53,749 nucleotides of DNA. It comes from a virus. The notes beneath the pieces are model-generated. The model had not been told where the DNA came from. It ran no database searches and saw nothing but the letters and a program-made list of their open reading frames with translations. Below are positions 1 through 53,749 of this stretch, piece by piece; the first letter of the stretch is position 1, and the number at the start of each line of letters is the position of its first letter. The position numbers and the translations under genes were made by a program. The stretch is from IMG/VR virus record IMGVR_UViG_3300032086_001878, positions 1 to 53,749 of that record; one strand, written 5' to 3'.

Positions 1-133
1 GGAGTTTTTCAATATATACAAAGGTCTGGGAGCTTATCATAAGAAGCTGACTGATGGTGTAATGAAGGACGGGCATATCACAACATTCTCCGGCCGACAG
101 TTTTACTGGCCTGATGAAACCAGACGTAGGAAC
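1..133. repeat. Terminal redundancy, left copy
   Basis: Identical to 53617-53749 except one base (C at 91, A at 53707), a synonymous third-position change in a Ser codon of the DNA polymerase. The polymerase reading frame continues across the junction. This shows a circular or circularly permuted genome of about 53,616 bp. The mismatch suggests the assembly joined reads from closely related variants. Confidence 0.95.
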
Positions 134-457
134 GGACGTACAAAGCACTACACTCAGCAAGTGAACTACCCCGTTCAGTCTACAGCCACCGCTGACATTG
201 TTCCCCTGTCCTGCATTCGAGCATTGCGAAAGTTTAAGGAGCTAAACCTTAAATCTAAGCTTGTTCTGACTGTTCATGACTCCATTGTTGTGGACACCCA
301 TCCTGATGAATTGGAACAGGTAAAAGAGGCTCTTACTTGGGCTATGGAAGGTGTTACGGAAGAGGCCACAGATCGATGGGGATATGAATTTGCACTACCG
401 TTGAAAATTGAAATCAGTGGGGGCAAAAATTGGTTGGATCAAGTCGAATTTAGTTGA
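2..457 (+). CDS. polA: DNA polymerase I-type (family A), C-terminal part; continues the gene starting at 51950
   Basis: This is the distal part of the replicative polymerase: residues encoded from 134 onward follow directly on residue 600 of the fragment that ends the window, giving 707 aa in all. It holds palm/finger motif C as VLTVHDSIVV (His648, Asp649 in full-length numbering); the usual HDE triplet is HDS here. The stop codon TGA at 455-457 overlaps a TTGACT element. The in-frame ATG at 62 is an internal Met of this gene, not a start. It probably copies the phage genome together with the helicase and primase encoded just upstream. Confidence 0.95.
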   Translation, partial: EFFNIYKGLGAYHKKLTDGVMKDGHITTFSGRQFYWPDETRRRNGRTKHYTQQVNYPVQSTATADIVPLSCIRALRKFKELNLKSKLVLTVHDSIVVDTHPDELEQVKEALTWAMEGVTEEATDRWGYEFALPLKIEISGGKNWLDQVEFS

Positions 458-485
458 CTAACGCCACTTAGTTATGCCATACTAT
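454..485 (+). promoter_or_regulatory. Candidate promoter/operator before the SSB-like gene
   Basis: TTGACT (454-459) and TACTAT (480-485) are separated by 20 bp, longer than the sigma70 optimum. The spacer contains the recurring element ACGCCACTTAGT (461-472), with inverted flanks ACTAA and TTAGT. It probably regulates the operon that starts at 520. Confidence 0.4.
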
Positions 486-519
486 AAGTCCTACTAATTA
501 AAAAGATCGGGTAGTAATA

Positions 520-1371
520 ATGAATGATCTAACTACAATAGATCCTGCACAATTGCAGGAATTACAGGCTGAACTTGGAACACAAATTCAGGGTGGTGGC
601 GAAAGCTCCATTGTAAAAGTTCCAGAACTAAAAATTAATGCTAGAAGCAAAGATAAGCAGACTAAAAAATCTATACCTGAAGGACATTTTTTCTTAAATG
701 GTACAGATAAAAAAGCTTATGCCGAAAGCGTTATGTTTCGCCCTTTAAGCTCTCATATCCAGTACTTCCACTGGGATGAAGTGGACGGGCAAAGAAAGCT
801 ACTTAATAAAAGCATTCCAGTTATTAACAACAAGGAAGAAGCCAACGATATGTTGGGTACAATTGCTTGTGGAATGCCTTCTTGGGAAGACCGTAAAGAA
901 TTAGAAAAGTCTGAACAAACAAGGTGGCGGTCTATGCAGCATCGAATAACCAGAGGCTTAGTTAGCTATACTGGTAAAACTGCGGATGGTGAAGAAGTGG
1001 TGTATGAAAATCAACCATGTATCATGTTCCATAAAAACTCTAACTACTCTGGGTTTTGGAACCAGTTTATGCGGAAGCTTCCTAGAGGTAAACAACTCTA
1101 CGAGTATCAAGCAAAGCTGACTTCTGAGTATCAGGAAAATGGATCAGTAACATGGTATACGTTCAACTATGAACCTGACCTATCTAATCCACTTCCTATT
1201 ACCGATAAAATTTTCCAAACAATGAAAGTCTTTAGTGACAGCATTAAAGCGGAAAAGAAGCAGGTCATGGACGCTTACTTTAAGGCAATTAAAGAAAGCT
1301 CTGTGGATGGTGCTGCTATGAAAGCATTAGGTGACAGTCTTGAAGAAGACTTCGAGGATGCCGCAGCCTAA
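520..1371 (+). CDS. Putative single-stranded DNA-binding protein
   Basis: A 283-aa protein without a clear motif. It lies directly after the DNA polymerase and before the recombination nucleases, where podoviruses often keep their ssDNA-binding protein. The C-terminus is an acidic tail ending in an aromatic residue and Ala (LEEDFEDAAA), as in T7 gp2.5 and other SSBs, whose tail contacts the replisome. The middle is rich in aromatic and basic residues (YSGFWNQFMRKLPRGKQL, about residue 175). No OB-fold can be proven by eye. The stop overlaps the next gene's ATG (TAATG), so translation is probably coupled. Confidence 0.45.
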   Translation: MNDLTTIDPAQLQELQAELGTQIQGGGESSIVKVPELKINARSKDKQTKKSIPEGHFFLNGTDKKAYAESVMFRPLSSHIQYFHWDEVDGQRKLLNKSIPVINNKEEANDMLGTIACGMPSWEDRKELEKSEQTRWRSMQHRITRGLVSYTGKTADGEEVVYENQPCIMFHKNSNYSGFWNQFMRKLPRGKQLYEYQAKLTSEYQENGSVTWYTFNYEPDLSNPLPITDKIFQTMKVFSDSIKAEKKQVMDAYFKAIKESSVDGAAMKALGDSLEEDFEDAAA

Positions 1372-2222
1372 TGCTACAGCAACAGCTTGAAATGACGTTG
1401 GACAAACTCTCCAATGACGAATTTGATGGATTAACTATCGATGAAGCATGGATAGAAGAGGCAGGTGAAGAGTTCAAAGCAGCCCTTCGCAAGCAGCTTA
1501 CTCCTCAAGAGGATGGTTTTCGCTTGAGGATGTCCAACGTTGGCAAGCCTCTGTGCCAATTACAGCATGGAGCTATGGGTTCTGAAAAGAAGCGTAAAAA
1601 CTACAACTTCAAAATCCAGATGCTCATTGGTGACGCAGTAGAATGTATCGCCAACATCATGCTGAAGATTGCAGGTGCAAACATCACAGGTGGTAAGAAC
1701 CAAGTCGAATTAAAGATTGGTGAAACCGTTGTGAAGGGTGAGGATGATATTGAAATAGATCATAAGATTTATGACGTAAAATCCTGTAGCCCGTGGGCCT
1801 TCGATAATAAATGGTCAAAAGGTTACTCTGGATTAAAAGAGAGTGATGATTTTGGCTATGTCGGACAGCTTACGGGCTACGCACAGGCACAGGAAAAGGA
1901 ACTGGGTGGATGGATTGTTGTTAATAAGTCTGATGGACGTATTAAAATAGTCGAAGCGGAAACTTCTAAAACTGAAATAGCAATGAACCTATTTATGATA
2001 GGCCATAATATTAATCAGGTTAACAAAAAGACTCCGCTTGCCCGTCAATTTGAACCTATAGTTGATAAATTTAGAGGTAAGCCTACAGGACTTAAACGAT
2101 TAGGTAAAACGTGTGAGTTCTGTGATTACACCAAAGCCTGTTATCCAACTGCCAAATTGATGGCGCATCCAAAAAGCGAAGCTAAGAACCCACCAATGTA
2201 TTGGTTTATTGAGGATGATTAA
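1371..2222 (+). CDS. Cas4/RecB-like PD-(D/E)XK exonuclease with Fe-S cluster
   Basis: A 283-aa nuclease of the Cas4/AddB family. The core reads EIDHKIYDVKS (metal-binding Asp and D-x-K) followed by GYVGQLTGYAQA, the QxxxY motif. An isolated N-terminal Cys (GKPLCQL) and a C-terminal CEFCDYTKAC (C-x2-C-x5-C) match the four cysteines that hold a 4Fe-4S cluster in this family. Known relatives resect DNA 5'-to-3' and make recombinogenic ends, so it probably acts with the neighbouring SSB-like protein in recombination and end processing. It overlaps both neighbours by one base. Confidence 0.85.
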   Translation: MLQQQLEMTLDKLSNDEFDGLTIDEAWIEEAGEEFKAALRKQLTPQEDGFRLRMSNVGKPLCQLQHGAMGSEKKRKNYNFKIQMLIGDAVECIANIMLKIAGANITGGKNQVELKIGETVVKGEDDIEIDHKIYDVKSCSPWAFDNKWSKGYSGLKESDDFGYVGQLTGYAQAQEKELGGWIVVNKSDGRIKIVEAETSKTEIAMNLFMIGHNINQVNKKTPLARQFEPIVDKFRGKPTGLKRLGKTCEFCDYTKACYPTAKLMAHPKSEAKNPPMYWFIEDD

Positions 2223-2572
2223 TGCCATTAAAAACCCAATCGGCAAAAGCCAAGGGTAGGCGGCATCAGCAATGGGTAAGGGACAAAATTCTAGCTCTGT
2301 TTCCTAAACTGGAACCAGACGATGTTAGATCTACTAGCATGGGCGCAGGGGGTGAAGATATTCAGTTATCTCCTGCGGCTAGAAAACTGTTTCCTTATTC
2401 CGTTGAGTGCAAGTCTCTGAAGGCTCTGAGCATTTATAAAATCATGCGTCAGGCTGAAGATAACTGCCCCTCTAAAGCAGAACCAATAGCGATTGTGAAA
2501 GCTAACAGGGAAAAGCCTCTGGCAATCATCGATGCAGAACATTTTTTTAAACTGATTGGAAATAAAAAATGA
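2222..2572 (+). CDS. Small PD-(D/E)XK endonuclease, possibly a Holliday junction resolvase
   Basis: 116 aa. Conserved pieces are an N-terminal basic helix (AKGRRHQQWVRDKIL), GAGGEDIQL with the metal-binding Asp, and YSVECKSLKAL with the E-x-K dyad. These fit the minimal nuclease core of archaeal resolvase or T7 endonuclease I-like enzymes. Set between recombination genes in a tight operon, a role in resolving branched DNA before packaging is likely but inferred. Confidence 0.65.
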   Translation: MPLKTQSAKAKGRRHQQWVRDKILALFPKLEPDDVRSTSMGAGGEDIQLSPAARKLFPYSVECKSLKALSIYKIMRQAEDNCPSKAEPIAIVKANREKPLAIIDAEHFFKLIGNKK

Positions 2573-2874
2573 GTAGTAAAGACGAAGTTCCACAGGCTTG
2601 TGGCCTCTTTCTCATTCCACTGGATGATATGAGTTTCACAATTCGCCCCTTTAATAACCTTCACCAGACAATGCCTGAAGAAGATGCAGATCGATACGAA
2701 GAAATGATCTACGGCCTGATGCATATCGCTTCAGAGGGGTACGAATACTTAACTTCAGTAGGCAAGATAATTTTAGAAAACGAGCGCAGCAATAGCGTCG
2801 AGTTCGAGGCAGATGAAGAGCTTCTGGATGCCATCGCTGAATCCAAAATCATACCATTTAATAGGAAAAACTAA
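2569..2874 (+). CDS. Hypothetical protein, 101 aa
   Basis: An acidic 101-aa protein without recognised motifs. Its ATG overlaps the stop of the nuclease and its stop overlaps the next start, so it is part of the same coupled operon. Pro and Phe/Leu are frequent near the N-terminus (GLFLIPLDDMSFTIRPF) and the C-terminal half is helical and acidic. No function is assigned. Confidence 0.75.
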   Translation: MSSKDEVPQACGLFLIPLDDMSFTIRPFNNLHQTMPEEDADRYEEMIYGLMHIASEGYEYLTSVGKIILENERSNSVEFEADEELLDAIAESKIIPFNRKN

Positions 2875-3179
2875 TGAGCATACCTCACGTTCAAAAAAAC
2901 GATCAATATACCCTGACGATAGGGGAAAAAACATTTACGGCAGATGCTGATATGGTGAACAGCCCACCGCATTACTCAAAGAGCCGCATCGAATGTATAG
3001 ATGCTATGGCGGCAATGGCAGAGGGTGCAGATATATCAGCCCACGCCAGTTACTGTTGGCAGTCTGTTTTCAAGTATCTTTGGCGATTTCCATACAAAGG
3101 CAAGGGCATAGAGGATCTCGAAAAGGCTGAATATTTCCTCAAGCGATTAATCAAAGAAATTAAAAAGGGAGAGACATGA
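2874..3179 (+). CDS. DUF3310 family protein
   Basis: 101 aa with the DUF3310 signature: VNSPPHYSKSRIECIDAM near residue 29, then YCWQSVFKYLWRFPYKGKG and a C-terminal helix EDLEKAEYFLKRLIKE. The family is common in phages next to nucleotide-metabolism genes. Its biochemical role is not established. Here it precedes MazG-like and RNR genes and overlaps the MazG-like start by 4 bases. Confidence 0.85.
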   Translation: MSIPHVQKNDQYTLTIGEKTFTADADMVNSPPHYSKSRIECIDAMAAMAEGADISAHASYCWQSVFKYLWRFPYKGKGIEDLEKAEYFLKRLIKEIKKGET

Positions 3180-3607
3180 TAACACCTGGATATGAGTATT
3201 ATTATGAGGACAACGAACTAATCCGTGATCCTAATACTTATTTAAATAAAACCCCACTAGAAATGGTTACACAGTTTGCCAAAACGTATAAGCAATCTGT
3301 TAATCTACCGTGGATGAAAGACACCCGACAAGACCTACTACGGTTGATGTTGGTGAAGGAAGAATACGCTGAACTTATCAGCGCAACAGACGAAGAGAAC
3401 CTAATCAAAGAATTAGCTGATCTAGTCTATGTAACTTACGGATACGCAGCCACTTTCGGGTGGAATTTAGATGAAGCCGTAAGACGTGTTCACGCATCTA
3501 ATATGTCAAAATTAGATGAAGAAGGTGAGCCTATTTTCCGTGAGGACGGGAAAGTACTTAAAGGGCCAAATTACAGAGAGCCTTACTTAGAAGATTTAAA
3601 ACAATAA
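3176..3607 (+). CDS. MazG-like nucleotide pyrophosphohydrolase
   Basis: 143 aa of the all-alpha NTP pyrophosphohydrolase fold. The metal-binding pattern is visible: LRLMLVKEEYAEL (E-E-x-x-E) and then IKELADLVYVTYGYA (E-x-x-D). The family hydrolyses (d)NTPs or modified nucleotides, and phage versions are thought to adjust nucleotide pools or stress nucleotides. The neighbouring RNR supports a nucleotide-metabolism role. Confidence 0.85.
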   Translation: MITPGYEYYYEDNELIRDPNTYLNKTPLEMVTQFAKTYKQSVNLPWMKDTRQDLLRLMLVKEEYAELISATDEENLIKELADLVYVTYGYAATFGWNLDEAVRRVHASNMSKLDEEGEPIFREDGKVLKGPNYREPYLEDLKQ

Positions 3608-3627
3608 TACCCTTGGGAGCAATAATA

Positions 3628-5397
3628 ATGATAAAAAATGAATACGGGCCGACACTACCAATCTCTGAAGGAATACACGCCACTAAATACCGAAGTGAAG
3701 GTGAAACATTCTACGAGGCTATGACCAGAGTAGCAGACGCATTAAAAGACGATACTGTTCACTTCGAACAGTTTAGAACAATCCTTTATAACCAACGGTT
3801 CCTACCTGCAGGTAGAGTGCAATCAGCTATGGGTGCGCCCCGTACTGTAACGCCCTACAATTGCTTTGTTTCCTCTACGATTGAGGACAGTATGGATGGC
3901 ATCACCAGAGCCGTTGCAAGGGCCGCTAAGACCATGCAATTAGGTGGCGGTATCGGGTACGACTTCAGTACGTTACGGCCTCATGGGGCGCTTATAAAGA
4001 GCCTAGACAGCAAGTCTAGCGGCCCCCTAAGTTTCATGGGAATTTTTGATGCAACTTGCAAGACAATTAGCTCCGCAGGGCATCGAAGAGGCGCTCAAAT
4101 GGCAGTGATGCGAGTGGATCATCCTGACATCGAAAAGTTCATTCGGGCAAAGAACAATAGCACTGACCTAACCCAGTTTAACATGAGTGTTGCGGTCACC
4201 GATAAGTTCATGGAAGCGGTAAAAACAGACAGCGACTTTGACTTAGTTTTTGAGGGAACAGCTTACAAGACCGTCAAAGCAAAAGCTCTGTGGGATGATA
4301 TTCTCAGAAGTACATGGGATTGGGCTGAACCTGGAATCCTATTCATCGATAGAATTAATCAGAAGAATAATCTACACTATTGTGAAACGATTGCGGCTAC
4401 AAACCCTTGTGGTGAGCAACCATTGCCACCCAACGGTGCATGTTTACTAGGTTCATTTAATTTAACTAAGTACGTTGTGATGCATGATGCGGTAGGCAAA
4501 TGGGGCTTAAAGGATAAGTACGTCTTCAATATGAACATGCTCAAGAATGATATTCCTTGGGTAGTTCGGGCAATGGATAACGTAGTCGATAGAGCAACCT
4601 ACCCTCTTCCTGAACAAGAAGAAGAAGCCAAAAACAAAAGGCGCATGGGCTTGGGTGTTACTGGTGTTGCAAACGCTATCGAAGCTCTTGGCTTTGAGTA
4701 TGGCTCAGATGATTTCATCAGGATCTTCGAGGACATCATGGCTACCATCCGTGATGAAGCTTACAAAGCTTCCATAGAACTTGCTAAAGAAAAAGGTAAG
4801 TTTCCGCTATTTAAAAAGGATTACCTTACTAGCGGCTTTGCTATGACCTTACCAACTGAAATCAGGACTGAGATTGCAAAGCATGGCATCCGTAACAGCC
4901 ACCTTTTGTCTATAGCCCCAACGGGAACTATTTCTTTGACTGCAGATAATGTATCATCTGGCATAGAGCCTGTGTTTAATCATGGCTATGACCGCACGAT
5001 ACAAACCTACGATGGGCCTATCGTCGAGCGAGTAGATGATTATGGCTACCGTGAGTTTGGTGTAAAAGGAAAGACCGCTAACGAACTCTCAGTCTTCGAT
5101 CATGTGCGAGTTTTAAATATAGCAAGTAGATATGTTGATTCCGCTTGCTCGAAGACGTGCAATGTTGGTGACCATGTAAAATTTGATGAATTTAAAAAGG
5201 TATACATGGATGCATATGAGGGCGGTAGTAGCGGTTGCACAACTTTTCGTAGAAAAGGGAAGAGAAACGGCATTCTCAATGCTTCGGCATCTGAGGACGT
5301 TGTAGAAGAGCCTCAGAAAGAGGCCAACGCAGACTTCGTAGACGAAGGTGGGGCTTGTTACTTTGACCCATCAACAGGACTGCGAAAATGCGAGTAA
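3628..5397 (+). CDS. nrdJ: Class II (adenosylcobalamin-dependent) ribonucleoside reductase
   Basis: 589 aa from the ATG at 3628; a GGGAG Shine-Dalgarno at 3615-3619 decides this start over an upstream in-frame TTG. It makes deoxyribonucleotides for phage DNA synthesis. Signatures: PYNCFVSS (substrate-site Cys79), AKTMQLGGGIGYDFS, NPCGEQPLPPNGACLLGSFNL (thiyl Cys261 with Glu263) and APTGTISL. The NPCGEQ loop and single-gene organisation are typical of the B12 class. The C-terminus carries two further cysteines (GACYFDPSTGLRKCE) that could serve as the redox relay. Activity would depend on host cobalamin and thioredoxin. Confidence 0.93.
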   Translation: MIKNEYGPTLPISEGIHATKYRSEGETFYEAMTRVADALKDDTVHFEQFRTILYNQRFLPAGRVQSAMGAPRTVTPYNCFVSSTIEDSMDGITRAVARAAKTMQLGGGIGYDFSTLRPHGALIKSLDSKSSGPLSFMGIFDATCKTISSAGHRRGAQMAVMRVDHPDIEKFIRAKNNSTDLTQFNMSVAVTDKFMEAVKTDSDFDLVFEGTAYKTVKAKALWDDILRSTWDWAEPGILFIDRINQKNNLHYCETIAATNPCGEQPLPPNGACLLGSFNLTKYVVMHDAVGKWGLKDKYVFNMNMLKNDIPWVVRAMDNVVDRATYPLPEQEEEAKNKRRMGLGVTGVANAIEALGFEYGSDDFIRIFEDIMATIRDEAYKASIELAKEKGKFPLFKKDYLTSGFAMTLPTEIRTEIAKHGIRNSHLLSIAPTGTISLTADNVSSGIEPVFNHGYDRTIQTYDGPIVERVDDYGYREFGVKGKTANELSVFDHVRVLNIASRYVDSACSKTCNVGDHVKFDEFKKVYMDAYEGGSSGCTTFRRKGKRNGILNASASEDVVEEPQKEANADFVDEGGACYFDPSTGLRKCE

Positions 5398-5436
5398 GTG
5401 AGGCTAGGGTTTCCGTAATGTTATTGAGGCAGTTTC

Positions 5437-5631
5437 ATGCAGGAAGACCCCTACCAGACAGGTTATCAAGATTTCTTCGAAGGAAACCTAACCTGTAAAT
5501 ATCGATCCCGAAGCTTCTATGCAAAAGAGTGGCTTCGGGGTTTCAACGCAGCATTCAACTATAACAGGCAAGCAAATGTACAAAGAGTTCCAGAAAAAAG
5601 ACTACCAAGAGTCAGATGGTGCAGCCCGTGA
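5437..5631 (+). CDS. Ribosome modulation factor (RMF)-like small protein
   Basis: 64 aa. Residues 5-40 follow the RMF pattern: DPYQTGYQDFFEGN, a Cys, then KEWLRGFNAAF, comparable to the G-Y-x2-G, Cys and W-L-x-G-(W/F)-x2-A of bacterial RMF, which dimerises 70S ribosomes in stationary phase. The C-terminal third overlaps the next gene out of frame and is not conserved-looking. The match is by eye; a phage role in ribosome hibernation would be inference. Confidence 0.55.
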   Translation: MQEDPYQTGYQDFFEGNLTCKYRSRSFYAKEWLRGFNAAFNYNRQANVQRVPEKRLPRVRWCSP

Positions 5632-5998
5632 AGCAGCTAAAAGCTTTTGGCGTTCACTGGGGTATGTTTGTAAGGACAATCCTGACGAGTTCGGGGTTGA
5701 CCTAATAGTTGAAGGACGTAACAGGCGTTTCTACTGTGAAGTAGAGCGTAAGAAGGTTTGGCATGGTGTTTCGTTTAAGTACGACACCATCCACCTTCCT
5801 GTTCGTAAGGCTAAGTTCCTTAACAAACCCACACAGTTCATGGTGTTCAACAACAGTTTGACCCATGCCGCCATCTTTGGACGCAAGATTGTTAAGGAAA
5901 GCCCAACTGCAGAAGTACCTAACTACAAGATTGCTTTCGGTGAAAAGTTCTACGATGTTCCAGTAGCCAAAGCTCACTTTATTAAGACACTTAACTAA
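5576..5998 (+). CDS. PD-(D/E)XK-like nuclease-fold protein
   Basis: 141 aa from the ATG at 5576, which has AGG seven bases upstream; a longer reading from 5519 would run deep into the RMF-like gene. The centre reads DEFGVDLIVEGRNRRFYCEVERKK, matching the D...ExExK core of restriction-like or VSR-type folds. It is the third such fold in this operon. The end of the gene is followed by the convergent, gene-poor region. Substrate unknown. Confidence 0.65.
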   Translation: MYKEFQKKDYQESDGAAREAAKSFWRSLGYVCKDNPDEFGVDLIVEGRNRRFYCEVERKKVWHGVSFKYDTIHLPVRKAKFLNKPTQFMVFNNSLTHAAIFGRKIVKESPTAEVPNYKIAFGEKFYDVPVAKAHFIKTLN

Positions 5999-6012
5999 TT
6001 TATTTTTAGGTA

Positions 6013-6041
6013 TTGACTAAGTGGCGTTTTGATTCTACTAT
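6013..6041 (+). promoter_or_regulatory. Sigma70-type promoter P1 with shared GTGGCG element
   Basis: TTGACT (6013-6018), 17-bp spacer, TACTAT (6036-6041). AAGTGGCG follows the -35 box directly, as in the capsid promoter on the other strand. Transcription would run into a strong terminator about 95 nt downstream without crossing a convincing gene. Confidence 0.7.
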
Positions 6042-6047
6042 TAGAGT

Positions 6048-6178
6048 TATCAAAGGAATGTTTCTTTCTTTCTGTCCTTTGTGTTTCTGTTTTGGGAAGT
6101 TACGGTGATTGGTCGCACTGGCTTCGTTGGATATGGGTAAACCCTCGTAGGCACTTAAACTTACGGGGGTTTATTTTT
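6048..6178 (+). ncRNA. Candidate small RNA 1 (P1 to terminator)
   Basis: About 130 nt lie between promoter P1 and the hairpin at 6138-6173. The 5' half is pyrimidine-rich, with TCCTTTG stretches able to pair with Shine-Dalgarno sequences, and it also contains ATTGGTC followed by CACTGG, similar to the antisense core of RNA 2. The only start codon (6058) lies too close to AAAGGA and gives 16 codons, so a protein is unlikely. Confidence 0.45.
6138..6178 (+). terminator. Rho-independent terminator
   Basis: A 14-bp stem (6138-6151 with 6160-6173, two G-T pairs) with loop CACTTAAA is followed by TTTTT. It ends RNA 1 and any read-through from the replication operon. Confidence 0.85.
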
Positions 6179-6189
6179 AGAGATAAAAA

Positions 6190-6264
6190 ATGTGGATTGA
6201 TTTAGTAATAATTGTTGGGGCCGTGATAATACTGTACACGGTCTGGAAGGATACAAACGACTGA
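6190..6264 (+). CDS. Possible 24-aa membrane micropeptide
   Basis: An ATG frame of 24 codons encodes a single hydrophobic segment (LVIIVGAVIILYTVW) with a charged tail KDTND, resembling bacterial one-helix micropeptides. It lies between a terminator and promoter P2 and has only a weak upstream purine stretch. It could be chance; no function is claimed. Confidence 0.3.
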   Translation: MWIDLVIIVGAVIILYTVWKDTND

Positions 6265-6282
6265 CAAAAAGCCCCGTAGCTA

Positions 6283-6312
6283 TTGACCACAGGGCTTTAG
6301 ATCGTATATAAT
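6283..6312 (+). promoter_or_regulatory. Strong sigma70-type promoter P2
   Basis: TTGACC (6283-6288), 18-bp spacer, perfect TATAAT (6307-6312). The -35 box lies in the loop of an AAAGCCC/GGGCTTT hairpin. Nothing but RNA 2 lies between it and the next terminator. Confidence 0.75.
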
Positions 6313-6317
6313 ATACT

Positions 6318-6385
6318 TGAAGTTGGCGGTTTGGTCACTGCCTTTTTCAGTTTAGTAACCCTAGGCTTAATCGCCTAGGGTTTTT
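6318..6385 (+). ncRNA. Candidate antisense small RNA 2, complementary to the accessory-gene ribosome-binding leader
   Basis: A transcript from P2 would be about 68 nt and end at the hairpin 6357-6382. Its single-stranded part, 6330-6355, nearly matches the antisense of the leader shared by accessory genes: 16 of 17 bases equal 41396-41412, and the CAGTTTAG that follows matches the other leaders. Pairing would mask AAGGA and the bases just before the start codon. On the opposite strand the same bases look like a hairpin plus leader whose ATG has become ACC, so a decayed intercistronic element is the alternative. Confidence 0.5.
6357..6385 (+). terminator. Rho-independent terminator of RNA 2
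   Basis: A perfect 10-bp stem AACCCTAGGC/GCCTAGGGTT with loop TTAATC, followed by TTT. It also lies just after the stop of the convergent 58-aa gene. Confidence 0.85.
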
Positions 6386-6390
6386 ACTTT

Positions 6391-6567
6391 TCAGGTAACG
6401 ATTATATCTTCACCATCATCATAACTTGAGCCATCCTTGAACGGTATTGCAGTAAAAGTGTCGAGAGTGCATACGATCAAATATTGCTGATCTGCTTCTT
6501 TACTTTTTTGCGCTGCCTCAAGCAATGCATTGCCAAATTCATTGGCTTTTTGTGCAGTTAATAGCAT
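6391..6567 (-). CDS. Hypothetical protein, 58 aa
   Basis: Starts MLLTAQKANEFGNALL and ends DDGEDIIVT. A strong AAAGGAG sits upstream of the ATG and TATAAT-like bases lie just beyond, so expression is well supported. An N-terminal amphipathic helix precedes a strand-rich acidic half (YLIVCTLDTFTAIPF). In size and style (helix, then VILV/YLIV strand) it loosely resembles the 59-aa product at 46259. No known family recognised. Confidence 0.7.
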   Translation of the reverse strand: MLLTAQKANEFGNALLEAAQKSKEADQQYLIVCTLDTFTAIPFKDGSSYDDGEDIIVT

Positions 6568-6592
6568 TAACTACTCCTTTATTATATGTTAC
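6566..6592. repeat. 27-bp leader repeat, copy 1
   Basis: Matches 6884-6910 in 25 of 27 bases. Read on the minus strand it contains TATAAT and AAAGGAG and forms the leader of the 58-aa gene. Confidence 0.8.
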
Positions 6593-6883
6593 TACAACAG
6601 GCGTTATTAGAGGGAACTACCCTCTGCCTAATGTAATTCTGACGTAGGAAGTACTCAAAGGTCAACAGATAAATTTGCGTAATTTTTTGAAAACTTTGTT
6701 GACTCGAAAAAAGTCAATAAAATCAATGCTGCCAAAAGTTATCCACATCTATATGTTGATATTTACCAGGTCTAAAATCAATATATAGTATGCGATACTA
6801 TGGGATGTATAGCATAAAAATAAAAAAAAACTCCCGAATCATTTGACCCAAGAGCTTTTATTCTATTATGAATAGTTAAAGGG
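6593..6883. other. AT-rich intergenic region with DnaA-box-like site; candidate origin
   Basis: No gene. It contains an exact TTATCCACA (6739-6747), the E. coli consensus DnaA box, in strongly AT-rich DNA with A-runs near 6820. A TTGACT/AGTCAA inverted pair separated by seven bases lies near 6700. It sits where the two transcription directions converge. One box alone is weak evidence for an origin. Confidence 0.35.
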
Positions 6884-6910
6884 ATTAACTACCCCTTTGT
6901 TATATGTTAC
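6884..6910. repeat. 27-bp leader repeat, copy 2
   Basis: Second copy of the leader at 6566-6592. No ATG follows it on the minus strand (ATTAATCCC), so it is a leader without a gene, directly behind the virion operon. Confidence 0.8.
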
Positions 6911-6911
6911 G

Positions 6912-6939
6912 CCCCCTAGCTTCGGCTTGGGGGTTTTTT
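6912..6939 (+). terminator. Rho-independent terminator with TTCG loop
   Basis: Stem 6912-6920/6925-6933 (eight pairs, one T-T mismatch), loop TTCG, followed by TTTTTT on the plus strand. It overlaps the stop of the convergent 1265-aa gene and would protect it from plus-strand read-through. Confidence 0.8.
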
Positions 6940-9900
6940 ATTGGTAGCCTATTAAGTTTTGCATTTGCTGATCTAGGTTGTTTTTTGCATTCTCAGCTTG
7001 CGCCAAATAATCTGCTAGAGCCATCATAAAATCTTGCTCTCCACCTTCGCTTTCATCATCATACAACTCAGATCTTACGAGCCAAGCATAGAAGAGTTCC
7101 TGTTGATTTTGCGACATAGCAACGTCACCGTCAGGAACAACCTGCCTCGCTACTTTTACAAACTCTTGTGGCTTTGATAGCAATTGTTCAGCTAACCGTG
7201 CAGACTCTGCCCCGTCCAGTTTCTCGCCTAAGAAACCAACGGCCCCTGATCGCACCCTTGCACCAATACGGCTCAAAGCACCGAAGGTCAAAGTAACCAA
7301 TCTGTTTACTGCGGCAATAGATGCGGCTTTGTCTGCGGTTATGGAATTACCTGCACCAGAGGTAGCTTTCCTTGTTCCCACCTGAACGCCACTTAGCCTT
7401 AATAAGGTTTCCAACCCTGCTACATTTTCAGGATTGTTTTTGAATATTAAATTAGCCTTATCTAAATAATCCGTAAAATTTTCTAGTTCCTGCGTAATCT
7501 TGGCTTCGCTAACGCCACGTTGGTTTGGCATTTCTTTTGATAGAATTAAGAACTTATCTTTAAAAAACTTACTAAATGCCGCCTCAACACCTTTTTGTGC
7601 AAGTTCTCTTTCCACAGGATCACCGATTGCGTCTATCTTTGAAAGTAATTCAGGAAGATCACCTGATAACTGCCCATCGACAACACCCATAGCCTGTTTG
7701 TCATTAAAGTATTTATTAAGAACTTCAGTTGTATTCGGGTTTACTTTTCCTTCAGCATTTTGAAAGAACCTGCCTAGTGCGCCCTCGTATGCTTGTTGCT
7801 TTGCTTCCTCAAGTTTTAAAGTTGCCCCGTCTAGCCTTAGTTGCAATTCAGGGGTTATTTTCTCTAACCTTTGGATTTGTCGTAGGAAGGAGCGAACCTG
7901 ATCTGCAGCCTCTTTGGTGGCAGGGTTTCTATCTAGTAAGCTTGCACGGCTCTCAAGAGCTTGCCTGACTGCAGTAAAATCAACTTCATCTAATGCCCTA
8001 CCTGACTGTGAAGAAATGTTACTTACAGCGTCTGCAATAACGTAATCCACTACGTCCTCAACAGATTGACCACCCTCACTACGCAGAAGTACATTTAGAA
8101 TACCTTCGCCCTGCGCTCTGTTTACATCCAACAAACCTGACTCAACACTTTGTCGGGTTAAATCCCTTGCACCTGCTTGGTTTAATCTTCCTGCGCTACT
8201 GTTAGCAAAGTTATCTACGTTTTGAAGAATACCACCATCACGCCAATACTTAGAATACTGATTTCTGTAGTAATCCATAGCGTCTTGTGCAGCCGCCAGT
8301 TTATTAACCTGCCCTGTTTCATCTAAGTACAGAATAGCGTCATCATCTATTAATCTTTTAAGACCTGCTAAATTACTTATTGCTGTAGTTGCAGGAAGTG
8401 ATCCATCACGCTCAAGTTGGTTTAAGGTATCAGCTAAGTTAGGACGTATTTTTGTGTATAGATCCTCGAAGGTTACTTTATTACTTAAAAACTTTATGGC
8501 TTCATCACGATCCATTTGAGAGACTACAGCTAGTAGTTCACCTAACTGAGCATTTCCAGGTTTCTTAGGATTACCTGCATCTAAAAATTCTTTATTAAGA
8601 GTTTGTAATTGATCATACAGACGTTCACCAAACTGAACTCCATCATCATCCGCTATATTTAAACGCCCACCTTTAATCTTGTTGAAAAGATCATTTTTCT
8701 TTTGGTTCATTTGCCTACTGGCACTTACAAGTTTATCAAGTATTGCATCTGCACTATCAGCTTTGTTGATCGCTATGGAAACGCCATCTACTTCGTTTAA
8801 TTGTTCTAGTTTAGAACCAAAGAACGGATCATTTTGTATCTGACTTGTAATTCGATTTTTGAAATCAGTAATTGCATTTTCTGCTTTGGCTACATCATCT
8901 GCGGCACTCCTTATAGGTGCATTGGCAGCATCCCGTAGTGCATCGCCTGTCTGATCTACAGCGGATTGACCGCCTCTTACATCAAACATTTCGTCAGTAG
9001 TTTGAGCTAGTACCCTAGCAGGTTCTCCCTGCTTTGTAGCAAGTTGCCCAGTGTTTAGCTTATTGCCTAGCGCACCCTGTTCTATCACTTGGGAAGAGGT
9101 AATAATTCTTTTTGCGGTTTCGGTGTCATTGTTTCTGAGGGCATACTGAACTGCAGCTAACGTACTTAGACCTACCTTAACCTTATCATCATCAATCATA
9201 GTAATGATTTCATCATTATCTTCTATGAGCTTAACAAGATCACGCTTTATCTGAACAAGTTCATCTGCGGAAGCGGATGGATCTGCAGCTATTGATAGTC
9301 TGTTCAAAACATCATCAACAAATGCTTTCTCTCTACTAGCGGTACTGAGTACTCCTGTAAGTGTAGCTGCACCAGAAAAGAGGTATAAAACCTTGGCACT
9401 TTTTGCTACGCCTTTTGCACCTGTCTGAAGTGTTCGGGCAGCGAATAAAGCATCAGCTAAAACATTAGCCTTGTTCGCCAATATTTGTTGGTATTCAGGG
9501 GCATCGGGATCTACTGCAATCCCTTGGGTAAGGGGATAGATAGCAGCATTTTCTCCAATGAATGCGGTTGGAATATCAGGACTTAGAGCCGCTGCCATAC
9601 CTGCTTCAGTGGATAAAACCTTAACAGTGTTTGCTGCTTTAGGTGAATACTTTAATAAGTCAGTAGATATTTTTCTGGCATCATTTGTACCACCTAGCTT
9701 TGATGATACACGGGATATACCCTCTACAACTTTATCTCCACCTTTACCGCCTATTACACCACCAGTTAGTAACTGTGTTCCCTCAAAAAGTAGGGCATCA
9801 ACGATACCGCCATCACCTGCAGCTACATCAGGCAACACTTCATCTACAACCCCTACAGCATCCGTTGTTAAATCCACATTTGGTATCGTTCCAATAGACG

Positions 9901-10735
9901 GAATATTTTCTGTAATAACATTGGCGGCATCGATAGCGGCATTAGCTACAGCGTCACCTTTAGCCGCAAGATAATCATTTACTGCGGCAAATGTCTCAAG
10001 AAGATTCTTACCACCCTGATAAATACCTAACGATATAGTGTCATCAAAATCTAAATCGGGGGCGCTAAACGATGCCAGATCTGGTGGAGGAACTAATAGT
10101 CCTTGGTATACTACGCCCAGACCATCTTGCTCACCTGCTTCCGCATATGCCTGATAAAGCGCAGTTGCTGCGGCTCTACCTTCCTCAGTAGCAGGAAACC
10201 CATCATACATACTTCTATTTGGTTTTGGTAAGGTACTGTCACCTGTGAACTGCCCCGTAAGAAGAGCTTGTTCTGTTTGCTCTTCAGTTGCATTTTTGGG
10301 AACTAATACTTCCCGACCATCTTGGCTTGTAAGAACATTAAAGTCTGCAGTAGCAGTTACGGTTTCATCGTTGACCTGAAAGTTTTGGGTAAACTGGCTT
10401 GGGTACTTTTCTTTAAGTCTATTATACTCTGCTTCATTCTGAGGATTATCAAAGAAACCTGGATTCATATAGGCTGCGCTACTGCTTACGGTTTTACCCG
10501 TGTAAGGATCAACACCCATCATATCAATCATAGCCTGTCGGTCTTCAATTTCCTGTGCAACTGCAGGGTCAAGTTTAGATGCAGGTTGCTCGAAGCTCTG
10601 TTCTTGAGCGTCTACAGCTACAGGATCTGCGGCTGCAGCAACATCTGATTTTGCATCAGGCTCATCAAGATACTGGGAAAAGAAATTATCTTCTTCTTTA
10701 GGTTCTTCAAGAAACTGTTCAAAAAAGTTTGCCAT
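6938..10735 (-). CDS. Large internal virion/ejection protein, 1265 aa
   Basis: The largest protein of the phage and the last gene of the structural operon. The N-terminus repeats a short acidic motif: NFFEQFLEEP then NFFSQYLDEP. Long helical, Gln- and Asp-rich segments dominate residues 500-1100, and there is an Ala/Gly-rich, possibly membrane-active region around 440-470. By size, position after the tail and lysis genes and helical make-up it corresponds to the T7 gp15/gp16 type of protein that is ejected into the cell with the DNA. No transglycosylase motif was seen. Confidence 0.65.
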   Translation of the reverse strand: MANFFEQFLEEPKEEDNFFSQYLDEPDAKSDVAAAADPVAVDAQEQSFEQPASKLDPAVAQEIEDRQAMIDMMGVDPYTGKTVSSSAAYMNPGFFDNPQNEAEYNRLKEKYPSQFTQNFQVNDETVTATADFNVLTSQDGREVLVPKNATEEQTEQALLTGQFTGDSTLPKPNRSMYDGFPATEEGRAAATALYQAYAEAGEQDGLGVVYQGLLVPPPDLASFSAPDLDFDDTISLGIYQGGKNLLETFAAVNDYLAAKGDAVANAAIDAANVITENIPSIGTIPNVDLTTDAVGVVDEVLPDVAAGDGGIVDALLFEGTQLLTGGVIGGKGGDKVVEGISRVSSKLGGTNDARKISTDLLKYSPKAANTVKVLSTEAGMAAALSPDIPTAFIGENAAIYPLTQGIAVDPDAPEYQQILANKANVLADALFAARTLQTGAKGVAKSAKVLYLFSGAATLTGVLSTASREKAFVDDVLNRLSIAADPSASADELVQIKRDLVKLIEDNDEIITMIDDDKVKVGLSTLAAVQYALRNNDTETAKRIITSSQVIEQGALGNKLNTGQLATKQGEPARVLAQTTDEMFDVRGGQSAVDQTGDALRDAANAPIRSAADDVAKAENAITDFKNRITSQIQNDPFFGSKLEQLNEVDGVSIAINKADSADAILDKLVSASRQMNQKKNDLFNKIKGGRLNIADDDGVQFGERLYDQLQTLNKEFLDAGNPKKPGNAQLGELLAVVSQMDRDEAIKFLSNKVTFEDLYTKIRPNLADTLNQLERDGSLPATTAISNLAGLKRLIDDDAILYLDETGQVNKLAAAQDAMDYYRNQYSKYWRDGGILQNVDNFANSSAGRLNQAGARDLTRQSVESGLLDVNRAQGEGILNVLLRSEGGQSVEDVVDYVIADAVSNISSQSGRALDEVDFTAVRQALESRASLLDRNPATKEAADQVRSFLRQIQRLEKITPELQLRLDGATLKLEEAKQQAYEGALGRFFQNAEGKVNPNTTEVLNKYFNDKQAMGVVDGQLSGDLPELLSKIDAIGDPVERELAQKGVEAAFSKFFKDKFLILSKEMPNQRGVSEAKITQELENFTDYLDKANLIFKNNPENVAGLETLLRLSGVQVGTRKATSGAGNSITADKAASIAAVNRLVTLTFGALSRIGARVRSGAVGFLGEKLDGAESARLAEQLLSKPQEFVKVARQVVPDGDVAMSQNQQELFYAWLVRSELYDDESEGGEQDFMMALADYLAQAENAKNNLDQQMQNLIGYQ

Positions 10736-10737
10736 AT

Positions 10738-13368
10738 TTAATTATTCCCAAGTATTTTTGCAGCCGCACCCTTGCCAAATAAAAGATCAAATTCTGCGGC
10801 TTTGTCTGGATTATTTATTAAAGCTTGCCTTGCTTTTTGATTTGGTACAGGAAACCCACCTGTCATAGTGTTATCAAATGCTTTAGTCAGAGTTGCACTG
10901 TCTCTTTCTGTAACAAAGGTCTGAAAGTTTTTAAGTGGGGCTACGGGCGACCACTTAAATCGTTGTTTAAAATCTGCGACTAATCCCGTGTTTTCTGCTT
11001 GGAATACAGCATCATCATAGGACTCTACTTTAGATCGCATATACCCTCTAAGGTTATCCGCAAACGCCTGAACACTGCCTGAAGTATTCAACATTTGTGT
11101 TAGACGCTCGAAGTCTTTGTTAGACATTGCGTTTCCAGATTGTCCTTCAATTCTACCGCTGCGGAATGCTAGGATCACCATAGTAGCTTGAAATTTGGCT
11201 GTTTCATCTGCAAGATTTTGAACGTCTTTAGATACGATAGCATCTAGTATATTTTTTCCTACGCCCTGTTGCTGCAAGGCACTGAGCAATTGATCCTCAG
11301 TAATATAAGTAACTGATGCACCCGTTTCATCTACACCTTCTGTTGCATTCTGAAACAAACTAGCTGTTACATCTATAATGTTAGATGTTCCTCTGACAGT
11401 GCCAGTTACTAACTGAGCAAAAGAACCACCTGCATTTCTAACCATTGGGCTATTTGTAGCGATTTCTATTGCCAACTCTGAGTTTCGTAGAGCTTCGGCT
11501 AATGATACACCACTAGCACTTAATTCCTTAATATACTTTTGTTGTTGTGCAGAGATTTTATTAAATTGCTCTAGCTCTGGTTCAGACATCTTCCTAAAGT
11601 TAGCAGTATCTACAGAAGTGCCATCTGTTAAAGTAAGGTTACCATCCGCATCTTTTTTGACTTGAACAAATGATTCAGTTTTTGTTTTTGGATCTATGAG
11701 TACACCTGCAAATGTTTCGCTACCGTACACTCCTGCAGCAAGTTGAGCTTCTTTTTCTTTTTGTTTTTTCTGTCTTTCAGCTAACTCTGTTAAACCATCA
11801 ATTATTTCTTGGCTTTCTTCATTTTGTATAGCGACCTGTATCTGCCCAAGCGTTCTATCATAAGTAATAGAATTTTTAACATATTCAGCAAACTTAGCAT
11901 CACCCTCTAGTATTCTTCGAGTATTTAATCTGGCATTTATAATATTTAGGTCTTCAACTTTAGCCCCAAGTTGGGTTGCCGTAGCTTTTCTTTCTGCAAG
12001 TTCTACTGATGTTAAGCCAATCAAGCTTTCGGGATTTAGCAAGCTTTCAAGAAGATCTTTATTAGAAGCTTTAGTTGCATCCGCTTGGAAACCTGCAACT
12101 ATTTTCTCAGCAATCTGCATTTGAGTATAAGTACCTGTGGCACGAAGCTTATTAAGCTCTGCCTCTGCAGTTTTCAAATCGGTAATGTTTTCAATAAATG
12201 CCCGTGACTCATTTGCACGAAGTTCGCCCTCTTGTATATCAAGGGCTGTTTTACCTTCAGGACTTATATTGAGGCCATTAGCGGCAATGCTGCGTCTATA
12301 TGCTTTAATGGCTGCTACAGAAGTTAAATCTTGGAAAGGTATTTTGTCTACATTCTGACCTACCATTTGAGTGAGTAGCTTATACTCTCTACTCTCCCTT
12401 ATTACTTTTTTAGCATCGTCTGATTCAGCAATTTCTATTTCAGCATTTAGACGATCCAACATACTTTTTGCTAATGCAGGATCTTTTGTTGCTTCATCTA
12501 AATTAGCTTCTGTATCTTGACCTTTAAGTAGTTCAATCCTCGCTGTTATTTCTTTTAGTTGTGCGCTATCTTCTGGGATCAGACCTTTTGCCTCAAGTTC
12601 TTTCATATAGGCTTCAGCATCAGCTAAGTTTGTCATTCTTTCTTTATCTAATTCGAAAGCTTTAGGATCTACCTCTATACCAAACTGTTTAGTTTCAGCC
12701 TGTGTTACTTCGCTTGGCTGAAGTTGTTGCGGCCCGAAAGCTTTCATCATCTGTTGAGCTTCGCTCATCAGTTCAGGTGACTTTATAAGGTCACCATCTT
12801 TATTAACATAACCAACACTACCATCTGCAATATTTTGAAGATCAAGTGAAGTTAAAGGTCTAACAGTACCGCTGTCATCAGTTATTTTTTTAACACCACC
12901 AACACCATCATCTAGTCTTAAAGGTGGAAGTTTATCGATACGGGCTGAAGTTACATCCTCAACGATAGGCTCTAGCTCTTTTTCCCTCAGACGCTTTAAC
13001 TTCATATCGCTATCAGCTTTTGTCTGAACAAAACTAGAGTCATCATTATACAGAAACAATTGCTCAGTAAGGTATGTAACTGCCTCAGTATTACCTTCGG
13101 AAAACCCAAGGTCTTTGGCTAATGCCTCTGCTTTGCGCTTTCTATTTGCTGCAGCCTGTTCTTTAGCTTTTTGCTCTTTAGCTAACTCACGGGCTTCTTC
13201 AAGCTTACGTTTTTCTTCTTCCCTTCGTCTCTCACCTTGCCGCAATAAACCCTCTGCAACAATGTTACTTGCCGCCATAAATCCATCTTGAATTGTAGTA
13301 TCAGGCTTTTGATATTTACCTGAAGCAATACCTTTACTTATTCGAGCCTTACTAGCAGCAAAAGACAT
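10738..13368 (-). CDS. Internal virion protein, 876 aa, coiled-coil rich
   Basis: Almost entirely helical. Residues 45-95 are a highly charged coiled coil (GERRREEEKRKLEEARELAKE and onward), followed by many Glu/Leu/Ala heptads. No enzymatic motif. It is packed between two other virion genes with a 2-base gap, and together with the 1265-aa protein probably forms the ejection core inside the capsid. Assignment is from position and composition. Confidence 0.6.
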   Translation of the reverse strand: MSFAASKARISKGIASGKYQKPDTTIQDGFMAASNIVAEGLLRQGERRREEEKRKLEEARELAKEQKAKEQAAANRKRKAEALAKDLGFSEGNTEAVTYLTEQLFLYNDDSSFVQTKADSDMKLKRLREKELEPIVEDVTSARIDKLPPLRLDDGVGGVKKITDDSGTVRPLTSLDLQNIADGSVGYVNKDGDLIKSPELMSEAQQMMKAFGPQQLQPSEVTQAETKQFGIEVDPKAFELDKERMTNLADAEAYMKELEAKGLIPEDSAQLKEITARIELLKGQDTEANLDEATKDPALAKSMLDRLNAEIEIAESDDAKKVIRESREYKLLTQMVGQNVDKIPFQDLTSVAAIKAYRRSIAANGLNISPEGKTALDIQEGELRANESRAFIENITDLKTAEAELNKLRATGTYTQMQIAEKIVAGFQADATKASNKDLLESLLNPESLIGLTSVELAERKATATQLGAKVEDLNIINARLNTRRILEGDAKFAEYVKNSITYDRTLGQIQVAIQNEESQEIIDGLTELAERQKKQKEKEAQLAAGVYGSETFAGVLIDPKTKTESFVQVKKDADGNLTLTDGTSVDTANFRKMSEPELEQFNKISAQQQKYIKELSASGVSLAEALRNSELAIEIATNSPMVRNAGGSFAQLVTGTVRGTSNIIDVTASLFQNATEGVDETGASVTYITEDQLLSALQQQGVGKNILDAIVSKDVQNLADETAKFQATMVILAFRSGRIEGQSGNAMSNKDFERLTQMLNTSGSVQAFADNLRGYMRSKVESYDDAVFQAENTGLVADFKQRFKWSPVAPLKNFQTFVTERDSATLTKAFDNTMTGGFPVPNQKARQALINNPDKAAEFDLLFGKGAAAKILGNN

Positions 13369-13920
13369 TTACGCTTCCTCTTCTTCAGTCATACCAAGCA
13401 TAGCCGCCTGTACTTTGTCAGGAGCCGCTGTTTTATCTTCTTCAGTAGGAGCCGCCATAAAACCTGTTAAAGGCTCTTGTGGGGCTTCTGGTGCGCTCTC
13501 CGCTACAGCCTCTTCTTCAGCATCAGAATCTATAATTCCCATAGCCATTTTGAGTGTTGTGGGAGTGATGGGCATAGTCTGCCTTTTAAGGCCATCCTCA
13601 TACTTAATGTTCTCTTTATCAGCTATCATTTTGATATAGCGATACACTGGCCCTGCAGCCAATAAAGCCATGTCTATTTGAAACTTTCCACGGGCAACAC
13701 CTTGTAACAAAAGACCTGTAACGATGTTGGTTAACGGGCGCTCTAATTCCATCATTGAGAATACAAGTTCTGCAGTTTCTTCGTCCTGCATCTTTTCCAT
13801 TACATACTCTACAGTACCATCAACAGTCTCTATATCAGGTGGCCTATGCCAAGGATAATTACGTTTATCGGAGACAAAGTTTTCACCAGGAATAGGCCCT
13901 GCATTTTTTAGGTTAAGCAT
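13369..13920 (-). CDS. Hypothetical virion-module protein, 183 aa
   Basis: Begins MLNLKNAGPIPGENF; the middle is helical with Met-rich segments (EKMQDEETAELVFSMMELE) and the C-terminus is a low-complexity acidic/Ala/Pro tail. It resembles the small proteins that accompany internal virion proteins in marine podoviruses. Stop and start abut the 876-aa gene (TAA then ATG). Function unknown. Confidence 0.65.
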   Translation of the reverse strand: MLNLKNAGPIPGENFVSDKRNYPWHRPPDIETVDGTVEYVMEKMQDEETAELVFSMMELERPLTNIVTGLLLQGVARGKFQIDMALLAAGPVYRYIKMIADKENIKYEDGLKRQTMPITPTTLKMAMGIIDSDAEEEAVAESAPEAPQEPLTGFMAAPTEEDKTAAPDKVQAAMLGMTEEEEA

Positions 13921-14092
13921 CTTCTTCCTCTTCTAGGGTTTCAGGAAGTTCATCCTCTAGTTCTTTTTCAAGTTCATCAAAGTACTCAAGGGTATAGAGC
14001 ATTGGCTCACCTGTTACTTTTTCTAATTCTTCAGGTACTTTACCGTCCATGTATGACTTAATAGATTTAACTACTGCGTCTTGAAATTTCAT
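13913..14092 (-). CDS. Hypothetical acidic protein, 59 aa
   Basis: Starts MKFQDAVVKSIKSYMDGK and ends with a very acidic stretch ELEDELPETLEEEEDA. It overlaps the next gene by 8 bases (ATGCTTAA), the tight packing of this operon. Probably a small virion-assembly factor, but this is only inferred from position. Confidence 0.65.
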   Translation of the reverse strand: MKFQDAVVKSIKSYMDGKVPEELEKVTGEPMLYTLEYFDELEKELEDELPETLEEEEDA

Positions 14093-14103
14093 TTAATCAG
14101 TTC

Positions 14104-15957
14104 CTATGCTAAATTAGCGGTGAATTTTGCTGCCGCTACTTTGGTAATTCCTTCAACTATGGTGCTAAACCAATTACTACCGCCACTTGATTGGGATTGA
14201 ACATCCATTTCTCCAAGTAGCAATCTCACCGCCAGTTCTTCTTCTGATTGTGCGCCTTTAAATAAGTAATCAAGCACAGTATCTACCTCGTTCCATGTAC
14301 GATTTAGACCCTCTTGAGTAAGCCCCAAAATTGATTTTACATCTACGGCTGCAGCATCAAAAGTCATGTTAGTATTTTCGCTTTCAACTGTCCTACGCCA
14401 CTCTGCATTGGACTCATCAATTAGCCACTGTAGGTTTGTTGCAAACTCTTGCCGCCTATTCTCTAAGGTTGCATAAAATTCTTCAAAATCGTTAATTTCA
14501 CCAGTATTAAATTTTGCAATGTCTGTATTGATTTCTGCCATGAAAGTTTGGGCTTCTAAATCAAGACCTGCATAAAACTTTTGGAAGTCAGCATCATTTT
14601 GGAAGACTAACCTATTCTTTAGATTAGTTTCTGCAGTTTCTGTAAAAAGTGCATCTACTTTACTCTTAACATTAATAATTTCTGCCTGTTGTTCATTTTC
14701 GAGGTTGGTTAAATTCATTTCTAAAAATGCTTTAGAATTATGAATAGCGGCTCTTTCTTTAACTCCTAGTTCAGCTTCATCTAACGCTGCTAAAGTTGCA
14801 GCCTTTTGTATAATTTGAGCTTGTTTGTTATCTAAATTTTTTGTTGTAAGAGTTTGAAAAAATGCTGCTTCGTCTTTTGCTACGGACAGACTAGCTTCCA
14901 TCAAACCTTTTGATAACAAACCAATTTTTTGAGAACCACTAAGACCGCTAAATGCCATGTTTGTGGTGATACTTCCGTATACACCTTGCGCCCAACTAGG
15001 AATTTTTGGATTACCATTATTATCTACAAATTGCTGACTAATAATATCCATTTGGCCTAATATAGTGGCCTTGCTATCTAAATAGTTTCCTTCGCCAAGA
15101 GCTTGAGCAAGTAGCTTACCATCTACTGTGCTTGTATCGACCACGCTGCCAAACTTTTGTGTAGCATAATCGTTTAGGGCTTCACCTGTATAGTTAACTG
15201 TACCGTCTTCATTTACCCCAGTAGCCAATCCCTGTTTATCTAAGGACAGGGCGTCTTCATCTACAATCATATCATCGGTGACTGTACCTGTGACTGCATC
15301 AACATTAAATTTTTCATCATTTAAATCATCTAATGCAGTCTCTACATTTGGGCCATCTAAAGACTTTTTGGTAGGTACATTTATTTTTACCTGACCATCA
15401 ATTAATGATACAGTAGCCTTATCTAAATCTCCCAATGCGTACTTAGGATTAGTAGGATCAAGCATTGTACCTAATGCATCAGGATCAACTTGTATTGTTT
15501 GTGCAATTTCAGAAAGATTAGCGCCACGGTCTGTAAGAAACTTAGCAGGGTCTTTTAGTAACTCCTGTAGATCTTCTTGGCTTTTAATAAAACCAGAAGT
15601 CTCTAACATTTTTAAAATGCTTTCTTCAGATAATCTACTCTCTTCCTCTTCTACTTCACCTTCCCCAGTAGTTTCTGTAGTGTTTGAGGAAGAGCCGCCC
15701 GAATTGTTAGTAGTTATTGTTTTGGCTGTGTTATTGTCATTTTGGTAGTTTAGGTTGTTCTCATTTTCGACAGTGTTAAGAAACTTATCTACGACATTAC
15801 TATCTGAATCGTTGTTAGTGCCACCTGCAGCCTGATACTCTTCATTAGTGCCGCCATAAAACTGATCGCCAGAGCCACCCTGACCACCGCCATCAAACAT
15901 ATCACCTACATCATCGTAGCCTGTGATCTTTGTGAATAAGCTTTCTTCTTCAGCCAT
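14104..15957 (-). CDS. Virion-associated protein, 617 aa
   Basis: The N-terminal 100 residues are Gly/Asn/Asp/Thr-rich and of low complexity (GDMFDGGGQGGSGDQFYGG), followed by a mixed domain and, from about residue 330, a long helical part (SLSVAKDEAAFFQTL and onward). Its place among internal virion genes suggests a third ejection-type protein, perhaps the T7 gp14 counterpart. Its start overlaps the Rz1-like stop by 8 bases. Confidence 0.55.
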   Translation of the reverse strand: MAEEESLFTKITGYDDVGDMFDGGGQGGSGDQFYGGTNEEYQAAGGTNNDSDSNVVDKFLNTVENENNLNYQNDNNTAKTITTNNSGGSSSNTTETTGEGEVEEEESRLSEESILKMLETSGFIKSQEDLQELLKDPAKFLTDRGANLSEIAQTIQVDPDALGTMLDPTNPKYALGDLDKATVSLIDGQVKINVPTKKSLDGPNVETALDDLNDEKFNVDAVTGTVTDDMIVDEDALSLDKQGLATGVNEDGTVNYTGEALNDYATQKFGSVVDTSTVDGKLLAQALGEGNYLDSKATILGQMDIISQQFVDNNGNPKIPSWAQGVYGSITTNMAFSGLSGSQKIGLLSKGLMEASLSVAKDEAAFFQTLTTKNLDNKQAQIIQKAATLAALDEAELGVKERAAIHNSKAFLEMNLTNLENEQQAEIINVKSKVDALFTETAETNLKNRLVFQNDADFQKFYAGLDLEAQTFMAEINTDIAKFNTGEINDFEEFYATLENRRQEFATNLQWLIDESNAEWRRTVESENTNMTFDAAAVDVKSILGLTQEGLNRTWNEVDTVLDYLFKGAQSEEELAVRLLLGEMDVQSQSSGGSNWFSTIVEGITKVAAAKFTANLA

Positions 15958-16204
15958 CTAGGTTATCCTTTTCTTTTTCACAGGCCCGAATACGATCACG
16001 CAGTTTTGCATAATCCGCTATTGTATTAGGGATAGTTTCGTAACCCTCTGGAAGAGCCTCAAGCTCTTGTGCCAGTGCTTCATTATAATCGGTTGAGTAT
16101 GATTTAAGGGGTGGACAGTAGACTTCTATATTAGTCCTATAAACCGTCTTTTCGCAGCCTGTCAGTAAGACCGCTACGATTATCAAGAGAACCGTCTTCT
16201 TCAT
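15950..16204 (-). CDS. Outer-membrane spanin lipoprotein (Rz1-like)
   Basis: 84 aa with a lipoprotein signal: MKKTVLLIIVAVLLTGCEK, lipobox LTGC with Cys17 as the lipidated residue. The mature part is short and partly Pro-rich. It starts inside the Rz-like gene in another frame, the classic Rz/Rz1 arrangement. Spanins fuse inner and outer membranes in the last step of Gram-negative lysis. At 68 mature residues it is somewhat longer than lambda Rz1. Confidence 0.75.
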   Translation of the reverse strand: MKKTVLLIIVAVLLTGCEKTVYRTNIEVYCPPLKSYSTDYNEALAQELEALPEGYETIPNTIADYAKLRDRIRACEKEKDNLDG

Positions 16205-16382
16205 GTTCAGCCATTGCCTTATAAAAATCTGTAGCCTTTTCTTTGGCTTCTAATTCATCTTTTAAAATCTTATTTTTCTCTGCGGATTTACCTTTGACCC
16301 GACCTACGATGTACAAGATGGGCAGAGCGATAACTAAAGCCGCAATGATTAAATCTTTGATTTTACCAAAGATGTTAAACAT
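16137..16382 (-). CDS. Inner-membrane spanin (Rz-like)
   Basis: 81 aa: an N-terminal membrane segment (LIIAALVIALPILYIVG, residues 11-27) followed by a charged helical periplasmic part (KGKSAEKNKILKDELEAKEK). It overlaps the endolysin stop and contains the start of the Rz1-like gene out of frame. It is short for an Rz, but topology and context fit. Confidence 0.7.
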   Translation of the reverse strand: MFNIFGKIKDLIIAALVIALPILYIVGRVKGKSAEKNKILKDELEAKEKATDFYKAMAEHEEDGSLDNRSGLTDRLRKDGL

Positions 16383-17109
16383 CTACGCCATCCTTTTGGT
16401 CTTTCCATCGTGCGTATGCAGCCAATGCTATGCCGCCCACCGCACAGATTAAAAAGATAGTCTGTAGATTTCCTGAGTAAGAAGCTAATCCCTCTAGCTG
16501 ACCTGCAACTTCGTTTAGACCCGTGGCTGCACCTGCAATACCGACACCTGCCATTGTTTTAGATTTAGCAAGGGGTTTCTTGTCCTGAACCGCAGGTTTC
16601 TGCGCCATTGGTACATCAGGATCATCTGATGGTAACTGTGCATCCATCGTAAACAAAGCTGCCTCTGCAGAGCGTCTACGAGTAAGCCCGTTGAGGGGTT
16701 GTAGTTTACCATTAACCCGTGCCTTGTTCCAACGCATAAATTGTGCAGGAACTGCAGAGTAATCTCCTGCATTCAACTTTTTCCGTAAGGTTGAGCTTGC
16801 AAAATTAGCAGAGCCAAGGTTGAAACAGAATGATACTAGCGCATCGAACTGGTACTGAGTTAATGGTACGGTCACAAGGTTTTTAACCTCACGCTCGAAG
16901 ACCTTCAGATCATCCCGTAGAAGCTCTTCTGCTTCGTCCTTTGTGATCCTCATATTCTTCTTTACGCCTTTTGTGTGACCAAATCCTATCGTGAGAACAG
17001 AAGCGGCACAACGATATGGAACTACCATCCCATCGTCTTCTACCTTTGCTAGTCCTTCGAATTTTTTTATCAGGTTTATGCCCTGATCAGATATTGTTTT
17101 AGGGTGCAT
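16375..17109 (-). CDS. Endolysin, GH24 lysozyme with C-terminal membrane segment
   Basis: 244 aa. The N-terminal lysozyme shows LIKKFEGL (catalytic Glu18), then YRCAASVLTIGFGHT with the Cys-x5-Thr that follows in this family, and QFDALVSFCFNLG, FMRWNKA and LTRRRSAEAALF further on. It cleaves peptidoglycan. About seven extra residues separate Glu from Cys compared with the usual spacing. Residues 213-234 (LQTIFLICAVGGIALAAYARW) form a hydrophobic helix, unusual for an endolysin; it may anchor the enzyme or help to release it. Confidence 0.85.
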   Translation of the reverse strand: MHPKTISDQGINLIKKFEGLAKVEDDGMVVPYRCAASVLTIGFGHTKGVKKNMRITKDEAEELLRDDLKVFEREVKNLVTVPLTQYQFDALVSFCFNLGSANFASSTLRKKLNAGDYSAVPAQFMRWNKARVNGKLQPLNGLTRRRSAEAALFTMDAQLPSDDPDVPMAQKPAVQDKKPLAKSKTMAGVGIAGAATGLNEVAGQLEGLASYSGNLQTIFLICAVGGIALAAYARWKDQKDGVDV

Positions 17110-17112
17110 GTT

Positions 17113-18672
17113 CTATCCCTGAGTAGTATTAAAAGGAGTTTGTTGGGACATTAATCCCTGCAAAAGTTGCGTTTTATTTGCTAATTCAGGAGACATTGGG
17201 GATGAACCCTGCGGCCTACCGTCTAAGAAGGATAATAAATTAGCAACATTAATATTCTTACCACCTAGACTGACTCCCCGTGAGTTAACTATACTTGTCC
17301 TCAAGTTAGTTTGTTCATCCATAACTCTGCTAGTTACATTCCCTTGCTGATCTATACTTTGAGGTATAAATCGACCTTTTTGATCAAATGCATTTGCGAG
17401 AGCCGTATAATCAGACCTAATATTTTCAGGAATATTTTGTCCACTTTGCATCAAAATTTGCTTAATAGTAGCCAGTTTACTAGCTACCTGATTTTGGGCA
17501 TCCGCTTGAGTTGGGGTAGTTGCTTGAACACCTGATGCCAATTCTTTTATTGATTGTGTTAGGCTTAAATTTGGTGTTCTGGCAGCAAGAGCCTGTTGAG
17601 CTTGATTTGCCTCTACTTGATCCGCTACTCTATTAACATTTTTTTGCGTACTTTCAAAGTTATTACCCATGTCTTCACGCATACGATTAAAGCCGCCTAC
17701 AACCGTGTCCTGCAGATCGGCACGGGTTTGATTAGCTAAAGTTACGTCTGAATCATACGTATCACGAAAGTCAGTAAACCCTGTTTGCAAACCTCCAAGA
17801 TTTTCCAATAGCTGAGATTGATTACCTGAAAGACCTTCATAGTATGTGTCAGCCCTACCAGACATATCATTTAGGTAATCTTGTAGGGAAGCTTGCCCAC
17901 CTAGTACGTTAGTAGAGAGAGTAGCCAAATCTTCGTTTTGAGATGCAAATTGGTTATCTATATTTTCAAAGCCTGAAGTTAAATTATTACCTACAGTAGT
18001 AATTCCCTCAGAGACATCTCCAGACAGATCACTAATTTGGTTGGAAATACCTGTTTGACCAGTTCCTAAACCTGTAAGTTGGTCACCTGTAGTTGCAAAA
18101 CCTTCATCTATAGAAGTTCCAAGACCTTCAACGCCTGTCTTTATGGCTCCAGTATCATCTTTAATAGCAGAAACATCCGTGCCTAAACCTTCAACGCCTG
18201 TCTTTATGGCTCCAGTATCATCCAAGATTGCTCCAGTATCATCCAAGACACTCGTAAATCCTTGATCCATCTCATCGGCTTTAGCTAGGTCAGAGGTATC
18301 AATTGTAGTGTTTGTGACATTTACAGGCTGAAATGTTTCAAAACCTGTCGTAATCTGATCTGATATATCTGACTGACCGCCAATAAGCGTCTCTGTATCT
18401 CCTTTAACCGTATCAGTTACTGCAACTGTGTCACCACCAAAGTTAACAGTATTAGTACCTGTCGTAACTTCGCCAGTTTCAGGATCGACAGAAGTGGTTG
18501 GAATATCCATTGTTCCACCAGGAGCATCCACTGTTCCAGAAGATGTGCCTATTGTGTTATCTACAATGGTTTCTACTTCTTCAGCCGTAGCGCCATCGTC
18601 TCCACCTTTGAAAGCTATCAACCCACTATTTCGAGGGTTCAACCAAGGCATAAATGGGTTGTACAATTTCAT
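17113..18672 (-). CDS. Repeat-containing virion protein, 519 aa
   Basis: Thr/Asp/Gly-rich N-terminal half with imperfect repeats of DDTGAIKTGVEGLGT (around residues 140-185), then long Gln/Asn/Leu helical stretches typical of fibrous trimeric shafts. A Met-Lys start is followed by MPWLNPRNSGLIAFKGGDDG. It lies between the GNAT-like gene and the lysis genes. A tail-associated or ejected structural role is likely; no enzymatic motif. Confidence 0.5.
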   Translation of the reverse strand: MKLYNPFMPWLNPRNSGLIAFKGGDDGATAEEVETIVDNTIGTSSGTVDAPGGTMDIPTTSVDPETGEVTTGTNTVNFGGDTVAVTDTVKGDTETLIGGQSDISDQITTGFETFQPVNVTNTTIDTSDLAKADEMDQGFTSVLDDTGAILDDTGAIKTGVEGLGTDVSAIKDDTGAIKTGVEGLGTSIDEGFATTGDQLTGLGTGQTGISNQISDLSGDVSEGITTVGNNLTSGFENIDNQFASQNEDLATLSTNVLGGQASLQDYLNDMSGRADTYYEGLSGNQSQLLENLGGLQTGFTDFRDTYDSDVTLANQTRADLQDTVVGGFNRMREDMGNNFESTQKNVNRVADQVEANQAQQALAARTPNLSLTQSIKELASGVQATTPTQADAQNQVASKLATIKQILMQSGQNIPENIRSDYTALANAFDQKGRFIPQSIDQQGNVTSRVMDEQTNLRTSIVNSRGVSLGGKNINVANLLSFLDGRPQGSSPMSPELANKTQLLQGLMSQQTPFNTTQG

Positions 18673-18674
18673 TT

Positions 18675-19127
18675 TTAAATCTCCAAATTATAGACGTAAT
18701 AGAGCGTTTTGTATTTTTTTGACGCTCTTGAGGTGAGTTTGTTGAGTTGTCTCTGCCAACCTTTGCGGCCCCAGACCTGTATGCTTGAGCACCCACTTTG
18801 TTTTGCAAAATCTTCTAATGCTCGGTGGTGCTCAAAAAATTCTTTCCACTTTCGACCATTTGCGGTGCATGTAATTATTTGCAGCGCCTTATGAGATGGA
18901 TAGTTTAAGTATCGGGTCGTAGTGGTGCAGACTATGTTGTTTTGATTATCGATGATAAGCCAGACATGTATCCTGCCATCTAAGGCTTGTTTGCAGACAT
19001 CGAATGAGGTCAGTTCATTAACTGAATGTTCTAAAGCCTTTACAATATCGGGCTCGATTTGTGGCCAAAATCTTAGAACTTCATTGGGGGATAAAAGGAC
19101 TGACCGAAACTCTTTGGTTTCTGTCAT
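18675..19127 (-). CDS. GNAT-fold-like protein, T7 gp13-type candidate
   Basis: 150 aa. The layout VWLIIDNQNNIVCTTTTRYL, then ALQIITCTANGRKWKEF, then LEDFAKQSGCSSIQVWGRKG and a C-terminal YYVYNLEI follows the beta-strand and helix order of acetyltransferases. Many podoviruses carry such a protein beside the internal virion genes (T7 gp13-like), where catalysis is not established. No clear acetyl-CoA P-loop (Q/RxxGxG/A) is present. Confidence is moderate for the fold, low for enzyme activity. Confidence 0.5.
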   Translation of the reverse strand: MTETKEFRSVLLSPNEVLRFWPQIEPDIVKALEHSVNELTSFDVCKQALDGRIHVWLIIDNQNNIVCTTTTRYLNYPSHKALQIITCTANGRKWKEFFEHHRALEDFAKQSGCSSIQVWGRKGWQRQLNKLTSRASKKYKTLYYVYNLEI

Positions 19128-19192
19128 TTAGTTAAAATTTTCCTTGATAATATGGTTAGAAGTATACCATTTTTTTAAGGGGTTTGCAACCA

Positions 19193-19510
19193 TCAAGAAG
19201 GCGTTGTAGGCCAATCCGCATCTTCTAGATTGGGCCAATTCTCATGCTCTGGGAGCGATCTCAGTGAGGATCGATATGTAGCCCAAAGCACCTTAGTATC
19301 GTTATTCAGTGGGCTGTCGTTGAACTGTGTCCAATCGCTATCTGCAAGTAACTGATTGCGAGTAGCTCTGTGTGATGCTGCTAGTCTATCATCAGCACAG
19401 TCTGCCCATGCCTGTTCTTCTGCGTCTCTGGCTAGTTCTTCTTCTTCGGTAAAGAAAACTCTACCGTAAGAGGTCATTCTATATCTTGGATTTTCTCTAG
19501 TCATGCTCAT
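19193..19510 (-). CDS. Tail fibre/tail assembly chaperone-like protein
   Basis: 105 aa. The C-terminal half carries a widespread phage motif: RATRNQLLADSDWTQFNDSP, VLWATYRSSLRSLP and a final WPTTPS. Such proteins often follow fibre genes and help fold or attach them. The ATG at 19510 lies within the end of the fibre gene (14-base overlap); a second ATG two codons later is equally possible. Confidence 0.65.
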   Translation of the reverse strand: MSMTRENPRYRMTSYGRVFFTEEEELARDAEEQAWADCADDRLAASHRATRNQLLADSDWTQFNDSPLNNDTKVLWATYRSSLRSLPEHENWPNLEDADWPTTPS

Positions 19511-20072
19511 TCAGTCCATATAAATGAACTGCCCCTGATAAAAATGTTCCACTTGAGGGACGAATTTGTATACCTGTTATTTTTGAAGAAGTTTGATTAT
19601 AAAAACCTGATGCAAGCATATTTTGAGCAGCATTGGTTGTGCCACCGACTAACTCGCTTTTAAAAGATTTGTAACTGCCTGACTCAACGCCACTTATATA
19701 CATCCCACCAGTTATGTTGTGATACCAAGTGTAGTTCTCACCGCCAATTTGCCAGTATGTCATACTTCCACTACCAGACCCATTGCGGTTAGAGCCTGTC
19801 ATGGTGAGCATAGAATTTGAATAATTACTGTTCGCATTCACACTTCCGTCTAAATACATATTCATAAGGGTATTTGTTTGGCTACTTTGGTCTAAACCAT
19901 CAAGATAAATAAAAAGACTTTTGTGATTGCTAATAGCAGAATTAGTAAAATCTAAACTTGAGTCACCATTAGCAGTTAGTTTTTCAATAAATTTCCAAGG
20001 ATTTTTTTCTTCGACAGTACCCGATGTAGAACTGGCAAGTGCAAGACTATTTGAATTTAATGTTAAAGGCAT
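19497..20072 (-). CDS. Tail fibre tip/receptor-binding protein candidate, 191 aa
   Basis: Ser/Asn/Gly/Thr-rich beta protein. The C-terminus (SKITGIQIRPSSGTFLSGAVHLYGLN) resembles the last strands of many phage fibre tips, and the internal segment SKSLFIYLDGLDQSS fits a jelly-roll. Located at the distal end of the fibre block, followed by the assembly chaperone, it is a good candidate for host recognition. Confidence 0.55.
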   Translation of the reverse strand: MPLTLNSNSLALASSTSGTVEEKNPWKFIEKLTANGDSSLDFTNSAISNHKSLFIYLDGLDQSSQTNTLMNMYLDGSVNANSNYSNSMLTMTGSNRNGSGSGSMTYWQIGGENYTWYHNITGGMYISGVESGSYKSFKSELVGGTTNAAQNMLASGFYNQTSSKITGIQIRPSSGTFLSGAVHLYGLNEHD

Positions 20073-20084
20073 TTCAAATATCCT

Positions 20085-21317
20085 TTACGCTGAAGTTACG
20101 CCAGTAATGCGTAGTTTGAGAGATGGGGTTATATTGTAAGTTCTCCCTGATATTGTTGAAGCATCAGGTGTGGCCTCTGTACCCCAACAGTCATAACCAT
20201 ATTGGCTGTAACTGTGTGAGGTTGAAACAGACCCTTGAGTTGGAGTATCCGTTTCAAAATCTACAAAGTTTAATCTGCTTCCACCCACATAATAAACTCT
20301 TGAGCCAACATAAGCGTAAGACCCTGTAGAGTCAGATGCAGCCGTTGCTAAACTTACAGTTACGCTAGGACTTACAGAACTAGTTCCATAATCTGTATTT
20401 ACAGGATCTAATAGATATGCATTCAGACCGTTGTTTCCGTTTTGCTCAATAATGTAGAATGTTCCATCTTTTTTCTTTACGATCCCTGCATTTCTTGCCC
20501 CAAAATTAAAAACATTGGATTGGTTGCCACTTAACTGCCTTACAGAGTTATTTGTTAAATCAAAAATATATGCATTTGCAGTTTGAGTACTCCAACCAAT
20601 TATCCACTCATCTTTGTACCCAAACATTTTTGGATTAGTGCTATATGTTTGAGACGCATTTATATTAATTATTGCATTATTAGATGGTGAGCTTGAATGA
20701 GCGTCTACTTGGTAAAGATATTGGCTAGACATATAATAAATATATCTTGAACCATCAAAATAATGTGGTCTGTAAGAAGTGGTAAAGTTGTATATTTCAC
20801 TGCCAGAACTATTCCTCACAGTAATTCGATGAGTAGAGTTATTGTTATTGTGTAAATAAACATCATTCTCACTTGAGCCAATGTTAGGCCAATATTGCCG
20901 CCAAGTGGAATCCTGTGTCCAATTAGAGTGGGCATTATCGGTTGTAGAAGTACTCGATTTACTTCCTATACCATTTACAGTTGGCTCTGTTAAAGTTTGG
21001 ACATTCGTACTACTTGTTGAATAGCTTACCTCATGATCGACGTAATTTAAGGGAACATTACTTGTTTTTACTTTAACAGTAGAACTTGTTCCAATAATCT
21101 CAGAGCCACTGGAGTTTGCAGTCAACCCTACAAGGTCATGCCCATTTTCTTGTAGCTTTCCACTGATAGGAATATCAGCGTCACCCTCAATAATCTTAAT
21201 GTCCTTGATAACATGACGAGTGGAACTGTCGGTTGTAATAATAGTAGCCTCACCGTTGCTATCAAAACTACTATCGGTGAGCGTATTGTCGTAAATTTTT
21301 TCTAAGGTATCTGCCAT
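20085..21317 (-). CDS. Tail fibre-associated protein, 410 aa
   Basis: Ser/Thr/Tyr/Asn-rich throughout, with kelch- or propeller-like recurring segments ending in aromatic residues (RPHYFDGSRYIYYMSSQYLY, TYSTNPKMFGYKDEWIIGWS). The N-terminal 70 residues (ATIITTDSSTRHVIKDIKI) resemble adaptor domains of marine fibre proteins. No enzymatic motif seen. Likely a beta-propeller-like adhesin; inference from composition and position. Confidence 0.5.
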   Translation of the reverse strand: MADTLEKIYDNTLTDSSFDSNGEATIITTDSSTRHVIKDIKIIEGDADIPISGKLQENGHDLVGLTANSSGSEIIGTSSTVKVKTSNVPLNYVDHEVSYSTSSTNVQTLTEPTVNGIGSKSSTSTTDNAHSNWTQDSTWRQYWPNIGSSENDVYLHNNNNSTHRITVRNSSGSEIYNFTTSYRPHYFDGSRYIYYMSSQYLYQVDAHSSSPSNNAIININASQTYSTNPKMFGYKDEWIIGWSTQTANAYIFDLTNNSVRQLSGNQSNVFNFGARNAGIVKKKDGTFYIIEQNGNNGLNAYLLDPVNTDYGTSSVSPSVTVSLATAASDSTGSYAYVGSRVYYVGGSRLNFVDFETDTPTQGSVSTSHSYSQYGYDCWGTEATPDASTISGRTYNITPSLKLRITGVTSA

Positions 21318-21800
21318 TTAATAATCTCCAAATGCTAATGTTGAGGCATAAGAAAATCCTTGTATGCCTGTCAGAGCAGAACCGTTTAAAGCAGGGAGGT
21401 TTCCGCTAGAGTCCAGTTGTGGAATGTTGTTTGCCCCTGTGCCTACATTCAGCGCAGCCGCTGTTCCTAGGCTTGGTGTTCCAGTTACGTCTGAGTAAGC
21501 ACCACTAGTTGCTACCGTTGCTAACCCAGTGACATCAGATGCTGCCCCAGAGGTGGCTACTGCGGCTAATCCACTTACATCAGATGCTGCCCCACTAGTT
21601 GCTACAGCCGCTAGACTAGAAGTAGCCGCCTTGGTGTTAATCTGAGTTTGAACATCTGAAGTAACCCCTGCGAGTCGGTTTATCTCAGTGGAAGAAACCG
21701 TTACGCCTGTTATTTCAGTACTATCAATAGCACCGTCTGCGAGGATACCAGTTCCTACACCTGTACTAATAAAGTCGGCAAGAGTTCTTGCTCTAGACAT
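21318..21800 (-). CDS. Tail fibre shaft protein with short repeats, 160 aa
   Basis: Starts MSRARTLADFISTGVGTG, a common N-terminus of marine phage fibres, followed by near-identical repeats of about 15 residues (VATSGAASDVSGLAA and variants) and a C-terminal GTGANNIPQLDSSGNLPALN segment typical of trimeric shafts. Repeat number may vary between strains by slippage or recombination. Confidence 0.65.
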   Translation of the reverse strand: MSRARTLADFISTGVGTGILADGAIDSTEITGVTVSSTEINRLAGVTSDVQTQINTKAATSSLAAVATSGAASDVSGLAAVATSGAASDVTGLATVATSGAYSDVTGTPSLGTAAALNVGTGANNIPQLDSSGNLPALNGSALTGIQGFSYASTLAFGDY

Positions 21801-21812
21801 CTAGTCTCTCCT

Positions 21813-23246
21813 TTATGATATTCTTGTCATTGTGACGGAGCCATTTCCTGAAAAGAAACCTCTGTCCAAGTGTGAGAGTGTAACACCCTGAATTTTTGGG
21901 GCGATATGCGTTTTATTACGAAGCATTGTTGAAGCGGTAGCACTGGCATGGGAAACATTGGTAAAACCACTTGAGTAAGAGCTTCCTGCCCCACCCACAG
22001 CATACGTATTATTCATACCTGGGCCTCCTCCAGAGTAGCCACCTCCCCCTCCTTCTCCACCCCAACCACCAGTACAGCCCCCACCAAAGCCGCCCATGTG
22101 AGTTCCCAATGGGTATGCAGATGTTGGCATAGTGTCGGTATTATTATTAGCGTAGTTATTCCAATCAGTTGCAAAAGTAGGAAAATTTTGTCCAAGACTA
22201 GATGCAAAGCTAGGAACCCCATTAGAAAAGGTCATAGACATATAGTAAGTACTTTGTGTCCCATTGTCGGTTGGATTCATGTAAGCACTTCCACCAATTC
22301 CTCCCATGCCCCCTGCATTTAAAGCAGTGGGAGGGCAAAGACTAAAATATGGAGTTCTTGAGTCCCAATATGAATTATCTCTGGCTGTTCCAGTAAGTCC
22401 TGCACCACCACCAGAACGTAGAGTACTAGTACCATTGGTTATAGGGGCGCTTACGGCAGAGTCATATCCTGCAGAACCGTTACTTCCTGCAACTGAGGTA
22501 TTTCCAAAACTTCCATCGTCACCCCTGCCACCTCTTTTTCCTGAAGTAGCATAGTCTACTCGAGACATAGTGGCCCGATTCCAACTATACTGCGCCCTAG
22601 CTCCACCAACAGAACCTGCGATTGCAAAGTTAGTGTTCCAATCTGATTGAGCACCAACAAATACGGCACTTGCACCTGATCCGTTTGCACTTGGATCGCT
22701 TACGTTATTATCGGCAAACGCCCCTTGTCCCACTAAAACATGAATTTCATCGCCTTTAGATAAAGTTCTGTCACAAGTTAAATATCCAGGGGAATAATTA
22801 GTAGTACCATTATATTGCTGTAGATTAGTAGTTCCTTGCGTATTATTTTGTTGGAATAATGTCCAAAGGGAACTGTCAGTATAATACTCAGGAGAGCCTG
22901 TTTGGGCTGCGGTATAACTCAGATATGATCTATTGATAGGCCAAGAGCCTAAAATATTAAATCTATATGTACCATCATTCGGGATAGTAAACTTCTGGTA
23001 TCCATTATAAACCTGCGCCCCAAATTGCCCCATAATATCAGAGCTATATGGATAGTAGGCATCTGTCATCGCTTTGTTTGGCCCCAAAGCTCCATGCATT
23101 TTTGCAGATGTAAATACCATCACATCATCAACCAATAAAAGCTCTGGCCCACCGCCAATCCCTCGACCAAAGCCTCTAGAAGACCCACCACCAAAGGTAG
23201 CTAACATGGGGGCATATAATATTTGTGGTTTTTTAGGTAAAATCAT
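21813..23246 (-). CDS. Glycine-rich adhesin-like fibre protein, 477 aa
   Basis: Contains several polyglycine tracts (GGGSSRGFGRGIGGG near residue 20, GGRGDDGS, GGFGGGCTGGWGGEGGGGG near 390-410) between aromatic, Ser/Asn-rich segments. T4-type gp38 adhesins use comparable glycine-rich loops to bind receptors, and glycine-rich Tyr/Trp segments occur in many marine podovirus fibres. Probably surface-exposed and host-range determining. Base composition is similar to its neighbours. Confidence 0.55.
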   Translation of the reverse strand: MILPKKPQILYAPMLATFGGGSSRGFGRGIGGGPELLLVDDVMVFTSAKMHGALGPNKAMTDAYYPYSSDIMGQFGAQVYNGYQKFTIPNDGTYRFNILGSWPINRSYLSYTAAQTGSPEYYTDSSLWTLFQQNNTQGTTNLQQYNGTTNYSPGYLTCDRTLSKGDEIHVLVGQGAFADNNVSDPSANGSGASAVFVGAQSDWNTNFAIAGSVGGARAQYSWNRATMSRVDYATSGKRGGRGDDGSFGNTSVAGSNGSAGYDSAVSAPITNGTSTLRSGGGAGLTGTARDNSYWDSRTPYFSLCPPTALNAGGMGGIGGSAYMNPTDNGTQSTYYMSMTFSNGVPSFASSLGQNFPTFATDWNNYANNNTDTMPTSAYPLGTHMGGFGGGCTGGWGGEGGGGGYSGGGPGMNNTYAVGGAGSSYSSGFTNVSHASATASTMLRNKTHIAPKIQGVTLSHLDRGFFSGNGSVTMTRIS

Positions 23247-23261
23247 TCTGATTTCCCTCTA

Positions 23262-24323
23262 CTATGCGTACTGAGTTTGTGAGGCTAGGATAGCAAAAAC
23301 ATTGTTCGCAGTTTTAATGAAGGTAAATGTATAAGTGTCAGTGCTAGTTGCATTACCACCAGAAGGTGCAGAGCCACCTGACCATCTAGGCGTTACCGCT
23401 GATCCATCTATCTGATAAGCATTTAGGTAATAAGCTGTACTTCCTTGTACCATACCGATTGAACAAGTGAATGACTGCCCAATTTCAAGAACCGTATTTA
23501 GATTAGTAAAATTAATTGTTCTGTTAGCTGTCTGGTTGTTACTGAAGAACATTACGCCTTGGGCTGTAGTATCGAAAGTAATTGTGCCTGTGGTAGAAGT
23601 ATCTACCGTTGCTTTTTCAACAATTTCTTCAACATCTAATTTACCATTTATGGTAGCACCAGTAGCCGTAACCGCACCTGTTACATCTAGTGGTTTATTC
23701 ATCGTCCACTTATCACCAGAACTGGCATAATTGAACGTAGCTGAAGCACCGTCTACCGTTAAACCTGCGCCATCAGCCGCTGCACTATTAGCGGCTCCAG
23801 AAGCCACTGTGATGTTCAGGTCATCAACATCCATTGTGGTTGAGTTAATAGTGGTAGTCGTACCGTTTACTGTGAAATCGCCTGTTACAGTTAGATTTCC
23901 ACCAAGAGACACATTTCCAGAGGTGTCCTCATTGACTATCGGTATCCAGTTACCACCATGAGCGTAATACCCTTTGCCTGTCGCATGAACATGAGCGAAC
24001 ATCCCATGATAAGTGGACGCTGATGGAAGGTCAGATAGTTGAGAATAAACATTGGCGTAAGTAATTTTGTTAGCACCAAAGTCTACATCCCCAGTAAATG
24101 TACCGCCTGTAGAGGCCACCACTCCAAGGTTTGTCCTTGCGGTGGCTGCATTTGCAACATCCGATAAATTATTGGCTGCTGCTAGTGAATTGTTTGAGAT
24201 AGCAGTGTTAACTGCTTCTACTGCTTTACCCAGTAGCAAGAACTCTTTTCCGTCCGTAGTGCCACTGGTATTGTTAATCTTAGTAGTAAGATTAGCTTCG
24301 AGTGTCGTTGTGTTAATTGTCAT
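23262..24323 (-). CDS. Tail fibre protein, 353 aa
   Basis: N-terminal helical part (AVEAVNTAISNNSLAAANNLS) leads into the phrases SLGGNLTVTGDFTVNGTTTT and LDVTGAVTATGATINGKLDV, beta-helix rungs frequent in marine phage fibres. A His-rich segment (YHGMFAHVHATGKGYYAHGG) sits near residue 107. The C-terminal 100 residues form a Gly/Thr beta domain. Part of the fibre block. Confidence 0.65.
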   Translation of the reverse strand: MTINTTTLEANLTTKINNTSGTTDGKEFLLLGKAVEAVNTAISNNSLAAANNLSDVANAATARTNLGVVASTGGTFTGDVDFGANKITYANVYSQLSDLPSASTYHGMFAHVHATGKGYYAHGGNWIPIVNEDTSGNVSLGGNLTVTGDFTVNGTTTTINSTTMDVDDLNITVASGAANSAAADGAGLTVDGASATFNYASSGDKWTMNKPLDVTGAVTATGATINGKLDVEEIVEKATVDTSTTGTITFDTTAQGVMFFSNNQTANRTINFTNLNTVLEIGQSFTCSIGMVQGSTAYYLNAYQIDGSAVTPRWSGGSAPSGGNATSTDTYTFTFIKTANNVFAILASQTQYA

Positions 24324-24324
24324 T

Positions 24325-26508
24325 TTAGAGTCCTGCTAAAGCTAGTGCCTCTACATCATCGAGTAGGGCATCTGTTTCCGATTTGGTGTAGTGGCTAGAT
24401 AATTGGAAAGTTCCGTAACCTACGATAGCCACTGTATCGCCAGTTGCAGCCGCACTACCTAGAGTTACTGAACTCCCATTTGTTGCGGTAAAATCTGATG
24501 GTGCTAATCTCACACCGTTTAAAAATACGTCTAAATAAAGAGGATCATATGTGGCAGGAAATACAGTTGTAGAGCCTGTGTAAGAGCCGCTGCTTGTTCC
24601 CACTACATAGTCTTGGCGCTGTGATGTTCCGTTTACTGAGCTACCTGCAGCCTGAAATCCACCTGAACCATAGACTTTCATAACGTTATTGGCAGTATCA
24701 AACCAAAGATCACCTAATCCTACGTTTGATCCACTTGGGGCGCTGCTACCAACAAAGTATGTATCAGCAAAATCCTGAAAATTATTAATGTTAGTAGCGA
24801 CTGTTGTAATTGCAGCCGACACCCCTGCGAGAGTACTAATATTGTTAGTAGGACTTATCTGACCTGCTACTGTATTAATGTCTGATATGTTGGTTGCTAT
24901 CGTTCCTACGTCTGCTTGAGTAGCCCAATACTTAGCTGAGAAATCTGTACCATTGACTGTACCAGATGTCTTAACAGCCCAATCTTGAGCTAGGGTAGCA
25001 GAGCTAGATGCATTTGCTTCAGAAGTGGCTGCATTTGCTTCGCTGACAGCCGCTGCCGCTGCAGAAGTAGCTGCCGCTGTAGATGATCCAAGAATGCTGT
25101 CTGTATATGCTTTGTTTGCAGCTTCATCGTTAGCAGTAGGATTTGGAAGACCACTGATGGTATTTGTTCCCATCGCAATGGCCCCAGACATTGTGCCACC
25201 AGTTAGACTTAGCTTTAGGGCATCCTGATTGTCTGAATAATTTTTAGTGGCTACGTCTTGGGCGTTTGTTGGATCACCTGCATTGGTAACCTTAGACGTA
25301 CCCATATCGATAGCACCTGTCATAGTGCCACCTGCCAAAGGTAATTTTGTAGCTATACTGTTGGTAATCGTAGTAGAGAAGTTCGCATCATCATTGATGG
25401 CTGCGGCTAGTTCATTAAGGGTGTCTAATGCTGCAGGGGCAGTATCTACTAGGTTAGCTACGGCTGTATCTACATCCACTTTTCGGGCAGCATCATTTGG
25501 ATTTACAGGTGCAGATAAATTCTGAATAGTACCTGTCGTACCTGCGTCCATGTTTAATGTGCCGTTGATTTCAACATCATTAAAAGTAGATGATCCAGTG
25601 GTAGCTGTTACGTTACCAGTTATTCCACCCTGTAAGTTACCTGTAAGCGTTCCGTTAATTGTTACGTTATTAAAGGTAGATGTACCTATTGAGTTACCGT
25701 TTGAGTCTACTGGAACAGTAACATTTCCTGTAACATCGCCAGTAATATCCCCAGTAAAACCACTGGTTGAAGTAATAGTTGTGCCAGTGATGGGAGACGC
25801 AGTGTTACCACCAATGACTGTGTTATCAATTGTACCCTGATCAATATCTACTTGGGTAAGACTTGATAGGCCAGTTACTCCAAGAGTACCTGTTATTGTT
25901 GAATTTCCTGATGCAGATGTATTTGTAAAATTACCATCTGCAGTGGTGGTGCTTCCGATAGTTGTGCCGTCGATGTTACCACCATTAATATCAACAGAAG
26001 CTAAAGTGGATAACCCTGTTACGCCAAGTGTGCCGCCTACAAGCGCATTACTACCTAAATGCAGGTCTTTGTAAGTTAGGCTAGCGGAGCCAATGTCTAC
26101 TGTATTTGTTGTGGCAGGGGTTATTGAGTTTGCGGTTACACCTACTACCTCACTCCACTGAGCCGCTGAAGCTGTATTAACCCTACATATAAAAAATCTT
26201 GATGTAGAAGTATTGAGCCAGATGCTGCCTGGAGCATATCCTGCATTAGCATCATCCGTTATCGTTGGGTTTGATGTTGCAGTTATATTATTTTGACCGC
26301 CCGTACCCCCATTTGCAGGAAGTAAGTATCCACTGACAGAAGTTTGTAAATTAATCTTTGGAGAATTGCCTGTAGTACCGTCATGTGAATGCCCTGACGT
26401 TCCATCAAAAGCACTTTGAAGTTGGTTAAACTCTGCAATTAACGGGGGCGCAGTTATCTCTGCGCCATTGATAATATCAGGTGCGGATTGTCTTGTGTAA
26501 CCTGCCAT
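24325..26508 (-). CDS. Main tail fibre protein, 727 aa
   Basis: The N-terminus GYTRQSAPDIINGAEITAPP with GHSHDGTTG resembles the virion-binding end of marine podovirus fibres. The middle has many rungs such as GGTLGVTGLSTLASVDING, and a KLPLAGGTMTGAIDMGTSKV motif, standard for fibre shafts. The C-terminus has LYLDVFLNGVRLAPSDF and HYTKSETDALL. It follows the tail-tube genes directly and is probably the trimeric fibre that carries the other adhesins. Confidence 0.75.
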   Translation of the reverse strand: MAGYTRQSAPDIINGAEITAPPLIAEFNQLQSAFDGTSGHSHDGTTGNSPKINLQTSVSGYLLPANGGTGGQNNITATSNPTITDDANAGYAPGSIWLNTSTSRFFICRVNTASAAQWSEVVGVTANSITPATTNTVDIGSASLTYKDLHLGSNALVGGTLGVTGLSTLASVDINGGNIDGTTIGSTTTADGNFTNTSASGNSTITGTLGVTGLSSLTQVDIDQGTIDNTVIGGNTASPITGTTITSTSGFTGDITGDVTGNVTVPVDSNGNSIGTSTFNNVTINGTLTGNLQGGITGNVTATTGSSTFNDVEINGTLNMDAGTTGTIQNLSAPVNPNDAARKVDVDTAVANLVDTAPAALDTLNELAAAINDDANFSTTITNSIATKLPLAGGTMTGAIDMGTSKVTNAGDPTNAQDVATKNYSDNQDALKLSLTGGTMSGAIAMGTNTISGLPNPTANDEAANKAYTDSILGSSTAAATSAAAAAVSEANAATSEANASSSATLAQDWAVKTSGTVNGTDFSAKYWATQADVGTIATNISDINTVAGQISPTNNISTLAGVSAAITTVATNINNFQDFADTYFVGSSAPSGSNVGLGDLWFDTANNVMKVYGSGGFQAAGSSVNGTSQRQDYVVGTSSGSYTGSTTVFPATYDPLYLDVFLNGVRLAPSDFTATNGSSVTLGSAAATGDTVAIVGYGTFQLSSHYTKSETDALLDDVEALALAGL

Positions 26509-26511
26509 TTA

Positions 26512-28149
26512 TTATCGCCTTCCTGAAATGCTAAATTCAAAAACTAAACCTTGAATAGAAAAAGGTTCTGATTGACCTACTGTGACGAAGGTGGCTCTTG
26601 CTGAAAAACCTGATCCCTGAACATCCGTGGTCATTATTGGTTTTGAGTTACCACCATACAGAAGGTTTGCTCCTGCGTAGTTTATGTTAAGACCACCATA
26701 CTCAACGGGGCCACCTAGACTCTCTTGAGAATAACTTGAAGGGCGTTGCGTATTATAGTCACCCCAATCATACGCCATTGATAAAAAGAGTGTTACAGGC
26801 CCTTCTGCACGAATAAAGGTATTAACCTTGCGTAATGTTTTTCTAACTTCAGTGTCTCCGAAATCGAGATACGGAGTGGCATATACTGAAATTATATCAT
26901 TTCCATTAAAACTAATGCCTTTTTCCTGACGATATACTTTACCGTCATAATCACCGTGAAGAACGTATTCTTCCCTACCTATATAGTCACTGGTGGTGCA
27001 GGAGGCTCGTATTCCATTAAGCTCACCAAACTCCCAAGAAATACCACTTTCTTGACTAGCAAGGCCACCTATAATTCCGTAAGAGTTTGTAGCTTGCTGT
27101 GTGTCATCCCCTACAAAAAAACGGACTTGGGATTTAGATCTAATTACAACTCCATTTATAGTATCCATGTCGTAATTTTTGATCATATCTACAAGGGTTA
27201 CTTGAATTGTCTTGGAAATTGTCTCAAGCTCTACGTCACCAATTCTAGAGGTTCCTGAGACAGGTCTAAACCCGTCTGGTGCAAGGAACATAAGATCTCC
27301 ACCAATCTCAAGAACGCTGTCTCTAGCTATGCAGCCCACATTAGCGGTGACTTGATCTATTACAAAAAGACCAGAGGTAAGATCGGGGGATGCCTTTTTT
27401 ATATTATTAGCACCGAAGATAAATAAATCGTTACGAAAAGGCTTTATTTGAACAATATTAAACCCTGGAGTAAGTATCTCTGAACCAGAGTTTTGGAAGT
27501 CGAAAGGATTATCACCTACTGAGTGATGTAATGCTGATAATTGACTTCTATCACCGCCAAAAAATAAATGGTTTTCAAAAACCTCAACTAAAGCAGGGGC
27601 TGCACAAATCTTTATACCCCCTGGACTTGCGGAAGTTCCTGCGCCTGTTGGACTTAATTGATACCAGTTTGTACCATCAAAAATTATTCCATTATTTACA
27701 CCATCAGCAAATGCAATTTTAGATCCATCACCAAAATCAAATTGTACATGGCGTATTTTATTTACGTTACGAACACCATCTGTAGAATTTAAGGTCAGGC
27801 TATTAGTCATTGCTGCCCAACCAGAAAGAGCTACGTACCTATAAAATTTGTAAGTATTTGCACCTACATCTTTTCTGGCAGCAATTATATAAGGATTACC
27901 TAAATGCTCATTGCGGTAAATCGCTACACAGAGTACAGGCCCTTCTGCCACCCCTGCACCGACTTCGACATCGATCCCGTCTAATACTTCAAAACCTTCT
28001 ATTCTTCGGTAGCCGCCATAAAGACTAGGTTCGTAATTAACTAATCGTGTAGCTGAACCTGATGCAGCTTCTGAAAGAAACAGATGATTTTGATTACTGT
28101 TAAGCCCCCCAGAACTTACCAGTTTAAAGGATTGTATTTCATCTGCCAT
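26512..28149 (-). CDS. Tail tubular protein B/nozzle
   Basis: 545 aa with a beta-propeller-like pattern: YEPSLYGGYRRIEGFEVL near the N-terminus, repeated VCVAIYRN and IIFDGTNWYQL strands, and NHLFFGGDRSQLSALHHS in the middle. This matches the nozzle (T7 gp12-like) proteins that close the podovirus tail and contact the outer membrane. It is directly downstream of tubular protein A and upstream of the fibres, the usual order. Confidence 0.75.
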   Translation of the reverse strand: MADEIQSFKLVSSGGLNSNQNHLFLSEAASGSATRLVNYEPSLYGGYRRIEGFEVLDGIDVEVGAGVAEGPVLCVAIYRNEHLGNPYIIAARKDVGANTYKFYRYVALSGWAAMTNSLTLNSTDGVRNVNKIRHVQFDFGDGSKIAFADGVNNGIIFDGTNWYQLSPTGAGTSASPGGIKICAAPALVEVFENHLFFGGDRSQLSALHHSVGDNPFDFQNSGSEILTPGFNIVQIKPFRNDLFIFGANNIKKASPDLTSGLFVIDQVTANVGCIARDSVLEIGGDLMFLAPDGFRPVSGTSRIGDVELETISKTIQVTLVDMIKNYDMDTINGVVIRSKSQVRFFVGDDTQQATNSYGIIGGLASQESGISWEFGELNGIRASCTTSDYIGREEYVLHGDYDGKVYRQEKGISFNGNDIISVYATPYLDFGDTEVRKTLRKVNTFIRAEGPVTLFLSMAYDWGDYNTQRPSSYSQESLGGPVEYGGLNINYAGANLLYGGNSKPIMTTDVQGSGFSARATFVTVGQSEPFSIQGLVFEFSISGRR

Positions 28150-28838
28150 TAGAACTTAATCCTAGTATCCCTTACATACTCGTATGAATTTATGTAAAGA
28201 GTTTGCAGGTCTTTAAGTCCTGCAGAAAAAGCCGTGAATGCTGCATTAGCCGCATCCAAATTGTCCTTGAACATATACAAATGGTAGAGCGCACCATCCA
28301 CGATTACATTTTGAAAGCTTTCAGGAATACGTGTTTGATCATTATAATTTATTAAGTCTACATAATTTTGATAATATCTAAACCTAATACTATAAGCTTT
28401 ATCAGGTGAGGGGGTTACCCCAAAACCAGATCCATGCGAAGGAAATACAAAATCTGGCGCACCTCTTCCTGTAGACCCTGCAGTATAATCTTCATCACGA
28501 TGATTTGCATACCACTCATCACGCTCTATAGGTTTTAATGTTTTGTACCCAATGTTTAAACTGGAATCTGACTGTATTTGGAATGTATTAAAATCTGCTA
28601 TTTTAAAATAAGAAGGCCAACTATATTCTGTCTGTCCTGCAGTAAGAACTTGTGTATGCTCTGCAGCATTAAAGGGCCACTCAAACTCAGCCTGATTGAT
28701 CTTTGCAACGGACGATTTTACTGCGTCCTTAACTAAAGCTTGTACACCTCGTACTGTTCCAAAATCAGCTTGTGCAATTTCCACTTCGTTTAATCTACGA
28801 AGTACCATATTGCAGAGATCCATATAGGTGCTAGGCAT
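28149..28838 (-). CDS. Tail tubular protein A/head-tail adaptor
   Basis: 229 aa. Typical gp11-like features: MPSTYMDLCNMVLRRLNEVE at the start, AEFEWPFNAAE, TEYSWPSYFKIADFN in the middle, a basic-aromatic C-terminal end (YVRDTRIKF). Such proteins join the portal ring to the nozzle. Its stop and the next start share a base (ATG overlap), so the two tail proteins are translationally coupled. Confidence 0.75.
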   Translation of the reverse strand: MPSTYMDLCNMVLRRLNEVEIAQADFGTVRGVQALVKDAVKSSVAKINQAEFEWPFNAAEHTQVLTAGQTEYSWPSYFKIADFNTFQIQSDSSLNIGYKTLKPIERDEWYANHRDEDYTAGSTGRGAPDFVFPSHGSGFGVTPSPDKAYSIRFRYYQNYVDLINYNDQTRIPESFQNVIVDGALYHLYMFKDNLDAANAAFTAFSAGLKDLQTLYINSYEYVRDTRIKF

Positions 28839-28860
28839 GAGTAATCCTTAAAAGAATTTA

Positions 28861-28890
28861 GGGGGCAAGTCTCCCTGCCCCCGAAAGCTA
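28861..28890 (-). terminator. Terminator behind the capsid gene
   Basis: On the minus strand a GGGGGCA/TGCCCCC stem (28861-28867 with 28876-28882) follows the capsid stop codon by a few bases and is followed by an AT-rich, T-containing tail. Partial termination here would raise capsid mRNA relative to tail genes. Confidence 0.6.
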
Positions 28891-29949
28891 TTACGCTAAG
28901 TTGTAGTTCGCTGTCATAAGAGCTTCAGGACGCAAGATTTTGCGACCATATAGCTGCATACCACGCACGATGTCTGCGAATGTATCTGGAGAACGGAAGC
29001 TCTCAGTTTTCGCAATTTGATCAGCTACAGCTACCGCTGAGTCATGACCTGCTACCATCACACCGTAGTTGGCTTCGGAACCTGCAGATGCTGAAGCACC
29101 TGGGCCATTTCCTTCGTATGGAAGGTTATTTGAAACGTATACTCGCATACCACGAATAGTTCCTGGTAAACGTCCGTTTCTGATTTCGCCTTCGCCACCG
29201 AAGTCAGCGTTCATTAGCTTTGCGTCTTCATCCATTAGTAGTTCTTTGAACACTGGATCGACTACACACCAACGACCTTCGGTATCTACGTTTGCTGCAT
29301 CCATTAGTCGAGCCATACGGCCTAAAACAGCTAATGGTGAAGTGATAGCACCTGCGCCACCACCTGCAGCTAGAGGAATAGACGTTACTTCAGCTTCGCC
29401 ACCAATGTCAGAACCACCGAAGTCAGTGATGTCTAATTTGTTGGCTGCAAGCAATTCGTCATTACCTGCATTTGCGTCAGCCTTAGAACCACCTGTTTCT
29501 AATGCTGTACGTCTTCCCCATGCAGAACCTGACCAATCCCAACCAGACATATAGCCTAGTACTTCACGGTCAAATGCGTCACGAAGTTTGAACCCTGCAC
29601 GGTCTGTAGCTAGATCGATGAAGTTAACGTGGCTATGAGCCTCCTCAATGTCATCGATTGCGAACTGAAAATAATTCGCTTCAGTTACAACCATAGTGAA
29701 ATCTGCATCACTCAAATCTTGTGTCGCAAGTGTTGTTCCACGGGCATATGAGTTGATGGTGATTTCTGGTTCTTTGATGATTTTTACGCTATCGCCCATA
29801 TTTGCGATTTCACCTGCGTAATCGGTGTTAGTTACATCCTCTACAACAGAGGTGTTACGGAAAGCCTTTTGGACTTTCTTAGAATAGATTACTGGCGAAA
29901 AATTACCGTTAGGTAAATTGCCGTAACCACCTGCTACTGGAAATGCCAT
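28891..29949 (-). CDS. Major capsid protein
   Basis: 352 aa. Position between scaffold and tail-tube A, strong AAAGGAG ribosome site, own promoter and the features of the HMO-2011/P22-like marine capsid family: VIYSKKVQKAFRNTSVVEDV, VTEANYFQFAIDDIEEAHSH, WCVVDPVFKELLMDEDAKLM and a C-terminal YGRKILRPEALM. HK97-type fold is expected. It assembles the head around the scaffolding protein encoded upstream. Confidence 0.9.
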   Translation of the reverse strand: MAFPVAGGYGNLPNGNFSPVIYSKKVQKAFRNTSVVEDVTNTDYAGEIANMGDSVKIIKEPEITINSYARGTTLATQDLSDADFTMVVTEANYFQFAIDDIEEAHSHVNFIDLATDRAGFKLRDAFDREVLGYMSGWDWSGSAWGRRTALETGGSKADANAGNDELLAANKLDITDFGGSDIGGEAEVTSIPLAAGGGAGAITSPLAVLGRMARLMDAANVDTEGRWCVVDPVFKELLMDEDAKLMNADFGGEGEIRNGRLPGTIRGMRVYVSNNLPYEGNGPGASASAGSEANYGVMVAGHDSAVAVADQIAKTESFRSPDTFADIVRGMQLYGRKILRPEALMTANYNLA

Positions 29950-30165
29950 TGTTAATACTCCTTTTGAAATGGCAGGTCAGCTAATGCTGACAGACTATAT
30001 CAGAAGGTAACAATTTAGTGGCAGTGCGTTCTGCAAGGGTGCATATGTATTTGCGGTACACATGGGCCTCGCTACACTGGTGGACTGTTTGTTTAAGTCT
30101 TCTGGTTATGAACGGGTTAGGGGTAGTCAAATGAGGCCCTATTCCGAAAAGCTTCATTACTAATA
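29950..30165 (-). promoter_or_regulatory. Structured 5' leader of the capsid mRNA
   Basis: About 205 nt separate the capsid promoter from its ATG, a long leader for this compact genome. GGGCCTC (30064-30070) and GAGGCCC (30133-30139) can close a 62-nt domain, extended by CTAC (30072-30075) with GTAG (30123-30126). A 6-bp hairpin GTCAGC-TAAT-GCTGAC (29976-29991) lies just upstream of the Shine-Dalgarno. No ORF is convincing inside. Confidence 0.5.
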
Positions 30166-30194
30166 ATTATAGCACAACTGCGCCACTTAGTAAA
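30166..30194 (-). promoter_or_regulatory. Capsid promoter with shared GTGGCG element
   Basis: On the minus strand TTTACT (30194-30189), 17-bp spacer, perfect TATAAT (30171-30166). AAGTGGCG follows the -35 directly, exactly as in P1 at 6013. A GTGGC/GCCAC inverted pair at 30210-30220 lies just upstream. Confidence 0.75.
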
Positions 30195-30222
30195 TAGCTA
30201 ATTAAGTTAGTGGCTATGCCAC

Positions 30223-30996
30223 CTATCTTGCTCCACCTGAGACATCATAGATGAACTCACCTGTCTTCATAGACTCTAGGATTGCGGCTTCATTGGCATC
30301 ATACTCTTTGTCAGACATCTTAGCTACCTGACTTTCTGAGAACTTTGCTTTTGGTTCGCCTTTTGGTGCAACTGAAGTGGAACGTCCAACGGCTTGTGCC
30401 GCTGATTTTTTAGACGTGGTTTTTCGCTTGCCTGTATCGGCTTTAAACAAGTCGATTGCACGGGCCGCTGCCACGGCATCTGTGTTATTTTTATAGAGAG
30501 CATCTTGTATGTACATAGGCTGCATTTGAACCCACTCATGGAATGCAGGGTCTTGCCGTATTTGAGGAAAATCAGGATGAAGCTTATGTAGTTGTTGTTC
30601 AGCTTCTTTTTTCGTAATCTTTTTCTCAAGATCTTTTAAGTGTCCTAATCTTTTTTCACCTTCTTCCAAAGCTTCGTTAGCCCTTTTACGTGCAATTGTA
30701 TCAACAATTTTAGCCACATCAGGATATTTAGAAGCCCATTGCTTAATTTCTTCATCAGTTTTTGGAAACCTGATTTGACCTTTTGCAGCGGTATCAAGTT
30801 GTTCTTTAACTTTTGCAATTTCCTGATCCTTCTGTTGCATCAGTTGCTGCATATGTCTTCGAAGATCACCATATCGTTTCTTGAATGATGCTTCTTCTGG
30901 ATCTTGGGATTCTGCCTCAACTTGTGCTTGTTGTGCTACTTCTTCTGAATATGATAGATTTTCTTCAGCTTCTTCTTTTCTTTTATATTTACTCAT
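30223..30996 (-). CDS. Capsid scaffolding protein
   Basis: 257 aa, highly charged and helical, with a coiled coil (LRRHMQQLMQQKDQEIAKVKE, residues 45-66), a middle part with WASKYPDVAKIVD and a basic, Ser-rich C-terminus. Composition and location directly upstream of the capsid gene are the standard arrangement for podovirus scaffolds, which guide procapsid assembly and then leave. Confidence 0.8.
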   Translation of the reverse strand: MSKYKRKEEAEENLSYSEEVAQQAQVEAESQDPEEASFKKRYGDLRRHMQQLMQQKDQEIAKVKEQLDTAAKGQIRFPKTDEEIKQWASKYPDVAKIVDTIARKRANEALEEGEKRLGHLKDLEKKITKKEAEQQLHKLHPDFPQIRQDPAFHEWVQMQPMYIQDALYKNNTDAVAAARAIDLFKADTGKRKTTSKKSAAQAVGRSTSVAPKGEPKAKFSESQVAKMSDKEYDANEAAILESMKTGEFIYDVSGGAR

Positions 30997-31039
30997 GTTG
31001 TTCCTCTGGGGGCTTCTATTGAAGGTAGCCCATTAAAAT

Positions 31040-32245
31040 TTACACGATGAAAGTAACTTTAGGTTTCTTTATCATGCCGTACATAGAAGTCTTGGTTGAG
31101 TAATCACTTTCCTGATACTCTTCTGTTTCATTGACTTCTGGTTCCTCTTCAGAAACTTCCACTGAAGCCATTTCCACCTCGTTGCCCTCTGGCGTTTCCA
31201 TTGTCTCTTCTTCGGAATCGCCCTCTTCTGGTTCAGACATATCTACTTCAGCAATTAAACCCATTGCATCCATAGCCATCAGACCCATCTTCGCTTCTTC
31301 CTGCATACTCATAATGTGCTTGAGGCCGTGCCACTTCACCACATCTGCAGGTAAAACGTATTCTCCCTGAGACAGCATCACTTCGATGTCATCTCGTACT
31401 TCATTTGCATTAGACCCAACTGGAATAGGGTTGCCTGAGACAGGATCTACTGGCCCCATCATGCCATCCATACAGTCTCCATCGCAGTCACCACCACAAT
31501 CGCACGGCATACCACCATGATACATCTTTGGCTTTTCATCAGCCTCTGGATCGTCAGCCATAGCTTTTTGGACAGCTTCCCCACGGGCTTTCTCGTAGGA
31601 TGAAAGTTCTCCATCATTATCTACGTCTGCTTTTTCTTCATCTAATTGAAACTTTTTATCAGCCATTTCATAACCTTCTTTTGTATCAATACCTTTGCGA
31701 CCTACCATCAATCCCCCCAGAGCCATTTCAGAAGATGAAAAAAAATTTGCCTCTGCGACTTCGGGGTAGGTGATCTGTATGTTGTGTGAAAAATGAGTAT
31801 CTAGAACAGGCTCTTGTCCTTCATACCCACGGGTAAATGTATGATTGCCTATCGTAATTGCATCTGGGCCAGTGAAGTCTGTACCTCTGCTTTCAGTTCT
31901 CGCTGTATTCTGAAAGAATGTTCTTCCCTCTACAGCATCTTCACCAAGTTGAATGTAATCTACGAACTCTTGTACTTGGCTCTCTAAATCTTCTTGGGGG
32001 GCAGGAATATCTGTAATAGAACCGTAGGTTTCGATAGGCTCAAACTCACTTGAATTGAGAACCTCTTCTACTGTGTCGGGAAACCTGTCAGAGGCTAACC
32101 TGTTTAGTATGACACCTCGAACCGCATCACGACCTTCCAAGCTTTCTCCACGGGCTTCAGCCCACACGATCTTTTCAATCTTTTCGATGTCGGAGTAAGG
32201 AAGTTCTGTGAGAGGTCTTGCTTTAGGGCGAAGACTGCTATCCAC
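31040..32245 (-). CDS. Virion protein with SleB/CwlJ-type hydrolase domain, EF-hand loop and Cys cluster
   Basis: 401 aa from a GTG that overlaps the previous stop. Residues 25-150 match the cell wall hydrolase family of SleB/CwlJ: IVWAEARGESLEGRDAVRGV, ILNRLASDRFPDTVEEV and FEP. An EF-hand-like loop DVDNDGELSSYE lies near residue 208, followed by a short CDCGGDCDGDC cluster near 249, then EVMLSQGEYVLPADVV and an acidic tail. Lying between portal and scaffold, it is probably a virion component that opens peptidoglycan during entry, perhaps calcium-dependent. Confidence 0.7.
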   Translation of the reverse strand: MDSSLRPKARPLTELPYSDIEKIEKIVWAEARGESLEGRDAVRGVILNRLASDRFPDTVEEVLNSSEFEPIETYGSITDIPAPQEDLESQVQEFVDYIQLGEDAVEGRTFFQNTARTESRGTDFTGPDAITIGNHTFTRGYEGQEPVLDTHFSHNIQITYPEVAEANFFSSSEMALGGLMVGRKGIDTKEGYEMADKKFQLDEEKADVDNDGELSSYEKARGEAVQKAMADDPEADEKPKMYHGGMPCDCGGDCDGDCMDGMMGPVDPVSGNPIPVGSNANEVRDDIEVMLSQGEYVLPADVVKWHGLKHIMSMQEEAKMGLMAMDAMGLIAEVDMSEPEEGDSEEETMETPEGNEVEMASVEVSEEEPEVNETEEYQESDYSTKTSMYGMIKKPKVTFIV

Positions 32246-32460
32246 TATTCTGAACCTTTAATCACTTCTTCTCTGAGGGTATGTAATCTACGCAATTCAG
32301 CGATTGCGCCTTGGATTTCCAAGATACGACTTGGCTCTTTTTGTAGCTCAAGAATATGATGGAAATAACTAATACGGCTATCTGCGTATTGCTTCAGCTT
32401 GTCCATCATGTCTTTGTCGTTAACAAGTGGCAGTAAGCTGCGGTAGGTTTCTTTATTCAT
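32245..32460 (-). CDS. Hypothetical protein, 71 aa
   Basis: Short helical protein (RISYFHHILELQKEPSRILE) between portal and hydrolase. Its ATG overlaps the portal stop. Such small helical proteins are conserved in this location in related phages and may assist head assembly; no function known. Confidence 0.75.
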   Translation of the reverse strand: MNKETYRSLLPLVNDKDMMDKLKQYADSRISYFHHILELQKEPSRILEIQGAIAELRRLHTLREEVIKGSE

Positions 32461-34598
32461 TAATTAACGGGGCCTTGAGGTTGTTGTGGTTGGTTCCCCC
32501 CGTTGTCTCCTCCACCTGCACCTGTAAAACCTTCGGCTGTTGGCTCTGGTGCATTGCCTGGAGCTATATTACCACCACCTGTGCCTGTTGGGTCTTCAGG
32601 TGACGGTACACCTTGTGCAGGTGCTTGTGGTGGCTGTTGAGGCAACATAGCCTGTATCTCTGCCATCATCTTCGCTTGTATAATAGCTTCCCGTGGATCG
32701 TTAAGAATTTTGTCTTCATCTAGATCCATAGATGCAGCAAGCTCTCGAAGGATGAAGTCATACTTAACAAACGGAGCCATCTGTTGATTAGCTGTCATCT
32801 GCATAAACTGTAGTAAGCGTTGGCTTCTGATCTCGTTCCGCATCAGACTTTCAGTGCCACGGGCTTTTACTTCTAAGTCACCCTGAGTATATTCCTGATC
32901 AAAGTTGAACTGCATGTTGAAAGCAAATAATGCTTTGCCCAACGGTGCTAATAAATAATCATCAACATTTCTCACTACTGCTTTAATGTTTTGCGCTGCG
33001 GCTCCCATCAACATAGACATACCTGAAGCAGTACGTCCTACACCCATAACACCACCTACACCGTGGCTATATGAAGGTATCCCCGTAGACTCATCTGATA
33101 GCTGACGGGCTTTGTCGAACATCATTAGAAGTTCGTTAGATACGTTGGGGAACTTGGTTCCAAAGATAGATTGACCTGGAGCACCTGCCTGTCTGCGGAA
33201 GACTTTGCCTGGGTACACAGATAGGTCTTGGCCTGGGACGAGATTGGTTTCATCTATTTCTATAAGTAGGTTACCAGAGAGCGCACCGTTATCTACAGCC
33301 ATCCTCATAAAACCGTTCATCAACAACTGGGTGTCTTCCATGTTTTCAGCAACACCAATACCAAAGAAACCGTAGGGGTTTAACTCATAGGGAACTGAAG
33401 TGTAGGGAATGCGTGTTGGGGTAAATGGATTGATTACGAGGCGTAGTATTTGCCCATTACAAATCCAAACATTGACTTGAACTTGGTCACGGTCTGAAAC
33501 TTCATCAGGTAATTCTAGATCAGCTTGCTCTGCAAGGTCAGCATCCATAACCCCCCAATACTCTAGTACTTCATATCGATCAGGACTTTCTGAATTGTTG
33601 GTTTCGTCTAATGCATCTTCCCAGTATTCTCTTTGGTATTGAGGGCCATACTCAATTGCAAGCTCAATACTTTCTTCACGAAAATGTGGACGTTTCTTTA
33701 AGGCTCTCATCTGAGAACGATTAAGTCTGTGCCTCTGAATAGTATATTCGGCTTCCGACATATTTCGAGCATCTGGATCAGGATATAAATCCCATATACT
33801 TACATACTCAACCTTTGGAATTGTTTCAAAGATAGGACTGTAGTTTCCTTCTTCATCCCAATTTGGATATTCCTTGTCGAAAGCAAACGGCCCTTTAAGA
33901 ACACCTGTACCAAAGAGGCAAGTCTCGAATGCTACGGATCGAAGGTGTTTGGATGCGTTTGTTTCATCCAACTGATCATGCATCTTACGTTCCATACGGT
34001 CTGCGGCACGTTTTGCAGGTTCATATGTAATTGAACTAGGGGTTTTACCCTGCCCTAACTCCAATTCCTCGTAAATAGGCCCTAAATCATCCTTATATGG
34101 GCCTAAATCACGGTCTAAATCGGGTCTTGCTATAGCCCTTTTAGGTTTATACGAAACCCCTATTTTTTCGCTGATTTTCTCCTCTGTAATAGCGTTTGGA
34201 TCATAATTTACCGCACCTGCTACATTATTAGGATCTCTACGTGCATCTATACCAATAGGAAACTTCGATCCTGCAAATAATACGTCTACAACCTGTGCGT
34301 ATGCTGCCAAAACCTTAGTTTTAGTGATTTTTACGAATGCTTGGCTCTTTTCACTGTCCGTAAACTGCACTTCGGGGCCGTATATACCCCTGTAGTTACG
34401 GTAAGACATCAGCCAACGCTCTTCGTCGGCTAATCTTTGGTCTTTTGAGCGTCTAAATTGACTTTCTATGAAGGATGCTAACTCAGAAAACTCAATATTT
34501 TCCTCTTCTACATCCCCGTCCTCTTGTAAAGAGACAATATCCGATAATTCAGTCTGATCTTCAGGTGATGGGCCTGTAGGTTTGTCCATTAATGCCAT
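32460..34598 (-). CDS. Portal protein (head-tail connector)
   Basis: 712 aa. Recognisable pieces: EDQRLADEERWLMSYRNYRG-like start near residue 55, PKVEYVSIWDLYPDPDARNM near 263, TRIPYTSVPYELNPYGFFGIG near 405, MNGFMRMAVDNGALSGN and a Gln-rich helical C-terminus (IQAKMMAEIQAMLPQQPPQAP). These fit podovirus portals of the P22/HMO-2011 type. The dodecamer forms the DNA gate and binds terminase and tail-tube A. The C-terminal 60 residues are Pro/Gly/Gln-rich and disordered. Confidence 0.88.
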   Translation of the reverse strand: MALMDKPTGPSPEDQTELSDIVSLQEDGDVEEENIEFSELASFIESQFRRSKDQRLADEERWLMSYRNYRGIYGPEVQFTDSEKSQAFVKITKTKVLAAYAQVVDVLFAGSKFPIGIDARRDPNNVAGAVNYDPNAITEEKISEKIGVSYKPKRAIARPDLDRDLGPYKDDLGPIYEELELGQGKTPSSITYEPAKRAADRMERKMHDQLDETNASKHLRSVAFETCLFGTGVLKGPFAFDKEYPNWDEEGNYSPIFETIPKVEYVSIWDLYPDPDARNMSEAEYTIQRHRLNRSQMRALKKRPHFREESIELAIEYGPQYQREYWEDALDETNNSESPDRYEVLEYWGVMDADLAEQADLELPDEVSDRDQVQVNVWICNGQILRLVINPFTPTRIPYTSVPYELNPYGFFGIGVAENMEDTQLLMNGFMRMAVDNGALSGNLLIEIDETNLVPGQDLSVYPGKVFRRQAGAPGQSIFGTKFPNVSNELLMMFDKARQLSDESTGIPSYSHGVGGVMGVGRTASGMSMLMGAAAQNIKAVVRNVDDYLLAPLGKALFAFNMQFNFDQEYTQGDLEVKARGTESLMRNEIRSQRLLQFMQMTANQQMAPFVKYDFILRELAASMDLDEDKILNDPREAIIQAKMMAEIQAMLPQQPPQAPAQGVPSPEDPTGTGGGNIAPGNAPEPTAEGFTGAGGGDNGGNQPQQPQGPVN

Positions 34599-34601
34599 AT
34601 T

Positions 34602-36476
34602 TTAGTATCCAAATCTTGTATCTGAGGGGGTGTACCGCTGTATTGGAACGCCTTGGCCCATATCGAAGGGTGAAAAGGCTTTCGGGCGGCTCATAATTCC
34701 ATATCTAACGCTATCGTATGTGTGGTCTGAGGCGTGTCTTGGGTCTATATCGTCTGAACCCTTTGGATCGGATGGAATTACGGGTAAATCTGCTATAATC
34801 TGTCGGCAGGTGTTGAAGAAAATAATACCTGCGGTTTCTGTTACAGGGTCTACCTTTAAAACTTCGTGAAATCTGTTCTTTCCTGCTACTCTTGCACCTG
34901 CAGAACGGTCACTTGGACGCCATCTGCATCCTACGCTAATCATTTCTTCCGCAATAGACGGGCCAATCTGCCCACGATTATGCCAACACGAACTGTCCAG
35001 TATGCCATATTGAATGCTTTCCCCTTGTTCCGCTTCGAGAACCGCTTGAGCAAGGTCTTTACCAGTGTGTTTCGAGACATAAAGTTCACGATAGACGTAG
35101 AGCGTTTCATAACTTGGATCAATCGCAAACCAATGTACCGCAGAATGAGAAGAGTACCCATAGTCACAACTCCTAAACCTGCGCCAATCGGGGGGAATAT
35201 CAAACGGTTCGCAGACATGGACTGATTGTTTAAACTCTGGGAACGCTGCACCATCCGCTACAGCCCAATCTCCCTCTAGTAATTGCCGCCTTTGCATTTC
35301 TGGAAGTGCTAAAAGGTTGGCTTCGTATTGCCCGTCCTTCATCAGGTAGGGGTTGTCTTTCAAAGTTGCAGGTATGAACCTGCGGTAGAACAACGGTTGT
35401 CCTTCTTTTTCATGTCCTTCGGGAAATACTAGTGTATTGCCTGTATCGATGTCCGTTGCTGCAAACTTTATATTCCCTGGGGCAGGATCTACGAACATCT
35501 TCTTTACCCATCCATGTCCTCTACCACCTGGGTTTGTCGTAGCCCGTTGGAATAGTGGCAGGGTTGGATCTGTGGAACGTAAACGAGAGCGCATATAGTT
35601 CCAAGCAAAGGGCGTTGCGTACTGGGTAAGTTCGTCAAAAGCTATGTAGCTGAAAGACAAACCTTGGTATCGAAGAACGTCCTCATCTCTTTCGAGGTAG
35701 GTCATCCATAATTTACCACCGCTAGGAAAGACCCACTGACTTTTCTTTTCTTGCCACTTTGCTTCAGGGTAAATCTTTGGGTAAAGCTCTTGAGACTTCC
35801 AGATTAGTTCCCGTAGTTCGTCATTTGTACGTCTAAGTATAAGACCGCTAAAGTTACTATTATTAAAATAGCGCATTGGGTCAGCGAGTAGAGCATATGA
35901 TTTTCCTGATCCTGCACTGCCCCCGTATAAAACCTCACGCTCACTAGCCGCTAGGAAGTCTGTCTGAGGGCCTGGATTTGGTTGAAAAACAACTTCACGT
36001 TCTTGTTGTTCTTGGGTGATAACTCCGAAGTCTAGTGTTTCAGAAATGCTTTGAAACTCTTCTTCAGCTTCGACATCTGCACCTGTGTGCTTTGCAAGCC
36101 TGTTCTCCATCATGGTTTTGATACGCTTGCTGTCGGCTATCTTACGTCTTAGTCGAGCTTCTTCCTTTGCATCCTTTGTCTTGGGCTTAGTCTTATTATT
36201 CTCTTTCTTCAGAGCTTTCAGGCGTTTGCTTTTGGGCCTATGCTGCGCCCATATATTCCGTAGACCTTGGTGGGAGATTGTACGCTCAAGTTTATCGTTG
36301 AGCCACTCCGTAACCTTACGTCCACTATACCCTTCATCTAGATGATCTAAGGCTTGTTCGATCAGTGGGGTATAATCTTCATCAGGAATTAACTGTAGAG
36401 GATCTTCGTCACTGGCCTTGTAGCCGTAGGGTATTCTCTGGGTTCCGTTTTTTCTAGTTTTGTTTTTCCAAGTCAT
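34602..36476 (-). CDS. terL: Terminase large subunit
   Basis: 624 aa from ATG at 36476; the longer frame to 36527 would start inside the small subunit with atypical sequence. Walker A YGGSAGSGKS (residues 184-193), Walker B YIAFDE (277-282), coupling motif ATTNPGG, then the nuclease region FRSCDYGYSSHSAVHWFAID and YGILDSSCW. It pumps DNA into the procapsid and cuts it. The first 100 residues (DEGYSGRKVTEWLNDKLERT) resemble a helix-turn-helix recombinase-type domain, an N-terminal addition worth noting. Confidence 0.92.
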   Translation of the reverse strand: MTWKNKTRKNGTQRIPYGYKASDEDPLQLIPDEDYTPLIEQALDHLDEGYSGRKVTEWLNDKLERTISHQGLRNIWAQHRPKSKRLKALKKENNKTKPKTKDAKEEARLRRKIADSKRIKTMMENRLAKHTGADVEAEEEFQSISETLDFGVITQEQQEREVVFQPNPGPQTDFLAASEREVLYGGSAGSGKSYALLADPMRYFNNSNFSGLILRRTNDELRELIWKSQELYPKIYPEAKWQEKKSQWVFPSGGKLWMTYLERDEDVLRYQGLSFSYIAFDELTQYATPFAWNYMRSRLRSTDPTLPLFQRATTNPGGRGHGWVKKMFVDPAPGNIKFAATDIDTGNTLVFPEGHEKEGQPLFYRRFIPATLKDNPYLMKDGQYEANLLALPEMQRRQLLEGDWAVADGAAFPEFKQSVHVCEPFDIPPDWRRFRSCDYGYSSHSAVHWFAIDPSYETLYVYRELYVSKHTGKDLAQAVLEAEQGESIQYGILDSSCWHNRGQIGPSIAEEMISVGCRWRPSDRSAGARVAGKNRFHEVLKVDPVTETAGIIFFNTCRQIIADLPVIPSDPKGSDDIDPRHASDHTYDSVRYGIMSRPKAFSPFDMGQGVPIQRYTPSDTRFGY

Positions 36477-36837
36477 CGGCTTTTGGGGGAAGAATGAACA
36501 TACCGCCACCGTTATTGGTGACCTCAATCTTTTCTTTCTTAATTAAGCCTGTGCGGTCTAACACCTCACGGGCTGCGTTGATTGCATTCCTAGCTCCCAA
36601 TGCCGTTGGATCGTTCAGGACATCGATCAAACCATGTGCAGCCTTTGGTGCATTCATAGCTAACATCATCGATGCTCTCTCAATAATCTCTTCACGCAAC
36701 GGCCCCGTTACTTCACCCTGATTGGTTCCCTTACTATATCCTGCTAAATCCATAGCCTTACGGATATTACCACGGGCTTCACCCATCAGAGCTTCTAAAA
36801 AAGCAGCTTGCTTTTCAGTATATTTTTTCTCAGTCAT
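36454..36837 (-). CDS. terS: Terminase small subunit
   Basis: 127 aa with EKQAAFLEALMGEARGNIRK and AMDLAGYSKGTNQ, the helix-turn-helix of phage small terminases, then a helical oligomerisation region (AREVLDRTGLIKKEKI) and a short Gly-rich tail. It recognises packaging sites and activates TerL. The 23-base overlap with terL fits translational coupling. Confidence 0.85.
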   Translation of the reverse strand: MTEKKYTEKQAAFLEALMGEARGNIRKAMDLAGYSKGTNQGEVTGPLREEIIERASMMLAMNAPKAAHGLIDVLNDPTALGARNAINAAREVLDRTGLIKKEKIEVTNNGGGMFILPPKADDLEKQN

Positions 36838-36841
36838 TACT

Positions 36842-37105
36842 TTACCTTAAAAATACAAAACACAGACCGACTGCGCCTGTGGCGATCATCCAGAATATAC
36901 GTTCTGCAAAGGCTATCTTCTGCCCTCGCACAATGGCTTGCCTCTCCATTTCATCTAATCGATCATCAGCCTTCTTCTGGTACTCGACTATATTATCCAT
37001 CCGCTTAAATGCGGTGACCATACGCTCTTCCATGCGTACCATTTCGATCATGCATTCCGAAAGCTTATCCACCTTAGACTCAATTCGATCTAGCCTGTCT
37101 TCCAT
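36842..37105 (-). CDS. XhlA-like holin-type membrane protein
   Basis: 87 aa from ATG 37105, which has AAAGGG six bases upstream. A long amphipathic coiled coil (EDRLDRIESKVDKLSECMIE) is followed by one C-terminal membrane helix (IFWMIATGAVGLCFVFLR), the layout of XhlA and related holin partners. It is not next to the endolysin, yet is the best holin candidate encoded here. Confidence 0.55.
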   Translation of the reverse strand: MEDRLDRIESKVDKLSECMIEMVRMEERMVTAFKRMDNIVEYQKKADDRLDEMERQAIVRGQKIAFAERIFWMIATGAVGLCFVFLR

Positions 37106-37115
37106 ACCCAACCCT

Positions 37116-37352
37116 TTATTTCTTTTTCCAACTCACCCTCTTTGAGGATGTCTTTTTTCGGGTTGCTGCTTTGCCTTTTGCAGTTTTGCACTGCGCCATA
37201 GTCGGTCTACAGGCAGGATAGGAGCCACCACTTTTTCTGGACTTACGCCCACAGGGGCCACCTGTCTTACAATTGACCCACCCCTTACCTTTGTTTCGAC
37301 TGAACCACTTCCGTAGCCCGTCACTCGAACTGCTACGCTTTTTTCTTGCCAC
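37116..37352 (-). CDS. DUF5872-like small basic protein
   Basis: 78 aa from a GTG at 37352; an upstream reading overlaps the preceding gene. Core DGLRKWFSRNKGKGWVNC, GGPCGRKSRKSGG, YPACRPTMAQC shows three conserved Cys between Lys/Arg-rich stretches, a pattern I associate with DUF5872. Very basic, so perhaps nucleic acid-binding. Common in marine phages near the packaging genes. Confidence 0.65.
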   Translation of the reverse strand: MARKKRSSSSDGLRKWFSRNKGKGWVNCKTGGPCGRKSRKSGGSYPACRPTMAQCKTAKGKAATRKKTSSKRVSWKKK

Positions 37353-37506
37353 GCTTACTACCGCCAATGTTATAGTTTTTAGCACCGACTTTGCGGCAAC
37401 GAACCATATGCCCTGATCGGTAAGCGGAGTTCTGTGGCATAGCTGCAGCTACTTTTTTGTAACATGCATCCTTCTTAGTCTTTGATTTCTTTTTCCTAGC
37501 TGCCAT
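37333..37506 (-). CDS. Small basic Cys-containing protein, 57 aa
   Basis: MAARKKKSKTKKDACYKKVA then SAYRSGHMVRCRKVGAKNY and a GKKKA end. Very Lys/Arg-rich with two Cys, similar in style to its downstream neighbour, with which it overlaps by 20 bases. The phrase SGHMVRCRKVG is frequent in marine phage small proteins. Probably a nucleic acid-binding virion or packaging factor, unproven. Confidence 0.65.
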   Translation of the reverse strand: MAARKKKSKTKKDACYKKVAAAMPQNSAYRSGHMVRCRKVGAKNYNIGGSKRGKKKA

Positions 37507-37612
37507 TGCTGACCACCTTCATCATATGTCGGGCTATGTTTTTGTATCGGGTGATAATCAGGATGAAACCATCATCATTATAGACAACGTATTTACGTTT
37601 ACGTTCCCTCAT
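37496..37612 (-). CDS. Small basic protein, 38 aa
   Basis: MRERKRKYVVYNDDGFILII followed by a basic end (TRYKNIARHMMKVV). Its ATG overlaps the upstream stop by one base (TAATG) and its end overlaps the next start, so it belongs to a coupled chain. Too short for a family call. Confidence 0.5.
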   Translation of the reverse strand: MRERKRKYVVYNDDGFILIITRYKNIARHMMKVVSNGS

Positions 37613-37854
37613 TACCATTTCTTGCAAGACCAATATCTTGCCGTAAATTTATCTTTAGCCGTGTCGCACTTATGTCTTGCTCTAAAACTCTTACGCCTTT
37701 TAGGATTGCTTTTCTTGATCCTCATATTTGGATCTCCGAAGCGAATAATCTTTTCCTTGCCATCCTTACAGGCTTTGACCACAAACTTCTTAGGCCCTTC
37801 AGGGGTGCGTCGAGGCTTGTTGCACTTCATCTTGGACTTATCGATCTTAGCCAT
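37612..37854 (-). CDS. DUF6321-like basic protein
   Basis: 80 aa from ATG 37854 (GAGG nine bases upstream). Sequence MAKIDKSKMKCNKPRRTPEG, KKFVVKACKDGKEKIIRFGD, NMRIKKSNPKRRKSFRARH and a final ARYWSCKKW; four Cys in a Lys/Arg-rich chain. This pattern is widespread in aquatic phages, filed as DUF6321. Structure and role unknown. Confidence 0.7.
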   Translation of the reverse strand: MAKIDKSKMKCNKPRRTPEGPKKFVVKACKDGKEKIIRFGDPNMRIKKSNPKRRKSFRARHKCDTAKDKFTARYWSCKKW

Positions 37855-38014
37855 TTCTATCGACCTCAAAACATTCTACTGAACTGGCAGAGTTGGTGAT
37901 CAGGACTTTGGATTTATTGAGTTCGATCTGGCAGTTTTCTTCAGAGCCGTATGTTCCAATGTGGTAATACTCAAATTCGCCATGCATAAACTGTAACCAG
38001 ATTAAAAACCACAT
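37847..38014 (-). CDS. Small protein with hydrophobic N-terminus, 55 aa
   Basis: MWFLIWLQFMHGEFEYYHIG then YGSEENCQIELNKSKV and a C-terminal Cys. The short hydrophobic start and two spaced Cys recall the 66-aa protein at 38480, possibly a distant paralogue. It starts directly after the upstream TAG. Confidence 0.55.
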   Translation of the reverse strand: MWFLIWLQFMHGEFEYYHIGTYGSEENCQIELNKSKVLITNSASSVECFEVDRNG

Positions 38015-38464
38015 CTAAGTAAAGAACCACCAATAAGCTAAACCGCAGATACCGCCCCAAATAACTACGACAATGAATACCCAAGTTAGCATTTCCCGTA
38101 GTTCTTCTTGCTCTTTCTTCTTTATTCTCAGGGCTTCCTTACGCTGCCTTCGCATCTGTGCTTGGTAGGCCACCCAATCATCATAAAGCCCTGCACGACC
38201 ATAGAGCCTCATATGAGACTCAAGTTGTTTCTTTTGTTCCTTGAGTTGATCTAAGGCAAGAAACTCTTCGAAGTCATCCCCTGCTTTTCCTAAGACCTTG
38301 GTAAAGACGCTATTCTTTTTCTTTTCGACTTTAGCTTTTAAATCTTCTTCTGCAGAGACAAAAGCCCCTATGGATTTACCTACAGAAACTAACTCCTTGC
38401 CCTGCGATATAGCCGTCTTTATAGTAGTATAGGCCGCAGAAGCAGCCGCTATCTCCGCTAACAT
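38015..38464 (-). CDS. Membrane-anchored coiled-coil protein, 149 aa
   Basis: An Ala-rich N-terminus (LAEIAAASAAYTTIKTAI) is followed by long charged helices (LDQLKEQKKQLESHMRLYG, QMRRQRKEALRIKKKEQEE) and a C-terminal membrane helix (WVFIVVVIWGGICGLAYWWFF). Topology is like tail-anchored proteins. Conserved beside packaging genes in similar phages; function unknown. Confidence 0.65.
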   Translation of the reverse strand: MLAEIAAASAAYTTIKTAISQGKELVSVGKSIGAFVSAEEDLKAKVEKKKNSVFTKVLGKAGDDFEEFLALDQLKEQKKQLESHMRLYGRAGLYDDWVAYQAQMRRQRKEALRIKKKEQEELREMLTWVFIVVVIWGGICGLAYWWFFT

Positions 38465-38479
38465 CCCCTAGCCCCTGAA

Positions 38480-38680
38480 TTACAATAAAGTGATGTTCAC
38501 TTCCAACCTGTGACAGCCCCCGAAGGAGTACAGGTTCTTTGCCCTTAGATCAGCCAAGAAGGTTTCCACCTGTGTTTGGCATTCCGTTACATCATTAAAA
38601 GCCTTTGGGTAGCTGACGTAGTGGCAGTCGATACTCAACGGACTTGTGCAGATCATCGCCACTGCTACCCAAGTGTTCAT
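38480..38680 (-). CDS. Secreted small Cys-containing protein, 66 aa
   Basis: An N-terminal hydrophobic segment (MNTWVAVAMICTSPLSID) and four Cys suggest an exported, disulfide-bonded protein. Motif DVTECQTQVETFLADL is shared with many small phage membrane or periplasmic proteins. No function assigned. Confidence 0.55.
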   Translation of the reverse strand: MNTWVAVAMICTSPLSIDCHYVSYPKAFNDVTECQTQVETFLADLRAKNLYSFGGCHRLEVNITLL

Positions 38681-38823
38681 TATTTCTTCTTCTTTTTACC
38701 CTTGTGCATGTAGCCACCGCCATACGCACCCATCTTCTTGGGCTTTTCTATTTTCATGTATCCACCCATCGCCATCTTTGCTTTCGCAGGGGGATTGGAT
38801 GCACCGCATTTAGCTTTAGTCAT
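38680..38823 (-). CDS. Small Gly/Lys/Met-rich protein, 47 aa
   Basis: MTKAKCGASNPPAKAKMAMG, then GGYMKIEKPKKMGAYGG and a poly-Lys end. Such low-complexity basic peptides recur in marine phages beside portal or terminase genes. Both ends overlap neighbours (stop TAA with next ATG). Confidence 0.55.
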   Translation of the reverse strand: MTKAKCGASNPPAKAKMAMGGYMKIEKPKKMGAYGGGYMHKGKKKKK

Positions 38824-39052
38824 CTTCATCAGAAGCTTCCTTTTCAATCAGATATTCTATGGATTCTATTTTGGTAGATGCTTCATCTGTCTCGAAGAAC
38901 TCATCATACCCACGGAAAATTAGATCTTTGTCTGCAGCTTCTGCAGGAGTGATCAGTTTCTCCTGTAATAAATAATCACGGACAGCCTCAAGTGTAAGTT
39001 CTCGACCTGTCCGTTCCCTAATCGCTGCACGAATATATATTAGGTTAATCAA
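38816..39052 (-). CDS. Hypothetical protein, 78 aa
   Basis: First gene behind the promoter at 39068-39097. Two helices (INLIYIRAAIRERTGRELTL, EAVRDYLLQEKLITPAEAAD) and an acidic tail ending SDEDD. No known motif. It heads the packaging-gene operon. Confidence 0.7.
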   Translation of the reverse strand: MINLIYIRAAIRERTGRELTLEAVRDYLLQEKLITPAEAADKDLIFRGYDEFFETDEASTKIESIEYLIEKEASDEDD

Positions 39053-39067
39053 CCCTGTGTACCTTCT

Positions 39068-39115
39068 ATTGTAACATTAAAGCAGGATATAAGTCAAGCA
39101 CTTAATAAAGTGGCG
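39068..39115 (-). promoter_or_regulatory. Promoter of the packaging operon with upstream operator-like element
   Basis: Minus strand TTGACT (39097-39092), 18-bp spacer, TACAAT (39073-39068). CGCCACTTT, a variant of the shared element, lies at 39107-39115 just upstream of the -35. Confidence 0.65.
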
Positions 39116-39188
39116 TACTAATGCATTTTTAGTCTAGACAAATCTGAAAAACATGGTACAATATAATTGTTAGCCGCAGGGGTTAAAC

Positions 39189-39353
39189 CTATAGTTTACC
39201 GTAGATGGCTCTTCTAATATCGTTCTTGTTAATACCTATGTCGTTAAGTTCCTTATCGGTAAGGTTCATTAACTGCCAATAATGCACTCGTCTTTGTTGG
39301 GCTGCTACCATCTTATCGAAGATAGTTTTACCCCATCGTTTAACTAATCCCAT
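39189..39353 (-). CDS. DUF1127 family protein, 54 aa
   Basis: Strong AAGGAGA ribosome site. The C-terminal half follows the YjiS/DUF1127 consensus: RRVHYWQLMNLTDKELNDIG, then INKNDIRRAIYG. DUF1127 proteins are abundant in alphaproteobacteria; a short one in Rhodobacter was reported to affect RNA maturation and turnover. A phage copy could act on host RNA or phosphate metabolism, which is inference. It is not in an obvious operon. Confidence 0.8.
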   Translation of the reverse strand: MGLVKRWGKTIFDKMVAAQQRRVHYWQLMNLTDKELNDIGINKNDIRRAIYGKL

Positions 39354-39400
39354 TACAACTCTCCTTATTAAAATGTTGCTAATACTATTATAGCACCATC

Positions 39401-39922
39401 TTACTGAGGGGAGTTTTGTTGTTTTAGCAAATCCGTTATGCAGGTAACCGCTAGAGGAACAGGGATCTTAAACCACTCATTAGCTTGAGATTCTGCTATC
39501 TCACTTACAGCTTCATGCGCCTGTCTTTCCAGATCCCTTCGATCATCGCTATGCACCTGATAATGTAACTGATAATCCCTAAACGGACTAGAGGTCTGAT
39601 AACTATTACATCGATCCTCTGCATCTATAGCCATGCCGACCTTAACCCAATCAGGCCATGCAGGATTAGTCAGGACATAAACATACCCTTCCTTGGTATT
39701 GCTATAGTTCTGCAGACTAGCAAATGCAGCCTCATCAAAAGACTTATATTTACCTGGCCTATACAAAGGATGCGTCTTTGGAATATACCTTCCATTAACG
39801 TACATTCTTGTATGGTTATGATCGTTATGACAGCTTTTGCAGACGTACCATTTCTTCTGAATACAGAAGTCGTGGATATTATCCCCTGCTACGAGATCTA
39901 CACCGCACTTAATGCACTGCAT
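39401..39922 (-). CDS. GIY-YIG (T5orf172/MUG113-type) protein with N-terminal zinc-binding motif
   Basis: 173 aa. Cys pairs CIKC near residue 3 and CKSC near 28, each with nearby Cys/His, suggest a small zinc ribbon. The C-terminal domain reads GYVYVLTNPAWPDWVKVGMA, then DRCNSYQTSSP and LERQAHEAV, the GIY-YIG variant found in the T5orf172 domain. Such proteins bind or nick DNA; some are selfish or regulatory. Here it lies alone in the accessory island, overlapping the gene upstream by a base. Confidence 0.75.
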   Translation of the reverse strand: MQCIKCGVDLVAGDNIHDFCIQKKWYVCKSCHNDHNHTRMYVNGRYIPKTHPLYRPGKYKSFDEAAFASLQNYSNTKEGYVYVLTNPAWPDWVKVGMAIDAEDRCNSYQTSSPFRDYQLHYQVHSDDRRDLERQAHEAVSEIAESQANEWFKIPVPLAVTCITDLLKQQNSPQ

Positions 39923-40248
39923 CAGTCTAAATCAAATAGTCTGCCTACAGCATTGGTACTGTCTTCAATATAATTAGCTTTAGATCTGAGGGTTTCTGCC
40001 TGACGGGTTAACTCATGGGCAACCATATACAGAAACTGATAGCCTTCAGTATCCCCGTATTCCTCAATCATTTCTTCGATAACATCATCAAAGCCAACCC
40101 TGATCTCCGTAGGGTCATCTTCATCGTCACCGACATAAATAACATTCACAATATAACTATTGCCGTTTTCATCTACATCAAATTCATTTGTACAGTAAAT
40201 GGGTACGTTCAAATCAGCCTGAACAAGCTTATCTTCAAAGTCACTCAT
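39922..40248 (-). CDS. Acidic hypothetical protein, 108 aa
   Basis: Start at ATG 40248 (MSDFEDKL) with AAGG upstream; the longer reading from a GTG at 40290 covers the promoter -10 and is unlikely. Very acidic, beta-then-helix pattern (IYVGDDEDDPTEIRVGFDDV). DNA mimicry is conceivable for such a charge but unproven. Confidence 0.65.
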   Translation of the reverse strand: MSDFEDKLVQADLNVPIYCTNEFDVDENGNSYIVNVIYVGDDEDDPTEIRVGFDDVIEEMIEEYGDTEGYQFLYMVAHELTRQAETLRSKANYIEDSTNAVGRLFDLD

Positions 40249-40867
40249 CTTAGAGCCTTGAATTAGAACAGGAATCCCTGTGATATACACTTAACAACGC
40301 CACCTAACTAAGTCAAGCTTTTTAATCTACATCTAGTAACTTGACGCTTTCTAACCATAGGTTAAAACCGCAGCCGACTATGCCGTTGGTTTACAGGGTG
40401 AGAATCTAAAAAATAGGTAGGGAGTGTATACGGTAACGGTACGGGGTGGGGTGGCACATGCAACCCCTAAAAAAATAAAAAATATAGCTATTAAACCCCT
40501 GTTTTATATGGGTTTTTCTCACCTGATAACTATTAGTTATAAGTTAAAGCAAAATAAACGACTGAAAACAAAAAGAAAATTAAAAGGATTCAATTTTAGG
40601 ATTCAATTCTTTTAAATTAACAGCACTAATAAAATTAAAGCTTCGATAAAATAAAAGGAAAGAACCGCCACAAAATGAGTTGATAGTTTTTTAATAGCGT
40701 ATCGGGGCAAGCTTCGGTGTACGATTTACCACCCCTGTTAACTTTACCGCTGAGACTTAATAAGAAGCCCGTGTAATAGGGGAAAGCTTTCTTCAGGTGT
40801 TCTAATACTAGCGGCATTAATTAACGCCACTCAGTGAGCTTTAAAACAGCCCCTTTTAAGGTGGCAT
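40249..40867. other. Long AT-rich intergenic region
   Basis: Over 600 bp without a gene I can support. It holds a promoter/operator (40283-40316), a GGGGTTG/CACCCC hairpin near 40443-40468 without T-run, a weak AAACCC/GGGTTT hairpin (40493-40515) and a copy of the shared element (ACGCCACTCAGT, 40824-40835). A 60-codon minus-strand frame at 40635-40817 has no ribosome site and is doubtful. Confidence 0.5.
40283..40316 (-). promoter_or_regulatory. Candidate promoter/operator
   Basis: Minus strand TTAGTT (40311-40306), 17-bp spacer with AGGTGGCG at its start, GTATAT (40288-40283). TTGACT (40316-40311) overlaps the -35. The element position matches that in P1 and the capsid promoter. Confidence 0.5.
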
Positions 40868-40891
40868 AAAAAAAGCCCCGATTAAGGGGCT
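40868..40891 (-). terminator. Rho-independent terminator of the accessory island
   Basis: Minus strand stem AGCCCC/GGGGCT (40874-40879 with 40886-40891), loop six bases, followed by seven T. It ends the island transcript. Confidence 0.85.
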
Positions 40892-40919
40892 AATTCTTTT
40901 GAGTGATGCAGGGGTTTAG

Positions 40920-41087
40920 CTAGTCTATTTCTAAAGACTTTCTAACCACTGTGAATAGTTTGTCCTGCAATCGTTCAGTTATCTTGCAAAGCTTTAGTAT
41001 ATCTTTAGCCGTTTCTGTCCTTCCTTCTTGCGCTAAGTCATAAGCTAAATTCTGGCGCATATAATCAATAAAATCATTATCTGTCAT
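40920..41087 (-). CDS. Hypothetical protein, 55 aa
   Basis: MTDNDFIDYMRQNLAYDLAQ with two further helices (KDILKLCKITERLQDKLF). It begins behind the shared leader (cassette A) and ends before the island terminator. All-helical, size of small anti-repressor or host-takeover proteins; function unknown. Confidence 0.7.
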   Translation of the reverse strand: MTDNDFIDYMRQNLAYDLAQEGRTETAKDILKLCKITERLQDKLFTVVRKSLEID

Positions 41088-41110
41088 TTGGTCATTCCTT
41101 CTTTCAGTTT
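41085..41110 (-). promoter_or_regulatory. Shared ribosome-binding leader, copy A
   Basis: On the minus strand AACTGAAAG, AAGGA, ATGACCAA, then the start ATG. One of at least seven leaders with this layout; Shine-Dalgarno to start spacing is eight bases. Confidence 0.8.
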
Positions 41111-41112
41111 AA

Positions 41113-41132
41113 AAGGGGCAAGCTTTAACTTA
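41113..41132 (-). terminator. Intercistronic hairpin
   Basis: GGGG/CCCC-based hairpin followed by TTTT on the minus strand, between the stop of the 83-aa gene and leader A. Weak terminator or processing site. Confidence 0.4.
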
Positions 41133-41144
41133 CCCCTGCTTTAA

Positions 41145-41396
41145 TTATTGCGGTGTATCGATTGCGCTTATCGATTGAGACTCGAAGTTACCATTAGCTT
41201 TGTAAATGGTGGCTAAAACCTGTTTAGCTGTTTTGAATTTGAAGATTAAATTAGTTTGTTTTTCTAATTCTTTCAGGGCTTCAGTCTTTGTTTTATGCTT
41301 CGTGTAGAATGCCATTTGATTCCACAATGGTGGCACGGAATAACAAAGCCATGAGCTTTTACGTTTAAAGATTTTAAATTGTTCCTGTTCTTTCAT
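41145..41396 (-). CDS. Hypothetical basic protein, 83 aa
   Basis: MKEQEQFKIFKRKSSWLCYS, then AFYTKHKTKTEALKELEKQT. The TKTEALKEL phrase after a short beta part resembles the pattern in the 67- and 109-aa proteins at 42.5-43.1 kb (ETKEEAESVI, DTKDEALSLI). Behind leader B. Function unknown. Confidence 0.7.
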   Translation of the reverse strand: MKEQEQFKIFKRKSSWLCYSVPPLWNQMAFYTKHKTKTEALKELEKQTNLIFKFKTAKQVLATIYKANGNFESQSISAIDTPQ

Positions 41397-41426
41397 TTGG
41401 TCACTTCCTTTTAACAGTTTCAGTTT
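41394..41426 (-). promoter_or_regulatory. Shared ribosome-binding leader, copy B
   Basis: Minus strand AAAAGGAAGTGACCAAATG. Its complement matches the candidate antisense RNA at 6330-6346 in 16 of 17 bases, the best match of all copies. Confidence 0.8.
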
Positions 41427-41446
41427 GTTGCAATGTGCAACGGAAT

Positions 41447-41467
41447 ACCCCCGATAAACTCAGGGGT
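41447..41467 (-). terminator. Intercistronic hairpin
   Basis: ACCCC/GGGGT stem of five pairs behind the stop of the 69-aa gene. No clear T-run, so perhaps a stability element rather than a terminator. Confidence 0.3.
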
Positions 41468-41473
41468 TAACCG

Positions 41474-41683
41474 TTAAACACTGTTTAACTTTGCAGCATG
41501 TAAAAGAACCCTTTCCCGTTCCGATTGATTAAGCCCTGCGATTACTGCAAGCACTTTGATTGCATTGCTTCGAACTTGCTCTTTAGAAAACTTTTGTTCA
41601 CGGGGCTTTCGGTTTGCTTGCCTATGTTCTTTCTTCAAGCCTAGCTTTTCGATAGTTTCGGGCTTTAGATCGTTAATATTCAT
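41474..41683 (-). CDS. Hypothetical basic protein, 69 aa
   Basis: MNINDLKPETIEKLGLKKEH, then a Lys/Arg-rich middle (RQANRKPREQKFSKEQVRSN) and a helix ending LLHAAKLNSV. Possibly nucleic acid-binding. Its start overlaps the stop of the gene upstream. Confidence 0.7.
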   Translation of the reverse strand: MNINDLKPETIEKLGLKKEHRQANRKPREQKFSKEQVRSNAIKVLAVIAGLNQSERERVLLHAAKLNSV

Positions 41684-41874
41684 TTTGCGCCCCTATCGTT
41701 AAAGTCGGTCAAAGCTTCGGTTAAAGTTGAATGATAAGAACCGTGATAAAATCCGTTATCGGTTTTATTATGAAGCCATGTAACAAACGGGGTGTATTCA
41801 TTATCGATTTTGCAAAGCACTATTTCTAGATAATCAAAGTGACCTGCTTTTCTATCAATTATAATTCTGTTCAT
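41680..41874 (-). CDS. Hypothetical protein, 64 aa
   Basis: Beta-rich start (MNRIIIDRKAGHFDYLEIVL) and a helical end with TLTEALTDFNDRG. The final S/TxxEALxxF phrase is of the same type as in several island proteins. Coupled to both neighbours by overlaps. Confidence 0.7.
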   Translation of the reverse strand: MNRIIIDRKAGHFDYLEIVLCKIDNEYTPFVTWLHNKTDNGFYHGSYHSTLTEALTDFNDRGAK

Positions 41875-42284
41875 TAAAACAACTCCGTGAAATTATATGC
41901 CCCGTCGCTATCGATATATACAAAAGCTTTTGCATTTATGTATTGACCACCACCCCAAGGGTCATTTTCACTTATGCAAGTATAAGTGGCGGTTTTATCG
42001 AATTGGTTTGCCCTGTTATAATGCCCTTTGTAAAAGCTATATTTTGCGTCTGGCTTTTTCCAGAATTGATCACCTTTTTTTAAAGATTTTAAAGCCACCT
42101 TTTTGAAGGTATCACCGTATTTATTAGCCACTAAATTATGCTTCTTTAAATAAGCTTCAAATTCTTTATCACGTTTAGCTTGTTCAACCTCTTCGCTTGA
42201 AGCTAATTCAATCTTCACGTCTTCAGATTCATCAACCATTTTTGTTAAAGCTTCGATTAAGTTAATTTGTAATTGGTCTTTCAT
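41874..42284 (-). CDS. Hypothetical protein, 136 aa
   Basis: Helical charged N-terminus (EVEQAKRDKEFEAYLKKHN) and an aromatic beta C-terminus (SFYKGHYNRANQFDKTATYT, WGGGQYINAKAFVYIDSDG). First gene behind leader C and a TATAAT promoter. No known family recognised. Confidence 0.7.
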   Translation of the reverse strand: MKDQLQINLIEALTKMVDESEDVKIELASSEEVEQAKRDKEFEAYLKKHNLVANKYGDTFKKVALKSLKKGDQFWKKPDAKYSFYKGHYNRANQFDKTATYTCISENDPWGGGQYINAKAFVYIDSDGAYNFTELF

Positions 42285-42308
42285 TTGGTCATTCCTTTTT
42301 TCAGTTTC
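42282..42308 (-). promoter_or_regulatory. Shared ribosome-binding leader, copy C
   Basis: Minus strand AACTGAAAAAAGGAATGACC then AAATG. Shares AACTGAAAAA with the antisense counterpart at 6.34 kb. Confidence 0.8.
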
Positions 42309-42340
42309 AATTCGGCATAGCTACCGCATGCCTTGCCCCA

Positions 42341-42378
42341 ATTATAATTGATTCGGTGTAATAGTAAAGTGCTTTACT
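42341..42378 (-). promoter_or_regulatory. Promoter with palindromic operator-like site
   Basis: Minus strand TTTACT (42368-42363), 16-bp spacer, TATAAT (42346-42341). The -35 lies in a perfect 7-bp inverted repeat AGTAAAG-TG-CTTTACT (42363-42378). A shared-element copy GCGCCACTGAGT is at 42414-42425. Confidence 0.6.
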
Positions 42379-42496
42379 AGTGTAATTAGAAATACCCCGT
42401 AGAGCCAATATAAGCGCCACTGAGTGCCGAAACGGGTTTTAGGTATATTAGGTCATAAAAATGGCTTTCCCCTAAAAATCGGTTTTTAGCCATATA

Positions 42497-42529
42497 AAAA
42501 AGCCCCTGAATTAAAGGGGCTTTCTTTTT
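42497..42529 (-). terminator. Bidirectional rho-independent terminator
   Basis: AAAAAAGCCCC/GGGGCTTTCTTTTT with loop around TGAATTAAA. It closes the 43.8-42.5 kb unit. Confidence 0.8.
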
Positions 42530-42546
42530 AGTTTTGTTTGTATCGA

Positions 42547-42876
42547 TTAGACGAATTTATATTCTTCTATATCAATCGGGGTTTGCCTGAAGAATGAATA
42601 GATAGCCTTTTCTATTTCTTCTTTGCTGTTACTTCGATCAATTCCCAATTCATTAATATGAACAGTAAACTTAAAATTAACACTCAAGTCACTTAAAAGA
42701 AAATCGACTTCAATTTCCTTCGCATTCATTTCTAAATTGTTAATAAGACTCAGGGCTTCGTCTTTGGTATCGAAAAGGTTCTCACCTTCCTCGTTTTCCA
42801 TACACTCCCCATATTCATCCACAACCTGAAATTTTGGTGGCGTGTAATCGTCATTTTCTTCTATTTCATATTCCAT
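42547..42876 (-). CDS. Hypothetical acidic protein, 109 aa
   Basis: From ATG 42876 with AAGGGG eight bases upstream. The N-terminal 50 residues, FQVVDEYGECMENEEGENLF followed by DTKDEALSLINNL, are clearly similar to the next gene upstream, so the two are tandem paralogues; this one has an extra 60-residue C-terminal domain. Function unknown. Confidence 0.75.
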   Translation of the reverse strand: MEYEIEENDDYTPPKFQVVDEYGECMENEEGENLFDTKDEALSLINNLEMNAKEIEVDFLLSDLSVNFKFTVHINELGIDRSNSKEEIEKAIYSFFRQTPIDIEEYKFV

Positions 42877-43069
42877 TAGAGTCACCCCTTCCTAGAAAGT
42901 ATTCCCGATAATGCCGCCCTTGGTCTAAGGGGTTTTTCAAGTCTTTAATTACGCTTTCAGCTTCTTCTTTTGTTTCAAAAACGTTGCCTTGTTCATTTCC
43001 ATATGTTTCTCCGTTTTCGTCTTGCACTTCGTAATTAACCCACGGTATTTCTACTATTCTATATTTCAT
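42866..43069 (-). CDS. Hypothetical protein, 67 aa, paralogue of its neighbour
   Basis: From ATG 43069 with AAGGGG five bases upstream. YEVQDENGETYGNEQGNVFE then TKEEAESVIKDL corresponds to the N-terminal half of the 109-aa neighbour. The two ribosome sites are also alike (GGAAGGGGT), supporting a tandem duplication. Confidence 0.75.
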   Translation of the reverse strand: MKYRIVEIPWVNYEVQDENGETYGNEQGNVFETKEEAESVIKDLKNPLDQGRHYREYFLGRGDSNGI

Positions 43070-43506
43070 TTTGAACCCCTTCCAAAATTTAGCATAGCCG
43101 CCAATGCAGGAACGGATTGACCCCATAAGTTTTGATTTTCACCGGTTACCCTTTTACTAACATTTATAACTAAAGCCCCGTTACGGTTCTTTTGAATTGC
43201 AACGGTATCACCTGCGGCAGCTTCTTTTTTTAAACCACTAATTGAGAAACGTTTATCTCCCCTTGTTTTGGTTTTATAAAAAGAAACTTTGCAGGGCTTT
43301 GAATTATCAAAACACCCGTCAATGGTTATCTTTTCCCCTGCTTTTAAATCGGTGTAATTAATGCCAATGCTTTCAGCTAATTCTATCACCGACTTATTGG
43401 CGTCAATAATGTGCTTGTTTAACATTGTATTGGTCAACTTAATGACTCCCGTTGTTGCGACTTTTCGCAAGTCTTCAAGAATTGATTCAACATTAAAATG
43501 TTTCAT
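43066..43506 (-). CDS. Hypothetical protein, 146 aa
   Basis: Helical N-terminus (VESILEDLRKVATTGVIKLT), a middle part with LKAGEKITIDGCFDN and a small beta domain DTVAIQKNRNGALVINVSK. No recognised family. Preceded by its own leader D although it overlaps the gene upstream by 4 bases. Confidence 0.7.
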   Translation of the reverse strand: MKHFNVESILEDLRKVATTGVIKLTNTMLNKHIIDANKSVIELAESIGINYTDLKAGEKITIDGCFDNSKPCKVSFYKTKTRGDKRFSISGLKKEAAAGDTVAIQKNRNGALVINVSKRVTGENQNLWGQSVPALAAMLNFGRGSK

Positions 43507-43838
43507 TTGGTCATTCCTTCTTTTTCAAGTTTAGTTTGATTTTGTGCAGCGTCTTCAAGTCGGTTCATTAGAACCGCCAAAGCGTAACCCATATCGGAAA
43601 AGCTCGCCTGTTCAGCGCATTGCCGCACGTTTTCCCAAGTATGCATTTTGTACACGGGTTGCCTTGTTTGTGGGGCTTGCGGTTCTATCGTTGTCGAAGA
43701 TCCACAAACTTTATTTTCGTTTAAGAAGTTTAAAAGGTTAGGTTTATCAGTCGGAACGTTAACCGCTGAAGCTTTTATTTTCTTTGCCGCAGCTTGTGTT
43801 CCAACCCATTGCCCCGAATTATTTACATAAAGTTTCAT
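43503..43838 (-). CDS. Hypothetical protein, 111 aa
   Basis: Starts MKLYVNNSGQWVGTQAAAKK, followed by VPTDKPNLLNFLN, a phrase I have seen in proteins of Roseobacter phages, and a Gln/Ala-rich helical end. Behind leader E. No function assigned. Confidence 0.7.
   Translation of the reverse strand: MKLYVNNSGQWVGTQAAAKKIKASAVNVPTDKPNLLNFLNENKVCGSSTTIEPQAPQTRQPVYKMHTWENVRQCAEQASFSDMGYALAVLMNRLEDAAQNQTKLEKEGMTK
43504..43534 (-). promoter_or_regulatory. Shared ribosome-binding leader, copy D
   Basis: Minus strand AAGAAGGAATGACCAAATG. It lies inside the end of the upstream gene, showing that the leader is conserved even where it must also encode protein. Confidence 0.75.
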
Positions 43839-43860
43839 TTGGTCACTTTCTTTTAGTTTA
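43836..43860 (-). promoter_or_regulatory. Shared ribosome-binding leader, copy E
   Basis: Minus strand AACTAAAAGAAAGTGACCAA then ATG; a weaker Shine-Dalgarno (AGAAAG) but the GTGACCAA spacer is kept. Confidence 0.7.
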
Positions 43861-43879
43861 GGTTAAAATCGATAAAGCG

Positions 43880-43906
43880 AAAAAGAAGGTGGCAAAAATT
43901 GCCACC
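43880..43906 (-). terminator. Rho-independent terminator behind the DUF932 gene
   Basis: Minus strand GGTGGC/GCCACC stem (43888-43893 with 43901-43906), loop seven bases, tail TTCTTTTT. Confidence 0.75.
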
Positions 43907-43918
43907 CCTTGTAATAAA

Positions 43919-44812
43919 TCAAGCCACCAATTCATGAGTCATATCCCATAGGCTTTGATTAATTCGTATGTTTTCGCTCAAGGCTGTAATGCCTTTTGCC
44001 TTGCGTTGAATCCCGTTCCAATTTTTAGCGTCTAAATGCTTATTAGTAATTGAAACGATATTTACACCGCCCTTTAAAATGCTTTCCTGAATGCGGTTAA
44101 AAGCTTTCCACGCATTGCGCCCCGTATCTTCATAGCGACTTGGACGGGCTAAATCGTTTATAGTTTCTTCAGTGTAATATAAACCCGTTTCAGGTTCTTT
44201 ATGGTCAAAGCTAAATGACTTTAAACAATCAGGGGCTTCTTTCCAACGCAAGCTTGCAGCCTGTTCAGCTAAATCTAGAATCTGCTTCACGTTCAATTCA
44301 GTTTTAGAAAGCTTTTCAACTTGTTCTGAAACTTGCGGCAACCCGTCGAGAGTCTGATTAAGAAGCTTTTCAAAGTTATTAGCCGTTGTATGGCTATGCC
44401 GCATTATGTTTTTAAAGCCTTCCCCTGCAATCATTCCGTTATCACATACAAATCGAAAGATTCCTGCAAAAAGCTTTAAAGAGCTTCGGCCATCGTGAGA
44501 GTTGTATAATAAAACTTCGGTTCTAGACTCTAGATCCGTTTTAGCTAATTCGTCTTTATGGGAAAAAGCTATTAAGTGCTTATTATACTTTTCACGCCCG
44601 TCTTTTATATTGGGCTGTTGTTTAGCCCTAGTCGGTCTATAGCCGTAATCGCTTAAAACATTCATGGCTTCAATTGTATTAACAAGCCCATAACGGTTAG
44701 ACGTTTCAGGGCTTCGAATATCAGTTAGAACCGCAGGACAATTTTCTATTACTTCACTTATTGGAAGTGCTTTTGCTTTTGCGTCAAAGCTATGCATTAA
44801 ATCATATGGCAT
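43919..44812 (-). CDS. DUF932 family protein
   Basis: 297 aa. Family hallmarks: SNRYGLVNTIEAMNVLSDYG, YRPTRAKQQ, LLYNSHDGRSSLKLFAGIFR and FVCDNGMI, then helical parts. DUF932 proteins are frequent on phages and plasmids; no activity is established. Located between two hairpins as a single-gene unit behind leader F. Confidence 0.85.
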   Translation of the reverse strand: MPYDLMHSFDAKAKALPISEVIENCPAVLTDIRSPETSNRYGLVNTIEAMNVLSDYGYRPTRAKQQPNIKDGREKYNKHLIAFSHKDELAKTDLESRTEVLLYNSHDGRSSLKLFAGIFRFVCDNGMIAGEGFKNIMRHSHTTANNFEKLLNQTLDGLPQVSEQVEKLSKTELNVKQILDLAEQAASLRWKEAPDCLKSFSFDHKEPETGLYYTEETINDLARPSRYEDTGRNAWKAFNRIQESILKGGVNIVSITNKHLDAKNWNGIQRKAKGITALSENIRINQSLWDMTHELVA

Positions 44813-44835
44813 TGGTCATTTTCCTTTTCTGTTTA
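44810..44835 (-). promoter_or_regulatory. Shared ribosome-binding leader, copy F
   Basis: Minus strand AACAGAAAAGGAAAATGACC, then AATG. The gap to the hairpin at 44848 is only 12 bases, so no promoter fits between them. Confidence 0.7.
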
Positions 44836-44839
44836 GCCA

Positions 44840-44870
44840 AAATAAAAGGGCAAGGTGTTTACCCTTGCCC
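44840..44870 (-). terminator. Rho-independent terminator
   Basis: Minus strand GGGCAAGG/CCTTGCCC stem of eight pairs with TTTTATTTT tail (44848-44870 plus tail). Confidence 0.75.
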
Positions 44871-44986
44871 CTTACAATACTTGATTCGCTTCATTAGTAA
44901 AGCACTTTGTTACGACACTTAATAAAAGGCATCAAAAACCCAAAACCAAAAAGCACAAAATCCTATTAACTGGTAAAAACTAGCCA

Positions 44987-45214
44987 TTAAAAAAGAACCT
45001 GTTCTTTATCTATAGTCATAAAAATATTGTTGCGTTTGCTAAAACACTTAATATGCAAATAAAAATTAGTCGTTTCTATTGGCTTTATAAAATTGCAATA
45101 CGTTAAAGCTTCCGAATAACTATCAAAGCTTTTTAAATGCTTTTCTTTAGTATATTTTGACGGGGTATCTTTTGTTTTTTTCGTAAAATAAACGGGATAA
45201 ATTAAATTTTCCAT
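44987..45214 (-). CDS. Hypothetical protein, 75 aa
   Basis: MENLIYPVYFTKKTKDTPSK followed by KSFDSYSEALTYCNFIKPIE. The SFDSYSEALTY phrase is another member of the TKxEALxxI-type ending in the island. Overlaps the GP88 stop by one base. Confidence 0.7.
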   Translation of the reverse strand: MENLIYPVYFTKKTKDTPSKYTKEKHLKSFDSYSEALTYCNFIKPIETTNFYLHIKCFSKRNNIFMTIDKEQVLF

Positions 45215-45981
45215 TATGCCGCCACCCTATCGAATACAAAGCTTTTACCTGAATCCATTAAATCAAACGGGCGGCATTCTGAAACTTGGCAGGGTTCAAC
45301 AATAAACAAGCCTTTTTGCTTTTTGTTTTTATTTCCCTTTAATTTTAAACCGCAAATTTTATTAAATGAATTAGCGTTTATTAAGTCGCTCTTATCCCCG
45401 TCTATAATTTCACGGCCTAGGAAATACTTTCCAACTGGTACTGAACCCCGAAATACTACAGCAATCGGAAAGCCTGTTTTCAGTGCTTCCTTAACTTGAT
45501 TCTGATATTGTGGAGTCCCTGAGTAGCTAAAAACTTTTTTATAATTCTTTAAGCCAGTGTTCAGGGTTTTTACTAGTTTTGTATAATCGTAAAAATAAGC
45601 TTGTGGAAATTGTTGCGGTATTCCTTCTTTAACCCAATTAATATCACTAATCGTATTTAATCGGAATGCAGCCTTGAAACCCTGCTTTTCAGTTTTTCTA
45701 ATAAAGGCTTCTATTTCTTTTCTAAGCTTTTCGAGAAACTTTTCACGCTCTTTTAAATACATTTCCGTTTTAAATTTACGGGCTAAATTCACAGACTCGA
45801 ACATTTCCGAAAATCCCGAATCCTTTAAGCATAACCGCATGCAATCGGCAGCTTTAGCCCCTGCACAAATGACGTTGTTAGGATATAGACTCAAGCTTGC
45901 AATCTTAAATTCTGTTCCGTTTTGGCTTTTGGCAATTTTTGAATTTGTGCCGCCAGTGTTCAATAGTTTAATATTCTTCAT
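45214..45981 (-). CDS. GP88 family protein
   Basis: 255 aa with the pattern of phage gene product 88: NVICAGAKAADCMRLCLKDSG (three spaced Cys), ESVNLARKFKTEMYLKERE, GFKAAFRLNTISDINW, QAYFYDYTKLVKTLN, YKKVFSYSG and a C-terminal CQVSEC. Known from actinobacteriophages and many others; activity unknown, the Cys suggest metal or Fe-S binding. First gene of the accessory island. Confidence 0.8.
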   Translation of the reverse strand: MKNIKLLNTGGTNSKIAKSQNGTEFKIASLSLYPNNVICAGAKAADCMRLCLKDSGFSEMFESVNLARKFKTEMYLKEREKFLEKLRKEIEAFIRKTEKQGFKAAFRLNTISDINWVKEGIPQQFPQAYFYDYTKLVKTLNTGLKNYKKVFSYSGTPQYQNQVKEALKTGFPIAVVFRGSVPVGKYFLGREIIDGDKSDLINANSFNKICGLKLKGNKNKKQKGLFIVEPCQVSECRPFDLMDSGKSFVFDRVAA

Positions 45982-46010
45982 TTCGAAGTTTCCTTTTCAG
46001 TTTAGTTTTT
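45979..46010 (-). promoter_or_regulatory. Shared leader, diverged copy G
   Basis: Minus strand AACTGAAAAGGAAACTTCGA then AATG. The AACTGAAAAGGA part is kept but the GACCAA spacer is replaced. Confidence 0.6.
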
Positions 46011-46258
46011 GCGATTCGTTTTTGTTAATGGCGGTCAATCCATCCGAATCCCGATTAGTAAAAGCCCTTTTGATTCCTGAGTCAAACGCTTTATTAATTG
46101 GCTTTTTTATTTACTTTTTTGATTTTATTAAATTTTTTTTTCCGCACCTTATTATTGCATATTTCGTATAATTATGTTCTATATATATGGGTTATAATAT
46201 AATTTGACGTGCGAGTAGTTTTAGAACAATATGGGAACATTCAAAAAGTGGGGTAAAT
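46011..46258. other. Divergent intergenic region
   Basis: Very AT-rich, between the minus-strand island and the plus-strand genes. Several TATAAT-like sequences on both strands (around 46170-46200) but no single promoter is clear. It contains the first 25-bp repeat (46193-46217). Confidence 0.5.
46193..46217. repeat. Direct repeat flanking the 59-aa gene, left copy
   Basis: TATAATATAATTTGACG followed by TGCGAGTA; matches 46442-46465 except for one substitution and one extra T. Its TTGACG with CAATAT (46227-46232), 17 bp apart, may be the promoter of the 59-aa gene. Confidence 0.8.
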
Positions 46259-46438
46259 ATGATTCTTTCGCCTGACGAGGCAAAGGAACTCGGTGAGGCT
46301 TTAGTGGACGCCTCTGAAACAGTTCTACGTGCCAAAAAAGACCAGAACGTAATATTAGTTAAAGACACAGCAGTATCAGTGAATGCTGATCTTTTGATCG
46401 ATGATTGGGAACTAGTAGCCACAGTAAGCGATAGGTAA
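46259..46438 (+). CDS. Hypothetical protein, 59 aa
   Basis: MILSPDEAKELGEALVDASE, then LRAKKDQNVILVKDTAVSVN and an acidic end. GGGG lies six bases before the ATG. Flanked by two direct repeats and followed by a terminator, it forms an autonomous cassette. A helix-then-strand plan like the 58-aa gene at 6391. A 14-codon frame at 46231 overlaps its start. Function unknown; a regulator would fit the location but is not shown. Confidence 0.65.
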   Translation: MILSPDEAKELGEALVDASETVLRAKKDQNVILVKDTAVSVNADLLIDDWELVATVSDR

Positions 46439-46441
46439 GTA

Positions 46442-46465
46442 TATAATATAGTTGACGTGCGAGTA
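46442..46465. repeat. Direct repeat flanking the 59-aa gene, right copy
   Basis: Second copy of 46193-46217. No -10 box follows; it runs into the terminator stem. Confidence 0.8.
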
Positions 46466-46474
46466 TTTTGATTT

Positions 46475-46495
46475 AGGCCCTTCGGGGCCTTTTTC
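46475..46495 (+). terminator. Rho-independent terminator
   Basis: AGGCCC-TTCG-GGGCCT followed by TTTTC. Closes the 59-aa cassette. Confidence 0.9.
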
Positions 46496-46533
46496 TTTAC
46501 CTTCCCTATACTAGTAGGACTTAGAAACTAAAA

Positions 46534-46563
46534 AGCCCCCTGTCGGGAGGATGACAGAGGGCT
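46534..46563 (-). terminator. Hairpin terminator on the minus strand
   Basis: Eleven-position stem with one mismatch (46534-46544 with 46553-46563), followed on the minus strand by TTTT. It may stop antisense transcription into the cassette. Confidence 0.55.
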
Positions 46564-46654
46564 AGTAGGGAGGGCTAGGTAGAAATACCTGTGGAGCATT
46601 TCTATGCAAAATTTTAACTGATTCCATAACTAATAGCAATACTTATTTTTTTTC

Positions 46655-46684
46655 TTGACTTTAATTACGCCACTTAGCTATTCT
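46655..46684 (+). promoter_or_regulatory. Integrase promoter with shared element in the spacer
   Basis: TTGACT (46655-46660), 18-bp spacer containing ACGCCACTTAG (46667-46677), TATTCT (46679-46684). A protein bound to the element would block the integrase promoter. Confidence 0.6.
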
Positions 46685-46711
46685 TGCAATTAAGGAAGCG
46701 AGGGTAAGATT

Positions 46712-47791
46712 ATGACGAATAGAGTTAAGTACTTCAGAGAAATAGTTTTAAGCACGGGGGAACGAAAATACTGTTTTGAACCCCCAAAGTATGTGCAGGA
46801 TGCTCTTGGATGCAGAAGGGAACCCTATGACAGTAAGCTCTTGGCTATACAAAGATGTCAGGAGATCGATGATGCTTACAGGCAGTTCAAACGAGGTGAT
46901 ATAGCTGTTCAAAGAGTAAACTCTGCCACTGTATTGGGTATAATTAACTACTATAAGAGTACCCACGAATATGTTAAACTAGCAGACAATAGTAAAAAGA
47001 CCTATGAACAGTTACTTTCAGGTCTGATTAACATCCAATTACGATCTAAAAGTGGCCCGTTTGTAGAAATGTTGGCTGCAAACGTGACTGAGGATCATGC
47101 AGATAAGCTACATGCATTCCTTCGAGACAACATTTCAGACCACAGGGCGAGACACACGGTTAAGTTCCTGAAGCGTGTCTGGAATGTCTGTGAAATGAAG
47201 AAAAAGATTAGAGGTAATCCTTGGAGACATCTGGAACTGGAGTCAGATCCTGTAAGTGATGTCGTATGGAAGGAAAGCCAAGTCGATAGGTTCATCAATA
47301 CCGCAGATGATATGGGGTATCCTTCGATGGGAACACTGGCAATGCTTTGCTACGACCTATGCCAACGACCTGGAGATATGCGGCAACTTACATGGGAACA
47401 GTTTGATGGAGAGAGCTTCGATTTCTATCAGGAAAAGACAGGGGTGAAGATTGAGATCGATGCAAGCCCCCGTTTAGTTAAGCGACTAGTACCGCTGCAC
47501 AATAGATACGGACAAGATGAAACCATTGTTCAATATGAGAAAACGAACAAGGGCTACGACAATCGAAAGTATAACGAGATCGCTGCTAAAATACGGAAGC
47601 AGTGTATGCTCCCTGATAAACTTAAAATGAAATTTTTACGTCACTCAGGGGCTACCGTTCTTGGCGAAAACGGGGCTACGGAAGATCAGATCTCCGCAGT
47701 TACAGGCCACAAATCCAGACAGATGCTCAACATCTACGTCAAAAAGACCAAGCGTTTGGCATCTTCTGCACAACAACTGAGGTTCAAATGA
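46712..47791 (+). CDS. int: Tyrosine site-specific integrase
   Basis: 359 aa. Catalytic domain residues: Arg219 in LCQRPGDMRQL, Lys242 in EKTG, Arg310 in KFLRHSG, His333 in TGHKS and nucleophile Tyr342 in NIYVKK. The His of the usual HxLR box is Lys307 here, a substitution seen in some members. The N-terminal 170 residues give the arm- and core-binding domains. It should recombine phage and host att sites; a tRNA-like attP candidate lies 1 kb downstream. GAAG lies upstream of the ATG. Confidence 0.92.
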   Translation: MTNRVKYFREIVLSTGERKYCFEPPKYVQDALGCRREPYDSKLLAIQRCQEIDDAYRQFKRGDIAVQRVNSATVLGIINYYKSTHEYVKLADNSKKTYEQLLSGLINIQLRSKSGPFVEMLAANVTEDHADKLHAFLRDNISDHRARHTVKFLKRVWNVCEMKKKIRGNPWRHLELESDPVSDVVWKESQVDRFINTADDMGYPSMGTLAMLCYDLCQRPGDMRQLTWEQFDGESFDFYQEKTGVKIEIDASPRLVKRLVPLHNRYGQDETIVQYEKTNKGYDNRKYNEIAAKIRKQCMLPDKLKMKFLRHSGATVLGENGATEDQISAVTGHKSRQMLNIYVKKTKRLASSAQQLRFK

Positions 47792-47922
47792 AGGACATCA
47801 CAGAGGCACGAAGGGCGTTTGAAGAAGAATTAAAACGGCTAATTAAAAAGCCACCAAGCGTCCTGACTGAACGTCTTATAGACTTAATACAGGCAATACA
47901 AACTGAACTTAAAAAGGAATGA
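47788..47922 (+). CDS. Hypothetical helical protein, 44 aa
   Basis: MKDITEARRAFEEELKRLIK and ERLIDLIQAIQTELKKE: two charged helices. The ATG overlaps the integrase stop (ATGA), so the two are coupled; an excisionase or integrase-partner role is possible but unproven. Confidence 0.6.
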   Translation: MKDITEARRAFEEELKRLIKKPPSVLTERLIDLIQAIQTELKKE

Positions 47923-47925
47923 CCA

Positions 47926-48093
47926 ATGGATATAGCCCAGTTACCTATCAAGCTGTTAGCACATTTAGAATTTATCGGGGTGTTACCTCGCAGTGTGGAT
48001 GAAGATGGCGTTGATAATATCGAAACCCCTGAGATCGGTAAGAGCTTCTTTAGAAAGCCTGACTTCGATGCTCAAGGCGAACCAGAGTTCTAG
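47926..48093 (+). CDS. Hypothetical protein, 55 aa
   Basis: MDIAQLPIKLLAHLEFIGVL then acidic residues and IGKSFFRKPDFDAQGEPEF. It is preceded by AAGGAATGACCA and ATG, a plus-strand occurrence of the shared leader (47914-47928). Function unknown. Confidence 0.65.
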   Translation: MDIAQLPIKLLAHLEFIGVLPRSVDEDGVDNIETPEIGKSFFRKPDFDAQGEPEF

Positions 48094-48102
48094 GAGGTGC
48101 AT

Positions 48103-48309
48103 ATGTTACCACCTTGCGAGAACTATGATGAATGTAGATCCTACGGGGTCTTCAAAGACGGGTATGACGAAAGAGCGTTCTGCCCACAATGTTATGCTCA
48201 ACGAAAAGGAATAGACATCTTTGGCAATACACAAAAATCCAAACCCAAAAATAAAGCGACATCAAAACCCATGTCGGTTGTTCGGAAAAGACTTCATCAA
48301 TGCGTGTGA
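48103..48309 (+). CDS. Small zinc-finger-like protein, 68 aa
   Basis: Start ATG 48103 behind GGAGG (five-base spacing). Cys pairs PPCENYDEC and CPQC form a C-x5-C/C-x2-C set. The C-terminal third is Lys-rich and ends out of register with the helix-turn-helix frame that overlaps it; the two may be one gene split by a frameshift. Confidence 0.6.
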   Translation: MLPPCENYDECRSYGVFKDGYDERAFCPQCYAQRKGIDIFGNTQKSKPKNKATSKPMSVVRKRLHQCV

Positions 48310-48433
48310 CGCAGCAAGACATTTTGATATGTCACACAGTTGGGTAGCTCATATGGTTCGCAACGGAATGAATAGGGATGTTCCTTACAGTGAACGTAGA
48401 GGCAGAGGAAAACCTCGCAATGAACGTCCATAG
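48221..48433 (+). CDS. Helix-turn-helix-like protein (possible second half of a split gene)
   Basis: Frame from a TTG at 48221 with no good ribosome site. FINACDAARHFDMSHSWVAH then MVRNGMNRD has the look of a helix-turn-helix of the kind found after homing endonuclease or zinc-ribbon domains. It overlaps the zinc-finger frame by 89 bases. Could be an independent start or the product of a +1 shift in the A-rich stretch at 48228-48252. Confidence 0.45.
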   Translation: MAIHKNPNPKIKRHQNPCRLFGKDFINACDAARHFDMSHSWVAHMVRNGMNRDVPYSERRGRGKPRNERP

Positions 48434-48701
48434 ACATCATCAGCAAGAGGCTGCGAAAAGGAGTAAAGCCTCGAAGGAAACTAAATTCTTCCAAGTGGGT
48501 CATGTAACTTATGAGATTAATAACTCAGAGGAGCATGGCCTCACTTTCTCTCTCATAGCAGGGGAAGCTCTATCAGCTAAAGATCGAAAGCCCTTGTTTA
48601 GTGGCTTCGTTGAGACAGGCATGGTTGAGGAGCTAAGAACACTTGCGTTGTACCTAAAAGAGTTACAACTGAGGGATAAATTTGGTGGGATTTTAGATTG
48701 A
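48420..48701 (+). CDS. Hypothetical protein, 93 aa
   Basis: ATG 48420 follows GAGG by about 11 bases; an upstream ATG (48378) has no proper site. Basic N-terminus with His/Gln, then FFQVGHVTYEINNSEEHGLT and a Glu/Leu helix. No family recognised. Last gene before the att region. Confidence 0.6.
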   Translation: MNVHRHHQQEAAKRSKASKETKFFQVGHVTYEINNSEEHGLTFSLIAGEALSAKDRKPLFSGFVETGMVEELRTLALYLKELQLRDKFGGILD

Positions 48702-48776
48702 AAAAAAATAAAAAAAATAAAATTCTAGACAATAAAATTGAATTTTATAGAATTGAATTGAATCGTTTTGCTAACC

Positions 48777-48859
48777 CATTGATTTTAAAGGATTGGTTGC
48801 GGGGAGAGGATTTGAACCTCTGACCTTCAGGTTATAGCCAGAAACCAATAAAATCAATG
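48777..48859. other. Candidate attP: tRNA 3'-half between inverted repeat arms
   Basis: On the minus strand 48835-48794 is the 3' half of a tRNA: anticodon loop ATAA, stem CCTGA, variable AGGTC, T-arm AGAGG-TTCAAAT-CCTCT, acceptor CCCCGCA, discriminator and CCA. It resembles tRNA-fMet (CAT) of alphaproteobacteria. The 5' half is missing, so it is not a tRNA gene. It is flanked by inverted arms CATTGATTTTA...TTGGTT (48777-48798) and AACCAATAAAATCAATG (48843-48859). Confidence 0.7.
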
Positions 48860-48986
48860 ACTTACAGGCAGGGTAATTAGTTAAGCCCATAACTTAACAC
48901 TTTTGTAGTGGGCTTGACTTAACTGGCGCTTTATGTAGGCGTAACTAATGGCACTACGGTTCCTAAACAATTTTGGGAGCTAATCG
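48860..48986. other. Intergenic region with promoter-like motif
   Basis: AAGCCC (48883-48888) and GGGCTT (48910-48915) can pair. TTGACTTAACTGGCG (48914-48928) is a degenerate copy of the shared element; TTAACT and TAACTA, 17 bp apart, could be the promoter of the next gene. Confidence 0.4.
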
Positions 48987-49211
48987 ATGCAGGAACAAGA
49001 TTTAAGACTAGAGGGTGGACACTTAGCAAAGACCAAGAAAATAGGTGTTTGTAATGAGTGTTGTAAGTATATGGGCGAAGGGGAACACAGCGTGGTACTG
49101 ATATATACGTATCTATCACCATTTTATTTTCCAGACGATGAAGACTGTCGGTCATATGCGTGGGAAAATTTATGCCTCGACTGTGGTAAGAATTACATTG
49201 ATATATCGTGA
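48987..49211 (+). CDS. Small zinc-ribbon-like protein, 74 aa
   Basis: GGGAG ribosome site. CNECC near residue 22 and CLDC near 63 suggest a four-Cys zinc ribbon. It overlaps the start of the primase frame. Function unknown; such ribbons occur in replication accessory proteins. Confidence 0.6.
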   Translation: MQEQDLRLEGGHLAKTKKIGVCNECCKYMGEGEHSVVLIYTYLSPFYFPDDEDCRSYAWENLCLDCGKNYIDIS

Positions 49212-49962
49212 ACAACTTAACTTCGTTAAATCTCTGAATTTAACTGAGGGTGAAAAAAAGACTCTTGCGTGTCCTGCTTGCGGCAAGCGAAATAAGTTCA
49301 CAGTGGACAAGTTCGATGGGGTATTGGTCTGGAACTGCTACTCCGCATCTTGCAGTGTTAAGGGTAGCTTTCGAGGCTCTAGAGACATGGATGCCCTGAA
49401 GAATTATATCGGGGGTTCACCTACGCAGAGACACCGCAGGATAAACAGGATGCCTGAAGTGACTACGAGTGTGACGAATCATGCCCCTGCCCTGACTTAC
49501 CTTCGGTCAGTAAATTCACTTGAAGCTTACGAGCAAGGCTATATAAAAATTAGATATGCTCCATCTGATAACAGAGTTCTTTTCTACACCCCTGATAACT
49601 TGGGGGCTGTAGGAAGGGCTTTAGATAAGCGTACTCCAAAGTGGTGGAGCTACGGGAATACTAGTAGCGGTATCCATGTAGGCAGCGGAAATCATTGTAT
49701 TTTAGTTGAAGACGCTCCTTCGGCCTGTTCTGTTAGTAGGATCGAAGGCTACACGGGCGTAGCTCTTCTTGGAACAAATGTAACACAACCGATTAGAAAA
49801 ACACTTAGTAAGTACACAAGTTGCGGAATTGTTCTTGACAAAGATGCCTCACGTAAGGCAGTGTTACTTACAAGGCAGAACAAATGTATTAACTACGTGC
49901 GGTTTACTGCCAATGATTTGAAGTTGTTAAGTGTTGAAAGAGTTAGAGATTTAATACAATGA
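49138..49962 (+). CDS. DNA primase, zinc finger plus TOPRIM
   Basis: Up to 274 aa. Zinc-binding CPACGKRNKF and NCYSASC near residues 45-73, then a TOPRIM-like core with ILVEDAPSACSV (Glu) and CGIVLDKDASRKAV (D-x-D). It makes primers for the phage polymerase. The start is uncertain: ATG 49138, ATG 49156 or TTG 49198 would avoid part of the overlap with the zinc-ribbon gene. Unlike T7 gp4 the helicase is a separate gene. Confidence 0.8.
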   Translation: MKTVGHMRGKIYASTVVRITLIYREQLNFVKSLNLTEGEKKTLACPACGKRNKFTVDKFDGVLVWNCYSASCSVKGSFRGSRDMDALKNYIGGSPTQRHRRINRMPEVTTSVTNHAPALTYLRSVNSLEAYEQGYIKIRYAPSDNRVLFYTPDNLGAVGRALDKRTPKWWSYGNTSSGIHVGSGNHCILVEDAPSACSVSRIEGYTGVALLGTNVTQPIRKTLSKYTSCGIVLDKDASRKAVLLTRQNKCINYVRFTANDLKLLSVERVRDLIQ

Positions 49963-50210
49963 GAAATTACAAAAGCTCAAGCCTCAGATATATTAGAAGC
50001 GAAAACCCAATATATCGGTGGGGGTTTTTACAAAAATCTTTCTCAACGATTATAAGAAAATTTAAAATGATGACGAGGATCGGAGTACCGCAAAGTGATT
50101 GGGTATCTTCGCACTCATGGGGTAGCCCTATTGTGCCTATGGCCCCACCCAGAAATGATCACGGATTAGCATTGAACATCGATACATATGTGGACTATGT
50201 AGATAAGTAG
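49959..50210 (+). CDS. Hypothetical protein, 83 aa
   Basis: ATGA overlap with the primase. Positions 50002-50028 form an AAAACCC/GGGTTTT hairpin inside the frame, so the true start may be ATG 50067 (47 aa, MMTRIGVPQSDW). The C-terminal part (VPMAPPRNDHGLALNIDTYV) looks more protein-like than the first 36 residues. Confidence 0.5.
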   Translation: MRNYKSSSLRYIRSENPIYRWGFLQKSFSTIIRKFKMMTRIGVPQSDWVSSHSWGSPIVPMAPPRNDHGLALNIDTYVDYVDK

Positions 50211-50266
50211 TTAATAATGAGTCGAAGCTAACCTTAGCACCGACTATAAACAACAAGGAAAAGGTA

Positions 50267-50470
50267 ATGAAAGCCAGAGGAATTGTGGTCATAGACTACG
50301 ATATAGATGGCGGTTTTAAAGAGGCCGCTGAAGAAGAACAACGATTAGAAGAAGCAATTAGCAAAATCGTTAAGGATAATAAAAGGGTGGTATTTCACCA
50401 AGTGGACATGAAAGAACGCAGAGGTGATGTTCCCCCTGATATTAAGAAGATGAAATTCAGAACTACCTGA
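50267..50470 (+). CDS. Hypothetical protein, 67 aa
   Basis: AAGGAAAAGG precedes the ATG. MKARGIVVIDYDIDGGFKEA, a strand then an acidic helix, and a basic end. Just before the helicase and closed by a terminator. No function assigned. Confidence 0.7.
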   Translation: MKARGIVVIDYDIDGGFKEAAEEEQRLEEAISKIVKDNKRVVFHQVDMKERRGDVPPDIKKMKFRTT

Positions 50471-50494
50471 TTTAAAACCAAAACTAAAAAAATT

Positions 50495-50524
50495 AGCCCC
50501 TTTCGAAAGATTGGGGCTTTTTTT
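50495..50524 (+). terminator. Rho-independent terminator
   Basis: AGCCCC/GGGGCT stem followed by TTTTTT; A-rich upstream side makes it potentially bidirectional. Confidence 0.85.
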
Positions 50525-50529
50525 GAATC

Positions 50530-50559
50530 ACTAAGTGCTTTACTATGCCACTCTATAAT
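50530..50559 (+). promoter_or_regulatory. Candidate promoter of the helicase-polymerase operon
   Basis: A perfect TATAAT (50554-50559) lies 22 bp before the helicase ATG. Upstream are ACTAAGTG and TGCTTTACTATGCCAC, which recall both shared elements, but no good -35 at 17 bp, so an activator may be needed. Confidence 0.45.
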
Positions 50560-50581
50560 AAAATAACAATAGGGCGGTATT

Positions 50582-51799
50582 ATGGAACAACAGCTAATAA
50601 AAACGCTGCTTAGTAATAGCACCTTCTTAGCGAATCAGGCGAACTTACGCAGGACACTATTCAGTGGTGAGTACGCATCGATCTACGATAAGCTGAAGGA
50701 AGCGCATGAAAAGTATGCAAGAGATCTAACCTTAGATGAAATCTACAGTCTCTGGCTCACAGATAATCCTGTAGCTACCCCTGCGGAAATCCATGAGGTT
50801 AGGGATGTAATAGACCAACTCAAGCGAGTTGAAGCTCTAGGTGAAGACGTTACCACAGATGTTATTACGAAGCTCTGGAGAGCCGATATAGGCCGTGAGA
50901 TAGCGAACCTTGGCATTAATATGGCTGAAGGTGATACAGGCGCTCTGTCGAGACTACAGAGCCTTATAGAGCGTGTTGGTGATGGGTTTATAGAAGATGA
51001 TTTTGGCGAACCTACCACAGATAATATTTATGAGCTTCTAGCTGAAACAAGCAACGAAAATAAATGTAAGTTTAACATCGAAACTTTGAGCCGACACCTC
51101 TACGGCATTGGTGGCGGTGACTTCATGTTAGTCGCAGCTAGACCCGAAACAGGTAAGTCTGCATTTGTCATTAGTTTAGCTGCAGCGCCTGGAGGTTTCT
51201 GTCAGCAAGGATACAAAGTTGTCTATATCGGAAACGAAGAAAAAACCACACGGACAAAGCTGAGAGCTATCCAAGCTTGTTCTGGCATGACCCGTGAGCA
51301 AATCGCTGAAGATCCTGATCTAGCCATGTCGATGTATACGGGAGTTAGAGATAACTTAATCATGCACGATGCCCAAGAGTGGGATCTAGATAAGATCAAC
51401 GCCTACTGCGAAAGAGTGCAGCCGAATGTCCTGATATTGGATCAGGCAGACAAGATACAGATCTCTGGTAACTATAATGCAAGCCATGAACGGATTAGGG
51501 AACTCTATCGTTCTATCAGGGAACTCGCAAAGCGACATGACTGTGCAGTGATAGCCGTGAGCCAAGCTTCGGCTGAAGCAGAGGGCAAGCTGCGGATTGA
51601 TTTCTCTATGCTCGAAGGAAGTAAGACGGGCAAAGCCGCTGAGATCGATGTCTGTTTGGGTATCGGTAAACCGTCAGGTGGCAATGACGATGAACCCAAT
51701 ACCACCAGACAATTATACATCAGCAAAAATAAACTCAGTGGATTTCACGGGAGTATCATTTGTTCAATTCAGCCAGAGGTAAGCAGATATGTTGAATGA
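50582..51799 (+). CDS. DnaB-type replicative helicase
   Basis: 405 aa. N-terminal helical domain (residues 1-135), then a RecA-type core: Walker A ARPETGKS (186-193), VVYIGNEE, Walker B VLILDQAD (283-290) and AVIAVSQAS. LYISKNKLSGFHGSI near the end fits the DnaB arginine-finger region. It unwinds DNA ahead of the polymerase. The gene is shorter than bacterial DnaB (about 470). Confidence 0.85.
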   Translation: MEQQLIKTLLSNSTFLANQANLRRTLFSGEYASIYDKLKEAHEKYARDLTLDEIYSLWLTDNPVATPAEIHEVRDVIDQLKRVEALGEDVTTDVITKLWRADIGREIANLGINMAEGDTGALSRLQSLIERVGDGFIEDDFGEPTTDNIYELLAETSNENKCKFNIETLSRHLYGIGGGDFMLVAARPETGKSAFVISLAAAPGGFCQQGYKVVYIGNEEKTTRTKLRAIQACSGMTREQIAEDPDLAMSMYTGVRDNLIMHDAQEWDLDKINAYCERVQPNVLILDQADKIQISGNYNASHERIRELYRSIRELAKRHDCAVIAVSQASAEAEGKLRIDFSMLEGSKTGKAAEIDVCLGIGKPSGGNDDEPNTTRQLYISKNKLSGFHGSIICSIQPEVSRYVE

Positions 51800-51953
51800 G
51801 TCAGACTTACAAGAATTTTATGAAGAGCAATTGAAAGAACAGCAAGAAAAGCTGCGGAAAGCAACTAAAGAAAAGGCCAAGTTATTTGAAGAACAGATAG
51901 ACCTTTTGCAGAAGCTAATCCGCAATCAAAATAAACTTTGGGGCATTGAATGA
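51789..51953 (+). CDS. Coiled-coil protein, 54 aa
   Basis: MLNESDLQEFYEEQLKEQQE and further Lys/Glu/Leu heptads to LWGIE. Overlaps helicase stop and polymerase start (ATGA), so it is translated between two replisome subunits and may link them. No known family. Confidence 0.65.
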   Translation: MLNESDLQEFYEEQLKEQQEKLRKATKEKAKLFEEQIDLLQKLIRNQNKLWGIE

Positions 51954-53749
51954 AAACACTAATACTGGACTTGGAAACGACCATACAACGACTTAACGGA
52001 AAGATAGATAACTCACCCTTTAACCCTAAAAATAAATGCGTATCAGCCCACTTCTGTTGGCTTGGAGAGCCTGTACAGACACTGGTATTCCACCATAATG
52101 AAAAGAAGTGGCCTGATAGCCCTGATACACTGAAGCAAGCTCTCGAAGAAGCTGACATCTTAGTAGCGCACAACGCTAAGTTTGATGTTCAGTGGCTTGT
52201 AGAAATGGGGTTCAGCATCCCTGAAACCGTATACTGCACAATGATTGGTGAATACATCTTAGCTAAAGGCCATCTTACTGAAGTCATTAAAGATGAAGAA
52301 GGTAAAGATAAAGTAGTACCTAAGTCATTAAGCTTAAAGAGAACCGCAGAACGAAGGGATGTAACTAGGAAGAAATCAGATTTAGTAGACGAATTATTTA
52401 AGTCTGGAACTGGCTTTGAAATGATGCCTTTAGATACTGTGATGGAATACGCAGAGGCAGACGTAATAAGTTGCCAAGAGATCTATCAGGCACAGCAAGA
52501 GGATTATGCAAAGCCAGAGAATACTTCGATGGCGTATGTAGTGACCCTGATGAACGAAATGCTTCTGTTTTTAGTAGAGCTTGAAAAGAACGGCATCAAA
52601 GTTGATTTGGAAAAGCTCGAAGAAATAAAGCAACAATTTACCGAAGAGCATCAGGAAATATCGAAGCGTCTGGAAGAGATTGTCGAACAGGTGATGGGAG
52701 ATACCCCAATTAATCTGGCTTCAGGCGAAGATATGAATAAAGTGATCTACAGCCGCAGAGTTAAAGACAAGAATAAACATAAGCAGGTTTTTAATATCGG
52801 CCCTAAAAAGTTTCCCCCGTGGATGAATAAGGCAGAATTTGCTAGGGCTGTTAGAGCTACAACGGAACTTGTTCAGAAGACAGATGCTAAAGTATGCCCT
52901 GAGTGCAACGGTGCAGGAAGGATACGAAAGTTTAAAGTTAACGGTGAGCCATATAAAAATACTTCGCCCTGTAAAACCTGTGACAGCAAAGGCGCATTAT
53001 ACGTTCCTAATGGAAAAACTGCAGGACTTAAACTAGTTCCCCGTGAAGCTGAAGATGCATCTGTTCATGGATTTAAGACTGACAAGACTACAATCCAACG
53101 ATTGATCGATCAGGCTGCAGCTAAAGGTAACGACATTGCTGTTGAGTTCCTTACTAAACTCTCTCGCATGAATGCTCTATCGACATATTTAGATAGCTTC
53201 ATTCAAGGGATTGAAACGTGGACACGTCCTGATGGATTGCTACATACAAACTTCAACCAATGCATCACTGCTACAGGCAGACTGTCTTCCTCGAACCCAA
53301 ACTTCCAGAACCAACCAAAGCGAGGCTTCCCTGTTAGAAGTGCGGTAATTAGCAGGTTTGAAAACGGGAAAATTTTAGAAACGGATTACTCAAATCTTGA
53401 GTTCGTCATGGCAGGGGAATTATCCCGTGACCCCCAGATTATTAAGGATGTTCTCGAAGGTAAGGATCTGCATAAGCAGACAGCCTCAATAATATATCAA
53501 TGTGAACCAGAACAGGTTAGTAAAGATCAACGGCAAAATTCAAAAAAATTCAGTTTTAGTCCGATTTATGGGGGAGTTGGTGGTGGTGAAGCCCCCCATA
53601 TCCGAAACTATTTTAAGGAGTTTTTCAATATATACAAAGGTCTGGGAGCTTATCATAAGAAGCTGACTGATGGTGTAATGAAGGACGGGCATATCACAAC
53701 ATTCTCAGGCCGACAGTTTTACTGGCCTGATGAAACCAGACGTAGGAAC
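51950..53749 (+). CDS. polA: DNA polymerase I-type (family A) with 3'-5' exonuclease, N-terminal 600 residues
   Basis: Continues at 134-457 after circularisation (707 aa). Exonuclease: LILDLETT (Asp7, Glu9), AHNAKFDVQWL (Asn75, Asp79), YAEAD (Tyr167, Asp171). Between exonuclease and polymerase is a zinc-finger insert CPECNGAG (Cys316, 319) and CKTCDSKG (Cys341, 344), half of a DnaJ central domain. Polymerase motif A TDYSNLEFVMAGELS (Asp479), motif B R528-x3-K532-x3-F536-x3-Y540-G. F536 is the residue equal to E. coli Phe762. The insert is a hallmark of HMO-2011-type phages. Confidence 0.95.
   Translation, partial: MKTLILDLETTIQRLNGKIDNSPFNPKNKCVSAHFCWLGEPVQTLVFHHNEKKWPDSPDTLKQALEEADILVAHNAKFDVQWLVEMGFSIPETVYCTMIGEYILAKGHLTEVIKDEEGKDKVVPKSLSLKRTAERRDVTRKKSDLVDELFKSGTGFEMMPLDTVMEYAEADVISCQEIYQAQQEDYAKPENTSMAYVVTLMNEMLLFLVELEKNGIKVDLEKLEEIKQQFTEEHQEISKRLEEIVEQVMGDTPINLASGEDMNKVIYSRRVKDKNKHKQVFNIGPKKFPPWMNKAEFARAVRATTELVQKTDAKVCPECNGAGRIRKFKVNGEPYKNTSPCKTCDSKGALYVPNGKTAGLKLVPREAEDASVHGFKTDKTTIQRLIDQAAAKGNDIAVEFLTKLSRMNALSTYLDSFIQGIETWTRPDGLLHTNFNQCITATGRLSSSNPNFQNQPKRGFPVRSAVISRFENGKILETDYSNLEFVMAGELSRDPQIIKDVLEGKDLHKQTASIIYQCEPEQVSKDQRQNSKKFSFSPIYGGVGGGEAPHIRNYFKEFFNIYKGLGAYHKKLTDGVMKDGHITTFSGRQFYWPDETRRRN
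53617..53749. repeat. Terminal redundancy, right copy
   Basis: Repeat of 1-133 with A instead of C at 53707. See the left copy. Confidence 0.95.

Follow-up and report, generated by a model that had tools for sequence, protein, structure and literature searches.

The stretch of DNA analysed here in full (the window) is a 53.7-kb virus record, whose helicase and 5519-5998 gene have as their best named relatives the HMO-2011-type podoviruses of marine Roseobacter, with helicase identities of 67% (CRP-235), 56% (CRP-212) and 50% (CRP-3). This group comprises at least 10 subgroups, and integration has been shown for CRP-3 (PMC9038755). As the same study counts four isolates on two Roseobacter strains, naming CRP-3, we take CRP-3, CRP-212, CRP-235 and CRP-738 to be the four cultured members of subgroup III.

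At the junction of the rightward early operon with the leftward late operon, positions 6283-6385 constitute a plus-strand sRNA gene (Table 1), an assignment made from sequence, with transcription inferred. A sequence-only reading had pointed to a textbook promoter and a 10-bp hairpin terminator framing about 68 nt without a gene, and each of these elements is indeed present. The -35 box TTGACC (6283-6288) and the -10 box TATAAT (6307-6312), separated by an 18-nt spacer, form the top promoter-like site of the region, the terminator stem (6357-6382) leads into a run of T's when read in the plus direction, and neither strand of 6313-6385 holds an ORF of 50 aa or more. The locus thus has the features of an sRNA gene, namely its own promoter, an intrinsic terminator and no protein coding, and the predicted fold of the inferred transcript amounts to -30.3 kcal/mol.

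The minus-strand hairpin that overlaps the promoter is, judging by its sequence, likely to be the terminator of the converging late operon, and the -35 box of the sRNA promoter sits in its loop in the window and relatives alike. Late read-through would therefore be antisense to the whole sRNA and oppose it, an arrangement consistent with, although no proof of, stage control.

Table 1. Features of the sRNA gene and of its predicted target leaders in the window.
Feature	Position	Strand	Remarks
Hairpin AAAGCCC...GGGCTTT + T-run	6268-6298	-	From sequence; GCCCC..TTGACC..GGGGC arrangement in relatives
Sigma70-type promoter, TTGACC-N18-TATAAT	6283-6312	+	11/12 matches; both boxes kept in relatives
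sRNA (putative transcript), ~68 nt	6318-6385	+	Start inferred 6 nt past -10 box, end at T-run
5' hairpin, GGCGGU-UUGGUC-ACUGCC	6325-6342	+	Covariation; loop 6331-6336 invariant
U-rich linker, UUUUUCAGUUUAGU	6343-6356	+	Pairs with leader at and upstream of Shine-Dalgarno
Intrinsic terminator, 10-bp stem + T-run	6357-6385	+	Present in all listed relatives
Leader TTTAAACTGAAAGAAGGAATGACCAA, gene start 41087 (55 aa)	41088-41113	-	Duplex -27.4 kcal/mol
Leader, gene start 41396 (83 aa)	41397-41425	-	Duplex -33.0 kcal/mol
Leader, gene start 42284 (136 aa)	42285-42308	-	Duplex -27.1 kcal/mol
Leader, gene start 43506 (146 aa)	43507-43536	-	Duplex -30.1 kcal/mol
Leader, gene start 43838 (111 aa)	43839-43862	-	Duplex -32.1 kcal/mol
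Leader, DUF932 gene start 44812 (297 aa)	44813-44838	-	Duplex -30.3 kcal/mol; PF06067 3e-27
Leader CTAAACTGAAAAGG, GP88-like gene start 45981 (255 aa)	45982-46007	-	Duplex -21.4 kcal/mol; PF17338
Leader, small gene start 47926 (55 aa)	47901-47925	+	Duplex -27.1 kcal/mol

Conservation of the locus and its hairpin

The promoter and its conservation are established by comparison with relatives. Of 36 related viral contigs, 35 have TTGACC, a TATAAT-like box, a TTGGTC-loop hairpin and a terminator after their homologue of the 5519 gene, the last (L007) stopping before the sRNA site and so being uninformative. The isolates CRP-3, CRP-212, CRP-235 and CRP-738 carry the element at the same junction, CRP-738 with a larger loop that has UUGGUC inside. 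RNR occurs in two unlike types and was therefore not kept as a probe. No prophage relative was found in the genome contigs searched, the single match being 19 residues in an unrelated MAG, and 18-nt hairpin matches in the isolate-derived L085 and L086 were taken as chance, being without promoter-terminator context.

It had been supposed that 6330-6355 is unpaired, which proved wrong: 6325-6342 folds as a conserved hairpin, leaving 6343-6356 as a linker, so that the idea of an antisense RNA gains a structured seed. Stems differ between relatives (GGCGGU/ACUGCC, GGAAGU/GCUUCC, GAACC/GGUUC, ACGGGG/CCCCGU, AAAAGU/ACUUUU and AAUGGU/ACCAUU). Across 19 sequences both sides change in all six base pairs of the stem, and the loop UUGGUC is invariant. 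The covariation score is 0.951; shuffled controls give 0.313, with none of 500 reaching the observed score, and sliding the stem gives no more than 0.364. Pairs were counted in fixed windows around the loop because MAFFT misaligned the sRNAs of type G and CRP-3. Read on the other strand, the G-U and U-G pairs of the stem would turn into C-A mismatches, and the hairpin therefore makes sense on the plus strand alone. In 10 of the 11 sRNA-bearing genomes it is the sole TTGGTC hairpin whose loop is closed directly by five or more pairs, a strict rule under which CRP-738 has none. An invariant UUGGUC in a covarying stem satisfies the requirement of a conserved, accessible seed. When the window sRNA is folded alone, the first linker bases pair with its 5' end.

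Other features were observed close by. Just upstream of the sRNA, 6013-6180 (+) is a possible second RNA gene of ~140 nt, with a TTGACT-N17-TACTAT promoter and a strong terminator (CCCTCGTAGGC...ACGGGGGTTTATTTTT), also seen in L006-L009, for which Rfam gave sub-threshold matches only (His leader, Spot 42; E ~0.08). GTGGCG lies between the -35 and -10 boxes of promoter-like sites at 6020 (+), 40304 (-) and 30187 (-) (TTGACTAAGTGGCG..., TTTACTAAGTGGCGCAGTTGTGCTATAAT), and is possibly an operator for a phage regulator. Some close relatives (L006 at 4170-5200, and also L007 and L008) have an inserted gene, beginning MNTEFKKCEHKNCS..., that separates the homologue of the 5519 gene from that of the sRNA.

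Complementary leaders and their co-diversification with the sRNA

The proposed identity of 6330-6346 (TTTGGTCACTGCCTTTT) with 41396-41412 at 16 of 17 bases was confirmed by reading both sequences, and the minus strand of the sRNA fits the leader consensus, for which shuffles give 0.00 expected matches. The loop UUGGUC is exactly complementary to GACCAA, a motif located between the Shine-Dalgarno and AUG of seven window genes (47926 on the plus strand, 44812, 43838, 43506, 42284, 41396 and 41087), and the linker pairs upstream of it, over the Shine-Dalgarno. The leader had been said to be common to several genes plus the plus-strand gene at 47926 (which lies just past the integrase gene); it is full in these seven and partial at 45981, where pairing involves the linker and the sRNA 5' end rather than the loop. 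The predicted duplexes (-21 to -33 kcal/mol) begin near -30, reach the start codon and take in the Shine-Dalgarno, as had been expected. Most targets in the window come after an intercistronic hairpin, and so the first gene of each segment is hit. With its targets at 41-46 and 47.9 kb, the sRNA is encoded apart from them and pairs imperfectly with several ribosome-binding sites, as a trans-encoded RNA would. The integrase gene itself (46712-47791) is followed ~1 kb downstream by a sequence resembling a tRNA gene 3' end (TTGCGGGGAGAGGATTTGAACCTCTGACCTTCAGG, 48797-48845), likely the attachment site.

The leader precedes the DUF932 protein or its positional counterpart (276-328 aa) in all nine sRNA types, with a DUF932 Pfam match in the window, CRP-235, CRP-3 and CRP-212 and one below threshold in CRP-738; on the best reading this gene is the foremost target. 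Further marked genes encode GP88-like (window) and DUF2786/DUF7168 (CRP-738) proteins and small orphans, and in type G the helicase start is marked as well. Helicase leaders matching the own sRNA were seen in G005 (6089), G004 (23094), G006 (4369), CRP-3 (4724) and CRP-212 (4353); the window helicase, unlike that of several types, has no matching leader, so the rightward members of the regulon vary. The marked genes are non-structural and presumably early.

Comparison of related phages for compensatory change, which had been proposed as a check, found that sRNA and leaders changed together in nine types. Linker and leader sequences were taken from 13 genomes or large contigs: the window (CAGUUUAG with leader CTAAACTG), CRP-235 (AAGUUUAG with CTAAACTT), CRP-3 (CAAGUUAGAU with ATCTAACTTG), CRP-212 (CUAGUUAGAA with TTCTAACTGG, including one G-U, and TCTAACTAGAA), CRP-738 (CGUUGGUUGA with TTAACCAACG), G002/G003 (UUCGUUUUAGAUU with AATCTAAAACGAA; UUGGUCGGUUCC with GGAACCGACCAA), G004-G006 (GUUUAGCUAGU with ACTAGCTAAAC), L104 (UUUCGGUUUUAA with TTAAAACCGAAA) and L109 (CUUCGGUUUUAAUUG with CAATTGAAACCGAA). 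In a swap test, targets were picked solely by a Shine-Dalgarno and GACCA near ATG, which fit every sRNA loop equally, and against circularity only the linker was scored, with the leader upstream of GACCA. For seven types, 28 of 41 leaders were fitted best by their own linker (mean -12.8 versus -8.1 kcal/mol; Wilcoxon p = 3e-7), and for nine types 30 of 43 were, the true assignment being the lowest of 362,880. Types H and I (L104 and L109), on contigs fetched after the model was framed, fit it. The nine types share ancestry, H and I being near neighbours, so these numbers do not represent independent events. Leaders of type F fit the linker moderately and pair chiefly with the loop and 3' stem arm. 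Exact 9-mer matching gave only a noisy diagonal, and linker-only swap tests were used instead.

Complementarity to the own sRNA lies at gene starts in all examined genomes but G006 (a fragment, helicase leader only). GACCAA leaders number 33 across the 11 sRNA-bearing genomes and none in the first 50 kb each of HMO-2011, HTVC033P, CRP-1 and CRP-207, all without the sRNA hairpin; the reverse-complement control gave 2 and 1, respectively. No GACCAA leader was found in the 27-kb fragment G006 and only one in the 45-kb fragment G001. A first count, which had confined the motif to the window, was rejected as too narrow (partial genomes, fixed spacing), duplex scans having recovered leaders of the other types. 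A crude genome-wide test on duplex energy alone sets the targets apart from shuffled sRNAs in five genomes out of six (z between -2.7 and -4.1) but not in CRP-235 (z -0.6), where taking ORFs from their longest start only can miss targets. Complementarity and co-diversification may nevertheless be regarded as established.

A model for early-gene repression and its alternatives

We consider the sRNA to act in trans as a translational repressor with many targets, the leftward early genes of the phage itself, and to have co-diversified with them, and put the probability of this at about 0.86. The earlier suggestion that a phage antisense RNA has multiple targets through a repeated leader to which it is matched finds support in the co-diversification and in the conserved promoter, hairpin and terminator. 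The loop UUGGUC would nucleate on GACCAA just upstream of target start codons, and pairing would then zip along the 3' stem arm and the linker until it takes in the Shine-Dalgarno and the sequence before it, blocking ribosome loading and preventing translation initiation. One sRNA could in this way lower translation of a set of early genes, leftward in the right arm (DUF932, GP88-like and others) with a few rightward. Repression itself is inferred, as is its timing: early genes might be shut off as the sRNA accumulates with genome copies, or the silencing might take place in lysogens or be directed at superinfecting relatives. More tentatively, and with odds that fall well short of even, the sRNA may provide RNA-based immunity and a developmental switch, silencing the early regulon of self and of superinfecting phages of the same type.

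The locus could instead be a leader repeat that is dead or inverted and serves no function itself, the likeness of sRNA and leaders coming from homogenisation of repeats by recombination. A hairpin, CTAAACTGAAAAAGG and GTGACCAAA do follow one another along the minus strand much as in the intercistronic modules, with ACC in place of ATG just as the sequence-only reading had described, and an inverted leader module is a plausible, if inferred, evolutionary origin of the sRNA. Yet a dead copy would hardly keep a plus-strand promoter and terminator at one site in 35 contigs, nor a covarying hairpin with plus-strand G-U pairs whose 5' arm has no counterpart in the leaders. The leader matches, moreover, are discontinuous pairings with bulges and a G-U (CRP-212) rather than copies, and the relatives seen have no start codon or minus-strand gene there and retain the promoter, the reverse of what would have refuted an antisense RNA. 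We give this explanation almost no credence. A real RNA whose loop, like the leaders, is recognised by some further factor, be it an RNA-binding protein or a feature of the ribosome, with complementarity as a by-product, would account for a loop that stays invariant amid changing surroundings, as a protein site might. A common protein site would, however, give alike and not complementary sequences, and the changing linker tracks the changing leaders in Watson-Crick manner through nine types, which makes such a factor highly improbable as the cause.

Roles might also be reversed, with target mRNAs or antisense late transcripts titrating the sRNA and host mRNAs as its main targets. The overlap of the late terminator with the sRNA promoter, and late-operon read-through antisense to the whole sRNA, would suit titration; the co-diversification and the exact placement at ribosome-binding sites indicate instead, on evidence from phage sequences alone, that phage leaders are the selected partners, and we regard this arrangement as very unlikely.

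Relation to known phage RNAs

L001, L014, L024, L025 and L035 gave no match in Rfam 15 at the gathering threshold, and a permissive search over the sRNA gave at best Hrs12 (20.7 bits, threshold 70) and VrrA (16.5 bits, threshold 50). No description of this sRNA was found in the open-access literature, subscription papers not being covered. The sRNA fits the trans-encoded base-pairing class on all testable features, its expression and effect on targets being inferred and Hfq or ProQ binding being a further mark of the class.

In phages P1 and P7, the antisense RNA c4 and its target come from one transcript, out of which c4 is processed. Co-transcription with, and processing upstream of, a single target do not apply to the sRNA described here, which has an independent promoter and eight distant leaders; a loop complementary to the ribosome-binding site, UUGGUC to GACCAA, is held in common. 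In c4, too, complementary stretches, likely in loops, pair around the ribosome-binding site and block translation, and c4 is tied to heteroimmunity between two related phages, although its one described target is the ant mRNA (PMC12197685), compared with at least eight window leaders and nine co-diversified types here. If the immunity switch were true, co-diversified sRNA-leader pairs would define heteroimmune groups, as a multi-target counterpart of P1/P7 c4.

The sar and sas RNAs of P22 and OOP of lambda are likewise short phage RNAs that base-pair with phage mRNA, but are antisense to single genes (PMC12197685), whereas the window sRNA is trans-encoded and matches a leader of many genes. 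VpdS of VP882 and PreS of lambda are also short base-pairing RNAs encoded away from their targets, several in the case of VpdS, but they work through Hfq on mRNAs of the host or of both phage and host (PMC12197685), unlike the window sRNA, whose targets are its own early genes marked by a shared leader. Phage sRNAs in the same 2025 review mostly concern one phage gene or host RNAs (PMC12197685). What we describe looks like a genome-wide post-transcriptional regulon of a phage, made of one 68-nt RNA and a leader common to early genes, the two kept matched as both changed across a widespread marine phage group and in cultured phage-host pairs.

The leaders themselves recall the Start-Associated Sequences (SAS) of cluster K mycobacteriophages, a repeat that many non-structural genes have at their ribosome-binding site, in some cases together with an inverted repeat. 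Whether an RNA or a protein binds it, and whether from host or phage, had not been settled in 2011 (PMC3203893). The sequences are unrelated, and the SAS core fits 16S rRNA with no matching sRNA known (PMC3203893). Repeated start leaders elsewhere, the mycobacteriophage SAS among them, now become open to a test for an RNA partner.
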